Shown here: piece after piece, positions 1-64,000 of the stretch
Numbering within the stretch: the first letter of the stretch is position 1
Layout: each line of letters begins with the position of its first letter
NCBI RefSeq assembly: GCF_004000605.1
Contig: NZ_CP018911.1
Coordinates: 1,798,001-1,862,000 of the forward strand
Reading direction: 5' to 3'
Source of the DNA: Glycocaulis alkaliphilus
Lineage (GTDB): Bacteria > Pseudomonadota > Alphaproteobacteria > Caulobacterales > Maricaulaceae
DNA length: 64,000 bases
The notes under the pieces: generated by a model
Told to the model about the DNA's origin: nothing
Seen by the model: the letters and a program-made list of their open reading frames with translations, nothing else
Databases searched by the model: none
Made by a program: the position numbers and the translations under genes

Positions 1-689
1 AACGCCTTCTTCGCGAACTGGCTGATCTCTTCGTCCTCGGCGGGGAGGATACGGTCCACCATCTCCACCACGGTCACTTTGGAACCCAGCGTGGAATAGA
101 AGCTGGCAAACTCCATCCCGATTGCGCCGGAACCGATGACGAGGATGGATTTGGGCAGCGCGTCCGGCACCATGGCTTCCTTGTAGGTCCAGATGGTCTT
201 GCCGTCCGGCTCAAGGCCTGCTGCCGGAATGGTGCGCGCGCGCGCGCCGGTGGCCAGGATGACGTGTTTGGCTTCGTAGGTGGCGCTCTTGCCGTCCTTG
301 CCCTTCACGACGACTTTAGGGGCCTTGGAGCCCTTTTCCAGCTTCGCCTCGCCGTCAATGACGGTGACCTTGTTCTTCTTCAGGAGGTGGCCCACCCCGC
401 CCGACAGCCGCCCGGCGACCTTGCGGGAGCGCTTGACGATGGCCTCGATGTCAAAGCGCACATTGTCCGCCTTCAGGCCAAACTCCTCGGCGCGCTGGAA
501 GAGATGGTAGATGTCGGAGGTGCGAAGCAGCGCCTTGGTGGGGATACAGCCCCAGTTCAGGCAGATGCCGCCCAGGTGCTCGCGCTCCACCACGGCCGTT
601 TTCAGCCCCAGCTGGCTCGCGCGTATCGCGGCGACATAGCCGCCCGGCCCGCCGCCAATGACGATGAGATCAAACTGGGAATCGGCCAC
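1..689 (-). CDS. lpdA: Dihydrolipoamide dehydrogenase (E3), C-terminus cut by window edge
   Basis: FAD/NAD-dependent E3 subunit that reoxidises dihydrolipoyl groups of the pyruvate dehydrogenase complex in the cytoplasm. About 229 N-terminal residues are visible. The N-terminus has the FAD dinucleotide-binding motif GGGPGG (residues 12-17) and the redox-active disulfide CLNWGC (C43/C48) followed by IPTK. A second nucleotide-binding motif GSGAIG lies near residue 185. The start is GTG at 689, chosen because AAAGGA lies just upstream and because the protein then begins a few residues before the FAD motif, as is usual. It is the last visible gene of the PDH operon, 27 bases after the thioesterase gene. 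Family is certain; assignment to PDH rather than 2-oxoglutarate dehydrogenase rests on the operon. Confidence 0.95.
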   Translation of the reverse strand, partial: MADSQFDLIVIGGGPGGYVAAIRASQLGLKTAVVEREHLGGICLNWGCIPTKALLRTSDIYHLFQRAEEFGLKADNVRFDIEAIVKRSRKVAGRLSGGVGHLLKKNKVTVIDGEAKLEKGSKAPKVVVKGKDGKSATYEAKHVILATGARARTIPAAGLEPDGKTIWTYKEAMVPDALPKSILVIGSGAIGMEFASFYSTLGSKVTVVEMVDRILPAEDEEISQFAKKA

Positions 690-716
690 GGCCCTGTCCT
701 TTCACCTCTATGCGGC

Positions 717-1529
717 TCAACTGGCCGCAACGTTCTTCTGTCTTGCCACCAGCGCGGGAGCGGGTGACGGCTTGCCGTACTCATCAACAGCCACGATGAC
801 AAACTCGGCCCGCGCCACCGTGCGCCTATCGCCGCTCATCAGGTTTTCGGCGTCCATCTGCACGCCGACCCGCATCGAGGTACGCCCCACATCAATGACT
901 TCGGAATGCAGGTCGATCATCTCGCCTTCATGGGCGGGCTTTTCAAAGCTGATCTTGTCGGAGGCTGCCATGGTGACATTCATCCGGGCGTGCCGGTAGG
1001 CGGCGATCACCGCCGCCTTGCCCATGCGCTCCATCGCGCCGCCGCCATAAAGACGCCCCAGATGATCGGTGTCGCCGGGGAAGATGATCTCCACCATGCG
1101 GCTGGCGCCGTTGGAGGGGTCCAGCTCCGGCAGGCGCGTGCGCGGCACGGGCGGCAGAGCCTCCGGGTTCTCCCTGCGGTCCGCCGCGACCATGACGAAC
1201 TCACCTTCGGTACAACGATGGCGTTCGCCGGTGAGCATGTCTTCGGCGTCCAGCTGCACGCGCACGCTCAGCGAATGATGGCCCACCATGCGCACCTGGC
1301 CGGTCAGCTCCAGAAGATGGCCGAGGCGCGCGGGCGCGCGAAACTCGATCTTGTCTGAGGAGGCCGTCACGAAGGGCCGGCGGGCATGACGCGCGGCAAC
1401 CAGAAAGGCCACCTTGTCCATATGCGCCATCGCCGTGCCGCCAAACAGGCTGCCCTGGTGGTTGGTCTGCTGCGGGAAGACCAGATCGCACAGGCGGATG
1501 GCGCTGTCAGGGCTGGGTTGGATGGCCAT
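717..1529 (-). CDS. Double-hotdog acyl-CoA thioesterase (YciA/ACOT7-like)
   Basis: Predicted cytoplasmic acyl-CoA thioester hydrolase of 270 residues made of two hotdog domains, about 8-118 and 143-255. The first carries a TNHQG...LFGG...HMD signature with N23 and D38, the positions of the catalytic Asn/Asp in YciA-type enzymes. In the second the equivalent positions read D155 and G170 (TDHLG...YGGG...ERMG), so only the first repeat looks catalytically competent by its own residues. The ATG at 1529 directly abuts the TAG of pdhC, so translation is probably coupled. Its place between pdhC and lpdA suggests a link to acetyl-CoA or other acyl-CoA handling, but the substrate is not deducible. Confidence 0.85.
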   Translation of the reverse strand: MAIQPSPDSAIRLCDLVFPQQTNHQGSLFGGTAMAHMDKVAFLVAARHARRPFVTASSDKIEFRAPARLGHLLELTGQVRMVGHHSLSVRVQLDAEDMLTGERHRCTEGEFVMVAADRRENPEALPPVPRTRLPELDPSNGASRMVEIIFPGDTDHLGRLYGGGAMERMGKAAVIAAYRHARMNVTMAASDKISFEKPAHEGEMIDLHSEVIDVGRTSMRVGVQMDAENLMSGDRRTVARAEFVIVAVDEYGKPSPAPALVARQKNVAAS

Positions 1530-2894
1530 CTAGAGCAACATCGTCACCGGATCTTCGACGAGCGGCTTTAGCGCGGCGAGGAATTTCGCGCCCGCCGCGC
1601 CATCGACCACGCGGTGATCGCAGGTCAGCGTGACCGTCATAACCGTCGCGATAGCCAGCGCATCATTCTTGACCACAGGGCGCTTCTCCCCTGCCCCGAC
1701 GGACAGGATCATGCCTTGCGGCTCGTTGATGATGGAAGCGAATGACTTGATGCCCATCATACCGAGATTGGAGATGGAGAAGGTGCCGCCCTGGAACTCT
1801 TCCGGCTTCAGCTTGCGCTCGCGCGCACGGGCGGCGAGGTCTTTCATCTCTTCGGAGATTTTCGCGAGCCCCTTGGTCTCCGCCTTTTTGATCACCGGCG
1901 TGATCAGCCCGCCCTCAATGGCGACGGCGACGGCCACATCGGCGTGTTTGTGCATGACCAGCCCCTCATCGGTATAGCTGGCATTGCTTTCAGGAACGCG
2001 GATGAGCGCCAGCGCACAGGCGCGGATCAGCATGTCATTGACCGACACCTTCACGCCTTCCGGTGCTTTGGCGTTGAGCTCGGAGCGCAGTTTCAGCAGC
2101 GCATCCAGCTCCAGATCAATGCTCAGCGGGAAGTGCGGCACATCGCGGAAGCTTGCCGTCATGCGGCGCGCGATGGTCTTGCGCATGCCGTCGAGCGGCA
2201 CGACTTCGTAACTGCCCTCTTCCAGATTGAGGCTCGCCACGCTGATCTTGCCGGGCTCGGTCTTGGCGGGCGCGTCTTTCTTGTCCTGCGCCGCGTCTTT
2301 CTTCGCTGCCTTGGAAACGCCTTGCGACAGCGCGGCTTCCACATCGCGCTTCACGATGCGGCCATTGGGGCCAGAGCCCTCCAGATCGCTCAAGTCCAGC
2401 CCTTCCTGCTCGGCCATGCGCTTTGCCAGCGGCGAGGCCTTGAGGCGGGAGTCTTTACCCCCTTTGGCTGAACTCCCGGACGCGCTTTTGGCGCGATCCG
2501 GGACCTCGTTCTTGTCCTGCTGCCGGCCCCGGCTCTCGCTGCGCTCGGCCGGGGGTTCAGACGATTTCGGCTCCTTACCCTTGCCCTCATCCTTGGGAGC
2601 AGGCTTTTGCGAACCGGCAGACTGCGCACTTTTAAGCGCGCTCTCATCCTCGCCCTCTTCCAGCAGCACGGCGATAACGGCATTGACCTTCACGCCTTCA
2701 CTGCCTTCCTCGACGAGGATCTTGCCGACCCGGCCCTCGTCGACGGCTTCGACCTCCATGGTGGCCTTGTCGGTCTCGATCTCGGCGATCACATCGCCGG
2801 ATTTCACCTCATCGCCTTCTTTGACGAGCCAGCGCGAGAGCGTGCCTTCCTCCATGGTCGGCGAGAGTGCGGGCATCAGGACTTCAATGGGCAT
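1530..2894 (-). CDS. pdhC: Pyruvate dehydrogenase E2, dihydrolipoamide acetyltransferase
   Basis: Core subunit of the PDH complex that transfers the acetyl group from lipoyl-lysine to CoA. The 454 residues hold one N-terminal lipoyl domain (1-80, lipoylated Lys in ETDKATME, K43), a flexible Lys/Ser/Glu/Pro-rich linker (about 82-150), a peripheral subunit-binding domain (about 152-190, [12 protein letters not shown]) and the catalytic domain (about 215-454) with DHRVVDG (H427, D431). The start ATG has GGAGCTGATA upstream. The lipoyl domain is almost identical to that of the neighbouring pdhB. The linker contains two DNA palindromes listed separately, which look like in-frame repeat insertions. 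Confidence 0.97.
2474..2503. repeat. Palindromic element inside the pdhC linker (second)
   Basis: The arms TCCCGGA-CGCGC and GCGCG-a-TCCGGGA flank a TTTTG loop, giving a 12-base stem with one bulge. It encodes linker residues about 131-140 of E2 ([10 protein letters not shown]). A dispersed palindromic repeat fixed in frame is my interpretation; the palindrome itself is plain in the sequence. Confidence 0.55.
2527..2554. repeat. Palindromic element inside the pdhC linker (first)
   Basis: The arms CCCCGGC and GCCGGGG are separated by 14 bases (tctcgctgcgctcg). It encodes E2 linker residues about 113-122 ([10 protein letters not shown]). The loop resembles intergenic palindromes I associate with alphaproteobacterial genomes, so insertion in frame is plausible but unproven. 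Confidence 0.5.
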
Positions 2895-2942
2895 TATCAG
2901 CTCCGCTGGATCGTACGGCGTGGGAAACGAGGGTATCGATCA

Positions 2943-3203
2943 TCAGTTCGCTATCCCGCCACGCGGGGTATCAGTGGGATTGTTTATCTCGGCCTGAAAC
3001 AGGCCCAGCATCTCGTTTAACGCAGCATCAGGACTCGTAGCCTTTCCCGTCTGAGCCAGTGCTATCGCCATATGCCGGGAAAAGTCGGCCAGCAGAATGC
3101 CCGCATGGCTGCCGCTCTCTATCACCCCGGTATCGATATGCACGGTGACGTCGCCGTCATCGGCAAGAAAAGCGACGAAGAAGGGGGAAGCATCCTGCCT
3201 CAT
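2943..3203 (-). CDS. Small DUF5076-like protein in the PDH operon
   Basis: A protein of 86 residues, with no signal peptide and no membrane segment. It has an N-terminal half with alternating beta-like stretches (FFVAFLADDGDVTVHID) and a C-terminal helix-rich half (HMAIALAQTG...LNEMLGLFQAEI). It resembles DUF5076 proteins found beside PDH genes in alphaproteobacteria; that assignment is from memory and not certain. It starts 5 bases after the pdhB stop and ends 48 bases before pdhC, so it is co-transcribed with them. No function is known; an accessory role for PDH is only suggested by position. Confidence 0.7.
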   Translation of the reverse strand: MRQDASPFFVAFLADDGDVTVHIDTGVIESGSHAGILLADFSRHMAIALAQTGKATSPDAALNEMLGLFQAEINNPTDTPRGGIAN

Positions 3204-3208
3204 AGCAC

Positions 3209-4627
3209 CTACTCCGCGTAAGTGACGGCTTTGACCGCCTTGATGATGTCATCGACACCCGGCAGTGCGAGCTTTTCAAGGTTCGCGGCGTAGGGCAGCG
3301 GTACATCTTCCTGATGCACACGCGCGGGCGGTGCATCGAGATAATCGAACGCCTCTGCGGTCACGACGGCGGCGATTTCCGCGCCCACGCCCATCCGGCC
3401 CCAGCCCTCTTCGGCGCAGACGATGCGGTTGGTCTTCTTCACGCTTTCAACCACCGTGTCGGTGTCCAGCGGGCGCAGGGTGCGCAGATCGATGACCTCG
3501 CACTCAATGCCTTCTTCAGCCAGCTTCTCAGCCGCCTGCAGGGCAAAGCCGACCATGCGCGAATGCGCCGTAATGGTGCAGTCCGTGCCCTCGCGGCGGA
3601 TTTTCGCCTTGCCGATGGGCAGCACCCAGTCGTCCACATCCGGCACATCAAAGCTCTCGCCATAGATGAGCTCGTGTTCGAGGAACACGACCGGATTCGG
3701 ATCGCGGATCGCGGCTTTCAGGAGGCCCTTGGCGTCCGCCGCATCATAGGGCGCGACGACTTTCAGACCGGGCACATTGGCATACCAGGCCGAATAGTCC
3801 TGGCTGTGCTGCGCGCCGACGCGGCTGGCCGCACTGTTCGGCCCGCGGAACACGATGGGACAGCCCATCTGCCCGCCGGACATGTAGAGCGTTTTGGCTG
3901 CCGAGTTGATGATGTGGTCAATCGCCTGCATGGCGAAGTTGAAGGTCATGAATTCGACGACCGGTTTCAGCCCCGCAAACGCCGCGCCCACACCAACGCC
4001 CGCAAAGCCGTGCTCGGTGATCGGGGTGTCAACGACACGCTTGGCTCCGAACTCTTCCAGCAGGCCGCGCGTGACCTTGTAGGCGCCCTGATATTCGGCG
4101 ACCTCCTCGCCCATGACGAAGACGCTCTCGTCGCGGCGCATTTCCTCGGCCATCGCATCACGCAGCGCGTCGCGTACCGTGGTGGAGACCATCTTGGTGC
4201 CTTCAGGGATTTCCGGGTCTTTCAGGGGGGAGGAGGATTTCCCCCCTCCGCTTCGCTTACGCTCAGCACCTCCCCCGTGAACGGGGGAGGAAACCTCATC
4301 GTCGTCCTTCTTTCCTCCCCCGTTCACGGGGGAGGTGTCCGCCTTGGCGGACGGAGGGGGGGATTCTATAGCCTCATCGCTCTCGCCTTCCTCTTTCAGG
4401 ATCGCGATGGGCGCATTGACCTTCACGCCTTCACTGCCTTCTTCGACCAGCAGCTTGGCAACAATGCCTTCCTCGACGGCTTCCACCTCCATGGTGGCCT
4501 TGTCGGTCTCGATCTCGGCGATCACATCGCCGGATTTGACCTCATCGCCTTCCTTGACGAGCCAGCGGGCGAGCGTGCCTTCCTCCATCGTGGGAGAGAG
4601 AGCGGGCATGAGAACTTCGATAGGCAT
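3209..4627 (-). CDS. pdhB: Pyruvate dehydrogenase E1 beta subunit with N-terminal lipoyl domain
   Basis: The beta half of the thiamine-diphosphate E1 that decarboxylates pyruvate. The protein has 472 residues. Residues 1-80 form a lipoyl domain (ETDKATME, K43), an arrangement known for alphaproteobacterial E1-beta. Residues about 147-472 are the transketolase-like E1-beta body ([20 protein letters not shown], then the C-terminal region with [10 protein letters not shown]). The linker (about 81-145) is unusual: residues 89-134 are encoded by two palindromic repeats in opposite orientation, giving Gly-rich SPVNGGG and SPVHGGG strings. ATG at 4627 overlaps the stop of the upstream NTF2-like gene (TGATG), indicating coupled translation. 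Confidence 0.97.
4234..4290 (-). repeat. Palindromic repeat copy A, in frame within pdhB
   Basis: Read on the minus strand it begins with a hairpin of arms CCTCCCCC and GGGGGAGG (loop GTTCAC), then TG, a variable stretch and CGGAGGGGGG. It encodes pdhB residues about 113-131 ([16 protein letters not shown]). It is inverted relative to copy B, 23 bases away, and belongs to the same family as the two copies at 47945-48051. Confidence 0.85.
4314..4366 (+). repeat. Palindromic repeat copy B, in frame within pdhB
   Basis: On the plus strand: arms CCTCCCCC / GGGGGAGG around GTTCAC, then a second stem GTCCGCC-tt-GGCGGAC and the tail GGAGGGGGGGATT. The pdhB strand reads through it as residues about 88-105 ([18 protein letters not shown]). 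Together with copy A it adds roughly 46 residues to the linker. Confidence 0.85.
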
Positions 4628-5025
4628 CAGGCGGCCTCAGGTTTGAAAGTGAGCGCGTGCTCGCGCATACGCATGGCAAACTCGGTCAGGGTGTTGAGCG
4701 GGCGGATCAGGACCTCCAGCCGCGTCATGCGGCCTTCGCTGTCCAGCGTGATCTTGTCAAAACCGACAAGGCCCTTGCCGCCAACCGTCCCGGTGAATTC
4801 CAGCAATATCTCATCGCCATCGATCCATTCGCGGCGATAGGCGAAGTCATCGATAGCGGCGATCACGCCGGCAAGGATGTGGACGACATAGGCCTTGTCT
4901 GCGCTCGGCTTCCACACCACCGGGGAATGCAGTTCGCACCCGTCCGCGATGATCGCGGACATAGCGCTGGCATCCTTGGCGGCCACGGCCTCGTGCCAGG
5001 CCTTGAGGAAGGCGCGGGCCGTCAT
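4627..5025 (-). CDS. NTF2/SnoaL-like protein between pdhA and pdhB
   Basis: A cytoplasmic protein of 132 residues with the pattern of the NTF2/SnoaL fold: an N-terminal helix with [20 protein letters not shown], a central beta region ([21 protein letters not shown]) and C-terminal strands ending RLEVLIRPL. Such proteins are small-molecule-binding or isomerase/hydrolase-like, and the substrate cannot be told. Its start overlaps the pdhA stop by four bases (ATGA) and its stop overlaps the pdhB start by one (TGATG), so it is translationally locked between the two E1 subunits. That makes a PDH-related role likely but unproven. Confidence 0.85.
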
Positions 5026-6050
5026 GCGTCAGCCTCGATCAGCACGTCGGTGTAGAGCTCGGAAGGATCCGGCTCAGGGCTCGACTGGGAGAAATCCGCC
5101 GATTCCTGGACGATCTTCTTGATCTCTTTTTCCATCTCTTTGAGCTGGTCCTCGGTGGCGAACTTGCCTTCGAGAATGCGCTTGCGGGCGAGATCGATCG
5201 GATCCTTGTGCTCGCGATACTCGTTCACCTCGTCGCGGGTGCGGTACTTGGCCGGGTCGGACATGGAGTGGCCGCGATAGCGGTAGGTCTTCATCTCCAG
5301 AATGTACGGCCCCTTGCCGGAGCGGGCGTGCTCCACGGCCTTTTTTGCGGCTTCATAGACGGCATTCACATCCATCCCGTCGACTTCCTCGCCGGGAATG
5401 TTGAACGACACGCCGCGCTTGTAGAGATGGGTTTCGGATGAGGAGCGCTTCACGCTCGTGCCCATGGCGTACTGGTTGTTCTCGATGATGTAGATCACCG
5501 GAAGGTTCCAGATCTTGGCCATGTTGAAGCTCTCATAGACCTGGCCCTGATTGGCGGCGCCGTCCCCGAAATAGGTGGCGCACACCTTGCCGTCGCCGCG
5601 ATAGGCATTGGCGAAGGCCAGACCGGTGCCGAGCGAGACTTGCGCGCCGACAATGCCGTGCCCGCCGAAGAACTGCTTCTCGCGGCTGAACATGTGCATG
5701 GAGCCGCCCTTGCCGCGCGAATAGCCCCCTTCCCTGCCCGTCAGCTCGGCCATCACGCCATTGGCGGTCATGCCAGCGGCCAGCATATGCCCGTGATCGC
5801 GATAGCCGGTGATCACCTGATCGCCTTCGCGCAGCGCGCTCTGCACGCCAACCACAACCGCTTCCTGACCGATATAGAGATGGCAGAAGCCGGCAATCAG
5901 ACCCATGCCGTAAAGCTGGCCCGCCTTCTCCTCGAAGCGGCGGATCAGCAGCATGTCGCGATACCACGCGATATACTCGTCTGCGCCGGGCCCTGCGGGC
6001 TTCTTGGCGCGGGCGGTCGATTTGGAGGAGGCAGATTGCCGAGCGGCCAT
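5022..6050 (-). CDS. pdhA: Pyruvate dehydrogenase E1 alpha subunit
   Basis: The alpha half of the thiamine-diphosphate-dependent E1 of PDH; 342 residues, the normal length. The diphosphate/Mg-binding motif runs from GDGAANQG (162-169) to ENN (190-192). The phosphorylation-loop region HSMSDPAKYR (261-270) is conserved. The N-terminal 20 residues are Ala/Lys/Ser-rich and disordered-looking, perhaps a complex-docking tail. ATG at 6050 gives the usual N-terminus. No strong Shine-Dalgarno is visible (GTGAAG). First gene of the pdhA-NTF2-pdhB-DUF5076-pdhC-thioesterase-lpdA operon; the promoter should lie in 6051-6182. Confidence 0.97.
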   Translation of the reverse strand: MAARQSASSKSTARAKKPAGPGADEYIAWYRDMLLIRRFEEKAGQLYGMGLIAGFCHLYIGQEAVVVGVQSALREGDQVITGYRDHGHMLAAGMTANGVMAELTGREGGYSRGKGGSMHMFSREKQFFGGHGIVGAQVSLGTGLAFANAYRGDGKVCATYFGDGAANQGQVYESFNMAKIWNLPVIYIIENNQYAMGTSVKRSSSETHLYKRGVSFNIPGEEVDGMDVNAVYEAAKKAVEHARSGKGPYILEMKTYRYRGHSMSDPAKYRTRDEVNEYREHKDPIDLARKRILEGKFATEDQLKEMEKEIKKIVQESADFSQSSPEPDPSELYTDVLIEADA

Positions 6051-6182
6051 ACTTCACACGCGAAATAATATCGCGCTCCCTTGTCAAGAACTCATGCGGG
6101 AGTATCAGACGGACGCCTGCCGGGTAAAGCCTGAAACGGAAGTTTTGCGCATGCGAAGAAGCGCGCTGCAGCGCAGCAATGC

Positions 6183-6497
6183 TCAGTATGCGATGGGTTG
6201 CGGCTCGAGGCGCACAATGATCTCGTGGGGATGAGCGAAGTTCAGCACCACCCGCGCACGCTCTTCCACATAATCAAGATCAAGCTCGCCAGAGTTCGGC
6301 GAGAGCCGGGCGGCGCGGTCTTCGAGCCGGATGCGCTCGGCGCGCACCTCTGCCAGCTCCGCCTCAGCCTGGGCGATGCGTGCAGCCACTGTTGCCTGTT
6401 GCACAAAGCCGCGCTCGGAGAAGAAGGCGTGATGGGCCACATAGCCCAGCACTCCGACCATCAAGCCTATCAGAATGAAGCGCTTCAGCGCGTTCAT
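6183..6497 (-). CDS. ftsB: Septum formation initiator FtsB/DivIC family
   Basis: Small bitopic inner-membrane division protein of 104 residues. A short cytoplasmic start (MNALKRF) is followed by one membrane segment (about 6-24) and a periplasmic coiled coil (about 32-65, AEAELAEVRAERIRLEDRAARL), the layout of FtsB, which links FtsQ/FtsL to FtsW-FtsI activation. I chose ATG at 6497 over the ATG at 6509 because GGAGGCGGGA stands immediately upstream of it. It follows eno, the same order as eno-ftsB in many proteobacteria. The 107-base gap contains a GANTC-bearing inverted repeat. Confidence 0.88.
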   Translation of the reverse strand: MNALKRFILIGLMVGVLGYVAHHAFFSERGFVQQATVAARIAQAEAELAEVRAERIRLEDRAARLSPNSGELDLDYVEERARVVLNFAHPHEIIVRLEPQPIAY

Positions 6498-6575
6498 TCC
6501 CGCCTCCATCCACCGTCCGCCTTTTGCGGATCTGACAAATGGAAGCTATCGCGACAGTGTAAAGGAAACGTTAGG

Positions 6576-6599
6576 CGAATCGTTACCCGAGGCGATTCG
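6576..6599. promoter_or_regulatory. Inverted repeat containing two GANTC sites between eno and ftsB
   Basis: Perfect 7-base arms CGAATCG (6576-6582) and CGATTCG (6593-6599) around 10 bases. Each arm holds a GANTC, the CcrM methylation target in cell-cycle-regulated alphaproteobacteria. It could be a methylation-sensitive control site for ftsB or simply a hairpin after eno; there is no good T-run for a terminator on the minus strand. Confidence 0.4.
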
Positions 6600-6604
6600 G
6601 GCTG

Positions 6605-8235
<1,631 letters not shown>

Positions 8236-8309
8236 GGGTCTCTCCTGAACTGGTCGTTTTCAAAAATCGGTCTGGCTCCGCGCGGGACACGCGAAGCAGT
8301 GAGCGGCGG

Positions 8310-8338
8310 GCTATACCTGTTTGCAAACATCAAGGCAA
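8310..8338 (-). promoter_or_regulatory. Candidate sigma70-type promoter for rpmF
   Basis: On the minus strand: -35 TTGCCT (8338-8333), 17-base spacer, -10 TATAGC (8315-8310). The start site would be near 8303, giving a leader of about 68 bases to the rpmF ATG. Confidence 0.5.
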
Positions 8339-8559
8339 CAGGCGTGGTGCGCCAGACAAGGCAGATGTGATCGGGATTCCCGTGATTCGCCGCTCGCTTT
8401 GCGCTATGATCCCTGTTGCGCAGTCCCGCCCGCAGGCCAGACGACATCAAGGCTCGGAACATTTTGTAGAGATGAGTCGGTAGGACCTCTGGCGCGGACT
8501 GCGGTTCTTGTGTTTGCGGTCACGCTCGCACCTTCCCGCGTTTCGTCCTTACCCCCCCT

Positions 8560-8589
8560 CGTCACCCCCACGCAGGTGGAGGTCCAGAG
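8560..8589 (+). repeat. Dispersed palindromic repeat, first copy downstream of pyrG
   Basis: CGTCACCCCCACGCAGG... followed by TGGAGGTCCAGAG. It matches the reverse complement of the copy at 8617-8646 along CGTC, the CGCAGG core and CCAGAG. This is a diverged member of the common proteobacterial CGTCATTCCCGC-type intergenic palindrome. Confidence 0.65.
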
Positions 8590-8616
8590 ATCGTAGGGCA
8601 AAGGCGGTGCATGCCG

Positions 8617-8646
8617 CTCTGGGTTCCCGCCTGCGCGGGAACGACG
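8617..8646 (-). repeat. Dispersed palindromic repeat, second copy downstream of pyrG
   Basis: Perfect stem TTCCCGC (8624-8630) and GCGGGAA (8635-8641) with a 4-base loop, flanked by CTCTGGG and CGACG. It is inverted relative to the copy 27 bases away. Lying 22 bases past the pyrG stop, it may help end pyrG transcription. Confidence 0.75.
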
Positions 8647-8667
8647 ACAAGGAGAGACGCATCCCCC

Positions 8668-10344
<1,677 letters not shown>

Positions 10345-10381
10345 TCACCGCATGTGAGAAAAGCCGGGAAAACGCAGCGCT

Positions 10382-10816
10382 TCAGCCCAGTTGCTGCGAC
10401 AGGAACAGCACCCACAGCCCTGCCAGCGCGAGAAAATTAAGGGTGAATACCGCTCCGCGCAGGGGCACATTGCCGGTGAGCGTCTGAACGGCGGTGTGCA
10501 TTACCCGCCCGGCCACGAAGAGCCAGGCGAGCCATACCATTGCGATTGTGGCCGACTGTGTCGCCCAGAGCGCCAGCACCAGCGGATGGAACAGCATGGG
10601 CGCTTCGAACTGGTTGCGCAGATTGGCCGCGACGCGGGCGCCGCGATCCACATCGCCGCCAGCAAACTGCAGATCGGCATAGGTGCGCGCGCGTGCCCTG
10701 ACAGCCCGCAGGCGCTCGATGGTCAGCCATGCATAGAGAAACGCGACCAAGGCCAGGTGCGCGGCAGCAGGCAGTAAAATGAGACGGGCCTCTGTGTCTG
10801 CGAGAAGCCCGTCCAT
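10382..10816 (-). CDS. MAPEG-family membrane protein
   Basis: Inner-membrane protein of 144 residues with four predicted hydrophobic segments (about 12-32, 70-90, 92-108, 120-142). The first loop carries RARTYADLQFAGGDVDRGARVAANLRNQFEAP, split here only by reading: the NLRNQFE part is characteristic of the MAPEG (eicosanoid/glutathione metabolism) superfamily. Bacterial members are mostly of unknown function. ATG at 10816 was chosen because GGGAGCAG stands directly before it. It starts 7 bases after the secG stop, so it is coupled to secG. Confidence 0.85.
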   Translation of the reverse strand: MDGLLADTEARLILLPAAAHLALVAFLYAWLTIERLRAVRARARTYADLQFAGGDVDRGARVAANLRNQFEAPMLFHPLVLALWATQSATIAMVWLAWLFVAGRVMHTAVQTLTGNVPLRGAVFTLNFLALAGLWVLFLSQQLG

Positions 10817-10823
10817 CTGCTCC

Positions 10824-11255
10824 CTACCGGCCCGGCTCGTCGTCAGAGGCAGCAGGTGCGTCCTCGGCCTCACCCTCGAACGGTGCAGGCACCTCAGCGG
10901 GCTCTTCAGGCGTTTCGGCGGCAGGCGTCTCGTCCGCCGGCACAGGCTCGCCCTCATCGTCGAAGTCGAAGGGCAACGGTCCGCGCTCTTCCTGGGTGCC
11001 GATACGGTCGATGACCGATTGCCCGGAACGATCAATGGTCGACAAGGCCGCCAGCGCGATGGAGTTTGCCATGAACACGGCGCCGAGAATCATTGTGGTG
11101 CGCGTCAGAAGATTGGCTGCGCTCCGGCCTGACATCATGCCGCCAGGGCCACCGCCGCCAATACCAAGGGCACCGCCCTCGGAACGCTGCATCAGAACGA
11201 CCGCCACCAGTGCAATCGCCACAAGAATCTGGATTATAAGCAGAATAGTGGTCAT
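10824..11255 (-). CDS. secG: Protein-export membrane protein SecG
   Basis: Small accessory subunit of the SecYEG translocon in the inner membrane. 143 residues. Two membrane segments (about 2-22 and 52-72) flank the conserved loop VVLMQRSEGGALGIGGG. The C-terminus (about 90-143) is an acidic Pro/Ala/Glu-rich tail, common in alphaproteobacterial SecG. ATG at 11255 starts MTTILLIIQI, the expected N-terminus, so the longer in-frame extension was rejected. It is followed at 7 bases by the MAPEG gene and then pyrG. Confidence 0.95.
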   Translation of the reverse strand: MTTILLIIQILVAIALVAVVLMQRSEGGALGIGGGGPGGMMSGRSAANLLTRTTMILGAVFMANSIALAALSTIDRSGQSVIDRIGTQEERGPLPFDFDDEGEPVPADETPAAETPEEPAEVPAPFEGEAEDAPAASDDEPGR

Positions 11256-11304
11256 GGAGCCTTGAAACGCCTTGTTTGCCGCAAGGCGCGAACCCGGCGG
11301 CGGA

Positions 11305-12309
11305 TCAACTTGCCGCGCGTTGTAGCTCAGCCTCTTTCGATTTGCCACTCTCCAACTGCCGCGCGGGCGCAAGCCTGCGGCGGAGGGCTTCCACTGTGGC
11401 CTCGATTTCCTTGACCGAGGTAGCGACTGAATCGCCACCTGCAAAGGCCGTCAGCACGCCCATGGCCAACTCCTTGATCAGGTTCAGATTGGCCATGGTA
11501 AACCCGCCCTCACCCAGAAGCTCCTCACAGACCTGATAAAGCGCGAATGCAATACGCGAGGCCTCGCCTGCGCTCTGCCGGGCCAGACGCAGCCGAAGCT
11601 CCTTGGCCGTGCGCGCCAGATCCTCCAGATCGAGTACCGCCACATTGCCTGAGCTCAGCTCGCGCAAGCCCACCTCTACGCCAACTGTCAGGCGCATGCA
11701 CAGGCGACGGATGCGCTCGGTCTCGACGGTGCGCCGCGCCTCCGCGATCCAGCGATTGGCCTCGTCGATAGCGCTTTCATCACCTTCGGTGACGACCTGC
11801 AGCGTATTGGGCGCGTCAACGCGGTTTCCTGCCCCGATCCCCCGGTCAATATCCTTGCGGCGGTCCGGTCCGATATAATCGCTGGTGACGACGAAGGGTT
11901 TGCGGGCTTTTACAAGCGTGCGAATGCGTTCTTCGACAAAGGCGGTCGAAAACGGGCGGATAATCACGTCATCAACACCGGAATCGATGGCCTGCTTCAT
12001 CACATGGCTGTCACGCACCCAGCTTGTGAAAGCGAACACCACAAACGGGTTGCGGCCCAGCTCGCCTGCGCGCACCGCACGCACGGCGCGCAGAAGCTCG
12101 TTCTCGTTATTGACCAGCTCGGCGATGATGAGGTCAGGCGAGGTGTCTTCCAGACGCCGCTTGAATTCGTTGATCGAGCCCAGGCAGCTGATCTCCCGGA
12201 ATCCGATCTCGTGCAACGCATAGCGCGTGTTGCGCAGATTGATCCCAACCGGATCGAACAGCAGCACCGAAGCGCGCCGATAATCGATATTCCTCATCGC
12301 ACCACCCAT
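11305..12309 (-). CDS. Response-regulator-like protein with degenerate receiver domain
   Basis: 334 residues. Residues about 13-135 have the receiver-domain pattern, but the phospho-acceptor position is Glu (E64 in DLIIAEL), the acidic pocket is reduced to FDP (D19), and the conserved Lys is Arg (R118 in IRPFS); the switch Thr (T95) is kept. A GPDRR motif (147-151) follows, often seen after alphaproteobacterial single-domain receivers. The C-terminal half (about 170-334) is helical with no recognised output domain. Start may be the ATG at 12309 or at 12297 (GGGTGGTGCG upstream). It lies between tpiA and secG. Function unknown; phosphorylation-independent signalling is my inference. Confidence 0.8.
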   Translation of the reverse strand: MGGAMRNIDYRRASVLLFDPVGINLRNTRYALHEIGFREISCLGSINEFKRRLEDTSPDLIIAELVNNENELLRAVRAVRAGELGRNPFVVFAFTSWVRDSHVMKQAIDSGVDDVIIRPFSTAFVEERIRTLVKARKPFVVTSDYIGPDRRKDIDRGIGAGNRVDAPNTLQVVTEGDESAIDEANRWIAEARRTVETERIRRLCMRLTVGVEVGLRELSSGNVAVLDLEDLARTAKELRLRLARQSAGEASRIAFALYQVCEELLGEGGFTMANLNLIKELAMGVLTAFAGGDSVATSVKEIEATVEALRRRLAPARQLESGKSKEAELQRAAS

Positions 12310-12372
12310 GGCAGGAGGTCTTGCTGCCTCCCCTGCTTGGGTGAACCTTGCCAGCGAAGTCTGAAAATCGCC

Positions 12373-13107
12373 TTACGAAGATAGGTTAACGAGGCGTGCA
12401 AAGACATGCGGGTCAAGGCTGGCGCCGCCCACCAGCGCGCCATCAATATCCGGGCAGGCCATCAGTGCCGCAACATTCTCCGGCTTCACCGAGCCGCCGT
12501 AAAGGATGCGCAGCCTGCCCGCGCCGTCACCGGGCCAGGCGGCGCGGATGGCTGCGTGCATCTCCTGGGCCTCGTCCGGACCGGCACTGCGCCCCGTTCC
12601 GATCGCCCAGACGGGTTCATAAGCAATAACCACATCGTCCGCGCTGGCTTCAGGCAAACTGCCGGCCAGCTGCGCCAGAACCGTTTCAATGGCGATGCCC
12701 GCCTCACGGTCTTTGAGTTGTTCGCCGATACAGATGATGGGCGTCAGCCCCTCGCGCAGCGCCGCCCCGGCCTTGCGGCGGACCAGATCATCGCCCTCGC
12801 CATGTCCGTCGCGGCGTTCGGAGTGGCCCACAATCACGTGGCTGCACCCCAGATCCTTGAGCATTCCGGCAGAAACATCGCCGGTATAGGCCCCGTCCGG
12901 CTCCGGCGAACAATCCTGTGCGCCCAGTGCGACTGGCGAGCCCGCGAACAGGCCTTGAAACAGGTGCAGCAAGGTCGCAGGCGGACACACCAGAATATCC
13001 GTCCCGTTCGCCGTTAGCGAATCCCGGAAACGCTGCGCCCAGGCCCCGTCGGCCACCCGGCCATTCATTTTCCAGTTGCCCGCGATCAGCGGGCGGCGAA
13101 TTGACAT
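12373..13107 (-). CDS. tpiA: Triosephosphate isomerase
   Basis: Interconverts dihydroxyacetone phosphate and glyceraldehyde 3-phosphate in the cytoplasm. 244 residues with N11/K13 (GNWKMN), catalytic H95 (VGHSERR) and E164 (AYEPVWAIGTG), and the phosphate-loop GGSVKP near the C-terminus. ATG at 13107. The gene diverges from the ppiD-like gene across a 179-base gap. Confidence 0.98.
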   Translation of the reverse strand: MSIRRPLIAGNWKMNGRVADGAWAQRFRDSLTANGTDILVCPPATLLHLFQGLFAGSPVALGAQDCSPEPDGAYTGDVSAGMLKDLGCSHVIVGHSERRDGHGEGDDLVRRKAGAALREGLTPIICIGEQLKDREAGIAIETVLAQLAGSLPEASADDVVIAYEPVWAIGTGRSAGPDEAQEMHAAIRAAWPGDGAGRLRILYGGSVKPENVAALMACPDIDGALVGGASLDPHVFARLVNLSS

Positions 13108-13286
13108 GATGGCTCAGTCCCCTGCGTCAATGACGTGCGAGCGATACCAGCCAGCCCCGCGCGGGGCAAACCCTGTTCGTTTCGCGCAGGCAGTAGCCTT
13201 GCCCGCCGCGCGCGCCACGGCTAGGGTCCGCCGCCTTGGCCAGCCAAGCCCGTTGCAGCCCTTCTTACTGGTGTTATCGAAGCTCC

Positions 13287-15176
13287 ATGCTCTCATCGAT
13301 CCGAAACCTCGCCCGCTCTCCGATTGCCGTTCTGGTCATCATTGTTCCAGTGGTCGCCGCCTTCGCCCTGTTTGGCATCAACGACATCTTCACCGGCACC
13401 GGAAACGCGGTCGCAACCGTCGGCTCCGAACGGGTCACACTCCAGGATGTCAGCCGGACCATGCAGCGCGAGGTGCGCCGTCTGCAGATGGAAAATCCGC
13501 GCATGACACAGCAGGAAGCGGACGCAGCGGGTCTTGGCGACAGCGTCATCAACCTGCTGGTTGCGCAGGCAGCGATCAGCGCGCAGGCCCGCGAGCTTGG
13601 CATCGCGGCAACCGACGAGCAGGTAGCAGAGATCATCCAGTCCGCACCGGCCTTCCAGAGCGTGTTTTCCAATCGCTTCGACCCGGCAGCCTATAATGAA
13701 TGGCTGCGCCAGGAAGGCTGGACGGCCAATACATTCGAGGCACAGCTGCGCGCCGATCTGCGCCGTCAGCAATTTATCGATGCCGCACTTACCGGCGCAA
13801 CGCCGCCAGCGCTTTTCAGCCAGCTGCGCGCCCGCTACCAGGGCGAAACCCGCACTATCCGGGCCCTGCTGATCCCGCCTGCCCTGGCAGGCGAAGTTGA
13901 AGCGCCCGACGATGAAACCCTGCAGGCCTTCATTGCGGAGAACGAAGCGTTCTTCACCCTGCCCGAACAGCGCCGGATCACGCTGGTGCGTCTCGACCCG
14001 CAGCTCGTGTCTGCCGATGTCGCTGTGGACGAAGCTGAACTGCGCGAGCTTTACGATATGCGCCTGGAAACAGGAGAGCTGTCCGAGGCGCCGCTGCGCA
14101 CCTTCCTGCAATGGGTCACGCCCGACCAGCAGACTGCCGAGAACATTGTCGAGCGGCTTGAGGCCGGCGAAAATCCGTCGGGCATCTCCGCAGCGACAGG
14201 TCTGGGTGATCCGGTTCGGCTGGAGGACGTGGAACAGTTTGCCGTCCCCGACCAGGTAATCGGACAGGCCGCGTTTGAAATGGCGCAGGGCGAAGCACGC
14301 GCCGTTCAGGGGCGTCTTGGCTGGCGGGCTGTCTATGTGCAGGCGGCCAACGACCCTGAAGTTCCGGACTTTGAGTCCATGGCGGATGAGCTGCGCACCG
14401 AGCTGGCCGGCGATGCTGCGGAATATCGGGTTCTTGATGCGCTTGCGGAATTCGAGGATCAGCGCGGACGCGGCGCGACGCTTGAGGAGGCTGCAGAAGC
14501 CGCCGGCATGCCGCTGGAACGCTTCGACTTCATGACCCCCGATGCATTTGAGATTTCTTCAGGTTCACCCCTGATGAGCCTCATCCGGGAGGAAGCCATC
14601 CTCCAAGCGGCCACCGCCACGCAGGAAGGCTTTGAATCCGACCTGACCGAATTTGGCGAAGGCGGCTATTTCATCCTGCGCGTCGACGCCGTTCGTCCCA
14701 GCGAGCTGGCACCGCTGGCCGATGTGCGCGAGCAGGCTGAAGCTTTCTGGCGCCTGCGCCAGATCGACGACCGGCTGCAGGAAACCGTCACGCAGGCGCT
14801 GTCGCGGGCCGAGGCCGGTGAAAGCCTTGACGCCATCGCGGCAAGCATTCCCGGTACCCGCGTTGAGGAAACCACCCTTTCACGCGGGCAGACAGCAGGT
14901 CCGTTCACGCAAGTCCTGGTGGGCGCAGCGTTCCGGGCCCGCGAAAACACCCCGTTCGAGGCACGCGCGGGCGATCAGCGCACGCGGGCAGTGGGCATTG
15001 TAACCGGCATTGCGCCGGGTTCGTCAGAACTCGACAGCACCACGCGCCGGGCCATCGCCGAAGGCTATGAGAACGATATCGTGATCGCGCTGGAGCGGGC
15101 CCTGCTGGACAATTATGATGTGCGGATCAACGCCCCGCTGCGCGACGCGGCGCTCGGCCGGTCCGACCCTGAATAG
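13287..15176 (+). CDS. ppiD: PpiD/SurA-type periplasmic peptidylprolyl isomerase chaperone
   Basis: Membrane-anchored periplasmic folding factor of 629 residues. A short cytoplasmic N-terminus (MLSSIRNLARSP) is followed by a single membrane segment (about 13-33), a SurA-N-like helical region (about 45-190), a weak parvulin-type PPIase domain (about 235-360) and a C-terminal helical region. ATG at 13287 was chosen because it puts the anchor where PpiD proteins have it; no Shine-Dalgarno is evident. The trpE start is only 9 bases downstream, so trpE is probably on the same transcript. Identity with PpiD is by architecture; catalytic activity is uncertain. Confidence 0.85.
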   Translation: MLSSIRNLARSPIAVLVIIVPVVAAFALFGINDIFTGTGNAVATVGSERVTLQDVSRTMQREVRRLQMENPRMTQQEADAAGLGDSVINLLVAQAAISAQARELGIAATDEQVAEIIQSAPAFQSVFSNRFDPAAYNEWLRQEGWTANTFEAQLRADLRRQQFIDAALTGATPPALFSQLRARYQGETRTIRALLIPPALAGEVEAPDDETLQAFIAENEAFFTLPEQRRITLVRLDPQLVSADVAVDEAELRELYDMRLETGELSEAPLRTFLQWVTPDQQTAENIVERLEAGENPSGISAATGLGDPVRLEDVEQFAVPDQVIGQAAFEMAQGEARAVQGRLGWRAVYVQAANDPEVPDFESMADELRTELAGDAAEYRVLDALAEFEDQRGRGATLEEAAEAAGMPLERFDFMTPDAFEISSGSPLMSLIREEAILQAATATQEGFESDLTEFGEGGYFILRVDAVRPSELAPLADVREQAEAFWRLRQIDDRLQETVTQALSRAEAGESLDAIAASIPGTRVEETTLSRGQTAGPFTQVLVGAAFRARENTPFEARAGDQRTRAVGIVTGIAPGSSELDSTTRRAIAEGYENDIVIALERALLDNYDVRINAPLRDAALGRSDPE

Positions 15177-15185
15177 GCAGCCCGT

Positions 15186-16688
15186 ATGATACCCGGTTCG
15201 CACGATGTCGACGCAGCCATTGCCCGCTGCGAGACAGAAGGCCATGTCCTGCTGACCGCGCAGCGCGTGGACGATCTGGAAAATCCGGTATCGGCCTACC
15301 TGAAACTGTCAGGGACGGCGCGTCATTCCTGCCTTCTGGAAAGCGTCGAAGGCGGTACCTATCGCGGCCGCTATTCGGCTATCGGCCTGGACCCTGACCT
15401 GATCTGGCAGAGCCGGAACGGCAAAGCTTATGTCGCGAAGGCCGAAGGCTTTGACGACGTGCCGGAACATTTTGCTGAAGACGGCCAGCCGCTGGAATCG
15501 CTCAAGCGCCTCATCGCAGAGTCTGCCCTGCATGTGCCCGGTGAGCTGGCACCGATAGCGGCAGGTCTTTTCGGTTATCTCGGCTATGACATGATCCGGG
15601 AGATCGAAAACCTGCCGGCAAATGCGCCGTCCGACCCGCTTGGAACCCCGGACGGATTTCTGATCCGGCCACGGGTAGTGGTGGTTTTCGATGCAGTACG
15701 TCAGGAAATTCTGGCCGCCGCCCCTGCCCGCCTCTCGCCAGGCATTTCCGCCCGTGAGGCCGTAGAGGCCGCCGCACGGCGCATAGGCGCGGTTTTTGAG
15801 CGGCTGGACACCGCTTCTCCCGTCCAGCGCCGTCAAGCCGCTTGTGAGCCGGCCCCCGAACCGCAAAGCAATATGGCGTCAGGGGCGTTCCACGCGAATG
15901 TGGACAAGGCCCGCAACTATATCCGTGCTGGTGATGCCTTCCAGATCGTGGCCAGCCAGCGCTTTTCAACGCCCTTCACGGCGCCTCCGTTTGCGCTTTA
16001 CCGCTCGCTTCGCCGGACCAACCCCTCGCCCTTCCTCTTCTTCTTCGATCTGGACGGTTTCGCGATTGCAGGTTCCAGCCCGGAAATCCTCGTCCGCCTG
16101 CGCAACGGCGTGGTCACCGTCCGCCCGATTGCAGGCACGCGGACACGCGGCGCAACGCCCGACGAGGACAACGCCAACGAAGCCGAGTTGCTGGCCGATC
16201 CCAAGGAGCGCGCCGAGCACCTCATGCTTCTGGACCTGGGGCGCAACGATGTCGGCCGGGTCGCCAGGCCGGGCAGTGTGCGCGTCACCGAGCGCGAGAT
16301 CGTCGAGCGCTATAGCCACGTCATGCATATCGTCTCCAATGTCGAAGGCGAGCTGAACGATGGCGAGGATGCCATATCGGCCCTGTTCGCCGGCTTCCCG
16401 GCAGGCACGGTCTCGGGCGCACCCAAAGTGCGCGCCATGGAGATCATTGACGAGCTGGAGCCGCACCGGCGGGGCATTTATGCAGGAGCTGTCGGCTATT
16501 TCGGCGCCGGCGGTGGCATGGATACCTGCATCGCGCTGAGAACAGCCATCATCAAGGACGGCGTCATGCATGTGCAGGCAGGCGCGGGCATCGTTCTGGA
16601 TTCCGACCCCGAGGCCGAGCGCATGGAAACCGTGAACAAGGCCAAGGCCCTGTTCCGCGCAGCAGAAGAGGCATGGCGTTTCGCTTAG
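15186..16688 (+). CDS. trpE: Anthranilate synthase component I
   Basis: Chorismate-binding subunit that makes anthranilate with TrpG; first step of tryptophan synthesis. 500 residues. The N-terminal domain has the LLES element (SCLLESVEGG) linked to tryptophan feedback inhibition. The C-terminal catalytic domain has PIAGTRTRGATPDED, LMLLDLGRNDVGRV, FPAGTVSGAPKVRAMEIIDE and a QAGAGIV signature. It overlaps the opposite-strand deacetylase gene by four bases at its 3' end. No leader peptide or attenuator is visible in front of it, since ppiD ends only 9 bases upstream. Confidence 0.97.
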   Translation: MIPGSHDVDAAIARCETEGHVLLTAQRVDDLENPVSAYLKLSGTARHSCLLESVEGGTYRGRYSAIGLDPDLIWQSRNGKAYVAKAEGFDDVPEHFAEDGQPLESLKRLIAESALHVPGELAPIAAGLFGYLGYDMIREIENLPANAPSDPLGTPDGFLIRPRVVVVFDAVRQEILAAAPARLSPGISAREAVEAAARRIGAVFERLDTASPVQRRQAACEPAPEPQSNMASGAFHANVDKARNYIRAGDAFQIVASQRFSTPFTAPPFALYRSLRRTNPSPFLFFFDLDGFAIAGSSPEILVRLRNGVVTVRPIAGTRTRGATPDEDNANEAELLADPKERAEHLMLLDLGRNDVGRVARPGSVRVTEREIVERYSHVMHIVSNVEGELNDGEDAISALFAGFPAGTVSGAPKVRAMEIIDELEPHRRGIYAGAVGYFGAGGGMDTCIALRTAIIKDGVMHVQAGAGIVLDSDPEAERMETVNKAKALFRAAEEAWRFA

Positions 16689-17593
16689 CTGGCCTGATGC
16701 CTGCCACGCGCTTCGGCAAGGCGCGAAACCGTGACGAGCTCCACCCCTGCCGCCTCGGCGCGCTCTGCCAGTCCTTCAAGGGCGGCCAGCGTCATGGCAT
16801 GCGGATGACCGATGGCAATGGCAGACCCGGTCGCAACAGCGCGGTCAAGCGCCTCGCCAATCGCCGCGTCAATCGCCTGAGGCGTGCGCACATGGTCCAG
16901 AAAGACATCCCGGCGCAGAGCCGTAAGTCCGGCCCCTGTAGCGACCGCGGCAGCAACGCTGCGCTGATGGGTGAGGGAATCGACAAAGATCAGGCCAGAG
17001 CCTTCCAGCGCGGCAAACACGCGTGCCATGGCTGCCCGGTCCGTTGTCATGGCGCTGCCCATATGGTTATTGAAGCCGGTAGCGCCCGGAACGCGCGACA
17101 ACGCCCACCCTGTCCGGCGGGCGATCTCTGCAATGTCGTGCGCGCGGATCAGCGCATTGGGTCCGGGATCAGCAAGGCCGACAGGCTCCATCGGCAGATG
17201 CAGGAATACTTCCAGCCCGGCAGCAGAAGCTGCATGCGCAATGTCCGGCGCGGCGTCAGCAAAGGGCAGGATGGAGAGTGTCAGGGGCAGGCCAGACGCT
17301 ACGAGCGCATCGGCCACCGCCACCTCCGGCCCTATGTCATCAATGATGACCGCCAGCATGGGCCGCACGCCGGACATGACGAATGTTTCTTCAGGCAGAA
17401 CAGGCATGGCAGCATCGGCCACAACCGGGAGGCTTTCCAGAACTGGCGCGGCTTCTCCCGGCGAAACAGCCTGGAGCGCGCCCTCCTCTGCCGCCTCACG
17501 GCTGCCCAGCTGAAACGCCAGACCGGCAAGCAGCAGCATCGCCGCGGCGGCTGCGCTGGCCATATGGATGACGCTGGTTGCGGGCGAGGACAT
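16685..17593 (-). CDS. Divergent polysaccharide deacetylase (YibQ/DUF610 family)
   Basis: 302 residues. The N-terminus (about 10-30) is a hydrophobic anchor or uncleaved signal (MASAAAAAMLLLAGLAF), so the rest is probably periplasmic. A linker reaches the deacetylase-like barrel (about 78-302) with MLAVIIDDIG, FLHLPMEP, NNHMGSAMT, FVDSLT and AIAIGHPHAMTL, the pattern of divergent polysaccharide deacetylases associated with EnvC/CtpA-type envelope proteins. The substrate is unknown. ATG at 17593 is preferred over an upstream TTG because it lies just before the hydrophobic segment. The gene lies antisense in the gap between trpE and trpG and separates the trp genes into two units. Confidence 0.88.
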   Translation of the reverse strand: MSSPATSVIHMASAAAAAMLLLAGLAFQLGSREAAEEGALQAVSPGEAAPVLESLPVVADAAMPVLPEETFVMSGVRPMLAVIIDDIGPEVAVADALVASGLPLTLSILPFADAAPDIAHAASAAGLEVFLHLPMEPVGLADPGPNALIRAHDIAEIARRTGWALSRVPGATGFNNHMGSAMTTDRAAMARVFAALEGSGLIFVDSLTHQRSVAAAVATGAGLTALRRDVFLDHVRTPQAIDAAIGEALDRAVATGSAIAIGHPHAMTLAALEGLAERAEAAGVELVTVSRLAEARGRHQAS

Positions 17594-17623
17594 GAAAATG
17601 ATGCATAAGGTGAGTCGCAAACA

Positions 17624-17652
17624 TTGGCGGCTCCTCAATGCCCGACTAGATT
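17624..17652 (+). promoter_or_regulatory. Candidate promoter for trpGDC
   Basis: -35 TTGGCG (17624-17629), 17-base spacer, -10 TAGATT (17647-17652), 35 bases before the trpG ATG. This would allow trpGDC to be expressed separately from ppiD-trpE. Sequence match only. Confidence 0.4.
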
Positions 17653-17686
17653 GCCTCTGCCGCGCCGCAATATGGACCTATCGGGC

Positions 17687-18277
17687 ATGCTGCTCATCAT
17701 CGACAATTACGACAGCTTCACCTTCAACCTGGTCCATTATTTCCAGGAGCTCGGCGCGCAGACCCGCGTGATCCGCAACGATGCCATGAGCGCGGCTGAG
17801 GCGCTGGGCCTCGGCGCAGAAGCCATCGTCCTGTCACCCGGCCCGTGCGACCCTGACCGCGCTGGCATCTGTCTGGACGTGCTGCGACAGGCGCCGGCCG
17901 GCCTGCCGGTCCTCGGCGTCTGCCTCGGTCATCAGGCGATGGGACAGGTCTATGGCGGCAAGGTGGTTCAGGCACGCGAGATCATGCACGGCAAGACCAG
18001 CCCGATCACGCATGACGCTACGGGCGTGTTTGCCGGCCTGCCCTCACCGTTTGAGGCGACGCGCTACCACTCGCTCGCCGTCGACCTGCCCGAGGGCAGC
18101 GAGCTGGTCGTCAACGCCCGCACCGCCGATGGCGAGATCATGGGCCTCCGGCACCGTTCCCGCCCTGTACATGGCGTCCAGTTCCACCCCGAATCGATTG
18201 CCTCCGAGCACGGCCATGCCCTTTTGAAGAATTTTCTGGCTGAAATCCCCCGCCAGTCCGGCAAGGCCGCCGCATGA
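17687..18277 (+). CDS. trpG: Anthranilate synthase component II (glutamine amidotransferase)
   Basis: Supplies ammonia from glutamine to TrpE. 196 residues, class I amidotransferase: [14 protein letters not shown] start, oxyanion loop SPGPCDP, nucleophile C79 in GVCLGHQA, and the His-Glu pair in [11 protein letters not shown] at 17687 gives the family-typical N-terminus; the in-frame ATG at 17672 is possible. Its stop overlaps the trpD start by four bases (ATGA). Confidence 0.96.
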
Positions 18278-19290
18278 GCCAGATGCGCCCGGCCATCTCC
18301 GCCCTTGCAGGCGGGAAACTGCCTGCGCCAGAGGCGCTGGAGGCGGCTTTTGATGCGCTGATGGATGGCGAAGCGGATCTGGCCGAGATTGGCGGCTTTC
18401 TTATTGGACTGGCCGCGATTGGCGAGGATCCGGGCGTGCTGGCCACCGGAGCGCGCGCCATGCGCGCGCGGATGAACACGGTGAAAGCTCCCGCCAATGC
18501 CATTGATACATGCGGAACCGGCGGCGACGCCCGGGGCACATGGAACATCTCCACCGCCGCCGCGCTGGTGGCTGCTGCTGCGGGCGCCGTGGTTGCCAAG
18601 CACGGCAACAAGGCTGCCTCGTCGAAATCCGGCTCTGCCGAAGTGCTCGATTCATCGGGTGTGAACCTGATGGCAACGCCTGAACAGATCGAACGGGCGC
18701 TGGACGAGGCCGGTGTCGCCTTCCTGTTCGCCCAGGCCCATCACGGCGCCGTGCGCCACGTGGCCCCTGCCCGCAAGACGCTGGGGGTGCGCACCGTGTT
18801 CAACCTGCTGGGTCCGCTATCAAACCCTGCGGGCACACGCCGCCAGCTTCTGGGTGTGTTCGACCAGCGCTGGCTTGTGCCCATGGCCGAGGCCTTGCGC
18901 GATCTGGGCGCCGAGCGTGCGTGGATCGTCCACGGCGAAGACGGTCTGGATGAGATCACCACAACCGGCGCCACCCATATCGCCAGCCTGGAGGCCGATG
19001 GCAGCGTGCGCGAGTTCACCGTCACGCCTGAAGATGCCGGATTGCCCCGCGCGAGCCTTGATGATCTCAAGGGCGGGGAACCGGCCGAGAATGCCGCCGC
19101 GCTGCACCGCCTGCTGGACGGCGAGCGTGGCGCATACCGCGACATTGTCCTGTTCAATGCCAGCGCGGCACTGGTGCTTGCGGGCAAGGCTGATGGCCTG
19201 AAAGACGGCGTGGCGCTGGCAGCAGCCGCCATTGATGACGGGCGGGCCGCCGGAACGCTCAATAAGCTTGTACATATTACAAACACCTGA
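18274..19290 (+). CDS. trpD: Anthranilate phosphoribosyltransferase
   Basis: Transfers the phosphoribosyl group of PRPP to anthranilate. 338 residues, normal length. The PRPP-binding glycine motif is [17 protein letters not shown], followed by [17 protein letters not shown] and the [10 protein letters not shown] segment. ATG overlaps the trpG stop. trpC begins 12 bases downstream. Confidence 0.97.
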
Positions 19291-19302
19291 GGAGCGCCCG
19301 CG

Positions 19303-20097
19303 ATGAGCGACACGCTGGAGCGTATTGGCATCTACAAGCGCGCGGAGACCGCGCGCCGCAAGGCAGCTCTCAGCTATGCCGACATCTGCGCAAAGGCGCG
19401 CGCTGCCTCACCTGTGCGCGGTTTTTTCAGGCAGCTGCAAACCCGGCAAGCCGCCGACGGACTGGCGCTGATTGCGGAGATCAAGAAGGCAAGCCCCTCC
19501 AAAGGCCTGATCCGCGCCGACTTTGACCCTCCCGCGCTCGCCCGCGCCTATGAGGACGGGGGCGCAGCCTGCCTCTCCATCCTCACTGACACGGAAAGCT
19601 TTGAAGGAGCCGACAGCCATCTTGTCGAGGCGCGCGCCGCCGTCTCCCTGCCCGTATTGCGCAAGGACTTCCTCTATGACCCCTGGCAGGTCGTAGAGGC
19701 CCGCGCTCTGGGCGCAGACTGCATTCTGGTCATCATGGCAGCCGTGGACGACACGCTGGCCGCCGATCTGGTGGCCGAGGCTGCACGCTGGGACATGGAT
19801 GCCCTTATCGAGGTGCATGACCGGGCGGAGCTGGACCGGGCCCTCGCCCTGCCCTCGCCGCTCATTGGTATCAATAACCGCAATCTGCGCACCTTCGATG
19901 TGACGCTCGATACGTTCGAGGCGCTCAGCGCGCATGTCCCCGAGGACCGCTTTCTCGTCGCCGAGAGCGGCATTTTCTCCTTCGATGACGCTGAGCGGGT
20001 GCGTAAGTCCGGCGCCAAAGCGCTTCTGGTCGGCGAAAGCCTCATGCGCCAGAATGATGTAACGTCAGCGGTGAAAGACCTGATGAAGTTCGCGTGA
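19303..20097 (+). CDS. trpC: Indole-3-glycerol phosphate synthase
   Basis: Ring-closing enzyme of tryptophan synthesis, cytoplasmic TIM barrel, 264 residues. Signatures: [15 protein letters not shown] near residue 57, [26 protein letters not shown], and VAESGI plus ALLVGESLM in the phosphate-binding region. It is not fused to trpF. Last trp gene here; trpF, trpB and trpA are not in the window. Confidence 0.97.
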
Positions 20098-20126
20098 GAC
20101 CCCGTATTCCGCTTGACCAGCCGCCG

Positions 20127-20141
20127 GAACAGGCATAGAAC
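20127..20141 (+). promoter_or_regulatory. LexA (SOS) box in front of lexA
   Basis: GAAC-AGGCATA-GAAC, an exact match to the alphaproteobacterial direct-repeat SOS box GAAC-N7-GAAC. It lies 53 bases before the lexA ATG, as expected for autoregulation. Confidence 0.85.
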
Positions 20142-20194
20142 AAAACATGGCCTTTCTGGCTTTGTTCCCGCTGCGCCTGGAGATCAGACCCCTC

Positions 20195-20866
20195 ATGCTG
20201 ACCCGCAAACAACACGAGCTTCTGCTCTTCATTCACAAGCGCCTCTCTGAAGACGGCGTTTCCCCGTCCTTTGACGAGATGAAGGAAGCGCTTCAGCTGG
20301 CTTCAAAGTCCGGTGTTCACCGCCTCGTCAGCGCGCTGGAGGAGCGTGGCTTCATTCGGCGTCTGGCCCACCGGGCCCGGGCGCTCGAAGTGCTCAAGCT
20401 CCCGGATGCCTCCGCACCGCGCGCAAGCGCCGCAGATAATGTCGTCAGCGGCAATTTTGCCCGCCGTGAAGTCGAGACGGATTCGGTGGATGTGCCGCTT
20501 CTGGGCAAGATCGCGGCTGGTGTGCCCATCGAAGCCATCCAGCACGAAACCGAGCGTTTCGGCGTGCCGTCCCAAATGGTCTCGTCGGGTGAACATTTCG
20601 CGCTCGAGGTCGAGGGCGATTCCATGATCGAGGCCGGTATTCTGGATGGCGATTACGTCATTATCCGGCGCGGAGACACGGCCAATAATGGCGAGATTGT
20701 CGTTGCGCTGGTGGATAATGAGGAAGCCACGCTCAAGCGCATCCGCCGCAAGGGCGGGTCGATTGCTCTTGAAGCGGCCAACCCGGCCTATGAGACCCGT
20801 ATTTTCGGGCCCGACCGGGTGCAGGTTCAGGGTCGTCTGGTGGGGCTGATCCGCCGCTATCACTGA
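20195..20866 (+). CDS. lexA: SOS repressor LexA
   Basis: Transcriptional repressor of the SOS response, 223 residues. The N-terminal winged helix-turn-helix (about 1-65) starts [17 protein letters not shown]. The C-terminal autoprotease has the self-cleavage site A108-G109 (KIAAGVP), Ser143 (EGDSMIEAG) and Lys181 (ATLKRI). ATG at 20195 gives the family N-terminus; the upstream in-frame ATG at 20147 is too close to the SOS box. The longer alphaproteobacterial linker (about 68-98) is present. Tail-to-tail with comEC. Confidence 0.97.
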
Positions 20867-20893
20867 TCCGGGAGTCCGGGCGGCGGCGGACAG

Positions 20894-23050
20894 TCAGCTG
20901 CCCCGCTCCCGCCCCCAGACACGGGCCGCACTGCCATCATTGGCGCCGCGCAGGCGGATTATGCGGCCATCTCTGACCCAGAACTCGGCACTGCCCAGCT
21001 CTGCCCGCGCCGCATCATCGAGAACAGGCACCGCGCAGCGGCGCTTCTGCCAGGCGCTTACCGTGCCGCGCGCGACCACCAGGTCTGCGCGTACGCAGTC
21101 TTCCTCCAGCGAGGCGGGATGCTCGCTGACCGCTACGCGCAGCCCCTCGGCCGTGACGACAAGGCAGCCCAGCGGATCGCACGCGTAATCCCCGCGCGGC
21201 GCGGCGCTTAGCCCTGTTCCTGCGCGCTGCAGGAGAACGCCTGTCTCGAACCGGCCCCGGCGGCGGTCGCTGACCTGCCAGTCTCCAGGTTCACCGGACT
21301 CAGCTGAAAGGCTGCGCGAAACGAGTACGCCCGACGAGGTGATCATCATGTCGGGCGGCGATTGCAGTGCCCACAGGCCAAGCGCCCCGGCAGCAAAAGG
21401 GACACCCGCCACTCGCACCAGCCCGCGCCCCAGCGTCGCCAGGGCAAACCCGGTCGCATAAAGGCCAAGCACGATCCCGCCCGGTGCCAGCGCCGGCATG
21501 GCCGCGCCGGGCAGCGAGGATGTCCACGTGGCGATGGCAAGAACGATGTCCATGCCCGCCGCGCTCACCAGGAGCGGCAGCCCTTCCAGCCCGAAGGGAG
21601 CCAGCAATAGCCCCACGACACCCGCCGGCATGACCCAGAAGCTGAAGACCGGCATGGCCAGAAGGTTTGCGCCAAACCCGTAGGCTGCCATGCGCTGGAA
21701 GTGGAAGGCGGCAAAAAGCCCGGTCGCGCTGCCCGCCACCAGGCTGGTAACGGCAAGGCCTGTAAACGCGGCCTGTACCCGCGCAAACCAGCCATAGTCG
21801 GCCATATCGCGTGTCATCCGCCATCTCTGCCAGGCTTCATAGACGGCGATCAGCGCGGCGGTGGCGGCGAAGCTCATCTGGAAACCCGGCTCGATCACGC
21901 TTTGCGGGCTGAATGCGATGATGATGAGTGCGGCCAGAGCAAGCGACTGAAACGACACCGCTCTTCGCCCTATCAATATCGCCGTGAACATGACCGCAGC
22001 CATGACGAAGGCACGCTGGGTGGAGATCGCCCCGCCAGACAGCAGCAGATAGCCAAGGGCGGCGAGCAGTGCGATCAGCGCGGCAGGCTTTCGCGGGTCA
22101 TGCGCGCGGGCGAAGGGCTCAATCGAGGCGATGAGCCAGCGCGCCGCGAAATAGATACCGCCCGCCAGCAATGCCATATGCATCCCCGATATGGCCAGCA
22201 AATGGCCAAGCCCGGATAGCCTGAGCGCCTCCGCATGGGCCTCGGTAACGCCTGAGCGCTCCCCGGTCAGCAGCGCGGCAATGACCGGTCCGGAGTTCGG
22301 CCCGGCAGCATCGGAAATGCGCTGCGCCAGCCGCCAGCGCCATCCCAGAAATGCCCGCTCGCTCTCATCGCCGGCAATCTCTTCCGGCTGAGGCTGTGAG
22401 ATGGAAAAGCCGGCAAGCGCCACCCGCTGATACCAGGCCGCCCGCGCACCGTCATAGCCACCCGCCGCCGCAGGCCCACGCGGATGGGACAGGACAGCAT
22501 TGATACGTATGCCGTCGCCGGGGGTCAGGGTTTCGGTGTTGATCCGCAAGCGCACCCGGAACGGCGCCACATCGGCGCGCTCCAGCGTCTGTACGCGCAG
22601 CAGCACGCGCCCCGACCGGCCTCTGCGTTCGATGCGCTCCACCCAGCCTGTAACCGTGCGGGCTCGGTCACTGACCTCGATCACGGGCGGCGCAAGCGAG
22701 AGCGTCCTGCCCTGAACATGGGCATGCCCGGCCAGCGCACAGGCGCTCAGCACGATCGCTGCCATCAGGGACGGCTTGGCGGTGAAAAGCGGGACGGCCA
22801 GAACGCAGGCAAAAGCGGCAAGCCAGAAAACCGGGATCAGCACGCTGCCAGGCTCTGCCGGAACCGAAAGATAGACTGCCGCACCCAGCCCCGCGGCCAG
22901 CGGCGCCCACAAGATCAGATCGGACGGCCGGACAGCTCTTGATGGCAATACAGGCTGCAAAAGACGGCTCAGTGCCGCGCGCTCGGCGCCCGAAACCGGG
23001 CTGCGCCCCCGCTGGATTGATGTCCAGACCGCCTGGATGTAGCGGCGCAT
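20894..23050 (-). CDS. comEC: ComEC/Rec2-family DNA-uptake channel protein
   Basis: Inner-membrane protein of 718 residues. A few N-terminal hydrophobic segments precede a soluble DUF4131-like OB-fold part (about 110-210), then the multi-pass competence domain (about 240-540) with LSGLGHLLAISGMHMALLAGG. The C-terminal soluble tail (about 560-718) lacks the HxHxDH metallo-beta-lactamase motif present in Gram-positive ComEC. ATG at 23050 is preferred because AGGGTGG stands 5 bases upstream; an in-frame GTG at 23071 is the alternative. Divergent from gltX; tail-to-tail with lexA. Confidence 0.9.
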   Translation of the reverse strand: MRRYIQAVWTSIQRGRSPVSGAERAALSRLLQPVLPSRAVRPSDLILWAPLAAGLGAAVYLSVPAEPGSVLIPVFWLAAFACVLAVPLFTAKPSLMAAIVLSACALAGHAHVQGRTLSLAPPVIEVSDRARTVTGWVERIERRGRSGRVLLRVQTLERADVAPFRVRLRINTETLTPGDGIRINAVLSHPRGPAAAGGYDGARAAWYQRVALAGFSISQPQPEEIAGDESERAFLGWRWRLAQRISDAAGPNSGPVIAALLTGERSGVTEAHAEALRLSGLGHLLAISGMHMALLAGGIYFAARWLIASIEPFARAHDPRKPAALIALLAALGYLLLSGGAISTQRAFVMAAVMFTAILIGRRAVSFQSLALAALIIIAFSPQSVIEPGFQMSFAATAALIAVYEAWQRWRMTRDMADYGWFARVQAAFTGLAVTSLVAGSATGLFAAFHFQRMAAYGFGANLLAMPVFSFWVMPAGVVGLLLAPFGLEGLPLLVSAAGMDIVLAIATWTSSLPGAAMPALAPGGIVLGLYATGFALATLGRGLVRVAGVPFAAGALGLWALQSPPDMMITSSGVLVSRSLSAESGEPGDWQVSDRRRGRFETGVLLQRAGTGLSAAPRGDYACDPLGCLVVTAEGLRVAVSEHPASLEEDCVRADLVVARGTVSAWQKRRCAVPVLDDAARAELGSAEFWVRDGRIIRLRGANDGSAARVWGRERGS

Positions 23051-23105
23051 GCAGCCACCCTGTGTTGTCACTTCAGCGGTGAGACTATCTCTTTACCGCG
23101 CTAAC

Positions 23106-24554
23106 ATGCTAATCATCCCGCTCCCTTCGCAGCGCAGCAACATCTCGCACGTGCAAAACAGATCAGACATCATCACGCGTTTCGCGCCTTCACCCACCGG
23201 CTTCCTCCATATTGGAGGGGCGCGCACGGCCTTGTTCAACTATCTTTTTGCGCGCCAGGCAGGCGGCCAGTTCAAGCTTCGCATCGAAGATACCGACCGT
23301 GAACGCTCCACGACCGAGGCTGTAGACGCGATTCTGGCCGGCATGAACTGGCTGGGGCTGGAATGGGATGGCGAGGCCGTTTCCCAGCATGCGCGCGCAG
23401 ACCGCCATCGCGAAATCGCTGAAGAGCTTGTCGCGCAAGGAAAGGCATTCCGCTGCTATTGCACACCCGAGGAAGTGGAAAAGCTGCGCGAGGAAGCCTT
23501 CGCTGAAGGCCGCGCGCTGCGTTCACCCTGGCGCGATGGCGGCACACCGCCCGGTGACATGCGGTTTACCGTCCGCTTTCGCGCACCCGACAGCGATGTG
23601 ACGCTGCATGACGCGGTTCAGGGCGACGTGCGCTGGGCGGCCAAGGAGTTCGACGACCTCATCCTGCTGCGCGCCGACGGAAACCCGACCTATAATCTCG
23701 CTGTCGTGGTTGATGACCATGATATGGGCGTCACCCACATCATCCGCGGCGACGATCATCTGGTGAATGGCGGCCGCCAGGCCCAGCTTTACGATGCGCT
23801 GGGCTGGGACCGGCCGGTCTTCGCCCATATCCCCCTTATCCACGGGCCCGATGGCAAGAAGCTCTCCAAACGCCACGGCGCGTTGGGGGCCGAGGCCTAT
23901 CGCGAGATGGGCTATCTGCCCGAAGGCCTGCGCAATTATCTGGCGCGGCTTGGTTGGAGCCATGGCGATCAGGAGCTGTTCAACGACGCCGAACTCATTG
24001 CTGCCTTTTCGCTGGCAGGCCTGAACAAGGCCCCTGCCCGGCTGGACTTCGACAAGATGGCGTTTGTGAACCATCACCACATCAGACAGGCGGACAATGC
24101 GCGGCTTCTGGCCCTGCTGACGGAGCGGCTGGAAGGCGAGGAAGGGCTGGTCAGCGGCGCGGTGGCGAACGCCCGGTTAACGCCTGCCATGGATATGCTG
24201 AAAGAGCGTTCAAAAACACTCGCCGAAATGGAAACGCAGGCCTATTTTCTGCTCCGTGAGCGCCCGTTCACCATTGACGATACGGCGCGCAAGCATTTGT
24301 CTCCCGAGGCACTCGCGCTGCTCTCCCGCCTGCGCGCCGTGCTCGCCGCACACAATGACTGGGACAGCGAAGCTCTGGGCGAGTTGCTCAAGGCCTTTGC
24401 GCAAGATGAGGGCGTAGGCTTTGGCAAGATCGGCCAGCCTTTACGCGCCGTACTGACCGGAGGCGCCCCGGCGCCCGATATGAGCCTGGTTCTGGCATTG
24501 CTGGGCCGGGAAGAAGCGATTGCCAGGCTGGATGACCACACCCGCCCGGCCTGA
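23106..24554 (+). CDS. gltX: Glutamyl-tRNA synthetase
   Basis: Class I aminoacyl-tRNA synthetase. Motifs: [20 protein letters not shown] (HIGH-type) and KKLSKRHG (KMSKS-type). The ATG at 23106 gives 482 residues, but an in-frame GTG at 23151 (467 residues, starting [10 protein letters not shown]) would match typical N-termini just as well; neither has a clear Shine-Dalgarno. gltA follows 32 bases downstream. Alphaproteobacteria often charge tRNA-Gln through this enzyme plus GatCAB; specificity is not deducible here. Confidence 0.95.
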
Positions 24555-24586
24555 ACCGACCTGAATTATGTGAAGGGATTGGACCG

Positions 24587-25891
24587 ATGAAGAACAAGAC
24601 CGAAAAAACGGGCACCGCCCAGCTTACCATTAACGGCAAGACGATTGATTTGCCGGTTCTGGGCGGCTCGGTTGGCCCCGATGTCATCGACATCCGTACG
24701 CTTTACCGCGACGCGGGCGTATTTACGTATGACCCGGGATTTACCTCCACGGCCAGCTGCGAAAGCCAGATCACCTATATCGATGGTGATGAGGGCATTC
24801 TCCTGTACCGGGGCTACCCGATTGACCAGCTGGCGGAGAACTCCTCCTTCATCGAGGTTTCCTATCTGCTTCTGCATGGTGAGCTGCCGTCTGCAAAAGA
24901 GCTGGAAGAGTTTGACTGGACGATCCGCCGTCACACCATGCTGCACGACCAGTTCGACCAGTTCTTCCGCGGCTATCGCCGTGACGCACACCCGATGGCG
25001 GTAATGGTGGGAACGGTCGGCGCGCTGGCCGCTTTCTATCACGACTCCACCGACATCAATGATCCCAAGGCGCGCACCATCGCCAGCCACCGCATGATCG
25101 CCAAAATGCCGACCATCGCGGCGCGCGCGTTCAAATACTCGGTTGGCCAGCCCTTCATCAGCCCGCGCAACGAGCTGGACTACGCCTCCAACTTCCTGCG
25201 CATGTGCTTTGCCGTACCGGCCGAAGACTACAAGGTCTCCCCGACGCTCGCCCGCGCGATGGACCGCATCTTCATCCTGCACGCCGACCACGAGCAGAAC
25301 GCCTCCACCTCCACGGTGCGCCTCGCCGGTTCGTCTGGCGCCAATCCGTTTGCCTGTATTGCGGCCGGCATTGCCTCGCTCTGGGGCCCGGCCCATGGCG
25401 GCGCGAATGAAGCAGCGCTCAACATGCTTGAAGAGATCGGCTCGGTTGAGCGGATTCCCGAATACATCAAGCGCGCCAAGGACAAGGATGATCCGTTCCG
25501 CCTGATGGGCTTCGGTCACCGCGTCTACAAGAACTACGATCCGCGCGCGAAAGTGATGCGCACCACCTGCCACGAAGTGCTCGACGAGCTGGGCGTGAAG
25601 GACGATCCGCTTCTGCAGGTCGCCATGGAGCTGGAGCGCATCGCGCTCGAGGATCCGTATTTCGTCGAGAAAAAGCTCTACCCGAATATCGACTTCTATT
25701 CCGGCATCACCCTGCGGGCGATGGGCTTCCCCACCGAGATGTTCACAGTGCTCTTCGCACTGGCCCGCACCGTCGGCTGGATCGCTCAATGGTCTGAAAT
25801 GATTGAAGATCCGACCCAGAAGATCGGCCGGCCGCGCCAGGTCTTCACCGGCGCCACCGAGCGCGCCTACCTGCCGGTCAGCAAGCGCTAG
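24587..25891 (+). CDS. gltA: Citrate synthase (hexameric type)
   Basis: Condenses acetyl-CoA with oxaloacetate at the entry of the TCA cycle. 434 residues, the size of the NADH-sensitive Gram-negative type. Catalytic-region motifs: [40 protein letters not shown] and the Asp in NIDFYSG. GAAGGG precedes the ATG. It ends 3 bases before lpxB, tail-to-tail, with no clear terminator between them. Confidence 0.98.
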
Positions 25892-25894
25892 AAA

Positions 25895-27064
25895 CTATAG
25901 CGGACCGAGTTGAATGAGGGCGCGGGCGGCATTGACGCTCGCGCCCTCTCCTTGTCCGGCCATCAGTTTCGTTGTTTCCACAAGGGCCGCAGAGACCGCT
26001 TTGCGATGCCCGGCATCGTCCAGCAGCTTTGCCATGTCCGGCACCAGATGCTCTGGCACGGCGCGCGTCTGCAGGCGCTCTGGCAGCAATTCACGCCCGG
26101 CAGCGATATTGACCAGGCTGACATAGGGCGCCTTCAGCATGAAGTTCCACGCAATCGTCCATGCGACCGGCCCCAGCCTGTAGGCAACGACGCCCGGCAC
26201 GCCCATGCGGGACAATTCCAGCGTGACCGTGCCTGAACAGGCCAGCGCCGCATCAGCAGCAGCGAACGCGTCCAGCCGCTCTTCCGGACCCGCCACAATC
26301 ATCCCGGACAGCGCATCGCGGCTCGCAAGACGGCTGCGTACAGACTCCGCGACCGACGGTGCCACCACCGTCACCAGGCGCAAGTCTGGGCGGTCTTTTG
26401 CCAGCGCTTCAGCCGTGCCGGCAAAATCATCAAACAGGCGTTCCACCTCCGCCTTTCGGCTGCCAAACAGGACCAGCATCACGCGCGCTTGCGCCGCTAT
26501 GTCATGGCGGCGGCGAAACCCGGCACCGTCACCCGTCAGGTCACGTTCCAGTGCCGGATTGCCAACGACGATTGTAGGCAGGCCGTAGGGCTCGAAATAG
26601 TCCGGGTCGAAGGGGTGAATGGCGAGCAGATTGTCGACCGCCTTCGCCAGCGCCTTGGCCCGGCCTGGCCGGGTCGCGAAGGCCTGCGGGCCGATATACT
26701 TCACGATCCGCGCGCCGGGGCATGCTTCGCGCGCTTTCCACGCGACACGCAGCATAAAGCCCCAGGAATCGATCAGTACAATCTGGTCGGCGCGAAATTC
26801 CGCCGCGGCGCGGGCACACGCCTCCGCGCGCTCATGCACCAGCCGCCAAACGCGTAATCCGTCAAACAGGCCCAGAACCGACAGCGCCGAGAGATCAATA
26901 TCGGTGTTCACGCCCTCAGCCGCCATGGCCTCACGGCCAACGCCAGCGATTTCAACATTGGCCCCCGAAGCACGCAGCGCACGGATCAGTTCGGCACCGA
27001 CCATGTCGCCAGACGGTTCGGCGGCAACGATGAAGACGCGCAAGGGCCGGTCTGCCGGGTTCAT
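25895..27064 (-). CDS. lpxB: Lipid-A-disaccharide synthase
   Basis: Glycosyltransferase joining UDP-2,3-diacylglucosamine and lipid X; peripheral inner-membrane enzyme. 389 residues, typical. Motifs: VAAEPSGDMVGAELI at the N-terminus, SWGFMLRVAWKAR, YIGPQAFA, GNPALERDL and ALACSGTVTLEL. ATG at 27064 starts just before the conserved N-terminus; the longer reading was rejected. It begins 13 bases after the lpxI stop and is the last gene of the envelope cluster. Confidence 0.97.
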   Translation of the reverse strand: MNPADRPLRVFIVAAEPSGDMVGAELIRALRASGANVEIAGVGREAMAAEGVNTDIDLSALSVLGLFDGLRVWRLVHERAEACARAAAEFRADQIVLIDSWGFMLRVAWKAREACPGARIVKYIGPQAFATRPGRAKALAKAVDNLLAIHPFDPDYFEPYGLPTIVVGNPALERDLTGDGAGFRRRHDIAAQARVMLVLFGSRKAEVERLFDDFAGTAEALAKDRPDLRLVTVVAPSVAESVRSRLASRDALSGMIVAGPEERLDAFAAADAALACSGTVTLELSRMGVPGVVAYRLGPVAWTIAWNFMLKAPYVSLVNIAAGRELLPERLQTRAVPEHLVPDMAKLLDDAGHRKAVSAALVETTKLMAGQGEGASVNAARALIQLGPL

Positions 27065-27077
27065 CAGATATGTCCGT

Positions 27078-27923
27078 TCAGCTATGTGCAGAAACGCCAA
27101 CGACGAAAATGCCGTGACGGCGCGCGGCCTCGTCAACGGCTTCGCGTCCCAGTATCAGCGCCGCACCAGCCTCAACGGCGATGCCGGCAAGCCCGGCGGC
27201 CGCGGCGCGCTCCACGGTGGCCACGCCCACCACGGGGAGGTCTATGCGGCGCTCCTGCTGCGGTTTGGGCCGTTTGGCGAGAACGCCGCGCGGCGTCTGG
27301 CGGGTGCCGCGAATAGTCTCCGGCAGGCCGGCAACGCGCTCCAGCATGGCGTCGGTGCCTTCCTGCGCCTCCAGCGCAAGCACCAGCCCCTCGCATACGA
27401 CCGCCCCCTGCCCGGCATCGAGAACGCCTATCGCCGCTGCCATCTGCATCGCCTTGTCGATGTCCTGCCGGTGCGCCTCCACATCCACATCGCCGCCAAT
27501 CACACCGGAAGGGGCCAGCAGGGAGGAAGAGAGCTCATCGGCACCGACGACCTGCAGGCCGTGATCCTCAAACGCTTTCACCACGACGCGCAGCAACGCA
27601 TCATCTCCGCGTACCGCTGCGGCCAGCAGCCGGGGCAGAAGCTTCGCACCCTCCATGTCCGGCACGAAGCTGCGAAAATCAGGCCGCGTCACGATCCCGG
27701 CAAAGCAGACGGCATCGCATCCGGCAGCGTGCAGATCCTTCACGACATGACCAAACTGGCCAATCGTTCTGACAACGGGATCGTCGAACCCGGCGGGGTC
27801 AGCAAACCCCTGCAGGGCGATCACACAGCCCAGCCGTCCATCAGCAGCACAGGCCTGCGCCACCAGGCGCGGCAAGGCGCCGCCCCCTGCTATCAGGCCC
27901 AAGCGTGTCCAGCCGCTGCTCAT
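27078..27923 (-). CDS. lpxI: UDP-2,3-diacylglucosamine pyrophosphatase LpxI
   Basis: Hydrolyses UDP-2,3-diacylglucosamine to lipid X and UMP; alphaproteobacteria use LpxI in place of LpxH. 281 residues, formerly DUF1009. Conserved starts LGLIAGGGALPRLVAQ, CFAGIVTRPDF and the C-terminal LPVVGVATVERA are visible. ATG at 27923 is 5 bases after the lpxA stop. The lpxA-lpxI-lpxB order supports the call. Confidence 0.95.
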   Translation of the reverse strand: MSSGWTRLGLIAGGGALPRLVAQACAADGRLGCVIALQGFADPAGFDDPVVRTIGQFGHVVKDLHAAGCDAVCFAGIVTRPDFRSFVPDMEGAKLLPRLLAAAVRGDDALLRVVVKAFEDHGLQVVGADELSSSLLAPSGVIGGDVDVEAHRQDIDKAMQMAAAIGVLDAGQGAVVCEGLVLALEAQEGTDAMLERVAGLPETIRGTRQTPRGVLAKRPKPQQERRIDLPVVGVATVERAAAAGLAGIAVEAGAALILGREAVDEAARRHGIFVVGVSAHS

Positions 27924-27928
27924 GGCTG

Positions 27929-28720
27929 CTAGCCCTGTTCCGGGCCGCAAAGCGGGCGGGCAGCCGGTGCCTTCACGAAATTGATGATTTCCATCACCTC
28001 AGGGCGATGTTCAAACAGGCGGCTGGCGTCCTCCACCCGTTCGGAGAACGCGCCCTCGGCGGCAAAGACCAGCCTGTAGGCTGCGCGCAGATCGTGGATC
28101 AGGTCTCGCGAGAAGCCCCTGCGCTTGAGACCGACAAGGTTCAGCCCCGCCAGATACCCGTGATTATCGACCATACCATAGGGGATGATGTCACCCGTTA
28201 CCGGGGCGCCGCCGCCGACGAATGCGTAGCGCCCGACACGGCATTTCTGATGGATCGCGGACAGGCCGCCCATGATCACGAAATCGCCGATGACCACCTC
28301 ACCGCCCAGCGTTGCATTATTGGCAAACACGACATTGTCGCCGACGATGCAGTCATGGCCGACATGGGCGCCCACCATGAAATAGCCGCCAGAGCCAACA
28401 CGCGTCGTGCCGCGGGCGGTCTCGGTGCCCAGATGCATGGTGACGTGTTCGCGCAGCGTATTGCGCTCACCGATGACAAGGCTGACATCACCGCCCTTGT
28501 ATTTGAAATCCTGGGGCGGCGAGCCTAGCGCCGCGAAGGGATGCACCACACAATCGGCCCCGATCTCGGTCTGGTTCAGCACACTGACATGAGAGATCAG
28601 ACGGGTGCGGTCGCCGATCTTCACCTTCGGGCCGATCTGGCAAAAGGGACCGATCTCTACGCCCTCGCCCAGCTCGGCGCCCGGCTCGATAATGGCAGAC
28701 GGGTGAATACGCGTGGTCAA
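27929..28720 (-). CDS. lpxA: UDP-N-acetylglucosamine acyltransferase
   Basis: First lipid A step: adds a hydroxyacyl chain from ACP. 263 residues of left-handed beta-helix hexapeptide repeats ([30 protein letters not shown]) with the catalytic-His region HVGHD, and a C-terminal helical domain. Its ATG overlaps the fabZ stop by four bases. Confidence 0.98.
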
Positions 28721-29190
28721 GATGGCTCTCCTTGAGACTGGCGCTGCGCCGAAGTTGCCGAGAACTCCGCCTCGGCCACCTTCACGCCATTGACCCGGGC
28801 TTCGCCCTCGAAACGGAACAGCCCGCGGCGATTGGCCAGCACACGTACCGGCATGTCGAGCACGTCGCCCGGCCGGACCGGCTTGCGGAAGCGGGCACGG
28901 TCCACGCCAATGAACAGGATCAGCGTATTGGCTATGTCGGCGTCCAGCGTCTTGGACATCAGCAGCGCGCCGGTCTGGGCCAAAGCTTCGATCATCAACA
29001 CGCCCGGCATGACGGGATTTTCAGGGAAATGCCCCTGGAAATAGGGCTCGCCCGCCGAGACACATTTTATACCGACGATGGACTCGCCTTCCACATAGCT
29101 ATGGGCGCGATCAACCATCAGAAAGGGAAAACGGTGCGGCAGGCGGGCGAGTATCTCGTCCGGACCAATCATATGGCTTGCGTCGGTCAT
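28717..29190 (-). CDS. fabZ: 3-hydroxyacyl-ACP dehydratase FabZ
   Basis: Fatty-acid synthesis dehydratase with hotdog fold, 157 residues. [11 protein letters not shown], catalytic His in [13 protein letters not shown] and Glu in [19 protein letters not shown] precedes the ATG. It lies between lpxD and lpxA as in most Gram-negative genomes, balancing saturated-chain synthesis against use of hydroxyacyl-ACP for lipid A. Confidence 0.98.
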
Positions 29191-29214
29191 TGATCCCCCT
29201 TGTGAGCGGCCGGG

Positions 29215-30270
29215 CTACCCGCCCGGCTTGTCATCGTCTCTGTTGCCGCCGCGACCGCCAGAACGTCCCTTGGGCGTAGCCAGGCGTTTCAGGATAGCGA
29301 GTTCCCTGAGCCAGCCGCGGATGGGTTGAGCAGGCTGCCCCGCCCATGTTTCTCCCGGCGGCACATTTCCGGCAGGTGACGCGTTTGCCGCCAGCCGCAC
29401 CCCGTCACCTATCGTGACATGGTCGACGACCCCGACACGTCCGCCGAACTGGGCGCCCCGCCCGATCTTCACGCTGCCGGAAACGCCTGCGAACGCCGCC
29501 ATGAGCGTGTGCTCGCCAACATCCACATTATGCGCGATATGGCACAGATTATCGAGCTTGACCCCATCTCGCAGGACCGTGTCACCGAACATGCCCCGGT
29601 CGATCGTGCAATTCGCGCCCACACGCACATCGTCGCCCAGTATCACCCGACCGTAATGGGGCAGCTCCACCAGCCCGGAAGGGCCAGGTGCCAGCCCGAA
29701 TCCGGCCTCGCCTATCACACTGCCCGGACCGATACGGCAATTACGCCCGATAACGGCAAACCCGATCACCGCGCAAGCAGACACGCGCGTCCCGTCTCCG
29801 ATCTCGACGCCGGTTCCAATAACGGCGTTCGGACCGATATGACAGTTTGCCCCGATACGGGCACCTTCACCGACACAAGCACCGGCGCAGACAACCGCAT
29901 CAGGCGCGATGACCGCAGACGGGTGAATGGCACGGCCCGGCGCGTTTTCGCGGGGCGCTACAACCCTGCTGGCGATAGCCGCAAAGGCCGCTTTGGGATG
30001 CCTTACGGCAATGAAGGCAGCCTGCGGGTGCAACACCGCATCCTGGAGCGCGCCAGCATTGCCGATAATGACACCAGCATGCGCCGCGAGAGCGTCAGGC
30101 AGCTTTGCAGCGTCGGCAAAAACAAGTGCTCCGGCTGATGGCGCGCTGGCCGACGCGACATCGACAGCCTCACAAACGGGATTGCCGGTGAGCTCGCCAT
30201 GGAGCTCACCGGCAATGTCCTTCGCGTACAGCGTTCCGGCAGGCCGGTAGAACCGAGGGTCAACAGCCAC
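29215..30270 (-). CDS. lpxD: UDP-3-O-acylglucosamine N-acyltransferase
   Basis: Adds the second hydroxyacyl chain in lipid A synthesis. 351 residues: an N-terminal uridine-binding domain (about 1-105) followed by hexapeptide repeats (IHPSAVIAPDAVVCAG, IGPNAVIGTGVEIGD) including the HNVDVGEHTLMAA catalytic-His region. The start is GTG at 30270, 11 bases after the skp stop. The C-terminus (about 330-351) is a Gly/Arg/Asp-rich tail. Confidence 0.96.
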   Translation of the reverse strand: MAVDPRFYRPAGTLYAKDIAGELHGELTGNPVCEAVDVASASAPSAGALVFADAAKLPDALAAHAGVIIGNAGALQDAVLHPQAAFIAVRHPKAAFAAIASRVVAPRENAPGRAIHPSAVIAPDAVVCAGACVGEGARIGANCHIGPNAVIGTGVEIGDGTRVSACAVIGFAVIGRNCRIGPGSVIGEAGFGLAPGPSGLVELPHYGRVILGDDVRVGANCTIDRGMFGDTVLRDGVKLDNLCHIAHNVDVGEHTLMAAFAGVSGSVKIGRGAQFGGRVGVVDHVTIGDGVRLAANASPAGNVPPGETWAGQPAQPIRGWLRELAILKRLATPKGRSGGRGGNRDDDKPGG

Positions 30271-30281
30271 CGGACTAACGT

Positions 30282-30890
30282 CTACTGACCGTTGCCGCTG
30301 CCACCCTCTGGTGCGCGAACACGCGTCACCGGCGTGGTCTGGATACGCTGGTTCAGCCGCTCGATCACTGCCGCGGTAACGTCAATGCTGTCAGCAGCAT
30401 AGACAACCTGCGAACGGTCGAGCAGGACCGTGGCGCTACGCTCGTTCACCAGTTCCTGAAGCACAGTCTGCAGGGTTTGCAGAACCGGCTGAAGTGCCTG
30501 ACGCTCCGTCGCCACCAGCTCCTGCTGGCGGACCCGGCGCAGGCGCTCAAGCTGCTGGGCGTTCTGCTGCAGCTGCTGAATGCGCTGCATCAGATCCGGA
30601 CGCTGCTGGATGGCATCCTGGCTCAGCGCCGAGGTTTCAGCCTGCAGGGCCTCGTTTTCCTGGGTGAGAGGCTGGGCAGCGGCTTCCAGTTCAGTCTGGA
30701 TTTCGCGGCCGATAACCTCCAGCTGGCTGGCAATATGCTGGCCGACCTGGCTCTCGGTAAGGATGGTCTCTTCGTTAATGACCAGAATGTTCTGTGCGTG
30801 GGCAGCGCCAAGCGTGCCAAGGGCAAGAACAATACCGGCAAAGAACGCGCGCATGCGTTTGCTGGCAATCTGGCTGGGTTGGAAAGTCAT
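30282..30890 (-). CDS. skp: OmpH/Skp-family periplasmic chaperone
   Basis: Periplasmic holdase for outer-membrane proteins, 202 residues. The signal peptide runs about 1-31 with AHA cleavage before QNILVINEE. A long Gln/Glu/Leu-rich coiled coil (about 55-140) forms the tentacle-like arms and a beta-rich C-terminal part follows (NERSATVLLDRSQVVYAAD). ATG at 30890 gives a proper signal peptide; the longer reading is rejected. It lies directly after bamA. Confidence 0.92.
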   Translation of the reverse strand: MTFQPSQIASKRMRAFFAGIVLALGTLGAAHAQNILVINEETILTESQVGQHIASQLEVIGREIQTELEAAAQPLTQENEALQAETSALSQDAIQQRPDLMQRIQQLQQNAQQLERLRRVRQQELVATERQALQPVLQTLQTVLQELVNERSATVLLDRSQVVYAADSIDVTAAVIERLNQRIQTTPVTRVRAPEGGSGNGQ

Positions 30891-30894
30891 TGTT

Positions 30895-33267
30895 TTAGAA
30901 CCCTGTACTTGTGCTGAAACGGAAGAACTCACGGCGGTCATACTCTTGATGGACCAAGGCTTCGGCGAAGTCAAAACGCACCGGACCAAACGGCGAGTCC
31001 CAGAAAATACTGACGCCTACCGACACACGCGGTGCCAGCTCGTCGATTGTGAAGGCCGATGTTGTCCCGCCTACGTCAGCAATCTGGTCAACTGAAGGCA
31101 GGATGCCCATCGTCCCGAACTCGGTGAACAAGCTTCCGCGGACGCCATACTGCTCGGGCAGACCCAGCGGGAAGCCCAGCTCAAGCGCGCCGATAGCGTA
31201 GAAATTGCCACCCAACGCGTCTCCGCGGATCAGCTCTCCCTCCGTATTGCGTTGTACGACACGCGGGCCAATACCCGCCGTCTCGAACCCGCGGAAGGAG
31301 TTACCACCCTTGAAGAAGCGGTCATTGATGCGCACATCATCCCCGCCCCAGCCCAGTATCAGGCCCGTCTCGCCCGTCAGGCTGAGGACAATATCGGAGC
31401 GGAAGACATTGCGGTAGATGGCGCCGCGCCCTTCAGTGCGCACATAGCGCACATCGCCGCCGAAGCCGGCAATTTCCTGATTGAGGCTCATCTGGAAACC
31501 GTTCGTCGGGCGGCGGAAATCGTCGATCCGGTTCCAGGCCACTGAATAGCCCACGAGAGAGGTGAGGCGCGAGCCCGCCGCACGGGCAATGGCGCTGGAT
31601 ACACCGGCAAAGGTGCGCACCTCGTCATTACGCAGTGTGAAATTCAACCCGCCTTCTACCGAAGCAGTGAGCGGGAAGCCCGTACGCAGGCTGAAGCCCG
31701 TCGATTCGGTTTCAAAGGACGCTTCCTGAGAGAAATTGGAGCGCACCTGGAACAGGTCGAAGCCGGCCGCAAGATTTCTGTCCAGGAAGCGTGGCTCGGT
31801 GAAACGGATATCGATCTGGCGGCGGCGCGAACTTTCAGAGACACGAAAACGCAGGAACTGGCCGCGGCCTCGCAGATTGCGCTCCGACACCGAGAAATCG
31901 ACAAGGAAGGAGTCCGTCGAAGAGTAACCGACGCCGAAGGCGAGCTCGCCTGTAGGCTGCTCGGTCACATTCACCTGCAGCCGCGCACGGTCAGCGCTGC
32001 TCCCCTGCACGGGCGTAATTTCAACATTTTCAAAGAAGCCGAGGCGCCGCACCCGCTGACGCGACAGATTCACCAGCACCTGGTTGAAGGCGTCGCCTTC
32101 AACCAGTTCCAGCTCGCGCCGGATCACCCGGTCGAGGGTACGTGAATTGCCCAGAATATCGATCCGCTCGATATATACGCGAGGCGCCGGATTGATGACG
32201 TACTCAATGTCGACCGTCTGGGTTTCCCGGTTCGTGCGCACCCGCGGACGAACGTCAACAAACGCATACCCGGCGGCACCGGCGGCGAACGTCAGCGTAT
32301 CTACGGATTCTTCAATCCGGCTGCCGACATAAAGGCTTCCCGGACGGGTAGAGACGATCGCTTCAAGATACTCGGAGCTGAGATCTTCAATCTCGGTCGT
32401 GACCGTGATCTCTCCGAAATTATAAACCTGGCCTTCGTCGACCGTATAGGTGATGTAGAAACCGGACTGGTCAGGCACCAGCTCGGCAATGGCCGAACTC
32501 ACACGGAAATCGGCATATCCACGGTCAGCGTAGAATTCACGCAGCTGTTCGCGGTCAAACTCCAGACGGTCCGGGTCGTAATTGTCATTGGAGCTGAAGA
32601 AACGCCACCAGCGCGCTTCGCTGGTTACGACTTCGCTGCGCAGGCGGCGGTCGGAAAAGGCGCGGTTACCCACGAAATTGATCCGCCGAACCCCGGTCGT
32701 CGGGCCTTCGGAAATCTCGAAAACGAGATCGACCCGGTTCTGAGGCAGTTCGACAATCTGCGGGTTTACCTGCACGGCGAAACGGCCAGAGCGGCGATAG
32801 ATCTCAAGGATACGCTGGACGTCGGCCTGCACGCGGGCCCGCGTGAACAGGGCGCGCGGCTGGAGCTGGATCTCGTCGGTAATGCGGCTGTTATTGATCG
32901 CGCGGTTACCTTCCAGCACGACCCGGTTGATGACGGGATTCTCGCGCACGAAGATGACGAGCGTAGACCCCTCAATGCCTACGCGGACATCCGCAAACAG
33001 ATTGGTCGCAAACAGCGTCTGCATCGACAGATTGATCAGCCGCGGATCAGCCACATCGCCCGGCCGCACCAGCATGTAGGACAGGATCGTGTCCGCTTCG
33101 ACGCGCTGATTGCCCTCAACAAGAATCTGCATGACCCGCACAGGCCCCTGCTCTTCCTGCAGGCTTTGCGCATCCAGCTGGGGCGCTTGCTCCTGGGCCG
33201 GCTGGGCATAGGCCAGCGGTGAGCACAGGAACGCCAGGGCCGCTATCGTCCAGACGAAAAACTTCAT
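30895..33267 (-). CDS. bamA: Outer membrane protein assembly factor BamA
   Basis: Central barrel of the BAM complex. 790 residues. Signal peptide about 1-21 (MKFFVWTIAALAFLCSPLAYA). Five POTRA domains span about 45-440 (first: VRVMQILVEGNQRVEADTI). The C-terminal 16-strand barrel (about 465-790) has the QRNTEGELIRGDALGGN and RGFETAGIGPRVV loop-6 region and ends in Phe as expected for the beta signal. ATG at 33267 was chosen for the signal peptide. It follows rseP in the usual order. Confidence 0.97.
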   Translation of the reverse strand: MKFFVWTIAALAFLCSPLAYAQPAQEQAPQLDAQSLQEEQGPVRVMQILVEGNQRVEADTILSYMLVRPGDVADPRLINLSMQTLFATNLFADVRVGIEGSTLVIFVRENPVINRVVLEGNRAINNSRITDEIQLQPRALFTRARVQADVQRILEIYRRSGRFAVQVNPQIVELPQNRVDLVFEISEGPTTGVRRINFVGNRAFSDRRLRSEVVTSEARWWRFFSSNDNYDPDRLEFDREQLREFYADRGYADFRVSSAIAELVPDQSGFYITYTVDEGQVYNFGEITVTTEIEDLSSEYLEAIVSTRPGSLYVGSRIEESVDTLTFAAGAAGYAFVDVRPRVRTNRETQTVDIEYVINPAPRVYIERIDILGNSRTLDRVIRRELELVEGDAFNQVLVNLSRQRVRRLGFFENVEITPVQGSSADRARLQVNVTEQPTGELAFGVGYSSTDSFLVDFSVSERNLRGRGQFLRFRVSESSRRRQIDIRFTEPRFLDRNLAAGFDLFQVRSNFSQEASFETESTGFSLRTGFPLTASVEGGLNFTLRNDEVRTFAGVSSAIARAAGSRLTSLVGYSVAWNRIDDFRRPTNGFQMSLNQEIAGFGGDVRYVRTEGRGAIYRNVFRSDIVLSLTGETGLILGWGGDDVRINDRFFKGGNSFRGFETAGIGPRVVQRNTEGELIRGDALGGNFYAIGALELGFPLGLPEQYGVRGSLFTEFGTMGILPSVDQIADVGGTTSAFTIDELAPRVSVGVSIFWDSPFGPVRFDFAEALVHQEYDRREFFRFSTSTGF

Positions 33268-33301
33268 TGACTGCACCACCCTAGTCCCGTTCTGCCAGCC
33301 A

Positions 33302-34501
33302 TCATGAGAAGAGGCCAACCAGATAACTCAAATCATTCCAAGTGGCGACAACCATCAGCCCGAGAATCAGCCCCAGACCGGCCTTGAGGCCAAGCGACTG
33401 AACCGAAGGGCTGGGTGGATGTTTCGCCACGGCTTCGTAGGCGTAATACACAAGGTGGCCACCGTCTAGAACCGGGATTGGCAGGAGGTTCATCAAACCG
33501 ATCGCTACCGACAACAGACCGGCCAGCAGGACAAGGCTCGTCAGAAGCCGTGCCAGTGCGGCCCCCAGATCATAGCTTGCGCCTTCCTGCGCGCCGGGAT
33601 CGCTGACAGCGGTATTGGCAATCTGCCCCGCCGTAGTGGCGATTCCCAGCGGACCGTTAATGTGCTCGAACGACGCCCGGAACGTGACCAGGCGCGCCAT
33701 GTAGTCAACAATTGTTACTGAAATATCGGCCGTACGCGTGACGCCATGGCCTATTGCCTCGATGGGCCCGAACCGGCGCTGGACAATTTCGGCATCGCGC
33801 GACAGGCCGACGCCCAGATAACCGAATGCCCGCGTACCGCCGAGCCCGTCATCACGCATCTGCCGGCGCGGCGTGGCCTCCAGGGCCAGCTCCCCGCCGT
33901 CCCGCTCCACCGTAAAACGCATGGGCTGTCCTGCCCGCGTCATGACCGCTTGCGAGAGATCGGTAAAAGTGCGGGCGCGCTGACCATCAATGGTGAGCAG
34001 CAGATCACCGGGCTGAAAGCCGGCATCTTCGGCGGGGCTACCCGCTTCCACCATGCCAATGCGCGGCTCGATCGTTACATCGCCGCGTACCATGCCCAGT
34101 GCGGCAAACAGCACGATGGCGAGCAGGAAATTGGCCACCGGACCGGCCAGCACGATAATCGCGCGCTGCCATACCGGCTTGAAATGAAAAACCTTGTCCG
34201 CGTCGCTACGAGCAGCGCGCAGGCGCTCAAGCGTTTCGTGGTCGCGCGCGCTTGCTGCATCGGAATCGCCGAGAAAACGGACATACCCACCGAGCGGCAA
34301 TCCGGCCACCCGCCACAACGTGCCCTTGCGGTCGTGCCAGCTGGCAAGCGTCGGGCCGAAGCCGATCGAAAACACCTCGGCGTGAACACCAAAAAACCGG
34401 CCGGCGAGATAATGTCCCAGTTCGTGGATGACCACGACAAAGGAAATCACGGCCACAAAGGCCGCGACGCTGAGCAGTCCCGATCCAAGCAAGTCCGTCA
34501 C
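33302..34501 (-). CDS. rseP: Site-2 metalloprotease RseP (MmpA type)
   Basis: Intramembrane zinc protease that cleaves anti-sigma factors and remnant signal peptides. 399 residues. The active site HELGH (H26, E27, H30) is in the first membrane segment; a PDZ domain follows (about 130-220, GSPAEDAGFQPGDLLLTIDG); the second metal motif is NLLPIPVLDGG near residue 340. Start is GTG at 34501, with AAGG overlapping the dxr stop codon upstream, which indicates translational coupling. Confidence 0.96.
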   Translation of the reverse strand: MTDLLGSGLLSVAAFVAVISFVVVIHELGHYLAGRFFGVHAEVFSIGFGPTLASWHDRKGTLWRVAGLPLGGYVRFLGDSDAASARDHETLERLRAARSDADKVFHFKPVWQRAIIVLAGPVANFLLAIVLFAALGMVRGDVTIEPRIGMVEAGSPAEDAGFQPGDLLLTIDGQRARTFTDLSQAVMTRAGQPMRFTVERDGGELALEATPRRQMRDDGLGGTRAFGYLGVGLSRDAEIVQRRFGPIEAIGHGVTRTADISVTIVDYMARLVTFRASFEHINGPLGIATTAGQIANTAVSDPGAQEGASYDLGAALARLLTSLVLLAGLLSVAIGLMNLLPIPVLDGGHLVYYAYEAVAKHPPSPSVQSLGLKAGLGLILGLMVVATWNDLSYLVGLFS

Positions 34502-34507
34502 GCTGCC

Positions 34508-35707
34508 TTATGCTCCCTGTGCGAGGCTGGCGCTGCGCCGCGCGCGCGCCTTTACCAGCGATACTGCAAGCTCGCGCGCTGCAGCGTCTGCCGCGTATAC
34601 CGTATCGAAGTCGGTCAAAGAACCTCTGGCTACCCCCTCACCCTGCTCCAGAGAGTCCGCAACGATTGCGGCGATGTCAAGGAAGCCGACATGACCATTC
34701 AGAAAGGCATCGACAGCGATCTCGTTGGCAGCGTTCAGGATGACCGGGCTCGCGCCGCCTTCGCGGAACGCGGCGCGCGCAAGATCCAGTGCCGGAAAAC
34801 GCTGCGGATCGGGCGCTTCAAAGGTCAGCGTGCCCAGAGCCGGCAGGTCAAGACGTGAAACGCGCGTCTCCATGCGATCCGGCCAGCCCAGCGCATGGGC
34901 AATCGGGGTTCGCATGTCGGGCGTGCCCATCTGGGCCAGCAGGCCGCCATCCTGATGCTCCACGAGCCCGTGAACGATGGATTCCGGGTGAACGATCACA
35001 TCCACCTTCTCTGGCGGCAGGGCGAAGAGGTGGCAAGCCTCGATCACCTCCAGCCCCTTGTTCATCATCGTCGCCGAATCCACGGAAATCTTGGCGCCCA
35101 TCGACCAGACGGGATGCGCAACGGCGTCGCGCACGCTGGCGCGCGCCATGGTCTCAAGGCTGGAATTACGGAACGGGCCGCCCGATGCGGTCAGGATGAT
35201 CCGGCGCACGCTGGCGGCATCGCTCCCCCCGAGAGCCTGGAAGATCGCGTTATGTTCGGAATCGACCGGCAGGATCGTTGCACCGGAAAGGCGCGCGCTT
35301 TCCATGAAAAGCGGCCCGGCACAGACAAGCGCTTCCTTGTTGGCCAGCGCGACAACCTTGCCGCGTTTTACCGCCGCCAGTGTAGGCGCCAGCCCCGCAG
35401 CACCGACAATGGCGGCCATTGTCCAGTCCGCGTCCATCGAAGCGGCCTCGGCAACAGCTGACGCGCCAGCACCCCATTGCAGGCCAGAGCCTGCCAGAGC
35501 GGCCTCCAGCACATGGGCCTGGCGTGGATCAGAAAGCGCCGTGAAGCGCGGACGGAAGCGCAAGGCCAGCTCTGCGAGCTCTGCCGCGCGGGTATTGGCC
35601 GTCAGGGCCGTGACGGCGTACTGCCCGGCGGGTGCTGCCGCTATGAGGTCAAGCGTCGCCAGCCCGACCGAGCCCGTTGCCCCCAGAATGGAAACGCTGC
35701 GCGTCAT
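34508..35707 (-). CDS. dxr: 1-deoxy-D-xylulose-5-phosphate reductoisomerase
   Basis: Second step of the MEP isoprenoid pathway, NADPH-dependent, cytoplasmic. 399 residues. N-terminal NADPH motif SILGATGSVGLATL, metal/substrate region VDSEHNAIFQ and ASGGPFRN, MGAKISVDSATMMNKGLEVIEA. It lies between cdsA and rseP and supplies precursors used by UppS two genes upstream. Confidence 0.98.
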   Translation of the reverse strand: MTRSVSILGATGSVGLATLDLIAAAPAGQYAVTALTANTRAAELAELALRFRPRFTALSDPRQAHVLEAALAGSGLQWGAGASAVAEAASMDADWTMAAIVGAAGLAPTLAAVKRGKVVALANKEALVCAGPLFMESARLSGATILPVDSEHNAIFQALGGSDAASVRRIILTASGGPFRNSSLETMARASVRDAVAHPVWSMGAKISVDSATMMNKGLEVIEACHLFALPPEKVDVIVHPESIVHGLVEHQDGGLLAQMGTPDMRTPIAHALGWPDRMETRVSRLDLPALGTLTFEAPDPQRFPALDLARAAFREGGASPVILNAANEIAVDAFLNGHVGFLDIAAIVADSLEQGEGVARGSLTDFDTVYAADAAARELAVSLVKARARRSASLAQGA

Positions 35708-36535
35708 CTAGAAGCTCCCGCCCGGCCATCCGGCAGGTGCCAGAAGGGAAAAAAGGCCGGCAAAAACAGTCGCGAGCATCAAGGCGTCCACCCTGTCCAG
35801 CACCCCGCCATGGCCGGGGATCAGCGTGCCTGCATCCTTCACGCCAAACCGGCGCTTGGCGAGTGACATTACCAGATCACCTGCAACAGCCATGCCCGCA
35901 GCCGGCAATGCCGCCGCCAGCGCGTAGGCCGGGTCCAGCCCCCACATGCCTGCCACCAGAACACCGGCCGCCGCGCCGCATCCGACCCCGGCCACCAGCC
36001 CGGTCCACGTCTTGTTGGGGCTGGCGGCGGGCAGAAGTTTCGGTCCGCCCAGCCAGGTGCCGGCCAGATAGGCAAATGTGTCGGCCGCCCAGACCACAGC
36101 CAGCAGGAACAACAAGGCGCCGAGCCCGCCATCCGCCGCGCGCAATCCAACAAGGATGCTCGCCGCGCTCGCGACATAGATGAGGCCCAGCGGCGCTTCC
36201 CACGCCCTGCCCCGCCTGCGGCGGTCCAGATACGCGCCCGCCGCACCAGCCAGCACCCAGACGGCGCACCAGACCCATTCGCCATTGGCGGCCAGCAGAA
36301 CCGCGCCAACGGCTGTGCCCGTAGCGATTGAGAAGGCGCGCGGCGGCGCATCCCGGTCCGACATGCGCACCCATTCCCACGCCATGGCGGCCGAGAAGGC
36401 AGCGACGAAGATGGCGAACGGGTAGCCGCCAAGCCAGACCAGCCCCAGAGCCAGCGGTGCGAGCACGAGAGCCGATGCCAGCCGGCGCAGGAATACCGGG
36501 TCTCTGGGTCCGGGAAGGCGGGCCAGCAGACTCAC
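35708..36535 (-). CDS. cdsA: Phosphatidate cytidylyltransferase
   Basis: Makes CDP-diacylglycerol for phospholipid synthesis; multi-pass inner-membrane enzyme. 275 residues with several hydrophobic segments and the family signature SLAKRRFGVKDAGTLIPGHG continuing GVLDRVD near the C-terminus. The start is GTG at 36535, overlapping the uppS stop by four bases (GTGA); upstream in-frame codons only extend it through uppS and are rejected. Confidence 0.95.
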   Translation of the reverse strand: MSLLARLPGPRDPVFLRRLASALVLAPLALGLVWLGGYPFAIFVAAFSAAMAWEWVRMSDRDAPPRAFSIATGTAVGAVLLAANGEWVWCAVWVLAGAAGAYLDRRRRGRAWEAPLGLIYVASAASILVGLRAADGGLGALLFLLAVVWAADTFAYLAGTWLGGPKLLPAASPNKTWTGLVAGVGCGAAAGVLVAGMWGLDPAYALAAALPAAGMAVAGDLVMSLAKRRFGVKDAGTLIPGHGGVLDRVDALMLATVFAGLFSLLAPAGWPGGSF

Positions 36536-37254
36536 GGGCGGCCGCCGAAACGCCGGTTGCGCGCCTGGTAGATGGCGATCGCCTCCTTCATGTGGTCCAC
36601 CGAAAAGTCGGGCCACAAAACATCCATGAAAACCAGCTCTGAATACGCACCCTGCCATAGCAGGAAGTTGGATATGCGCATCTCGCCGCTGGTTCGGATA
36701 ATCATGTCAGGATCAGGCAGGCCGCTGGTATCAAGGCGCGCGGCGAAAGCCTTTTCGTCAATCTCGCCTTGCAGGGCGCCGGCCTGAGCCTCTGCCAGCA
36801 GCGCTTTGGCTGTCCGGACGATTTCGTCACGGCCGCCATAGTTGAACGCCACATTGAGATTGAATCTTGAATTGGAAGCGGTTCGCGCCTCCGCGCGGTC
36901 AATAATGTCCAGAATGTCTCGCGAAAGACCCTGTCGGCTGCCCAGGATACGCACCCGCACGCCATTGCGTGCCAGATCGTCCAGATCGGCGTCGACAAAT
37001 TGCTTGAGCAGGTCAAACAGCGTGCTGACTTCCTCGGAGGAGCGCCGCCAGTTCTCGGTCGAAAAGCCAAAAAGGGTCAGATGGGTCACGCCCAGATCAG
37101 CCGAACCACGTACCAGCGCGCGGACGGCCTCCACACCCTGCCGGTGCCCCATGGCGCGCGGAAGGCCGCGCGCGGACGCCCAGCGCCCGTTCCCGTCCAT
37201 AATTACGGCAACGTGGCGCGGCACCGGGATTTGGCCACCGGGTTCAGCTGACAT
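36532..37254 (-). CDS. uppS: Undecaprenyl pyrophosphate synthase
   Basis: Cis-prenyltransferase making the lipid carrier for peptidoglycan. 240 residues. Active-site motif VAVIMDGNGRWA, GHRQGVEAVR, FGFSTENWRR and the C-terminal IRTSGEMRISNFLLWQ and YSELVF. ATG at 37254 with GGGGAGGA upstream. Followed by cdsA with a four-base overlap. Confidence 0.98.
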   Translation of the reverse strand: MSAEPGGQIPVPRHVAVIMDGNGRWASARGLPRAMGHRQGVEAVRALVRGSADLGVTHLTLFGFSTENWRRSSEEVSTLFDLLKQFVDADLDDLARNGVRVRILGSRQGLSRDILDIIDRAEARTASNSRFNLNVAFNYGGRDEIVRTAKALLAEAQAGALQGEIDEKAFAARLDTSGLPDPDMIIRTSGEMRISNFLLWQGAYSELVFMDVLWPDFSVDHMKEAIAIYQARNRRFGGRP

Positions 37255-37297
37255 CGCAAACAGTCCTCCCCGGACCTGTCAGACAGCAAGCAGGCAA

Positions 37298-37864
37298 TCA
37301 GACCTGCGTGATTTCTTCCTGCTTGGCCTTAAGCAGCTCGTCGATCGCGGCGATATTATGGTCGGTGGCCTTCTGGACCTGATCGGAAAAGCGCTTGTGC
37401 TCGTCCTCGCTGATCAGATTGTCCTTCTCGGCGCGCTTGAGCGCTTCCATACCGTCCCGGCGCACATTGCGCACTGCCACGCGCGCCTGCTCGGCATACG
37501 TGCCAGCCGTCTTGGCCAGCTCGGCGCGGCGCTCTTCATTGAGCGGCGGGATCGGGATGCGGATCAGCGTGCCTTCAACAACCGGATTAAGGCCCAGCGA
37601 AGAGTTGCGGATCGCCTTGTCCACCGCTGGCGCCAGATTCTTGTCCCAGACCTGAACCGACAGCATGCGCGATTCCGGGACCGACACCGTGCCGACCTGG
37701 TTGATCGGGGTCAGGCTGCCATAGGCATCAATCTTGATCGGATCGAGCAGCGCGATGCTGGCGCGTCCGGTGCGAAGCCCGCCAAACTCCTTCTTCAGCG
37801 CCTCAACAGCACCGTCCATGCGGCGCTCGATATCCTTCAGGCTAAAATCGCCAGCCTTGCTCAT
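37298..37864 (-). CDS. frr: Ribosome recycling factor
   Basis: Splits post-termination ribosomes together with EF-G. 188 residues with [20 protein letters not shown] and the helical C-terminus. ATG at 37864 preceded by GAGGTGAGGACAGT; the longer in-frame reading through pyrH is rejected. It starts 7 bases after the pyrH stop. Confidence 0.98.
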
Positions 37865-37871
37865 ACTGTCC

Positions 37872-38636
37872 TCACCTCTTTTGTGCCGGTTTGGGCCCGA
37901 CCACGGTGCAAACGCCCCGCCCGTCAAGCACATCGGCCAGACCATTCGTCTTCTGGATATCAAACACCACAATCGGTATCTGGTTGTCGCGCATCAGGGT
38001 CACCGCCGATGCGTCCATCACTTTCAGGTCGCGCGCGATAACATCAAGATAGTCCAGCTGGTCATAGCGTTCGGCGTTCGGATCCTTCTTGGGATCGGCC
38101 GAATAAACGCCATCGACCTGCGTGCCCTTGAACAGGGCGTCACAGCCCATTTCGGCTGCCCGCAGCGCCGCCGCCGTATCAGTTGTGAAGAACGGATTGC
38201 CGGTTCCGGCCGCGAAAATGACCACCCGGCCCTTTTCCATGTGGCGCACGGCCCGGCGGCGGATATAGGGCTCGCACACCGTCGTCATCGGGATAGCGGA
38301 CTGCACACGCGTCTGCACGCCCCGGCGTTCCAGCGCCGTCTGCATGGCCAGCGCATTCATGACGGTTGCCAGCATGCCCATATAGTCAGCTGCAGCCCGG
38401 TCCATGCCCTTGGCGGCTGCCTGCAGGCCACGGAAAATATTCCCGCCGCCAATTACAAGGCACATTTCATAACCGGCCTTCACCGCAGCGCCGACTTCCT
38501 CGGCAATGCGTTCGGCCGTGTTCATGTCGATCCCGTAGGACTGATCGCCCATCAGCGCCTCGCCGGAAACCTTCAAAAGGACCCTGCGATAGGGTCCGGA
38601 GGGAACCGGGCGGGCGTCGGCGGGTATCTCGCTCAC
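37872..38636 (-). CDS. pyrH: UMP kinase
   Basis: Phosphorylates UMP to UDP. 254 residues, amino-acid-kinase fold: [43 protein letters not shown]. The start is GTG at 38636. Between tsf and frr, the usual order. Confidence 0.97.
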
Positions 38637-38667
38637 GGGTATCGTTGCTCCGTCCTGTAAAGCTGTT

Positions 38668-38694
38668 CCGGCGGCCGGATGGTCCAGCCGCCGG
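38668..38694. terminator. GC-rich hairpin between tsf and pyrH
   Basis: Arms CCGGCGGC (38668-38675) and GCCGCCGG (38687-38694) with an 11-base loop. No strong T-run follows on the minus strand, so it may attenuate or protect the rpsB-tsf message rather than terminate fully. Confidence 0.35.
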
Positions 38695-38705
38695 AGATAT
38701 TCAGA

Positions 38706-39647
38706 TCACGATTTGCCGAGTGCGGCCACTTCGGCAGCGAAATCTTCTTCTTTCTTCTCCACGCCTTCACCCAGCACCATGCGGACAAAACCCGTCAGCT
38801 TGATGGGGGCGCCCGCATCCTTGGCTGCCGCCGCGATGGCGCCTTCAACCGTCAGATCCGGATCAAAGACGAAGACCTGCTTGAGAAGCACGACTTCTTC
38901 GTAGAACTTGCGCAGGCGGCCTTCGACCATCTTCTCGATGATGGCTTCCGGCTTGCCCGACTGGCGGGCCTGGTCGGCGAAGACCGCTTTCTCACGCTCG
39001 ATGACGTCAGCAGACAGCTCGTCCACATCAACCGCCAGCGCCACAGCCGGCGAACCGGCGGCAACGTGCATGGCGACCTTGCGGCCAAGCTCGGCCAGAA
39101 CAGCCTTGTCACCCGTCGATTCAAGCGCGACCAGCACGCCGATCTTGCCAAGCCCGTCAGCGGCGGCGTTATGGACATAGCTGGCCACCACACCGTTCTC
39201 GACCGAAAGCGCTGACACACGGCGCAGCGACATGTTCTCGCCAATCTTGGCGATCAGGCTGGTCAGGCTGTCCTCAACCGTCTCGCCAGACTTCGTCTTG
39301 GCCTGACGCAGCGCATCGACATTATCGGCATCGATGCCCAGCGCGGTGATTTCAGTGACGGCGGCCTGGAACAGCTCGTTACGGGCCACGAAGTCGGTCT
39401 CGGCATTCACCTCGACGGCAGCTGCCGCCATGCCATTGCCGCGTGCCGCAGAGGCAACGCCAACAAGGCCGTCGGCCGCTACGCGGTCAGCTTTCTTGGC
39501 CGCCTTGGACAGGCCCTTCTTGCGAAGCCAGTCAATGGCTGCCTCGACGTCACCATTGGTTTCAGCGAGCGCCTTCTTGCAGTCCATCATGCCCGCGCCG
39601 GTGCGTTCGCGCAGGTCCTTGACGAGAGCGGCTGTGATCTCGGCCAT
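38706..39647 (-). CDS. tsf: Elongation factor Ts
   Basis: Nucleotide exchange factor for EF-Tu. 313 residues; N-terminal UBA-like domain ([19 protein letters not shown]) and the core domain with [15 protein letters not shown] precedes the ATG. It follows rpsB by 34 bases, the standard rpsB-tsf pair. Confidence 0.98.
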
Positions 39648-39681
39648 GGGGAGTCTCCTGTTATTTTTTGTGTCGTTCGAC

Positions 39682-40503
39682 TTAGGCTTTGGCGTCTTCG
39701 CTGGCGGGTTCCGCAGCAGCCTCGGCTTGCGCCTCGGGGGCGTCTTCTGTCAGCGCAGGCTCGACCGCCGGGTTTACTGCAGCGCCCATATCGACGCCCA
39801 GCGACGCCTGGCTGTCGGAAATGCCGTCCAGCACCGCATCGGCGACGAGGTCGCAGTAGAGCGCGATGGCGCGGGCCGCGTCATCATTGCCGGGAATCGG
39901 GAAATCGACCGGATCGGGATCGCAATTGGTATCCACCACGGCCACGACCGGGATGTTCAGACGCCGGGCTTCCTGGATGGCGATCGCTTCCTTGTTGGTA
40001 TCGATCACGAAGATAAGGTCCGGCGTGCCGCCCATTTCCTTGATGCCGCCGAGCGAACGCTCCAGCTTCTCGCGCTCGCGCGTGAGCATCAGGATCTCTT
40101 TCTTGGTGAGGCCTTGCGGGCCGCCATCCTGATCGAGAATGCCTTCCAGCTCGCGCAGGCGGGCGATGGAGATCGAGATCGTGCGCCAGTTGGTCAGCGT
40201 GCCGCCGAGCCAGCGATGGTTCATATAGTACTGCGCGCAGCGCTGCGCGGCCTGTGCGACCGGCTCGGACGCCTGACGCTTGGTGCCGACAAACAGGACG
40301 CGGCCGCCATTGGCCGCCACTTCGCGCACCTTCACCAGTGCCTGGTGGAGCAGCGGAACCGTCTGCGACAGGTCGATAATGTGGATGTTGGAACGCTCAC
40401 CGAAGATGAACGGACGCATCTTGGGGTTCCAGCGGTGGGTCTGGTGACCGAAGTGCGCACCAGCTTCAAGGAGCTGACGCATGGAGAAGTCAGGAAGGGC
40501 CAT
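39682..40503 (-). CDS. rpsB: 30S ribosomal protein S2
   Basis: Small-subunit ribosomal protein, 273 residues. Starts [20 protein letters not shown] and contains [14 protein letters not shown]. The last 35 residues are an Ala/Glu/Pro-rich acidic extension seen in alphaproteobacterial S2. ATG at 40503 has AAAGGAAAATCGAT upstream; the longer reading is rejected. A structured leader and a promoter candidate are upstream. Confidence 0.98.
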
Positions 40504-40629
40504 ATCGATTTTCCTTTTCCGGTTGGCCTCCGCAGGGCGGAGCCGGTCTTCCTGTAAAACAGGAAAAGCCAGGCACCGGATCGACGGATTCGAATACCGA
40601 ACCTGCCGTTGCCCCACGTGCGGGATTGC
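40504..40629 (-). promoter_or_regulatory. Structured 5' leader of rpsB-tsf
   Basis: The predicted leader of about 126 bases contains two hairpins: TTCCTGT-aaa-ACAGGAA (40549-40565, perfect) and an imperfect GGCCTCCGC/GCGGAGCC stem (40525-40544) just before the ribosome-binding site. Leaders of rpsB are autoregulated by S2 in other bacteria; whether this one is has not been shown. Confidence 0.45.
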
Positions 40630-40636
40630 GGGCGCG

Positions 40637-40665
40637 CTTATAGGCGTGCTTTGCCCTGCAGACAA
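40637..40665 (-). promoter_or_regulatory. Candidate sigma70-type promoter for rpsB
   Basis: On the minus strand: -35 TTGTCT (40665-40660), 17-base spacer, -10 TATAAG (40642-40637). A good match placed between dnaE and rpsB. Confidence 0.6.
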
Positions 40666-40710
40666 GCGCCTGTCTGCGGTAGCCGGCCGGAATTTGACCG
40701 GCCTGGCCGG

Positions 40711-44169
<3,459 letters not shown>

Positions 44170-44251
44170 ACCCGTCTCCTGTAGCCCTGACCGTCAGACA
44201 GATTGAAAGTCTCACCGGATTCGGGCGCGCCACCGACTTGCCATGACAGCC

Positions 44252-44344
44252 CTACCCTATGAGCGCCGTGCTCCATGTCAGCACAACGGCAACGAACCCG
44301 AGCGTAACAAAGGCGGTGCTGGCCTCTTCGATCAAGCGCTTCAT
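44252..44344 (-). CDS. 30-residue single-pass membrane peptide behind tandem SOS boxes (SidA-like in style)
   Basis: A short ORF seen by reading the dnaE upstream gap. Its ATG at 44344 follows CAGGAGTTCTCAC, a strong Shine-Dalgarno at normal spacing, and it ends with TAG at 44252. The peptide starts MKRLIEEAS, then has an uninterrupted hydrophobic stretch (about residues 10-29, with Trp24) that would form one membrane helix; the N-terminal side is charged. Two near-consensus LexA boxes lie in its promoter region. The size, topology and SOS control resemble Caulobacter SidA, a 29-residue SOS-induced inner-membrane division inhibitor. Homology is not established, since I cannot compare sequences. 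Expression and function are inference. Confidence 0.65.
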   Translation of the reverse strand: MKRLIEEASTAFVTLGFVAVVLTWSTALIG

Positions 44345-44371
44345 GTGAGAACTCCTGTTGAAAATTGCGAT

Positions 44372-44386
44372 ATTCCCTGTTTGTTC
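44372..44386 (-). promoter_or_regulatory. LexA-like box 2 upstream of the 30-residue ORF
   Basis: On the minus strand GAAC-AAACAGG-GAAT, seven of eight conserved positions of GAAC-N7-GAAC. It lies 28 bases before the ORF start, near the expected transcription start. Confidence 0.6.
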
Positions 44387-44391
44387 CACTT

Positions 44392-44420
44392 GAAGTATTC
44401 GCTTTTTGTTCCGCCGTCAA
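44392..44420 (-). promoter_or_regulatory. Candidate promoter of the 30-residue ORF
   Basis: On the minus strand: -35 TTGACG (44420-44415), 17-base spacer, weak -10 TACTTC (44397-44392). LexA-like box 1 sits in the spacer, where a bound repressor would block RNA polymerase. Confidence 0.5.
44397..44411 (-). promoter_or_regulatory. LexA-like box 1 upstream of the 30-residue ORF
   Basis: On the minus strand GAAC-AAAAAGC-GAAT, seven of eight conserved positions, 10 bases from box 2. Both boxes share the GAACAAA...GAAT form. Confidence 0.6.
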
Positions 44421-44487
44421 GCCGAATCGCCCCGGCGGCAGAAACAATGTCCGCCCCTATTGATTTCATGAGGAAAATGCGAGGCCG

Positions 44488-45168
44488 TCAGGCCGCGACG
44501 ACGCGGCCATTCTCCAGCGTGACGACCCTGTCCATCCGCGCGGCCAATGCGAGATTGTGGGTGGCGACCAGCGCCGCTGCGCCCGCCTCACGGCACGCCG
44601 CCGCCAGCGCGTCAAACACCTGATCGGAGGTCGCCGGATCGAGATTGCCGGTCGGCTCATCGGCCAGCACCACACGCGGTTCGCCCACCAGCGCGCGCGC
44701 GATGGCGACACGCTGCTGCTCCCCGCCGGAAAGCTGCGCCGGCAGATGGGTCAGCCGGGCGCCAAGCCCCAGCTTTGTCAGCCAGTCACGCGCCTTGGCG
44801 CGCGCCTTCGCCTTGCTCTCGCCTGCGATCAGGCGCGGCAGGGCGACATTATCGAGCGCATCAAGCTCAGGTAGCAAATGGTGGAATTGATAGACAAAAC
44901 CGACTTCGCGGCGACGCAGCGCGGTGCGGCCGCGCTCGTTCAGCGCGAGGCCGTCAATACCCGCAACATGCACCGAACCGGCATTGGGCTTTTCCAAAAG
45001 CGCGGCCGCGTGCAGGAGCGAGGACTTGCCGGAGCCCGAAGGGCCAACAAGGCCGACCAGCTCGCCAGGCATCAGGTCGAGATCGGCCCCGCTGAGCACC
45101 TCGATCAACTCGGCATCGGTCTGGTACTGGCGCACCAGGCCGCGAATGGAAAGGGCCGGATCACTCAT
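44488..45168 (-). CDS. lolD: Lipoprotein-releasing ABC transporter ATPase
   Basis: ATPase of the Lol system that extracts lipoproteins from the inner membrane. 226 residues. Walker [11 protein letters not shown], signature [15 protein letters not shown], Walker [14 protein letters not shown], switch His in VATHN. ATG at 45168 overlaps the end of lolC by eight bases. The longer reading through lolC is rejected. The gap after its stop leads into the promoter of the 30-residue ORF. Confidence 0.95.
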
Positions 45169-46486
45169 AGCGCAGCGCCTCCACCGGATCGATCCGCCCT
45201 GCCCGCCAGGAGGGCGGCAGCGTGGCAATCAGCGCGGTCGCAAAACCCCACACGGCCACGAACGCCACTTCAGCCCAGTCCAGCCGCGCAGGCAGGCGGT
45301 AAAGCAGATAGACGGACGGATCGAACACATCGACGCCCGTCACGAACGCCAGGAAATCCTGTATCGGGCCGATAAACACGGCGATCAGCACGCCCAGAAT
45401 GATGCCCGCAATGGTGCCCAACACGCCGATGGCCGCGCCGGAGATGAGGAAAACGCGCATTACCGCGCCTTGCGTCGCGCCCATCGTGCGCAGAATGGCG
45501 ATATCGCGGCTCTTGTTCTTCACCAGCATGACGAGGCCGGAAATGATGTTCATCGCCGCAATCAGTACGATGATGGAGAGGATCATGCGCATCGCCATGC
45601 GCTCCACCTGCAGCGCGGTCCAGAAGGACTGGTTCTGCCGGCGCCAGTCAAACACGGCGGTGCCGGGAGGCACGAGCTGGCGCACAGCCTCCACCACCGC
45701 CTCAGGCGCATCGGGATTGGTCACGCGTATATCGATATAATCAGCGCCGCCCGATCGCCCGAAGAACAAAGCGGCCTGCTCCAGCGGCATGAAGACATAG
45801 ATCCGGTCGAGATCGAGAACACCCATGGAAACAACACCGTCCACGACATAGTTTTTGCGGCGCGGCACTGTGCCCATGGGCGTAGACGCACCCTGCGGTG
45901 CCAGCAGTGTAACCGTGTCGCCTGCACTGACGCCCAGCTGCGCGGCGATGCCGGAACCGATCAATATGCCGTCGCCGCCATGATGGCCGACACCGAAGTC
46001 ATCAGCAGACCCTTGCACGATGCCGCCGCCCGCTGCGGCCGCATCGCCTTCACCGGCAATGAGATCGAACTGGCCAAGGTCAGACGGGCGCACGCCAATC
46101 ACCTGCGCCCCGGAAGCGCCGCGCTCCGAGCTGATCAGGGCCTGCGCCGCGATGATCGGTCCGGCCTGGCGCACGCCCGGCACCTGATTGATCCGGTCAA
46201 CCAGATCACCCGTCAGCGCCGCGCTCTCAGCGGTATAGACATAGACATGCGGCTGCACGCCCAGCAGGCGCGACAGCAATTCGTGGCGGAAGCCGTTCAT
46301 GATCGACATGACGGCGATCAAAGCGGTCACCGCCAGCGTGATACCGATAAAGGAAATCACTGATATGAGCGTCACACCGCCATGCTTGCGCCGGGTTCTG
46401 AGGTAACGGAAAGCCAGCAGGAATTCCCAGGCGCTGAACGCGCCTGCGCCTTTGCTATTGCCGGGCTGTGCTTTCGCTGAACTCAT
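45161..46486 (-). CDS. lolC: Lipoprotein-releasing ABC transporter permease (LolC/LolE family)
   Basis: Inner-membrane permease of the Lol system; 441 residues with the FtsX-like four-segment layout: one membrane helix (about 42-62), a large periplasmic domain (about 75-285) and three C-terminal helices. N-terminal signature [20 protein letters not shown]. Only one LolC/E-type gene is present, so the complex may use a single permease type as in many alphaproteobacteria. ATG at 46486 overlaps the proS stop by four bases. Confidence 0.93.
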
Positions 46487-47817
46487 TTGCCCGCCTGATC
46501 CGCTGTCAGCTGAGAGAGTGCGCTTTCAAGGCTGACCTCAAAGCGCTCGCCGGTGGCGCGGCGCTTGATCTCCACCTTGCCCTCTTTCAGCCCGCGCGGA
46601 CCGGTAATGAGCTGCCAGGGCACACCGATCAGATCCATGGTGGCAAACTTGCCGCCCGGACGCTCATGGGTGTCGTCCAGCAGCGGGTCTTTTCCAGCCT
46701 TCACCAGCGCGTCATAGGCGCTCTGGCAGGCCGCATCGGTATCGGCGTCACCGGGTTTGAGATTAATGATGCCCACGCCGAACGGCGCAACGCTTTCCGG
46801 CCAGATACACCCGGCCTCGTCATGGTGCGCTTCGATGATCGCGCCCAGCAGGCGCGACACCCCCACCCCGTAGGAGCCCATATGGACCGGGCGGTCCTTG
46901 CCGTCGGGATGGGTGACGTTCGCGCCCAGCGGCGCCGAGTACTTGGTGCCGAAATAGAAGATATGGCCCACTTCAATGCCGCGCGCGGACAGACGCCGCT
47001 CTTCGGGCACTTCGGCTGCAAAGCGCTCCGCCTCGTGCATTTCCTCGGTCGCGGCATAGAGCGAGGTGCGCGCGTCGACAAGGGGCTGGAGATCGCCGTC
47101 AAAATCGACGTCGAGGCCCGGCGCGCCCATATCGACGAGGGCGGAATCGCAGAACACCTCGCTCTCGCCGGTCTCGGCCAGGATGATGAATTCGTGGGAG
47201 AGGTCGCCGCCAATCGGGCCGGTATCGGCGCGCATCGGCACGGCTTTCAGGCCCAGCCGGTCGAACGTGTTCAGATAGGCCACGAACATGCGGTTATAGG
47301 CGCGGCGGGCCGATGCCTCGTCCAGATCGAACGAATAGCTGTCCTTCATCAGAAACTCGCGCCCGCGCATCACGCCAAAGCGCGGGCGGATCTCGTCGCG
47401 GAACTTCCACTGGATGTGATAGAGAATCTTCGGCAAGTCCTTGTAGGACCGGCAGTATGAGCGGAAGATCGCGGTGATCATCTCCTCATTGGTCGGTCCG
47501 TAGAGCAGATCGCGCTCATGGCGGTCGACAATGCGCAGCATCTCCTTGCCGTAATCCTCATAGCGCCCGCTCTCGCGCCAGAGATCGGCCGGCTGCAGGG
47601 TAGGCATGAGCAGCTCGATCGCCCCTGCCCGGTCCTGCTCCTCGCGCACGATCTGTTCGATCTTCTTGAGCACCCGGAAGCCCAGCGGCAGCCAGGAATA
47701 GATGCCCGCCGCTTCCTGCCGGATCATCCCGGCGCGCAGCATCAGCCGGTGCGAGACGATCTGCGCATCGGCAGGCGTTTCCTTCAGGACGGGCAGGAAA
47801 AAGCGGCTAAGGCGCAT
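46483..47817 (-). CDS. proS: Prolyl-tRNA synthetase (short bacterial type)
   Basis: Class II aminoacyl-tRNA synthetase; 444 residues, the shorter alphaproteobacterial form lacking the large editing insertion found in E. coli ProS. Motifs: [20 protein letters not shown], the motif-2 region [20 protein letters not shown] and [14 protein letters not shown], then the anticodon-binding domain. Coupled to lolC downstream by an ATGA overlap. Confidence 0.97.
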
Positions 47818-47944
47818 GGAAACGGTCTCGCGTCAGGGCGGTTGAACAACTGGAGCAACGATTAGACCGCACCGTCAACGCCCGCAAGGCACGCATTGCG
47901 GCTAAGGGGGTTGAAACGTGTCATGGCCCGTGCCTTCAGGGTTT

Positions 47945-47991
47945 CTCCCCCCGTTCACGGGGGGAGTGGTCCGAAGGACCGAGGGGGGGAT
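47945..47991 (+). repeat. Palindromic repeat copy C, between DUF1467 gene and proS
   Basis: Arms CTCCCCCC / GGGGGGAG around GTTCAC, then TGGTCC-gaa-GGACC and GAGGGGGGGAT. It is the same family as the copies inside pdhB. With copy D it forms an inverted pair in the 299-base gap (47818-48116), which holds no gene and nothing else that I recognise. Confidence 0.88.
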
Positions 47992-48000
47992 AAAACGAAA

Positions 48001-48051
48001 ACCTCCCCCCTCCGCCTTCTTCGAAGGCACCTCCCCCGTAAACGGGGGAGG
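48001..48051 (-). repeat. Palindromic repeat copy D, inverted to copy C
   Basis: On the minus strand: arms CCTCCCCC / GGGGGAGG around GTTTAC, TG, then the stem GCCTTC-gaa-GAAGGC and GGAGGGGGGAGGT. The pair may form strong hairpins that end the rnj-to-DUF1467 transcript before proS. Confidence 0.88.
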
Positions 48052-48116
48052 AAAGAGCAGCACGCTCCGAGCATGAATCACCGGCACAAATCAATGCAGG
48101 CAAGCCAGACTGCAGG

Positions 48117-48494
48117 CTACCGGTACTCAGGCCCCCAGAGCGTGTTGAGGTCGATCAGGCCCAACTCCATCACCGCAAAGAAAACCAGCCAGAGCACGCT
48201 GGTGATGACGGTGGTCAACAGCGCCTTCTCCTTAAGGCGCGGATTGACCGGCGCGCCGGGCTCACTGCCATCGACAATGTCACCCGCCTCGTACTGGCCC
48301 TGTATGCGCAAGGGCAGCACCGTGAAGATCACGATCCACCAGGTGATGAGATAGACCACCAGCCCCTCGACAAAGCCCACCTCGCCGGAGGTGACAAATA
48401 ACTGCGCGAACATGATCACCAGCGCCAGAACGCTGAGAAACAGGCCGAGATAGCGAAACGCGGGTTGAACCTGCACGCGCGGACGCTCTGCCAT
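48117..48494 (-). CDS. DUF1467 family membrane protein
   Basis: Inner-membrane protein of 125 residues. Hydrophobic segments at about 15-36, 42-63 and 92-112, with the family-typical ITWWIVIFTVLPLRIQGQ following the second. Conserved in alphaproteobacteria next to mce; function unknown. Its ATG overlaps the mce stop by one base, so the two are coupled. Confidence 0.88.
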   Translation of the reverse strand: MAERPRVQVQPAFRYLGLFLSVLALVIMFAQLFVTSGEVGFVEGLVVYLITWWIVIFTVLPLRIQGQYEAGDIVDGSEPGAPVNPRLKEKALLTTVITSVLWLVFFAVMELGLIDLNTLWGPEYR

Positions 48495-48922
48495 CAGTGC
48501 GCCCCCTCATCCGGTGCCTGCATCAGCTCGACCAGCACGCCGCCCGTGTCCTTGGGGTGGACGAAGATCACCGGCACGCCGTGCGCGCCGATATAGGGTT
48601 CGCCCGTGCCGAGCACTGTCGCGCCGCGTTCACGCATTGCATCACGCGCCGCCACGATGTCGCTGACTTCAAAGCACATATGGTGCTGGCCACCCTTCGG
48701 GTTCTTCTCCAGGAATTTGTGGATCGGGCTGTCGGCGCCCAGCGGTTCGATCAGCTCGATCTGCATGTTCGGCACGGAGACGAACACGACGCGCACGCCC
48801 AGATGGGGGAAATCCTTCGCCTCGGTCGCGTCAATGGCACCATAAAGATCGGCATAGGTTTTCGCCGCCGCCTTCACGTCCGGCGTGGCTACGCCAACAT
48901 GGTTCAATCGTCCGATTTTCAT
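48494..48922 (-). CDS. mce: Methylmalonyl-CoA epimerase
   Basis: Interconverts the two methylmalonyl-CoA epimers in propionate metabolism. 142 residues, vicinal-oxygen-chelate fold with two repeats. Metal-ligand regions: RLNHVGVAT (H8), GGQHHMCFEV and GVLVELMQ near the C-terminus. It starts 12 bases after the rnj stop; methylmalonyl-CoA mutase genes are not in the window. Confidence 0.92.
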   Translation of the reverse strand: MKIGRLNHVGVATPDVKAAAKTYADLYGAIDATEAKDFPHLGVRVVFVSVPNMQIELIEPLGADSPIHKFLEKNPKGGQHHMCFEVSDIVAARDAMRERGATVLGTGEPYIGAHGVPVIFVHPKDTGGVLVELMQAPDEGAH

Positions 48923-48934
48923 GAGCGCGCTTCC

Positions 48935-50608
48935 CTAGACCATCAACACCATGGCTTCGACGACGGGCTTCTTGCCCCATAGCCGGTTGGCCTCGCGGCG
49001 CACGGCCTGTCTCACCACTTCCTCCACCTCGTCCTCGTCGCGGCGCGCCTTGTTACCCATTTTGGCAAAAGCCCGCTCGGCGGCATCGGCCAGAGCATCG
49101 AGGAATTCATCCATATCATCACCGCCGGTATCGGGCACACCCAGCGCCCGCAGGTCCGGCCCCGAAACGATCTCGCCCTTGCCGGAGACCGCCAGCGCCA
49201 CGCTGATCGCGCCGCCATAGGCCATCTTGCGCCGTTCGCGCATGGAGCTGGCCTCGGCATCGACGATGAAATTGCCATCGAGATGCAGGCGGCCCGCCGG
49301 GGCTTCATCGATAATGCGCGCGCCGTCCGCATTGATGGCAATCAGGCTGCCATTGCTCGGGATGACGGCGGAGGGAACGCCCAGCTGTTTTGCATAGGCC
49401 GCGTGCTCGATCAGATGGCGCGCCTCGCCATGCACGGGGATCGCCACTTTCGGCTTCGCCCATTCATACATTTGCTTCAGCTCATCGCGGCAGGGATGGC
49501 CGGACACGTGGATATGCCGGTCGCGCTCGGTGATGATCTTCACGCCGCGCAGAGCCAGCCGGTTCATCAGATCATAGATGCTGCGCTCATTGCCGGGGAT
49601 CACGCGCGAGGAGAAGATGACCGTATCACCCTCGGTGAGGGTCACATTACGGTGCGAACGGTCAGCAATACGCGAGAGCGCCGCACGCGGCTCGCCCTGA
49701 CTGCCTGTGCAGACAAAAGCGATCTTGTCGCTGGGGAAATAGCCCGCCTCTTCCTCTTCGACGAAGGGCGCGCACGATTGCAGGAGACCCACGGACTTCG
49801 CCGCACCCGCCATGCGGTGCATGGAGCGGCCAACCAGACAGACGCGCCGCCCATTGGCCTCAGCCGCCAGGATAGCCGTTTCAAGGCGCGCGACATTGGA
49901 GGCGAAGGCGGCAATCGCCACCTTGCCCTTCTGCTCGGCGATGACCTTGGTCAGGCTTTCGCGTACGCCTGCTTCAGAGCCCGCCTCGCCCGGCGTGAAC
50001 ACATTGGTGCTGTCACACACCATGGCCAGAATGCCCTCGCGGCCCAGCGCCTTGATGGCTTCGGGGTCAGTCGGTGCGCCGATCAGCGGCTCAGGATCGA
50101 TCTTCCAGTCGCCGGTATGCAGGATCAGGCCCGCAGGCGTACGGATGGCAAGCCCGTTCGGCTCCGGGATGGAGTGCGTCAGCGTGATGAGTTCGAGGTC
50201 GAACGGTCCGATGTCGAACCGGCCGGTCAGCGAAATCTCGCGGACCTTGGCTTCGTTCGACAGGCCGCGCTCGGCCAGCCGGTCACGCATCAGATAGGCG
50301 GTAAAGGGCGTGGCCCAGATGGGGCAGCGCAGCCGCTCCCAGAGATAGGCCACCGCGCCCATATGGTCTTCGTGGGCATGGGTCAGCACGATGCCCAGAA
50401 GCTGATGCTTGCGCTCTTCAATGAAGCGCGGGTCGGGCATGATAACGTCAACGCCGGGCGTCGTCAGATCACCGAATGTCACCCCGCAATCAACGATGAT
50501 CCATTTACGGTCCTCTTCCGGCCCGAAGCCGTAGAGGTTCAGATTCATGCCGATCTCGCCCGAACCGCCCAGCGGCAGGAAATAGACCGTGTTTTCACTC
50601 TCACTCAC
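48935..50608 (-). CDS. rnj: Ribonuclease J
   Basis: Metallo-beta-lactamase/beta-CASP ribonuclease (5'-exo and endo) in RNA processing. 557 residues. The zinc motif HAHEDH (77-82) is intact; the RNA-binding beta-CASP part and the IPVHGEARHLIEHA segment near residue 390 are present, and a C-terminal domain follows. The ATG at 50608 is 3 bases from the coaX stop. Confidence 0.95.
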   Translation of the reverse strand: MSESENTVYFLPLGGSGEIGMNLNLYGFGPEEDRKWIIVDCGVTFGDLTTPGVDVIMPDPRFIEERKHQLLGIVLTHAHEDHMGAVAYLWERLRCPIWATPFTAYLMRDRLAERGLSNEAKVREISLTGRFDIGPFDLELITLTHSIPEPNGLAIRTPAGLILHTGDWKIDPEPLIGAPTDPEAIKALGREGILAMVCDSTNVFTPGEAGSEAGVRESLTKVIAEQKGKVAIAAFASNVARLETAILAAEANGRRVCLVGRSMHRMAGAAKSVGLLQSCAPFVEEEEAGYFPSDKIAFVCTGSQGEPRAALSRIADRSHRNVTLTEGDTVIFSSRVIPGNERSIYDLMNRLALRGVKIITERDRHIHVSGHPCRDELKQMYEWAKPKVAIPVHGEARHLIEHAAYAKQLGVPSAVIPSNGSLIAINADGARIIDEAPAGRLHLDGNFIVDAEASSMRERRKMAYGGAISVALAVSGKGEIVSGPDLRALGVPDTGGDDMDEFLDALADAAERAFAKMGNKARRDEDEVEEVVRQAVRREANRLWGKKPVVEAMVLMV

Positions 50609-50611
50609 GCC

Positions 50612-51394
50612 TCAGGCTCCTTTGCGGACGCTATTGAGGCGCCAGACTTCCAACAAACCGCGAATGGTCACATCCGCGTCAAAATGATCGATAGCGCGCG
50701 AGGCGCCCTCAAAGAGCGACGCCACGCCGCCGGTTGCGATGACACTCATGGGCTGGCCGTACTCGGCGCGGATACGCCCGATCAGCCCGTCTATGAGGTC
50801 GATATAGCCCCAGAACACGCCAGACTGCATGGCGCCGACTGTATTCTTCCCGATCACGCGATCAGGCTTCTCGATGGCGATGCGCGGCAGCTGCGCCGCC
50901 GCATTGTGCAAAGCCTGCATGGAGAGATTGATGCCCGGCGCGATGATCCCGCCCTCAAACACCCCGTCCGCGGACACGATATCGAAGGTCGTCGCCGTGC
51001 CGGAATCCACAATGATGAGATGGCCGGGATACTTCACCCGGCAACCCAGCGCATTGACCAGACGGTCCGCACCTGCCTCTCCCGGCCTGTCCAGATTGAC
51101 GCTGATACCCAGATTGACGCCTGCATCACCAATCACCACCGGATCGGTCTTCAGATAGCGCTTTGACAGATTGCGCAGATTGAACAGGGATTGCGGCACC
51201 ACTGATGAAATGACGCAGGCCGACAGATCGTCGAAGCTGAGGCCCTGCAGGGTCATCAGCTGCGCCAGCCAGACCGCGTATTCGTCCGCCGTACGCGGGC
51301 TGTAGGTGGCGGTGCGCCATTGCGCGCGCCAGTCCTTGCCGTCATGAACGGCAAACAGCGTATTGGTATTGCCGCAATCAATCGCCAGCAGCAT
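50612..51394 (-). CDS. coaX: Type III pantothenate kinase
   Basis: First enzyme of coenzyme A synthesis. 260 residues, ASKHA fold. N-terminal phosphate-binding motif [15 protein letters not shown], catalytic-region [10 protein letters not shown] and the second phosphate motif [13 protein letters not shown]. Located between birA and rnj, a common alphaproteobacterial order. Confidence 0.96.
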
Positions 51395-51399
51395 CGCGT

Positions 51400-52134
51400 T
51401 CAGCCTTGTGGGTTAGCCGGAAAGAAGACATCGCCTGCGGAGATAAGCCGTCTTGTGCCATCTGCCAAATCCAGCCGCAGTGCGCCATCGGGCATCAGAT
51501 CGGCGAATATGCCTTCCACCGTCTCGGTCTCCAGCCGCGCCACGACCCGCTCGCCGAGCCCGTGCGCGCGGGCGAGCCACGCATCGCGTATCGGGGCAAA
51601 GCCACTCACCTGCCAGCGCTGCAGCCAAATATCGAAATGATGGGCCAGCCGCTCCCCGGCATGGGCCGGGTCAGGCTTGGTGCCATGGGCGGCAAGGCTG
51701 GTCGCGGGGCGCTCGGAATCTTCCGGGTGATGGGCGAGATTGACGCCGATCCCGGCAGCCAGCCACAGACCGCCGCCCGGAGCCGCGCCAGATTCCAGCA
51801 ATATGCCACAGACCTTGCGGCCCTCGATCAGCACATCATTGGGCCATTTCAGGCGCGGATTGAGACCGGGAGCAAGTTCCTCGACGAGATCGGCGACGGC
51901 CAGGGCTGCGGCAAAGGAGAGCCGCGCCGCATCACCGGCCTGCGTATCGAGCACGTAAAGCCCGGTGATGAAGAGATTGCCGGGCTGGCTTACCCAGGTG
52001 CGGCCGCGCCGTCCGCGCCCTGCCCCCTGACGGTCTGCGCGTATCCAGACCGGCCCGCGCTCTCCTGCGAGCGCCCGGCGGCGGGCCTCTTCATTGGTGG
52101 AATCCAGCTCGGCGTAGTGATCGATCCGCAGCAC
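51400..52134 (-). CDS. birA: Biotin--[acetyl-CoA-carboxylase] ligase
   Basis: Attaches biotin to the acetyl-CoA carboxylase carrier protein. 244 residues; single catalytic domain without the N-terminal DNA-binding domain of E. coli BirA, so it is not expected to act as repressor. Motifs: [15 protein letters not shown] and [18 protein letters not shown]. The start is GTG at 52134, three bases after the nuoN stop. Confidence 0.95.
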
Positions 52135-52137
52135 GCT

Positions 52138-53595
52138 CTAGCCGCCGATGGCCGAACCCGCCTCGATGACGCGGTTAAGCATGAACGGCACCAGCAGGAG
52201 CAGGCCCACGGTCGCAATGCCGGTCACGCGCGTGATGACGGCCACGCTGGCGGGCGGGTTGAGGAACTCGCCGCCTGTGGGTTCGTCAAACCAGACCCGC
52301 TTCAGGATCATCAGATAGTAGGCAATCGAGACGGTGGAGAAGATACCGGCCAGTACCACCAGCCAGACAAGGCCCGCCTGCACGGCGGCATAGAACACGA
52401 ACAGCTTGCCGAAGAAGCCGACGAGGAAGGGCATGCCGCCAATCGACAGCAGCAGACCCGTAAAGGCGAGCGCAAGGCCGGGGCGGGACTTGGAGAGACC
52501 CGCCAGATCCTCGATCCGCTCCACCATGCCCTCAGCGCGGCGCATGGAGAGGATGACGCCGAACGCGCCGGCCACACCGATCACATAGAGCGTCATGTAG
52601 AGCAGAACGGCCCACACAGCCGCCTCGCTGGCTGCAGACAGACCAACCAGCGCATAGCCCATATTACCGATGGAGGAATAGGCCATCAGGCGCTTGATAT
52701 TGGTCTGCAGGAGCGCGCCCAGCGACCCGATACCCATTGAGAGGATCGCCAGAATAATCGTGATCTGCTGCCACTGGTCGGACATCGCGCCAAACGGCTC
52801 CATCAGCACGCGGATGAGCAGCACCATGGCGGCAAGCTTCGGCGCGGTCGCAAAGAAGGCAGCAACCGGCGTCGGCGCGCCCTCATAGACGTCCGGCGTC
52901 CACATATGGAAGGGCGCAGCGGAGATCTTGAAGGCAAGGCCGGAGACCACGAACACCAGGCCGAAGATGAGGCCGACAGACGGGTTTTCCGCCGCCAGCG
53001 CAATCGCGCCAAACTCGGTGGAGCCAGCAAAGCCGTAAACCAGCGACGCGCCATAGAGCAGCAGGCCGGAGGAAAGCGCGCCGAGCACGAAATATTTCAG
53101 GCCCGCTTCCGAGGCGCGAAGGCTGTCACGGTTGAAGGCGGCGAGGATGTAGAGTGCCAGCGATTGCAGCTCGAGACCCAGATAGAGCGCGATGAGATCG
53201 CCGGCCGACACCATGACCGACATGCCAAGCGTCGCCAGCAGGATCAGCACCGGGAACTCGAAACGCGCCAGCCGCTCGGTGCGCAGGTAATGGCCAGCCA
53301 GAACCAGCGCGATAGCCGCCGCCAGATAGACAACCGCCTTGGCGTAAAGCGAGAAGCTGTCCAGCACGAATGCGCCAAAGAAGGCCGTGCCGCCACCTTG
53401 CGGGGCCAGAAACACCGCCACGCCCGCCGCGAGGATCAGGAGCGCCATCGCCGCCAGCGACACCAGACGCGCGGCCGTTTCCTCACCCTTGATGAAGACA
53501 CCCGCCAGCAGGAGCGCCATGGCGCCAACGGCGAGGATCAGCTCAGGAACGATGAGGCTGAGATCGGCAAGAAGCATGGATCCGGTCATGGGCAT
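52138..53595 (-). CDS. nuoN: NADH-quinone oxidoreductase subunit N
   Basis: Antiporter-like membrane-arm subunit of complex I; 485 residues, about 14 membrane segments, with the LYLGLELQSLALYILAAF region and the lysine-bearing segments of proton channels. ATG at 53595 was chosen over an adjacent TTG because AAGG lies just upstream. Last nuo gene, 13 bases after nuoM. Confidence 0.97.
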   Translation of the reverse strand: MPMTGSMLLADLSLIVPELILAVGAMALLLAGVFIKGEETAARLVSLAAMALLILAAGVAVFLAPQGGGTAFFGAFVLDSFSLYAKAVVYLAAAIALVLAGHYLRTERLARFEFPVLILLATLGMSVMVSAGDLIALYLGLELQSLALYILAAFNRDSLRASEAGLKYFVLGALSSGLLLYGASLVYGFAGSTEFGAIALAAENPSVGLIFGLVFVVSGLAFKISAAPFHMWTPDVYEGAPTPVAAFFATAPKLAAMVLLIRVLMEPFGAMSDQWQQITIILAILSMGIGSLGALLQTNIKRLMAYSSIGNMGYALVGLSAASEAAVWAVLLYMTLYVIGVAGAFGVILSMRRAEGMVERIEDLAGLSKSRPGLALAFTGLLLSIGGMPFLVGFFGKLFVFYAAVQAGLVWLVVLAGIFSTVSIAYYLMILKRVWFDEPTGGEFLNPPASVAVITRVTGIATVGLLLLVPFMLNRVIEAGSAIGG

Positions 53596-53608
53596 CAAGC
53601 CTTGAAGC

Positions 53609-55123
53609 TTACGGGTTGGCGGAGGCGGCCAGCGCCCCCTGATATTGCGAGATCAGCGCTTCGACCGAAGCGGTGGTGATGTCGGTGATCGGGGTGGTGA
53701 AGAAGCCGAGCCAGATAGCCAGGAAGGCCAGCACACCCAGATTGATCCACTCACGCCAGTCGAGATCGGTGGCCGACTCCAGTTTCGGGTTCGTCATCTC
53801 GCCGAACACGACCTTCTTGTAGAGGGTCAGCATGTAGACGGCCGAGACGATCACACCGAAGGCGGCACCAAAGGCGACGCGCGGGTCGTACTCGAACGCG
53901 CCCATCATGGTCATGATCTCGCCGACAAAGCCCGAAGTGCCCGGCAGGCCGACATTGGCCATGGTGAACAGGGCGAAGAAGGCGGCATAGACCGGCATTT
54001 TGTGAACCAGCCCGCCATAGAAGGCGATGTCGCGCGTGTGGAAGCGGTCATAGATGACGCCGACACACAGGAAGAGCGCGCCGGAGATGACGCCGTGGGA
54101 GATCATCTGGAAGATCGCGCCCTGCACGCCCAGCGCGTTCATCGTGAAGATACCCATCGTCACGAAGCCCATGTGGGCGACCGACGAATAGGCGATCAGC
54201 TTCTTGATGTCGGTCTGCCGGAAGGCGACCAGCGAGGTGTAGATGATCGCGATGACCGAGAGCACCATCACCATCGGCGCAAAGAAGGCGCTGGCATCGG
54301 GGAACATCGGAATGGAGAAGCGCAGGAAGCCATAGCCGCCAAGCTTCAGAAGGATGCCCGCCAGAATGACCGAGCCGGCCGTCGGCGCTTCCACGTGCGC
54401 ATCGGGCAGCCAGGTATGAACCGGCCACATCGGCATCTTCACAGCGAACGAGGCGAAGAAGGCCAGCCATAGCCACATCTGCGCATCGCGCAGGAATTCA
54501 TGCTCCAGCAGCACGGTGATGTCGGTCGTCCCGGAGACGACAAACATATAGATCATCGCCACCAGCATCAGCACCGAGCCGAGGAAGGTGTAGAGGAAGA
54601 ACTTGAACGCCGCATAGATGCGGTTGGCACCGCCCCACACCCCGATGATGAGGAACATCGGGATCAGCGAGCCTTCAAAGAAAATGTAGAAGAGTACGAG
54701 GTCCAGCGCGCAGAAAATGCCGATGACCAGCGCTTCGAGCAGCAGGAAGGCGGCCATATAGTCGGCCACGCGCTTTTCCAGCTTCCAGCTTGCCAGAATA
54801 CAGATCGGCATCAGGAAGGCGGTCAGCAGGACGAACAGCACCGACAGCCCGTCCACGCCCATGCGGTAATTGATGCCCATGGCAGTGAGCCAGTCGGCCG
54901 TCTCGACAAACTGGAAGCCGGGCTGGGCGGTATCAAACTCCAGCACCAGCAGGATCGACAGCGCGAACACGAACAGCGTCACGAACAGGGCGACACCACG
55001 CGCATTACGGTCCAGCGCCGGACGGTCTTCTGAGCGCATCAGCGCGCGCAGGACCAGTATCGCCACCGCGCCCAGCGCAGGCAGGAAGGTCAGCGCAGTA
55101 AGGATGGGCAGTTGTCCCAGCAT
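53609..55123 (-). CDS. nuoM: NADH-quinone oxidoreductase subunit M
   Basis: Antiporter-like complex I subunit, 504 residues, about 14 membrane segments. [19 protein letters not shown] and the conserved Glu in [17 protein letters not shown] are typical. Two bases separate it from the nuoL stop. Confidence 0.97.
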
Positions 55124-55125
55124 GC

Positions 55126-57099
55126 CTATTGTCCCCCGGCCCGCGCGACCAGCCAGACGGCAAGGCCCAGAACGCCGATCAGCATCACGAATGCGTAGTG
55201 ATAGAGATAGCCCGACTGCAGGCGCACGATGCGGCGGCCCGCCTGCATGACGGTGCCGGCCACGCCATCCGGGCCGAGCCCGTCAATGATGCGCCGGTCG
55301 CCCACCTTCCAGAACAGATCACCAAGCCCGCGCGCGCCGCGCACGAAGATGAAGTCGTAGATCTCGTCGAAATACCACTTGTTATAGAGGAAGCTGTGGA
55401 GCGGGCCGCCACGCGCAGCGATCTTCGCGGGCAGGCCTTCCTTCACCACGTAGAACCAGTAGGCGAGCACAAAGCCGAGCACCGTCACGGCAATCGGGCT
55501 GAACAGCACCCAGTCGGGCGGATGATGGCCCGTGGCCCCTTCTCCGTAATTGCCTATCGCGTACGGACCGGCAGGCAGGCTGCCGCCCCAGAACTCCAGT
55601 GCCCCGCGGCCAACAAAATCACTGCGGAACAGCCAGCCGGCGAATATCGCACCAACGGCCAGCAGCAGAAGCGGGATCACCATGATCCACGGGCTCTCAT
55701 GGGCGTGGTCAAGCGTATGCTTGTCGCCACGGAACTTGCCGTGGAAGGTCATGAAGATAAGGCGCCAGGAGTAGAACGACGTCAGGCCCGCCGCGATGAT
55801 GGCCACCAGGAAGGCGAGATAGCCAAACGTCACGCCGTCCGCGCCCGCCATGAAGGCTTCCTCGATGATCATGTCCTTCGAGTAGAAGCCGGCAAAGCCG
55901 AGATTGAGCAGCGGAATGCCCACGCCCGTCAGCGCCAGCGTGCCGATAATCATCATGATCCAGGTGACGGGCAGCAGCTTGTAGATGCCGCCCATATTGC
56001 GCATGTCCTGCTCGTGATGGAGGCCGTGAATAACCGAACCGGCACCCAGGAACAGGAGCGCCTTGAAGAAGGCGTGCGTAAACAGGTGGAACATGGCCGC
56101 CGAGTAGAGGCCAAGCCCCGCCGCGAAGAACATGTAGCCGAGTTGCGAGCAGGTCGAGTACGCGATCACGCGCTTGATGTCGTTCTGCACAAGGCCAACC
56201 GTGGCGGCAAACAGCGCCGTCGTCGCACCGATGAAGGTGATGATGGCCGAAGTGTTCGGCGCCAGCTCGTAGATCGGGTAGCAGCGGCACACCAGGAACA
56301 CGCCCGCCGTCACCATGGTCGCGGCGTGGATCAGGGCGGAAACCGGCGTCGGGCCTTCCATGGCGTCGGGAAGCCAGACATGCAGGAAGAACTGCGCCGA
56401 TTTGCCCATCGCCCCGATGAAGAGCAGGAAGGCGATCAGCTCCAGCGCCATGAATTCGAGGCCGAACAGGGTGAGCGTCTGGACACTGCCGTCATCGACC
56501 TGACCGAACACGGCATCGAAATCGAGCGTGCCGAACACGGCAAACACCGCCATCACGCCGAGCGCCAGGCCGAAATCGCCGACGCGGTTGGTGACGAACG
56601 CCTTGATGGCCGCGTCATTGGCGGACTTCTTCTTGTACCAGAAGCCGATGAGCAGATAGGAGGCGAGGCCCACGCCTTCCCAGCCGAAGAACATCTGCAG
56701 GAAGTTGTCAGCCGTCACCAGCGACAGCATGGCGAAGGTGAAGAGCGACAGATAGGCAAAGAAGCGCGCGCGGTGCGGATCGTCGGCCATATAGCCCCAC
56801 GAATACACATGCACGAGCGCGGACACGCTGGTCACAACGACCAGCATTACCGCCGAGAGCGAATCCAGCCGGATGTCCCAGCTAATGTCGAAATTGCCGA
56901 CGGCCATCCACTGCGCGAGCTCGTAAGTGCGCGCATTGCCAAGGATTGCCACGTCCACAAACAGCCATGCCGATGCCAGAGCGGCGGCGATAGTGGCCCC
57001 GGTGGTGATGAACTGGCTGGCGCGCGTGCCGATCTGTTTGTGGAACAGGCCGGCAATGATGGCTGCCAGAAGGGGTCCGAAAACGACGATAAAAGCCAT
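55126..57099 (-). CDS. nuoL: NADH-quinone oxidoreductase subunit L
   Basis: Distal antiporter-like subunit of the complex I membrane arm, 657 residues, with about 14 membrane segments plus the long C-terminal lateral helix. [20 protein letters not shown] and [18 protein letters not shown] are typical. It starts 9 bases after the nuoK stop. Confidence 0.97.
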
Positions 57100-57108
57100 G
57101 ATGCCGCT

Positions 57109-57420
57109 CTAGCCCTTCATCAGGTTGACGCCCTCAACCGCGATATCGCCGCGGTTGCGGAAGAAGACGACGAGGATGGCGAGGCCGACAGCCGCCTCAG
57201 CCGCTGCGACCGTGAGGATCAGCATCGCGAAGACCTGCCCGGTCAGGTCGCCCAGATGGGAGGAGAACGCGACCATGTTCACGTTCACCGCCAGCAGGAT
57301 CAGCTCGATCGACATCAAAAGGATGATGACGTTCTTGCGGTTCACGAAAATGCCGAACACGCCAATCGTGAACAGGATCGCGGCCAGCGTCAGATAGTGT
57401 CCCAGACCGATCTCGAACAT
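57109..57420 (-). CDS. nuoK: NADH-quinone oxidoreductase subunit K
   Basis: Small membrane subunit, 103 residues, three membrane helices with the conserved acidic residues in helix 2 ([11 protein letters not shown]) and helix 3 ([12 protein letters not shown]). Its ATG overlaps the nuoJ stop by one base (TAATG). Confidence 0.97.
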
Positions 57421-58028
57421 TAGCCGATCCCCTCGCCCGATTTGACCTCGACCAGCTCGACTCCTTCCTCGCGGCGGCGCTGCACCTGGCGCGCGATGTT
57501 CTGGCGGCGCACGCCCTCGCGGTGACGCAAGGTGAGCACGATGGCCCCGATCATCGCCACCAGCAGGACAAGGCCCGCCAGCTGGAAGAAGAAGACGTAA
57601 CGGTCATAGAGGATGGAGCCGAGCGCCTCGGCATTCGTCATCTCCGGCGGTACAGGCGTCTGCAGCGCAGCGCCCGCCGTATCCGACACCACCCAGGTGA
57701 TGCCCGTCAGGGACAGAATGCCCACCAGCGCCAGCGCAACCGCGCCGCCGAGTGGCAGATAGCTGAGAAAGCCCTCTTTGAGCGCGGCAAAGTCCACATC
57801 CAGCATCATCACGACGAAGAGGAAGAGCACCGCCACCGCGCCGACATAGACAATGACCAGCAGCATGGCGAGGAACTCGGCCCCCAGCATCACAAACAGG
57901 CCCGCCGCCGAGAAAAAGGTCAGGATCAGGAACAATACGGCGCGCACAGGATTGCGTGCGGCCACTACCATGAAGGCGGAGATAACCGCCGTCCCTGCCA
58001 GAATGTAAAACGCCGCTGCCTGCAGCAT
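57420..58028 (-). CDS. nuoJ: NADH-quinone oxidoreductase subunit J
   Basis: Membrane subunit, 202 residues, five helices, including the conserved pi-bulge helix region [20 protein letters not shown]. The C-terminus (about 165-202) is a charged cytoplasmic tail. AAGGGGGGACC precedes the ATG. 102 bases separate it from nuoI. Confidence 0.96.
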
Positions 58029-58130
58029 GGTCCCCCCTTGGGCCCGAACGGGCTGTGGGCTGTCTGGTCAATAACGGCACCGGAAAGGCTTTCCGGACCG
58101 GGCTAATATGAGTCGGGCGCCCTTCTAGCG

Positions 58131-58619
58131 TTACCGGTAGCGGGCGTCGAGTTCGAGGTTCCGGGCAATCTCACGTTCCCAGCGGTCCCCGTTCTCGAGA
58201 AGCTTGTCCTTGTCGTAGTAGAGTTCTTCGCGCGTTTCGGTCGCGTACTCGAAGTTCGGGCCTTCCACGATGGCATCGACCGGGCAGGCTTCCTGGCAGA
58301 AGCCGCAATAGATGCATTTGACCATGTCGATATCGTAGCGCGTGGTGCGGCGTGAGCCGTCCTCGCGCGGTTCGGCCTCGATGGTGATGGCCTGCGCCGG
58401 GCACACCGCTTCGCACAGCTTGCACGCGATGCAGCGCTCCTCGCCATTGGCGTAGCGGCGCAGCGCGTGCTGGCCACGGAAGCGGGGCGACAGGCGGCCC
58501 TTCTCGAACGGATAGTTCACGGTCGGCTTCGGCGTGAAAAGCTGGCGCATGCCAAGGCCGAACGCGCCCCAGAAATCCATCAGGGCGGCTCCGCGCAGGG
58601 TTTGGGCGATACGGCTCAT
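58131..58619 (-). CDS. nuoI: NADH-quinone oxidoreductase subunit I
   Basis: Peripheral-arm subunit carrying two [4Fe-4S] clusters (N6a, N6b). 162 residues with [16 protein letters not shown] and [16 protein letters not shown] motifs. It follows nuoH by 9 bases. Confidence 0.98.
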
Positions 58620-58628
58620 TGGATTGTC

Positions 58629-59681
58629 CTAGCTTGCATTCGAGTAGACAACGACAGCGCCCATCACCGCGACCGCGACGAGCGAGGTCGGCAGGAAGAT
58701 CTTCCAGCCCAGACGCATCAGCTGGTCATAGCGGTAGCGGGGTACGAGCGCCTTCACCATGGCGAACATGAAGAACAGGAACAGCACTTTCAGGGCGAAC
58801 CAGAAGACCGGCGGTATCCAGGTGAAGGGCGCGACATCAAAGGGCGCATGCCAGCCGCCGAGGAACAGCACGGTCATCAGCGAGCACATCAGCACGATGT
58901 TGAGATATTCGCCGATCATGAAGAGCAAATAGGGCGTGGAGGAGTATTCCACCTGATAGCCCGCCACCAGTTCGGATTCCGCTTCCGGCAGGTCAAATGG
59001 CGGCCGGTTGGTCTCTGCCAGCGCCGAGATGAAGAAGATCACGAACATCGGAATGGTGATGACAAAGACCGGCCAGGGTAAGAGGTCAAACGACAATACA
59101 TGCCAGTTCCAGAAGCCGCCGGCCTGCGCCATCACGATCTCGGATAGGTTCATCGTGCCGGCCATCAGGAGGATGGTGACGATCACGAAACCGATGGAAA
59201 CCTCGTAGGAGACCATCTGCGCGGCAGAGCGCAGCGCGCCCAGGAAGGGATATTTCGAGTTCGACGCCCAGCCGCCAATGATGATGCCGTAAACGCCCAG
59301 TGAGGAGATCGCGAACAGGAAGAGAATGCCTACATTGATGTCGGAAATCACCCAGCCCGGCGCGACCGGGATCACCGCCCAGGCGATGAAGGCGAGCGTG
59401 AAGGTGATCAGCGGCGCGAGAATGAAGAGCGGACGGTCCGCGCCTGCCGGAATGACGATTTCCTTCAGCACGAACTTCAGGAAGTCAGCGAAGGACTGGA
59501 GCAGGCCGAACGCGCCGACCACGTTGGGGCCTTTACGCATCTGCACCGCCGCCCAGACCTTGCGGTCCATCAGCAGCAGGAAGGCCAGCGACAAGAGCAG
59601 CACGACCATGAAGGCGAGGATCTGGCCAACCGCCAGCGCCGTGCCCCAGACCGGACCGAATTCGGTGACGAAATCGTTCAT
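58629..59681 (-). CDS. nuoH: NADH-quinone oxidoreductase subunit H
   Basis: Membrane subunit at the quinone site, 350 residues, eight helices. [18 protein letters not shown] and [20 protein letters not shown] are the classic signatures. Its ribosome-binding site (AGGGG) overlaps the nuoG stop codon. Confidence 0.98.
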
Positions 59682-59687
59682 CAGCCC

Positions 59688-61799
59688 CTACTCCGCTGCC
59701 TGCAGCGTGGCACGCGCGGCCTTCGCCGCAGCCGAGCACTCCGCCATTGTTTTCGACGCCCGCGCGATGGCGTTCGTCAGGTAGAAATCCTTCACCGGGC
59801 TGACGAAGGGCTCAGAGGAAACCTCGCCCGCCTCGCCCAGCGTGGACGGATCAAAGCTGCCCGCACCTTCTGCGCCCGGCGCGTGGTCGATCTGGCCGAA
59901 GCTCTCGATCTCCTCGATCAGCTTTGCCCGCAGCGCATTCAGGCTGTCATAGGGCAGCGTCTTGTTCAGACGCGCCGACAGAGCGCGGAAGATCGCCCAG
60001 TCCTCTTTGGCTTCGCCTTTGGGGAACACGGCCCGCTCGGCCAGCTGAGCGCGGCCTTCGGTGTTCACGTACAGCCCAGGCTTTTCGGTATAAGCGGCTG
60101 ACGGCAATATCAGATCGGCGCGCATGGCACCGGCATCGCCGTGATGGCCTACATAAATGACAAACGCCTTGCCGAGCTTGCCCGTGTCGATCTCGTCAGC
60201 GCCGAGCAGCACGACCGTATCGAGCTGCCCCTTGCCCGCCGCTTCGAGAATGGCATCCGTATCGCGTCCGCCCTCGCCGGGCAGGAAGCCCATATCGAGA
60301 CCGGCAACGCGGCTGGCGGCCGTGTGCAGGACGGAGAAGCCGTTCCAGCCTTCGCGCACCACACCGGCGGCTTTGGCCAGCTCTCCGGCGGCGCGCAGCA
60401 CTTGCGCCCCATCGGCGCGGGCGGTGGCGGCATTGCCGAGGATGATGATCGGGTTTTTCGCGTCTTTGAGCGTCTTGATGAAGCCGGAGCGCTTCTTGGC
60501 AAGCGCGCCAATCGCGTCCGGACCGCTGCCCAGATGCTCATACGGATAGGTGAGATCAACGGCCTCGCCGATCATCGCCACATCGAGCTGGCCATTGAGC
60601 CAGCGCTGGCGGATGCGGGCATTGAGCACCGGCGCATCGACGCGCGGATTGGCACCGATAAAGAGAATGGCGTCGGCCTTGTCGATACCGGCAATCGTCG
60701 CGTTGAAGAGATAGCCTTCGCGCGCTCCGCCGCCGAGTTTCGAGCCATCCTGACGGCAATCGAGCGATGTCACACCGAGCGCGTCAAAGAGGTCTTTGGC
60801 GGCTTTGAGGCCTTCGGCATCGTTGAGATCACCAGCGATCACACCGATCTTCGACGCATCGCCGGAGAGTTTTTCCGCCGCCACGGTCAGCGCCTCATCC
60901 CAGCCAATGGCGGTGAGTTTGCCGCCCTTGCGCACATAGGGCTTGTCGAGGCGCTGGCGGCCAAGACCGTCCCACACGAAGCGTGTCTTGTCGGAAATCC
61001 ATTCCTCGTTCACGCCCTCATGGATGCGCGGCATGATGCGCAGCACAGCGCCGGAACGGCTATCCACACGGATATTGGCGCCGAGCGCGTCCATCACGTC
61101 GATAGTCTCGGTCTTGGTCAGCTCCCAGGGCCGCGCATTGAAGGCGTAGGGGCGCGAGGTGAGCGCGCCGACCGGACACAGATCGATGACATTGCCGGAG
61201 AGCTCCGACGTCATGGACTGCTCCAGATAGGTCGTGATCTCCATGTCCTCGCCGCGCCCGATGGCGCCGATTTCCGGCACACCGGCAATCTCGGTGGCAA
61301 AGCGCACGCAGCGCGTACACTGGATACAGCGCGTCATAACCGTCTTGATGAGCGGGCCCATGTATTTGTCTTCAACCGCGCGCTTGTTTTCGCCATAGCG
61401 AGAGCCTGCGCGGCCATACATCAGCGACTGGTCCTGCAAATCGCACTCGCCGCCCTGGTCACAGATCGGGCAGTCCAGCGGGTGGTTGATGAGGAGGAAC
61501 TCCATCACCCCTTCGCGCGCCTTTTTGACCAGCGGAGAAAGCGTGCGCATGGCAGGCGGCTCGCCATTGGGTCCGCCGCGCATGTCACGCACCAGGAAGG
61601 CACAGGACGCCACCGGCTTGGGCGCACCGACCAGCTCCACAAGGCACATCCGGCAATTACCGGCCACCGACAGGCGCTCATGGTAGCAGAAGCGCGGAAT
61701 CTCGCGCCCCGCCGCCTCGGCAGCCTGCAGCAGGTTATAGTCCTGCGGAACGGTGACCTCGTCGCCGTCAATGATGATGGTGCGCGTATTCTCGCTCAT
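59688..61799 (-). CDS. nuoG: NADH-quinone oxidoreductase subunit G
   Basis: Large iron-sulfur subunit of the peripheral arm, 703 residues. The N-terminal [2Fe-2S] domain has CYHERLSVAGNCRMCLVE. Then come the His-ligated cluster segment with HPLDCPICDQGGECDLQD and the C-x2-C-x2-C segment CIQCTRCVRF, and a molybdopterin-oxidoreductase-like body. ATG at 61799 is preferred over an in-frame TTG at 61802. It follows the YCII gene rather than nuoF directly. Confidence 0.97.
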   Translation of the reverse strand: MSENTRTIIIDGDEVTVPQDYNLLQAAEAAGREIPRFCYHERLSVAGNCRMCLVELVGAPKPVASCAFLVRDMRGGPNGEPPAMRTLSPLVKKAREGVMEFLLINHPLDCPICDQGGECDLQDQSLMYGRAGSRYGENKRAVEDKYMGPLIKTVMTRCIQCTRCVRFATEIAGVPEIGAIGRGEDMEITTYLEQSMTSELSGNVIDLCPVGALTSRPYAFNARPWELTKTETIDVMDALGANIRVDSRSGAVLRIMPRIHEGVNEEWISDKTRFVWDGLGRQRLDKPYVRKGGKLTAIGWDEALTVAAEKLSGDASKIGVIAGDLNDAEGLKAAKDLFDALGVTSLDCRQDGSKLGGGAREGYLFNATIAGIDKADAILFIGANPRVDAPVLNARIRQRWLNGQLDVAMIGEAVDLTYPYEHLGSGPDAIGALAKKRSGFIKTLKDAKNPIIILGNAATARADGAQVLRAAGELAKAAGVVREGWNGFSVLHTAASRVAGLDMGFLPGEGGRDTDAILEAAGKGQLDTVVLLGADEIDTGKLGKAFVIYVGHHGDAGAMRADLILPSAAYTEKPGLYVNTEGRAQLAERAVFPKGEAKEDWAIFRALSARLNKTLPYDSLNALRAKLIEEIESFGQIDHAPGAEGAGSFDPSTLGEAGEVSSEPFVSPVKDFYLTNAIARASKTMAECSAAAKAARATLQAAE

Positions 61800-61827
61800 C
61801 AAACCTGCTCCACGGCCCCTTCGGGCA

Positions 61828-62124
61828 TCAAACTTTCGTCAGGGCGCCTTCGCCCACCACAGTCGTCCATTCACGCACCCGCCAGCTCGCGATCAGCCCG
61901 TTCTTCACGTACGGGTCTTCGTTCGCAAACCGCTCGGCCACGCCTTTGTCTTCACCCTTGAACACCAGCACCGCGCCATCGGCGGGGTCTGCCAGCGCAC
62001 CGGCCAGCACCAGCTCGCCGCGCGCCTGAAACTCGCGTGCGAGACCCAGATGCACCGAGCGGAACTCGCCCCGGCGCTCCATGTAGTCCGGCGCGGTCTC
62101 GTAGAAGAGGATGAAGTGTTTCAT
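61828..62124 (-). CDS. YCII-domain protein between nuoF and nuoG
   Basis: A protein of 98 residues with the YCII alpha/beta fold pattern: MKHFILFYETAPDYMERR, a conserved His in RSVHLGLAREF, and GALADPADGAVLVF ahead of an Asp/Pro-rich FANEDPYVKNGL. Family members are small-molecule enzymes or unknown. TAGGGAACG before the ATG reuses the stop of the DUF2283 gene. It is co-directional with nuo, so it is probably transcribed with complex I. Confidence 0.88.
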   Translation of the reverse strand: MKHFILFYETAPDYMERRGEFRSVHLGLAREFQARGELVLAGALADPADGAVLVFKGEDKGVAERFANEDPYVKNGLIASWRVREWTTVVGEGALTKV

Positions 62125-62130
62125 CGTTCC

Positions 62131-62325
62131 CTACTCCGCTGCCGCAGGGTGAAGGATGGAATCGGCCAGCCGCCGAGACGCATGCAGCACCTCGATACCG
62201 ACAATCTTGTTGTCAGCATCCAGATCGATCACGATGTCATCGGCCACCTCGTCGCTTTCCACGACTTTGGCGTCCGTGAGGCGCAGATAGGCTGCATCTG
62301 CCTCGTGGTCATACCGCCAGTTCAT
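62131..62325 (-). CDS. DUF2283 protein, putative antitoxin-like partner
   Basis: An acidic protein of 64 residues with the DUF2283 pattern: YDHEADAAYLRL, then DIVIDLDADNKIVGIEVL, and a short C-terminal helix (SRRLADSIL). CAGGAGAGAGTG stands before ATG at 62325, whose T is shared with the stop of the upstream DUF4258 gene (TGATG). DUF2283-DUF4258 neighbours have been proposed as toxin-antitoxin-like pairs; activity here is unproven. Confidence 0.85.
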   Translation of the reverse strand: MNWRYDHEADAAYLRLTDAKVVESDEVADDIVIDLDADNKIVGIEVLHASRRLADSILHPAAAE

Positions 62326-62582
62326 CACTCTCTCCTGCTCCGGCGCTCTCCGCGGTCGAAGAATGCCGTCACGATGGTGTAGCTGCCCGACTCCTGCCGG
62401 GAAACCACTCTGAGGACCCTGCCTTCAAACTCAGGCAGTGCCTTGAAATACCTTACCAGATCCGGGTCTTTCGGGTCTGGCTCTGTCCGGTCTGGCTGAG
62501 ACAGCGCTGCCTCAATCCATTCCGTTTTTACACCTCTCGCTTCGATCCGCTCACGCGCATGTGCCGTCAATCGAAGCCTCAC
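62325..62582 (-). CDS. DUF4258 protein, putative RelE-like toxin partner
   Basis: A basic protein of 85 residues with the DUF4258 pattern: RLTAHARERIEARGVKTEWI, a central strand region with YFKALPEFEGRVLRVV and a terminal strand SYTIVTAFFDRG followed by an Arg-rich tail. It resembles small RelE-superfamily-like proteins. GTG at 62582 is preferred: GGAG, overlapping the nuoF stop, is 7 bases upstream; a TTG at 62609 would overlap nuoF. It is coupled to DUF2283 by the shared TGATG. Role inferred from pairing only. Confidence 0.8.
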   Translation of the reverse strand: MRLRLTAHARERIEARGVKTEWIEAALSQPDRTEPDPKDPDLVRYFKALPEFEGRVLRVVSRQESGSYTIVTAFFDRGERRSRRE

Positions 62583-62586
62583 GCTC

Positions 62587-63887
<1,301 letters not shown>

Positions 63888-63888
<1 letters not shown>

Positions 63889-64000
63889 TATTCAGCATCC
63901 TTCTTCGTGGCGGGTTTCTTCGCCGCAGGTTTTTTGGCCGCAGGCTTTTTCGCGGCAGTCTTGGCGGCAGGCTTTTTGGCCGGAGCCGTTTTCGCCACGG
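63888..64000 (-). CDS. nuoE: NADH-quinone oxidoreductase subunit E, C-terminal tail only
   Basis: Only the last 37 residues are inside the window. They form a Lys/Ala/Pro tail of repeating AAKKPA units ending ATKKDAE and TAA at 63890-63888. No [2Fe-2S] motif can be seen because the main domain lies beyond the edge. Assigned as NuoE because it overlaps the nuoF start and nuoE precedes nuoF in almost all such operons; basic C-terminal extensions occur in alphaproteobacterial NuoE. Confidence 0.75.

Follow-up and report, generated by a model that had tools for sequence, protein, structure and literature searches.

SidA is already known: in Caulobacter it stops cell division during DNA repair, and among SOS division brakes of Alphaproteobacteria it is the known example of one acting on the late divisome and not on FtsZ. 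SosA of Staphylococcus is located in the membrane. Compared by description only, from the extracts available, SosA and YneA of Bacillus are likewise SOS-induced division inhibitors, found in other phyla, and YneA is described as interacting with FtsW. SulA of Escherichia coli (PF03846) is also an SOS-induced division inhibitor, but acts on FtsZ polymerisation, and DidA of Caulobacter, a small FtsN-binding protein that crosses the membrane once, inhibits division and is induced by DNA damage, differs from the peptide reported here in having 71 residues and in being independent of the SOS response (both according to the sections of PMC4211646 available). The same sections give, for Caulobacter SidA, inhibition of division and two-hybrid contacts with FtsW and FtsN, together with FtsW(A31K) and FtsW(F145L) as suppressors of SidA, the authors favoring an inactive state of FtsW/FtsI/FtsN (PMC4211646); loss of lexA in Caulobacter leads to extreme filamentation that depends on sidA (PMC12700426, available in part). 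No account of SidA outside the Caulobacteraceae, or of a fixed place for it before dnaE, was found in the literature searched, with most subscription papers outside its scope. What is new here is a divergent member in Glycocaulis alkaliphilus, the fixed slot that it occupies, and a hint that the family spans the class, mostly unannotated.

The window, that is, the whole 64-kb stretch of G. alkaliphilus DNA that was analyzed, carries on its minus strand a sidA-like ORF of 30 codons, MKRLIEEASTAFVTLGFVAVVLTWSTALIG (44252..44344; ATG at 44344, TAG stop at 44254-44252), with a CAGGAG ribosome-binding site (44352..44357, minus strand) separated from the ATG by a 7-nt spacer. On the same strand lie TTGACG (44415..44420), by its sequence a likely -35 element, and two putative operators recognized by motif match: LexA box 1, GAACAAAAAGCGAAT (44397..44411), just downstream of TTGACG, and LexA box 2, GAACAAACAGGGAAT (44372..44386), the two having a start-to-start distance of 25 bp. 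The minus-strand order is TTGACG, GAACAAAAAGCGAAT, GAACAAACAGGGAAT, CAGGAG, ATG, TAG and then, after 82 bp, the start at 44169 of dnaE (DNA polymerase III alpha; 40711..44169, minus strand; name read from the translation), the conserved downstream neighbor. Behind the sidA-like ORF stands a LolD-like ABC ATPase (44488..45228, minus strand; name read from the translation alone), as in 21 of the 30 best-scoring loci of the host family, Maricaulaceae. The sequence-only reading had reported the start, the CAGGAG site, the stop, two GAAC-N7-GAAT boxes with TTGACG upstream and a place before dnaE, and all of these are present. A longer in-frame GTG start is available at 44389; relatives conserve the ATG instead, and purine-rich sites also precede the starts at the other host-family loci printed (Maricaulaceae, best-scoring set). 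A promoter scan with a consensus tool gave nothing above threshold at this locus; in 17 of the 30 host-family loci, including all six of the genus, TTGAC precedes the first box at a distance of at most 14 nt.

MKRLIEEASTAFVTLGFVAVVLTWSTALIG has a basic N-terminus (K2, R3), an acidic residue (E7) preceding an uncharged stretch, and one hydrophobic segment, whose best 17-mer reaches a mean Kyte-Doolittle value of 2.05; the charged start and hydrophobic stretch claimed earlier are thus there, the single helix being a reading of hydropathy only. In this it resembles SidA of Caulobacter crescentus (C. vibrioides; NF033228; CCNA_02004), which has 29 residues against 30 here and is likewise built of a short basic head, an acidic residue at position 7 and one hydrophobic segment; LexA boxes shortly before the start, the slot directly before dnaE and a match between group profiles are also shared. 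The two differ in that the window peptide is not recognized by NF033228 and is only 21-24% identical to four Caulobacteraceae peptides, in a tryptophan that is nearly invariant at position 24 in 16 host-family peptides and invariant at position 19 in 14 Caulobacteraceae peptides, and in the boxes, both of which end in GAAT in G. alkaliphilus.

Short ORFs are common, and it is this abundance that speaks for a chance ORF: 357 ATG ORFs of 25-45 aa are present in the window (nested starts being treated as separate), 16 of them with a hydrophobic 17-mer (mean Kyte-Doolittle > 1.5). The combination of a hydrophobic 17-mer with a GGAG/AGGA/GAGG site is found in the sidA-like ORF alone among the 357, its frame has a low pN/pS, and its start, slot and boxes are conserved. 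A chance origin, to which we attach next to no credence, was rejected as contradicted by the conservation data. The peptide is encoded in all six genomes of the genus, the window's own included. Across the 15 genus pairs, differences on codon positions 1, 2 and 3 number 70, 28 and 182, and pN/pS ranges from 0.00 to 0.45, silent sites changing fastest; in the five pairs that include the most distant genome, a plain count gives more amino-acid than silent changes, though a per-site count does not. Among more distant members of the host family the amino acids change considerably (family mean pS 0.67, pN 0.36).

A search with the single sequence gave some match at E <= 10 in 62 of 137 host-family genomes, some of these matches lying outside the dnaE slot. 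With a 16-row profile, a match at E < 1e-3 was obtained in 54 of 60 host-family genomes among the matches listed, the 60 being the genomes listed and not the family total, and 47 genomes without a match not being itemized. At all 30 best-scoring host-family loci the ORF stands before dnaE, behind one or two LexA-like boxes 33-84 bp upstream. When loci were instead chosen by dnaE, from 23 of 26 host-family genomes, boxes were present in 23/23 and the ORF in 22/23 (the exception being L102). The sequence-only reading had named failure of the frame and the boxes to be conserved in close relatives as evidence against itself; since both are conserved there (6/6; 30/30; 22-23/23), it withstood its own test. 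As judged from these sequences, the sidA-like ORF is a real gene.

The boxes before it look like LexA boxes: they are the Caulobacter LexA motif GTTC-N7-GTTC, as given in the part of PMC12700426 available, read on the opposite strand, both of them ending in GAAT, not GAAC. A lone match to GAAC-N7-GAAY is weak evidence; the window holds seven, against a mean of 2.55 in shuffles, and none of 100 shuffles reached at least seven. The fuller pattern GGAACAAANNNNGAAYA has four matches in the 3.02-Mb genome, two of which are the sidA-like pair, and its reversed control has none. With one mismatch allowed, GAACAAAANNNGAAC is matched 12 times across the genome and its reversed control twice. Three of the 12 precede confirmed repair genes, namely recA (PF00154), ssb (PF00436) and mmcB (PF06319); a fourth (L251) stands 2 bp ahead of an ORF taken for imuA, in the first 120 residues of which Pfam found no family; and a fifth (L259) is the sidA-like box 1 itself. 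The ORFs beside the other seven are without family assignment, one of them (in L256) having been searched with no hit. A box, GAACAGGCATAGAAC (20127-20141, plus strand), also stands 53 bp ahead of the ATG of lexA (start of the gene at 20195..20383, plus strand; ATG at 20195; PF01726 DNA-binding domain at 20198-20383; the gene runs on). As a side observation, lexA and the sidA-dnaE pair share the window, about 24 kb apart.

In the Caulobacteraceae, the family of Caulobacter, 17 of 20 dnaE-upstream regions have a short hydrophobic ORF behind boxes, and the other three have boxes and no ORF by the criteria used. A scan of named genomes with 14 peptides of the Caulobacteraceae type confirmed 188 relatives, and the analysis used the best 80; these are labeled Caulobacter (C. 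vibrioides included), Phenylobacterium, Caulobacteraceae or Caulobacterales, together with one Brevundimonas and four labeled only Alphaproteobacteria or bacterium. The ORF stands before dnaE in 78 of the best 80, the other two stretches showing no dnaE, and LexA-like boxes are present in 77. The peptides of these 80 have 29 aa in 73 cases, 30 in five and 26 in two, the TTG start of the last two having been chosen by script, so that their true length may be greater.

All four Caulobacteraceae peptides tried, including the one from C. vibrioides DSM 9893, were matched by NF033228, the NCBIfam equivalog model named 'cell division inhibitor SidA', with scores of 60-72 bits (cut-off 35). In the order to which both the host and Caulobacter belong, 25 of the 200 genomes searched had a match above the cut-off, all of them Caulobacteraceae; in every such genome with a placed dnaE (15/15), it is the ORF upstream of dnaE that matches. 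The position before dnaE is therefore the sidA slot, and the G. alkaliphilus ORF occupies it. The cut-off was not taken as defining the gene, because some slot ORFs of the Caulobacter family itself (e.g. in G202 and G222) also score below it. We take sidA to be CC1927. In the parts of the sources available, dnaE is CC1926 in Caulobacter (PMC1839093, table) and sidA is CCNA_02004 (PMC10769358); a printed statement that sidA adjoins dnaE was not found in the literature searched. In one Caulobacter genome a second match to the SidA model, below the cut-off (G150:C3:315102-315185; E 9.6e-6), lies in a 132-aa frame on a different contig from dnaE, and may be a duplicate or due to chance.

A rival reading makes the boxes an SOS promoter that serves dnaE, and the ORF a leader peptide tuning dnaE translation, or a by-product. 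This would agree with the terminator search, which found no terminator-like site between the sidA-like ORF and dnaE, and with the constancy of the neighborhood (ORF before dnaE in 30/30 host-family loci and in 78 of the best 80 of the Caulobacteraceae type). Against it, the amino-acid sequence is under selection, the distance to dnaE ranges between 18 and 89 bp in the host family and reaches about 300 bp elsewhere, and the slot ORF of the Caulobacteraceae is sidA itself. On these three grounds a role as leader peptide only was rejected, and we regard it as very improbable; co-transcription with dnaE could occur in addition to a sidA role.

The direct link in sequence between the window peptide and SidA is weak, and that between groups is stronger. 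NF033228 matched none of three host-family peptides, the window's included, and had no match at E <= 0.1 in the G. alkaliphilus genome; NCBIfam and Pfam had no match to the window peptide even at E <= 10, and Pfam and NCBIfam searches with two host-family peptides gave nothing. An HMM built from 51 unique Caulobacteraceae peptides gave the window peptide 2.2 bits, a score equaled by 442 of 5000 shuffles that keep the head and membrane parts separate, and gave the best of 35 host-family peptides 8.8 bits, with 13 of 5000 such shuffles as good. When the profiles of the two families were compared with hhalign, host family and Caulobacteraceae aligned without gaps over residues 1-22 from Met1 (E 2.1e-6, 89% probability); none of 60 full column shuffles was as good, nor were more than 1/300 and 0/300, in the two directions, of column shuffles preserving head and membrane parts. 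A profile built on 14 peptides of two other families in the order matched the host family at E 1.1e-6 (0/300 shuffles) and the Caulobacteraceae weakly, at E 0.0015 (5/300 shuffles). Intermediates of a motif are also seen, GFAWMI in members of the host family beside GFVWMM in the Caulobacteraceae. An acidic residue (Asp or Glu) stands directly before 12 uncharged residues in 50 of the 51 unique Caulobacteraceae peptides, in 35/35 of the host family and in 20/21 of the rest, a tally that leaves out one printed host-family peptide and lacks unrelated membrane peptides as a control.

Because the group profiles match and the single peptide does not, orthology is argued from position, operators, architecture and group profile, not from a direct match; on this footing the window peptide is a probable SidA orthologue and very probably a distant cousin of Caulobacter SidA. 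The proposal that it is SidA-like is supported by the dnaE slot, the 30 against 29 residues, the similar build and the profile match. The weak direct match, and the strong differences between slot peptides of different families, would also suit an SOS-induced membrane micropeptide with some other target (e.g. another membrane enzyme) that merely shares the sidA slot. We consider this unlikely, given that start, acidic residue and slot are all common to SidA and that the GFAWMI and GFVWMM intermediates and the group profile connect the families.

The reading preferred here, with a probability of roughly 0.84, is that the ORF is this lineage's sidA, a LexA-repressed gene encoding a 30-residue, single-pass inner-membrane peptide that would halt division after DNA damage. 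By analogy, we infer that the G. alkaliphilus peptide acts as Caulobacter SidA does. On damaged DNA, RecA filaments would trigger self-cleavage of LexA, which would then vacate both boxes, situated between TTGACG and the start codon. The peptide, once made, would insert in the membrane, its short basic N-terminus facing the cytoplasm, and would bind the assembled divisome at FtsW (and FtsN). FtsW/FtsI/FtsN would thereby be held inactive, and septal wall synthesis would stop until LexA returns. The genome encodes lexA, recA and two FtsW/RodA-type proteins, and a search of it for SulA (PF03846) gave no match at E <= 1. The same checkpoint as in Caulobacter is the simplest reading, with induction, membrane insertion, FtsW contact and arrest carried over from that system.

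A class-wide search with the 16-row host-family profile gave no convincing match outside the family, the best other match being partial (E 7.1e-4). As sequence search alone does not reach outside the family, loci were chosen by their position at dnaE, and micro-ORFs were sought by box, length, hydropathy and ribosome site. When boxes of either orientation were counted in 100 dnaE-upstream stretches from other families and orders, a linked hydrophobic micro-ORF with a ribosome site accompanied the box in 40 of the 51 stretches that have one, and such an ORF is present in 1 of the 49 stretches without a box. With boxes reading towards dnaE only, micro-ORFs are found in 40/47 stretches with a box and in 1/53 without; the antisense-strand control gave one such micro-ORF in the 100 stretches.

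For the other alphaproteobacterial orders, 40 loci were picked by hand from 121 matching genomes, a non-random set of mostly good dnaE matches and larger genomes, and 31 of the 40 are without a box. In one box orientation, micro-ORFs are present at 7/7 loci with a box and 1/33 without (Fisher 4e-7). A LexA site can lie either way, and boxes were therefore recounted in both orientations, on which the link weakens (7/9 with a box against 1/31 without; Fisher 1.5e-5). As some loci had been inspected before the criteria were fixed, these p-values are optimistic and serve as a guide; at L163 the ORF picked is probably in the wrong frame, another ORF there fitting better. The sidA slot thus seems to reach other alphaproteobacterial orders.

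Presence is uneven within the order. In family f2 (L150-L161) the ORF before dnaE is missing from all 12 loci; ten have no box, and two (L157, L158) have a good LexA-like box that points the other way. This family has likely lost the checkpoint gene, and the boxes that remain are perhaps a relic operator. Family f4 is mixed, with six loci having both box and ORF, four a box only and eight neither. From these patterns we lean, at a little better than even odds, towards an ancient origin of the slot: throughout the Alphaproteobacteria, the gap before dnaE would be the place of a membrane micropeptide under LexA control, and SidA would be one fast-evolving branch of a DNA-damage checkpoint that spans the class. 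Its members would be mostly missed by annotation pipelines, would be united by the acidic residue at the membrane entry and not by overall sequence, and would have been lost in some lineages, mostly together with the boxes.

With a slot, operators and divergent peptides in hand outside the Caulobacteraceae, where the curated model finds nothing, an ancestral SidA checkpoint in Alphaproteobacteria becomes testable, and so does the minimal conserved feature of such a division inhibitor. Genes of about 30 codons that escape homology search can also be recovered from position combined with operator.

Further LexA-box-like sites were seen in the G. alkaliphilus genome. Three of them (L250, L252, L253) lie near ORFs resembling a reverse transcriptase, a cytosine methyltransferase and YifB/ComM, these names being read from the translations. 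A strong box, GGAACAAAAAGGGAATA (1384062-1384078 of the genome), lies between a glyoxalase-like ORF, for which an NCBIfam search gave nothing, and a thymidylate-synthase-like ORF, both again named by reading; the two flanking ORFs are possible further SOS targets.
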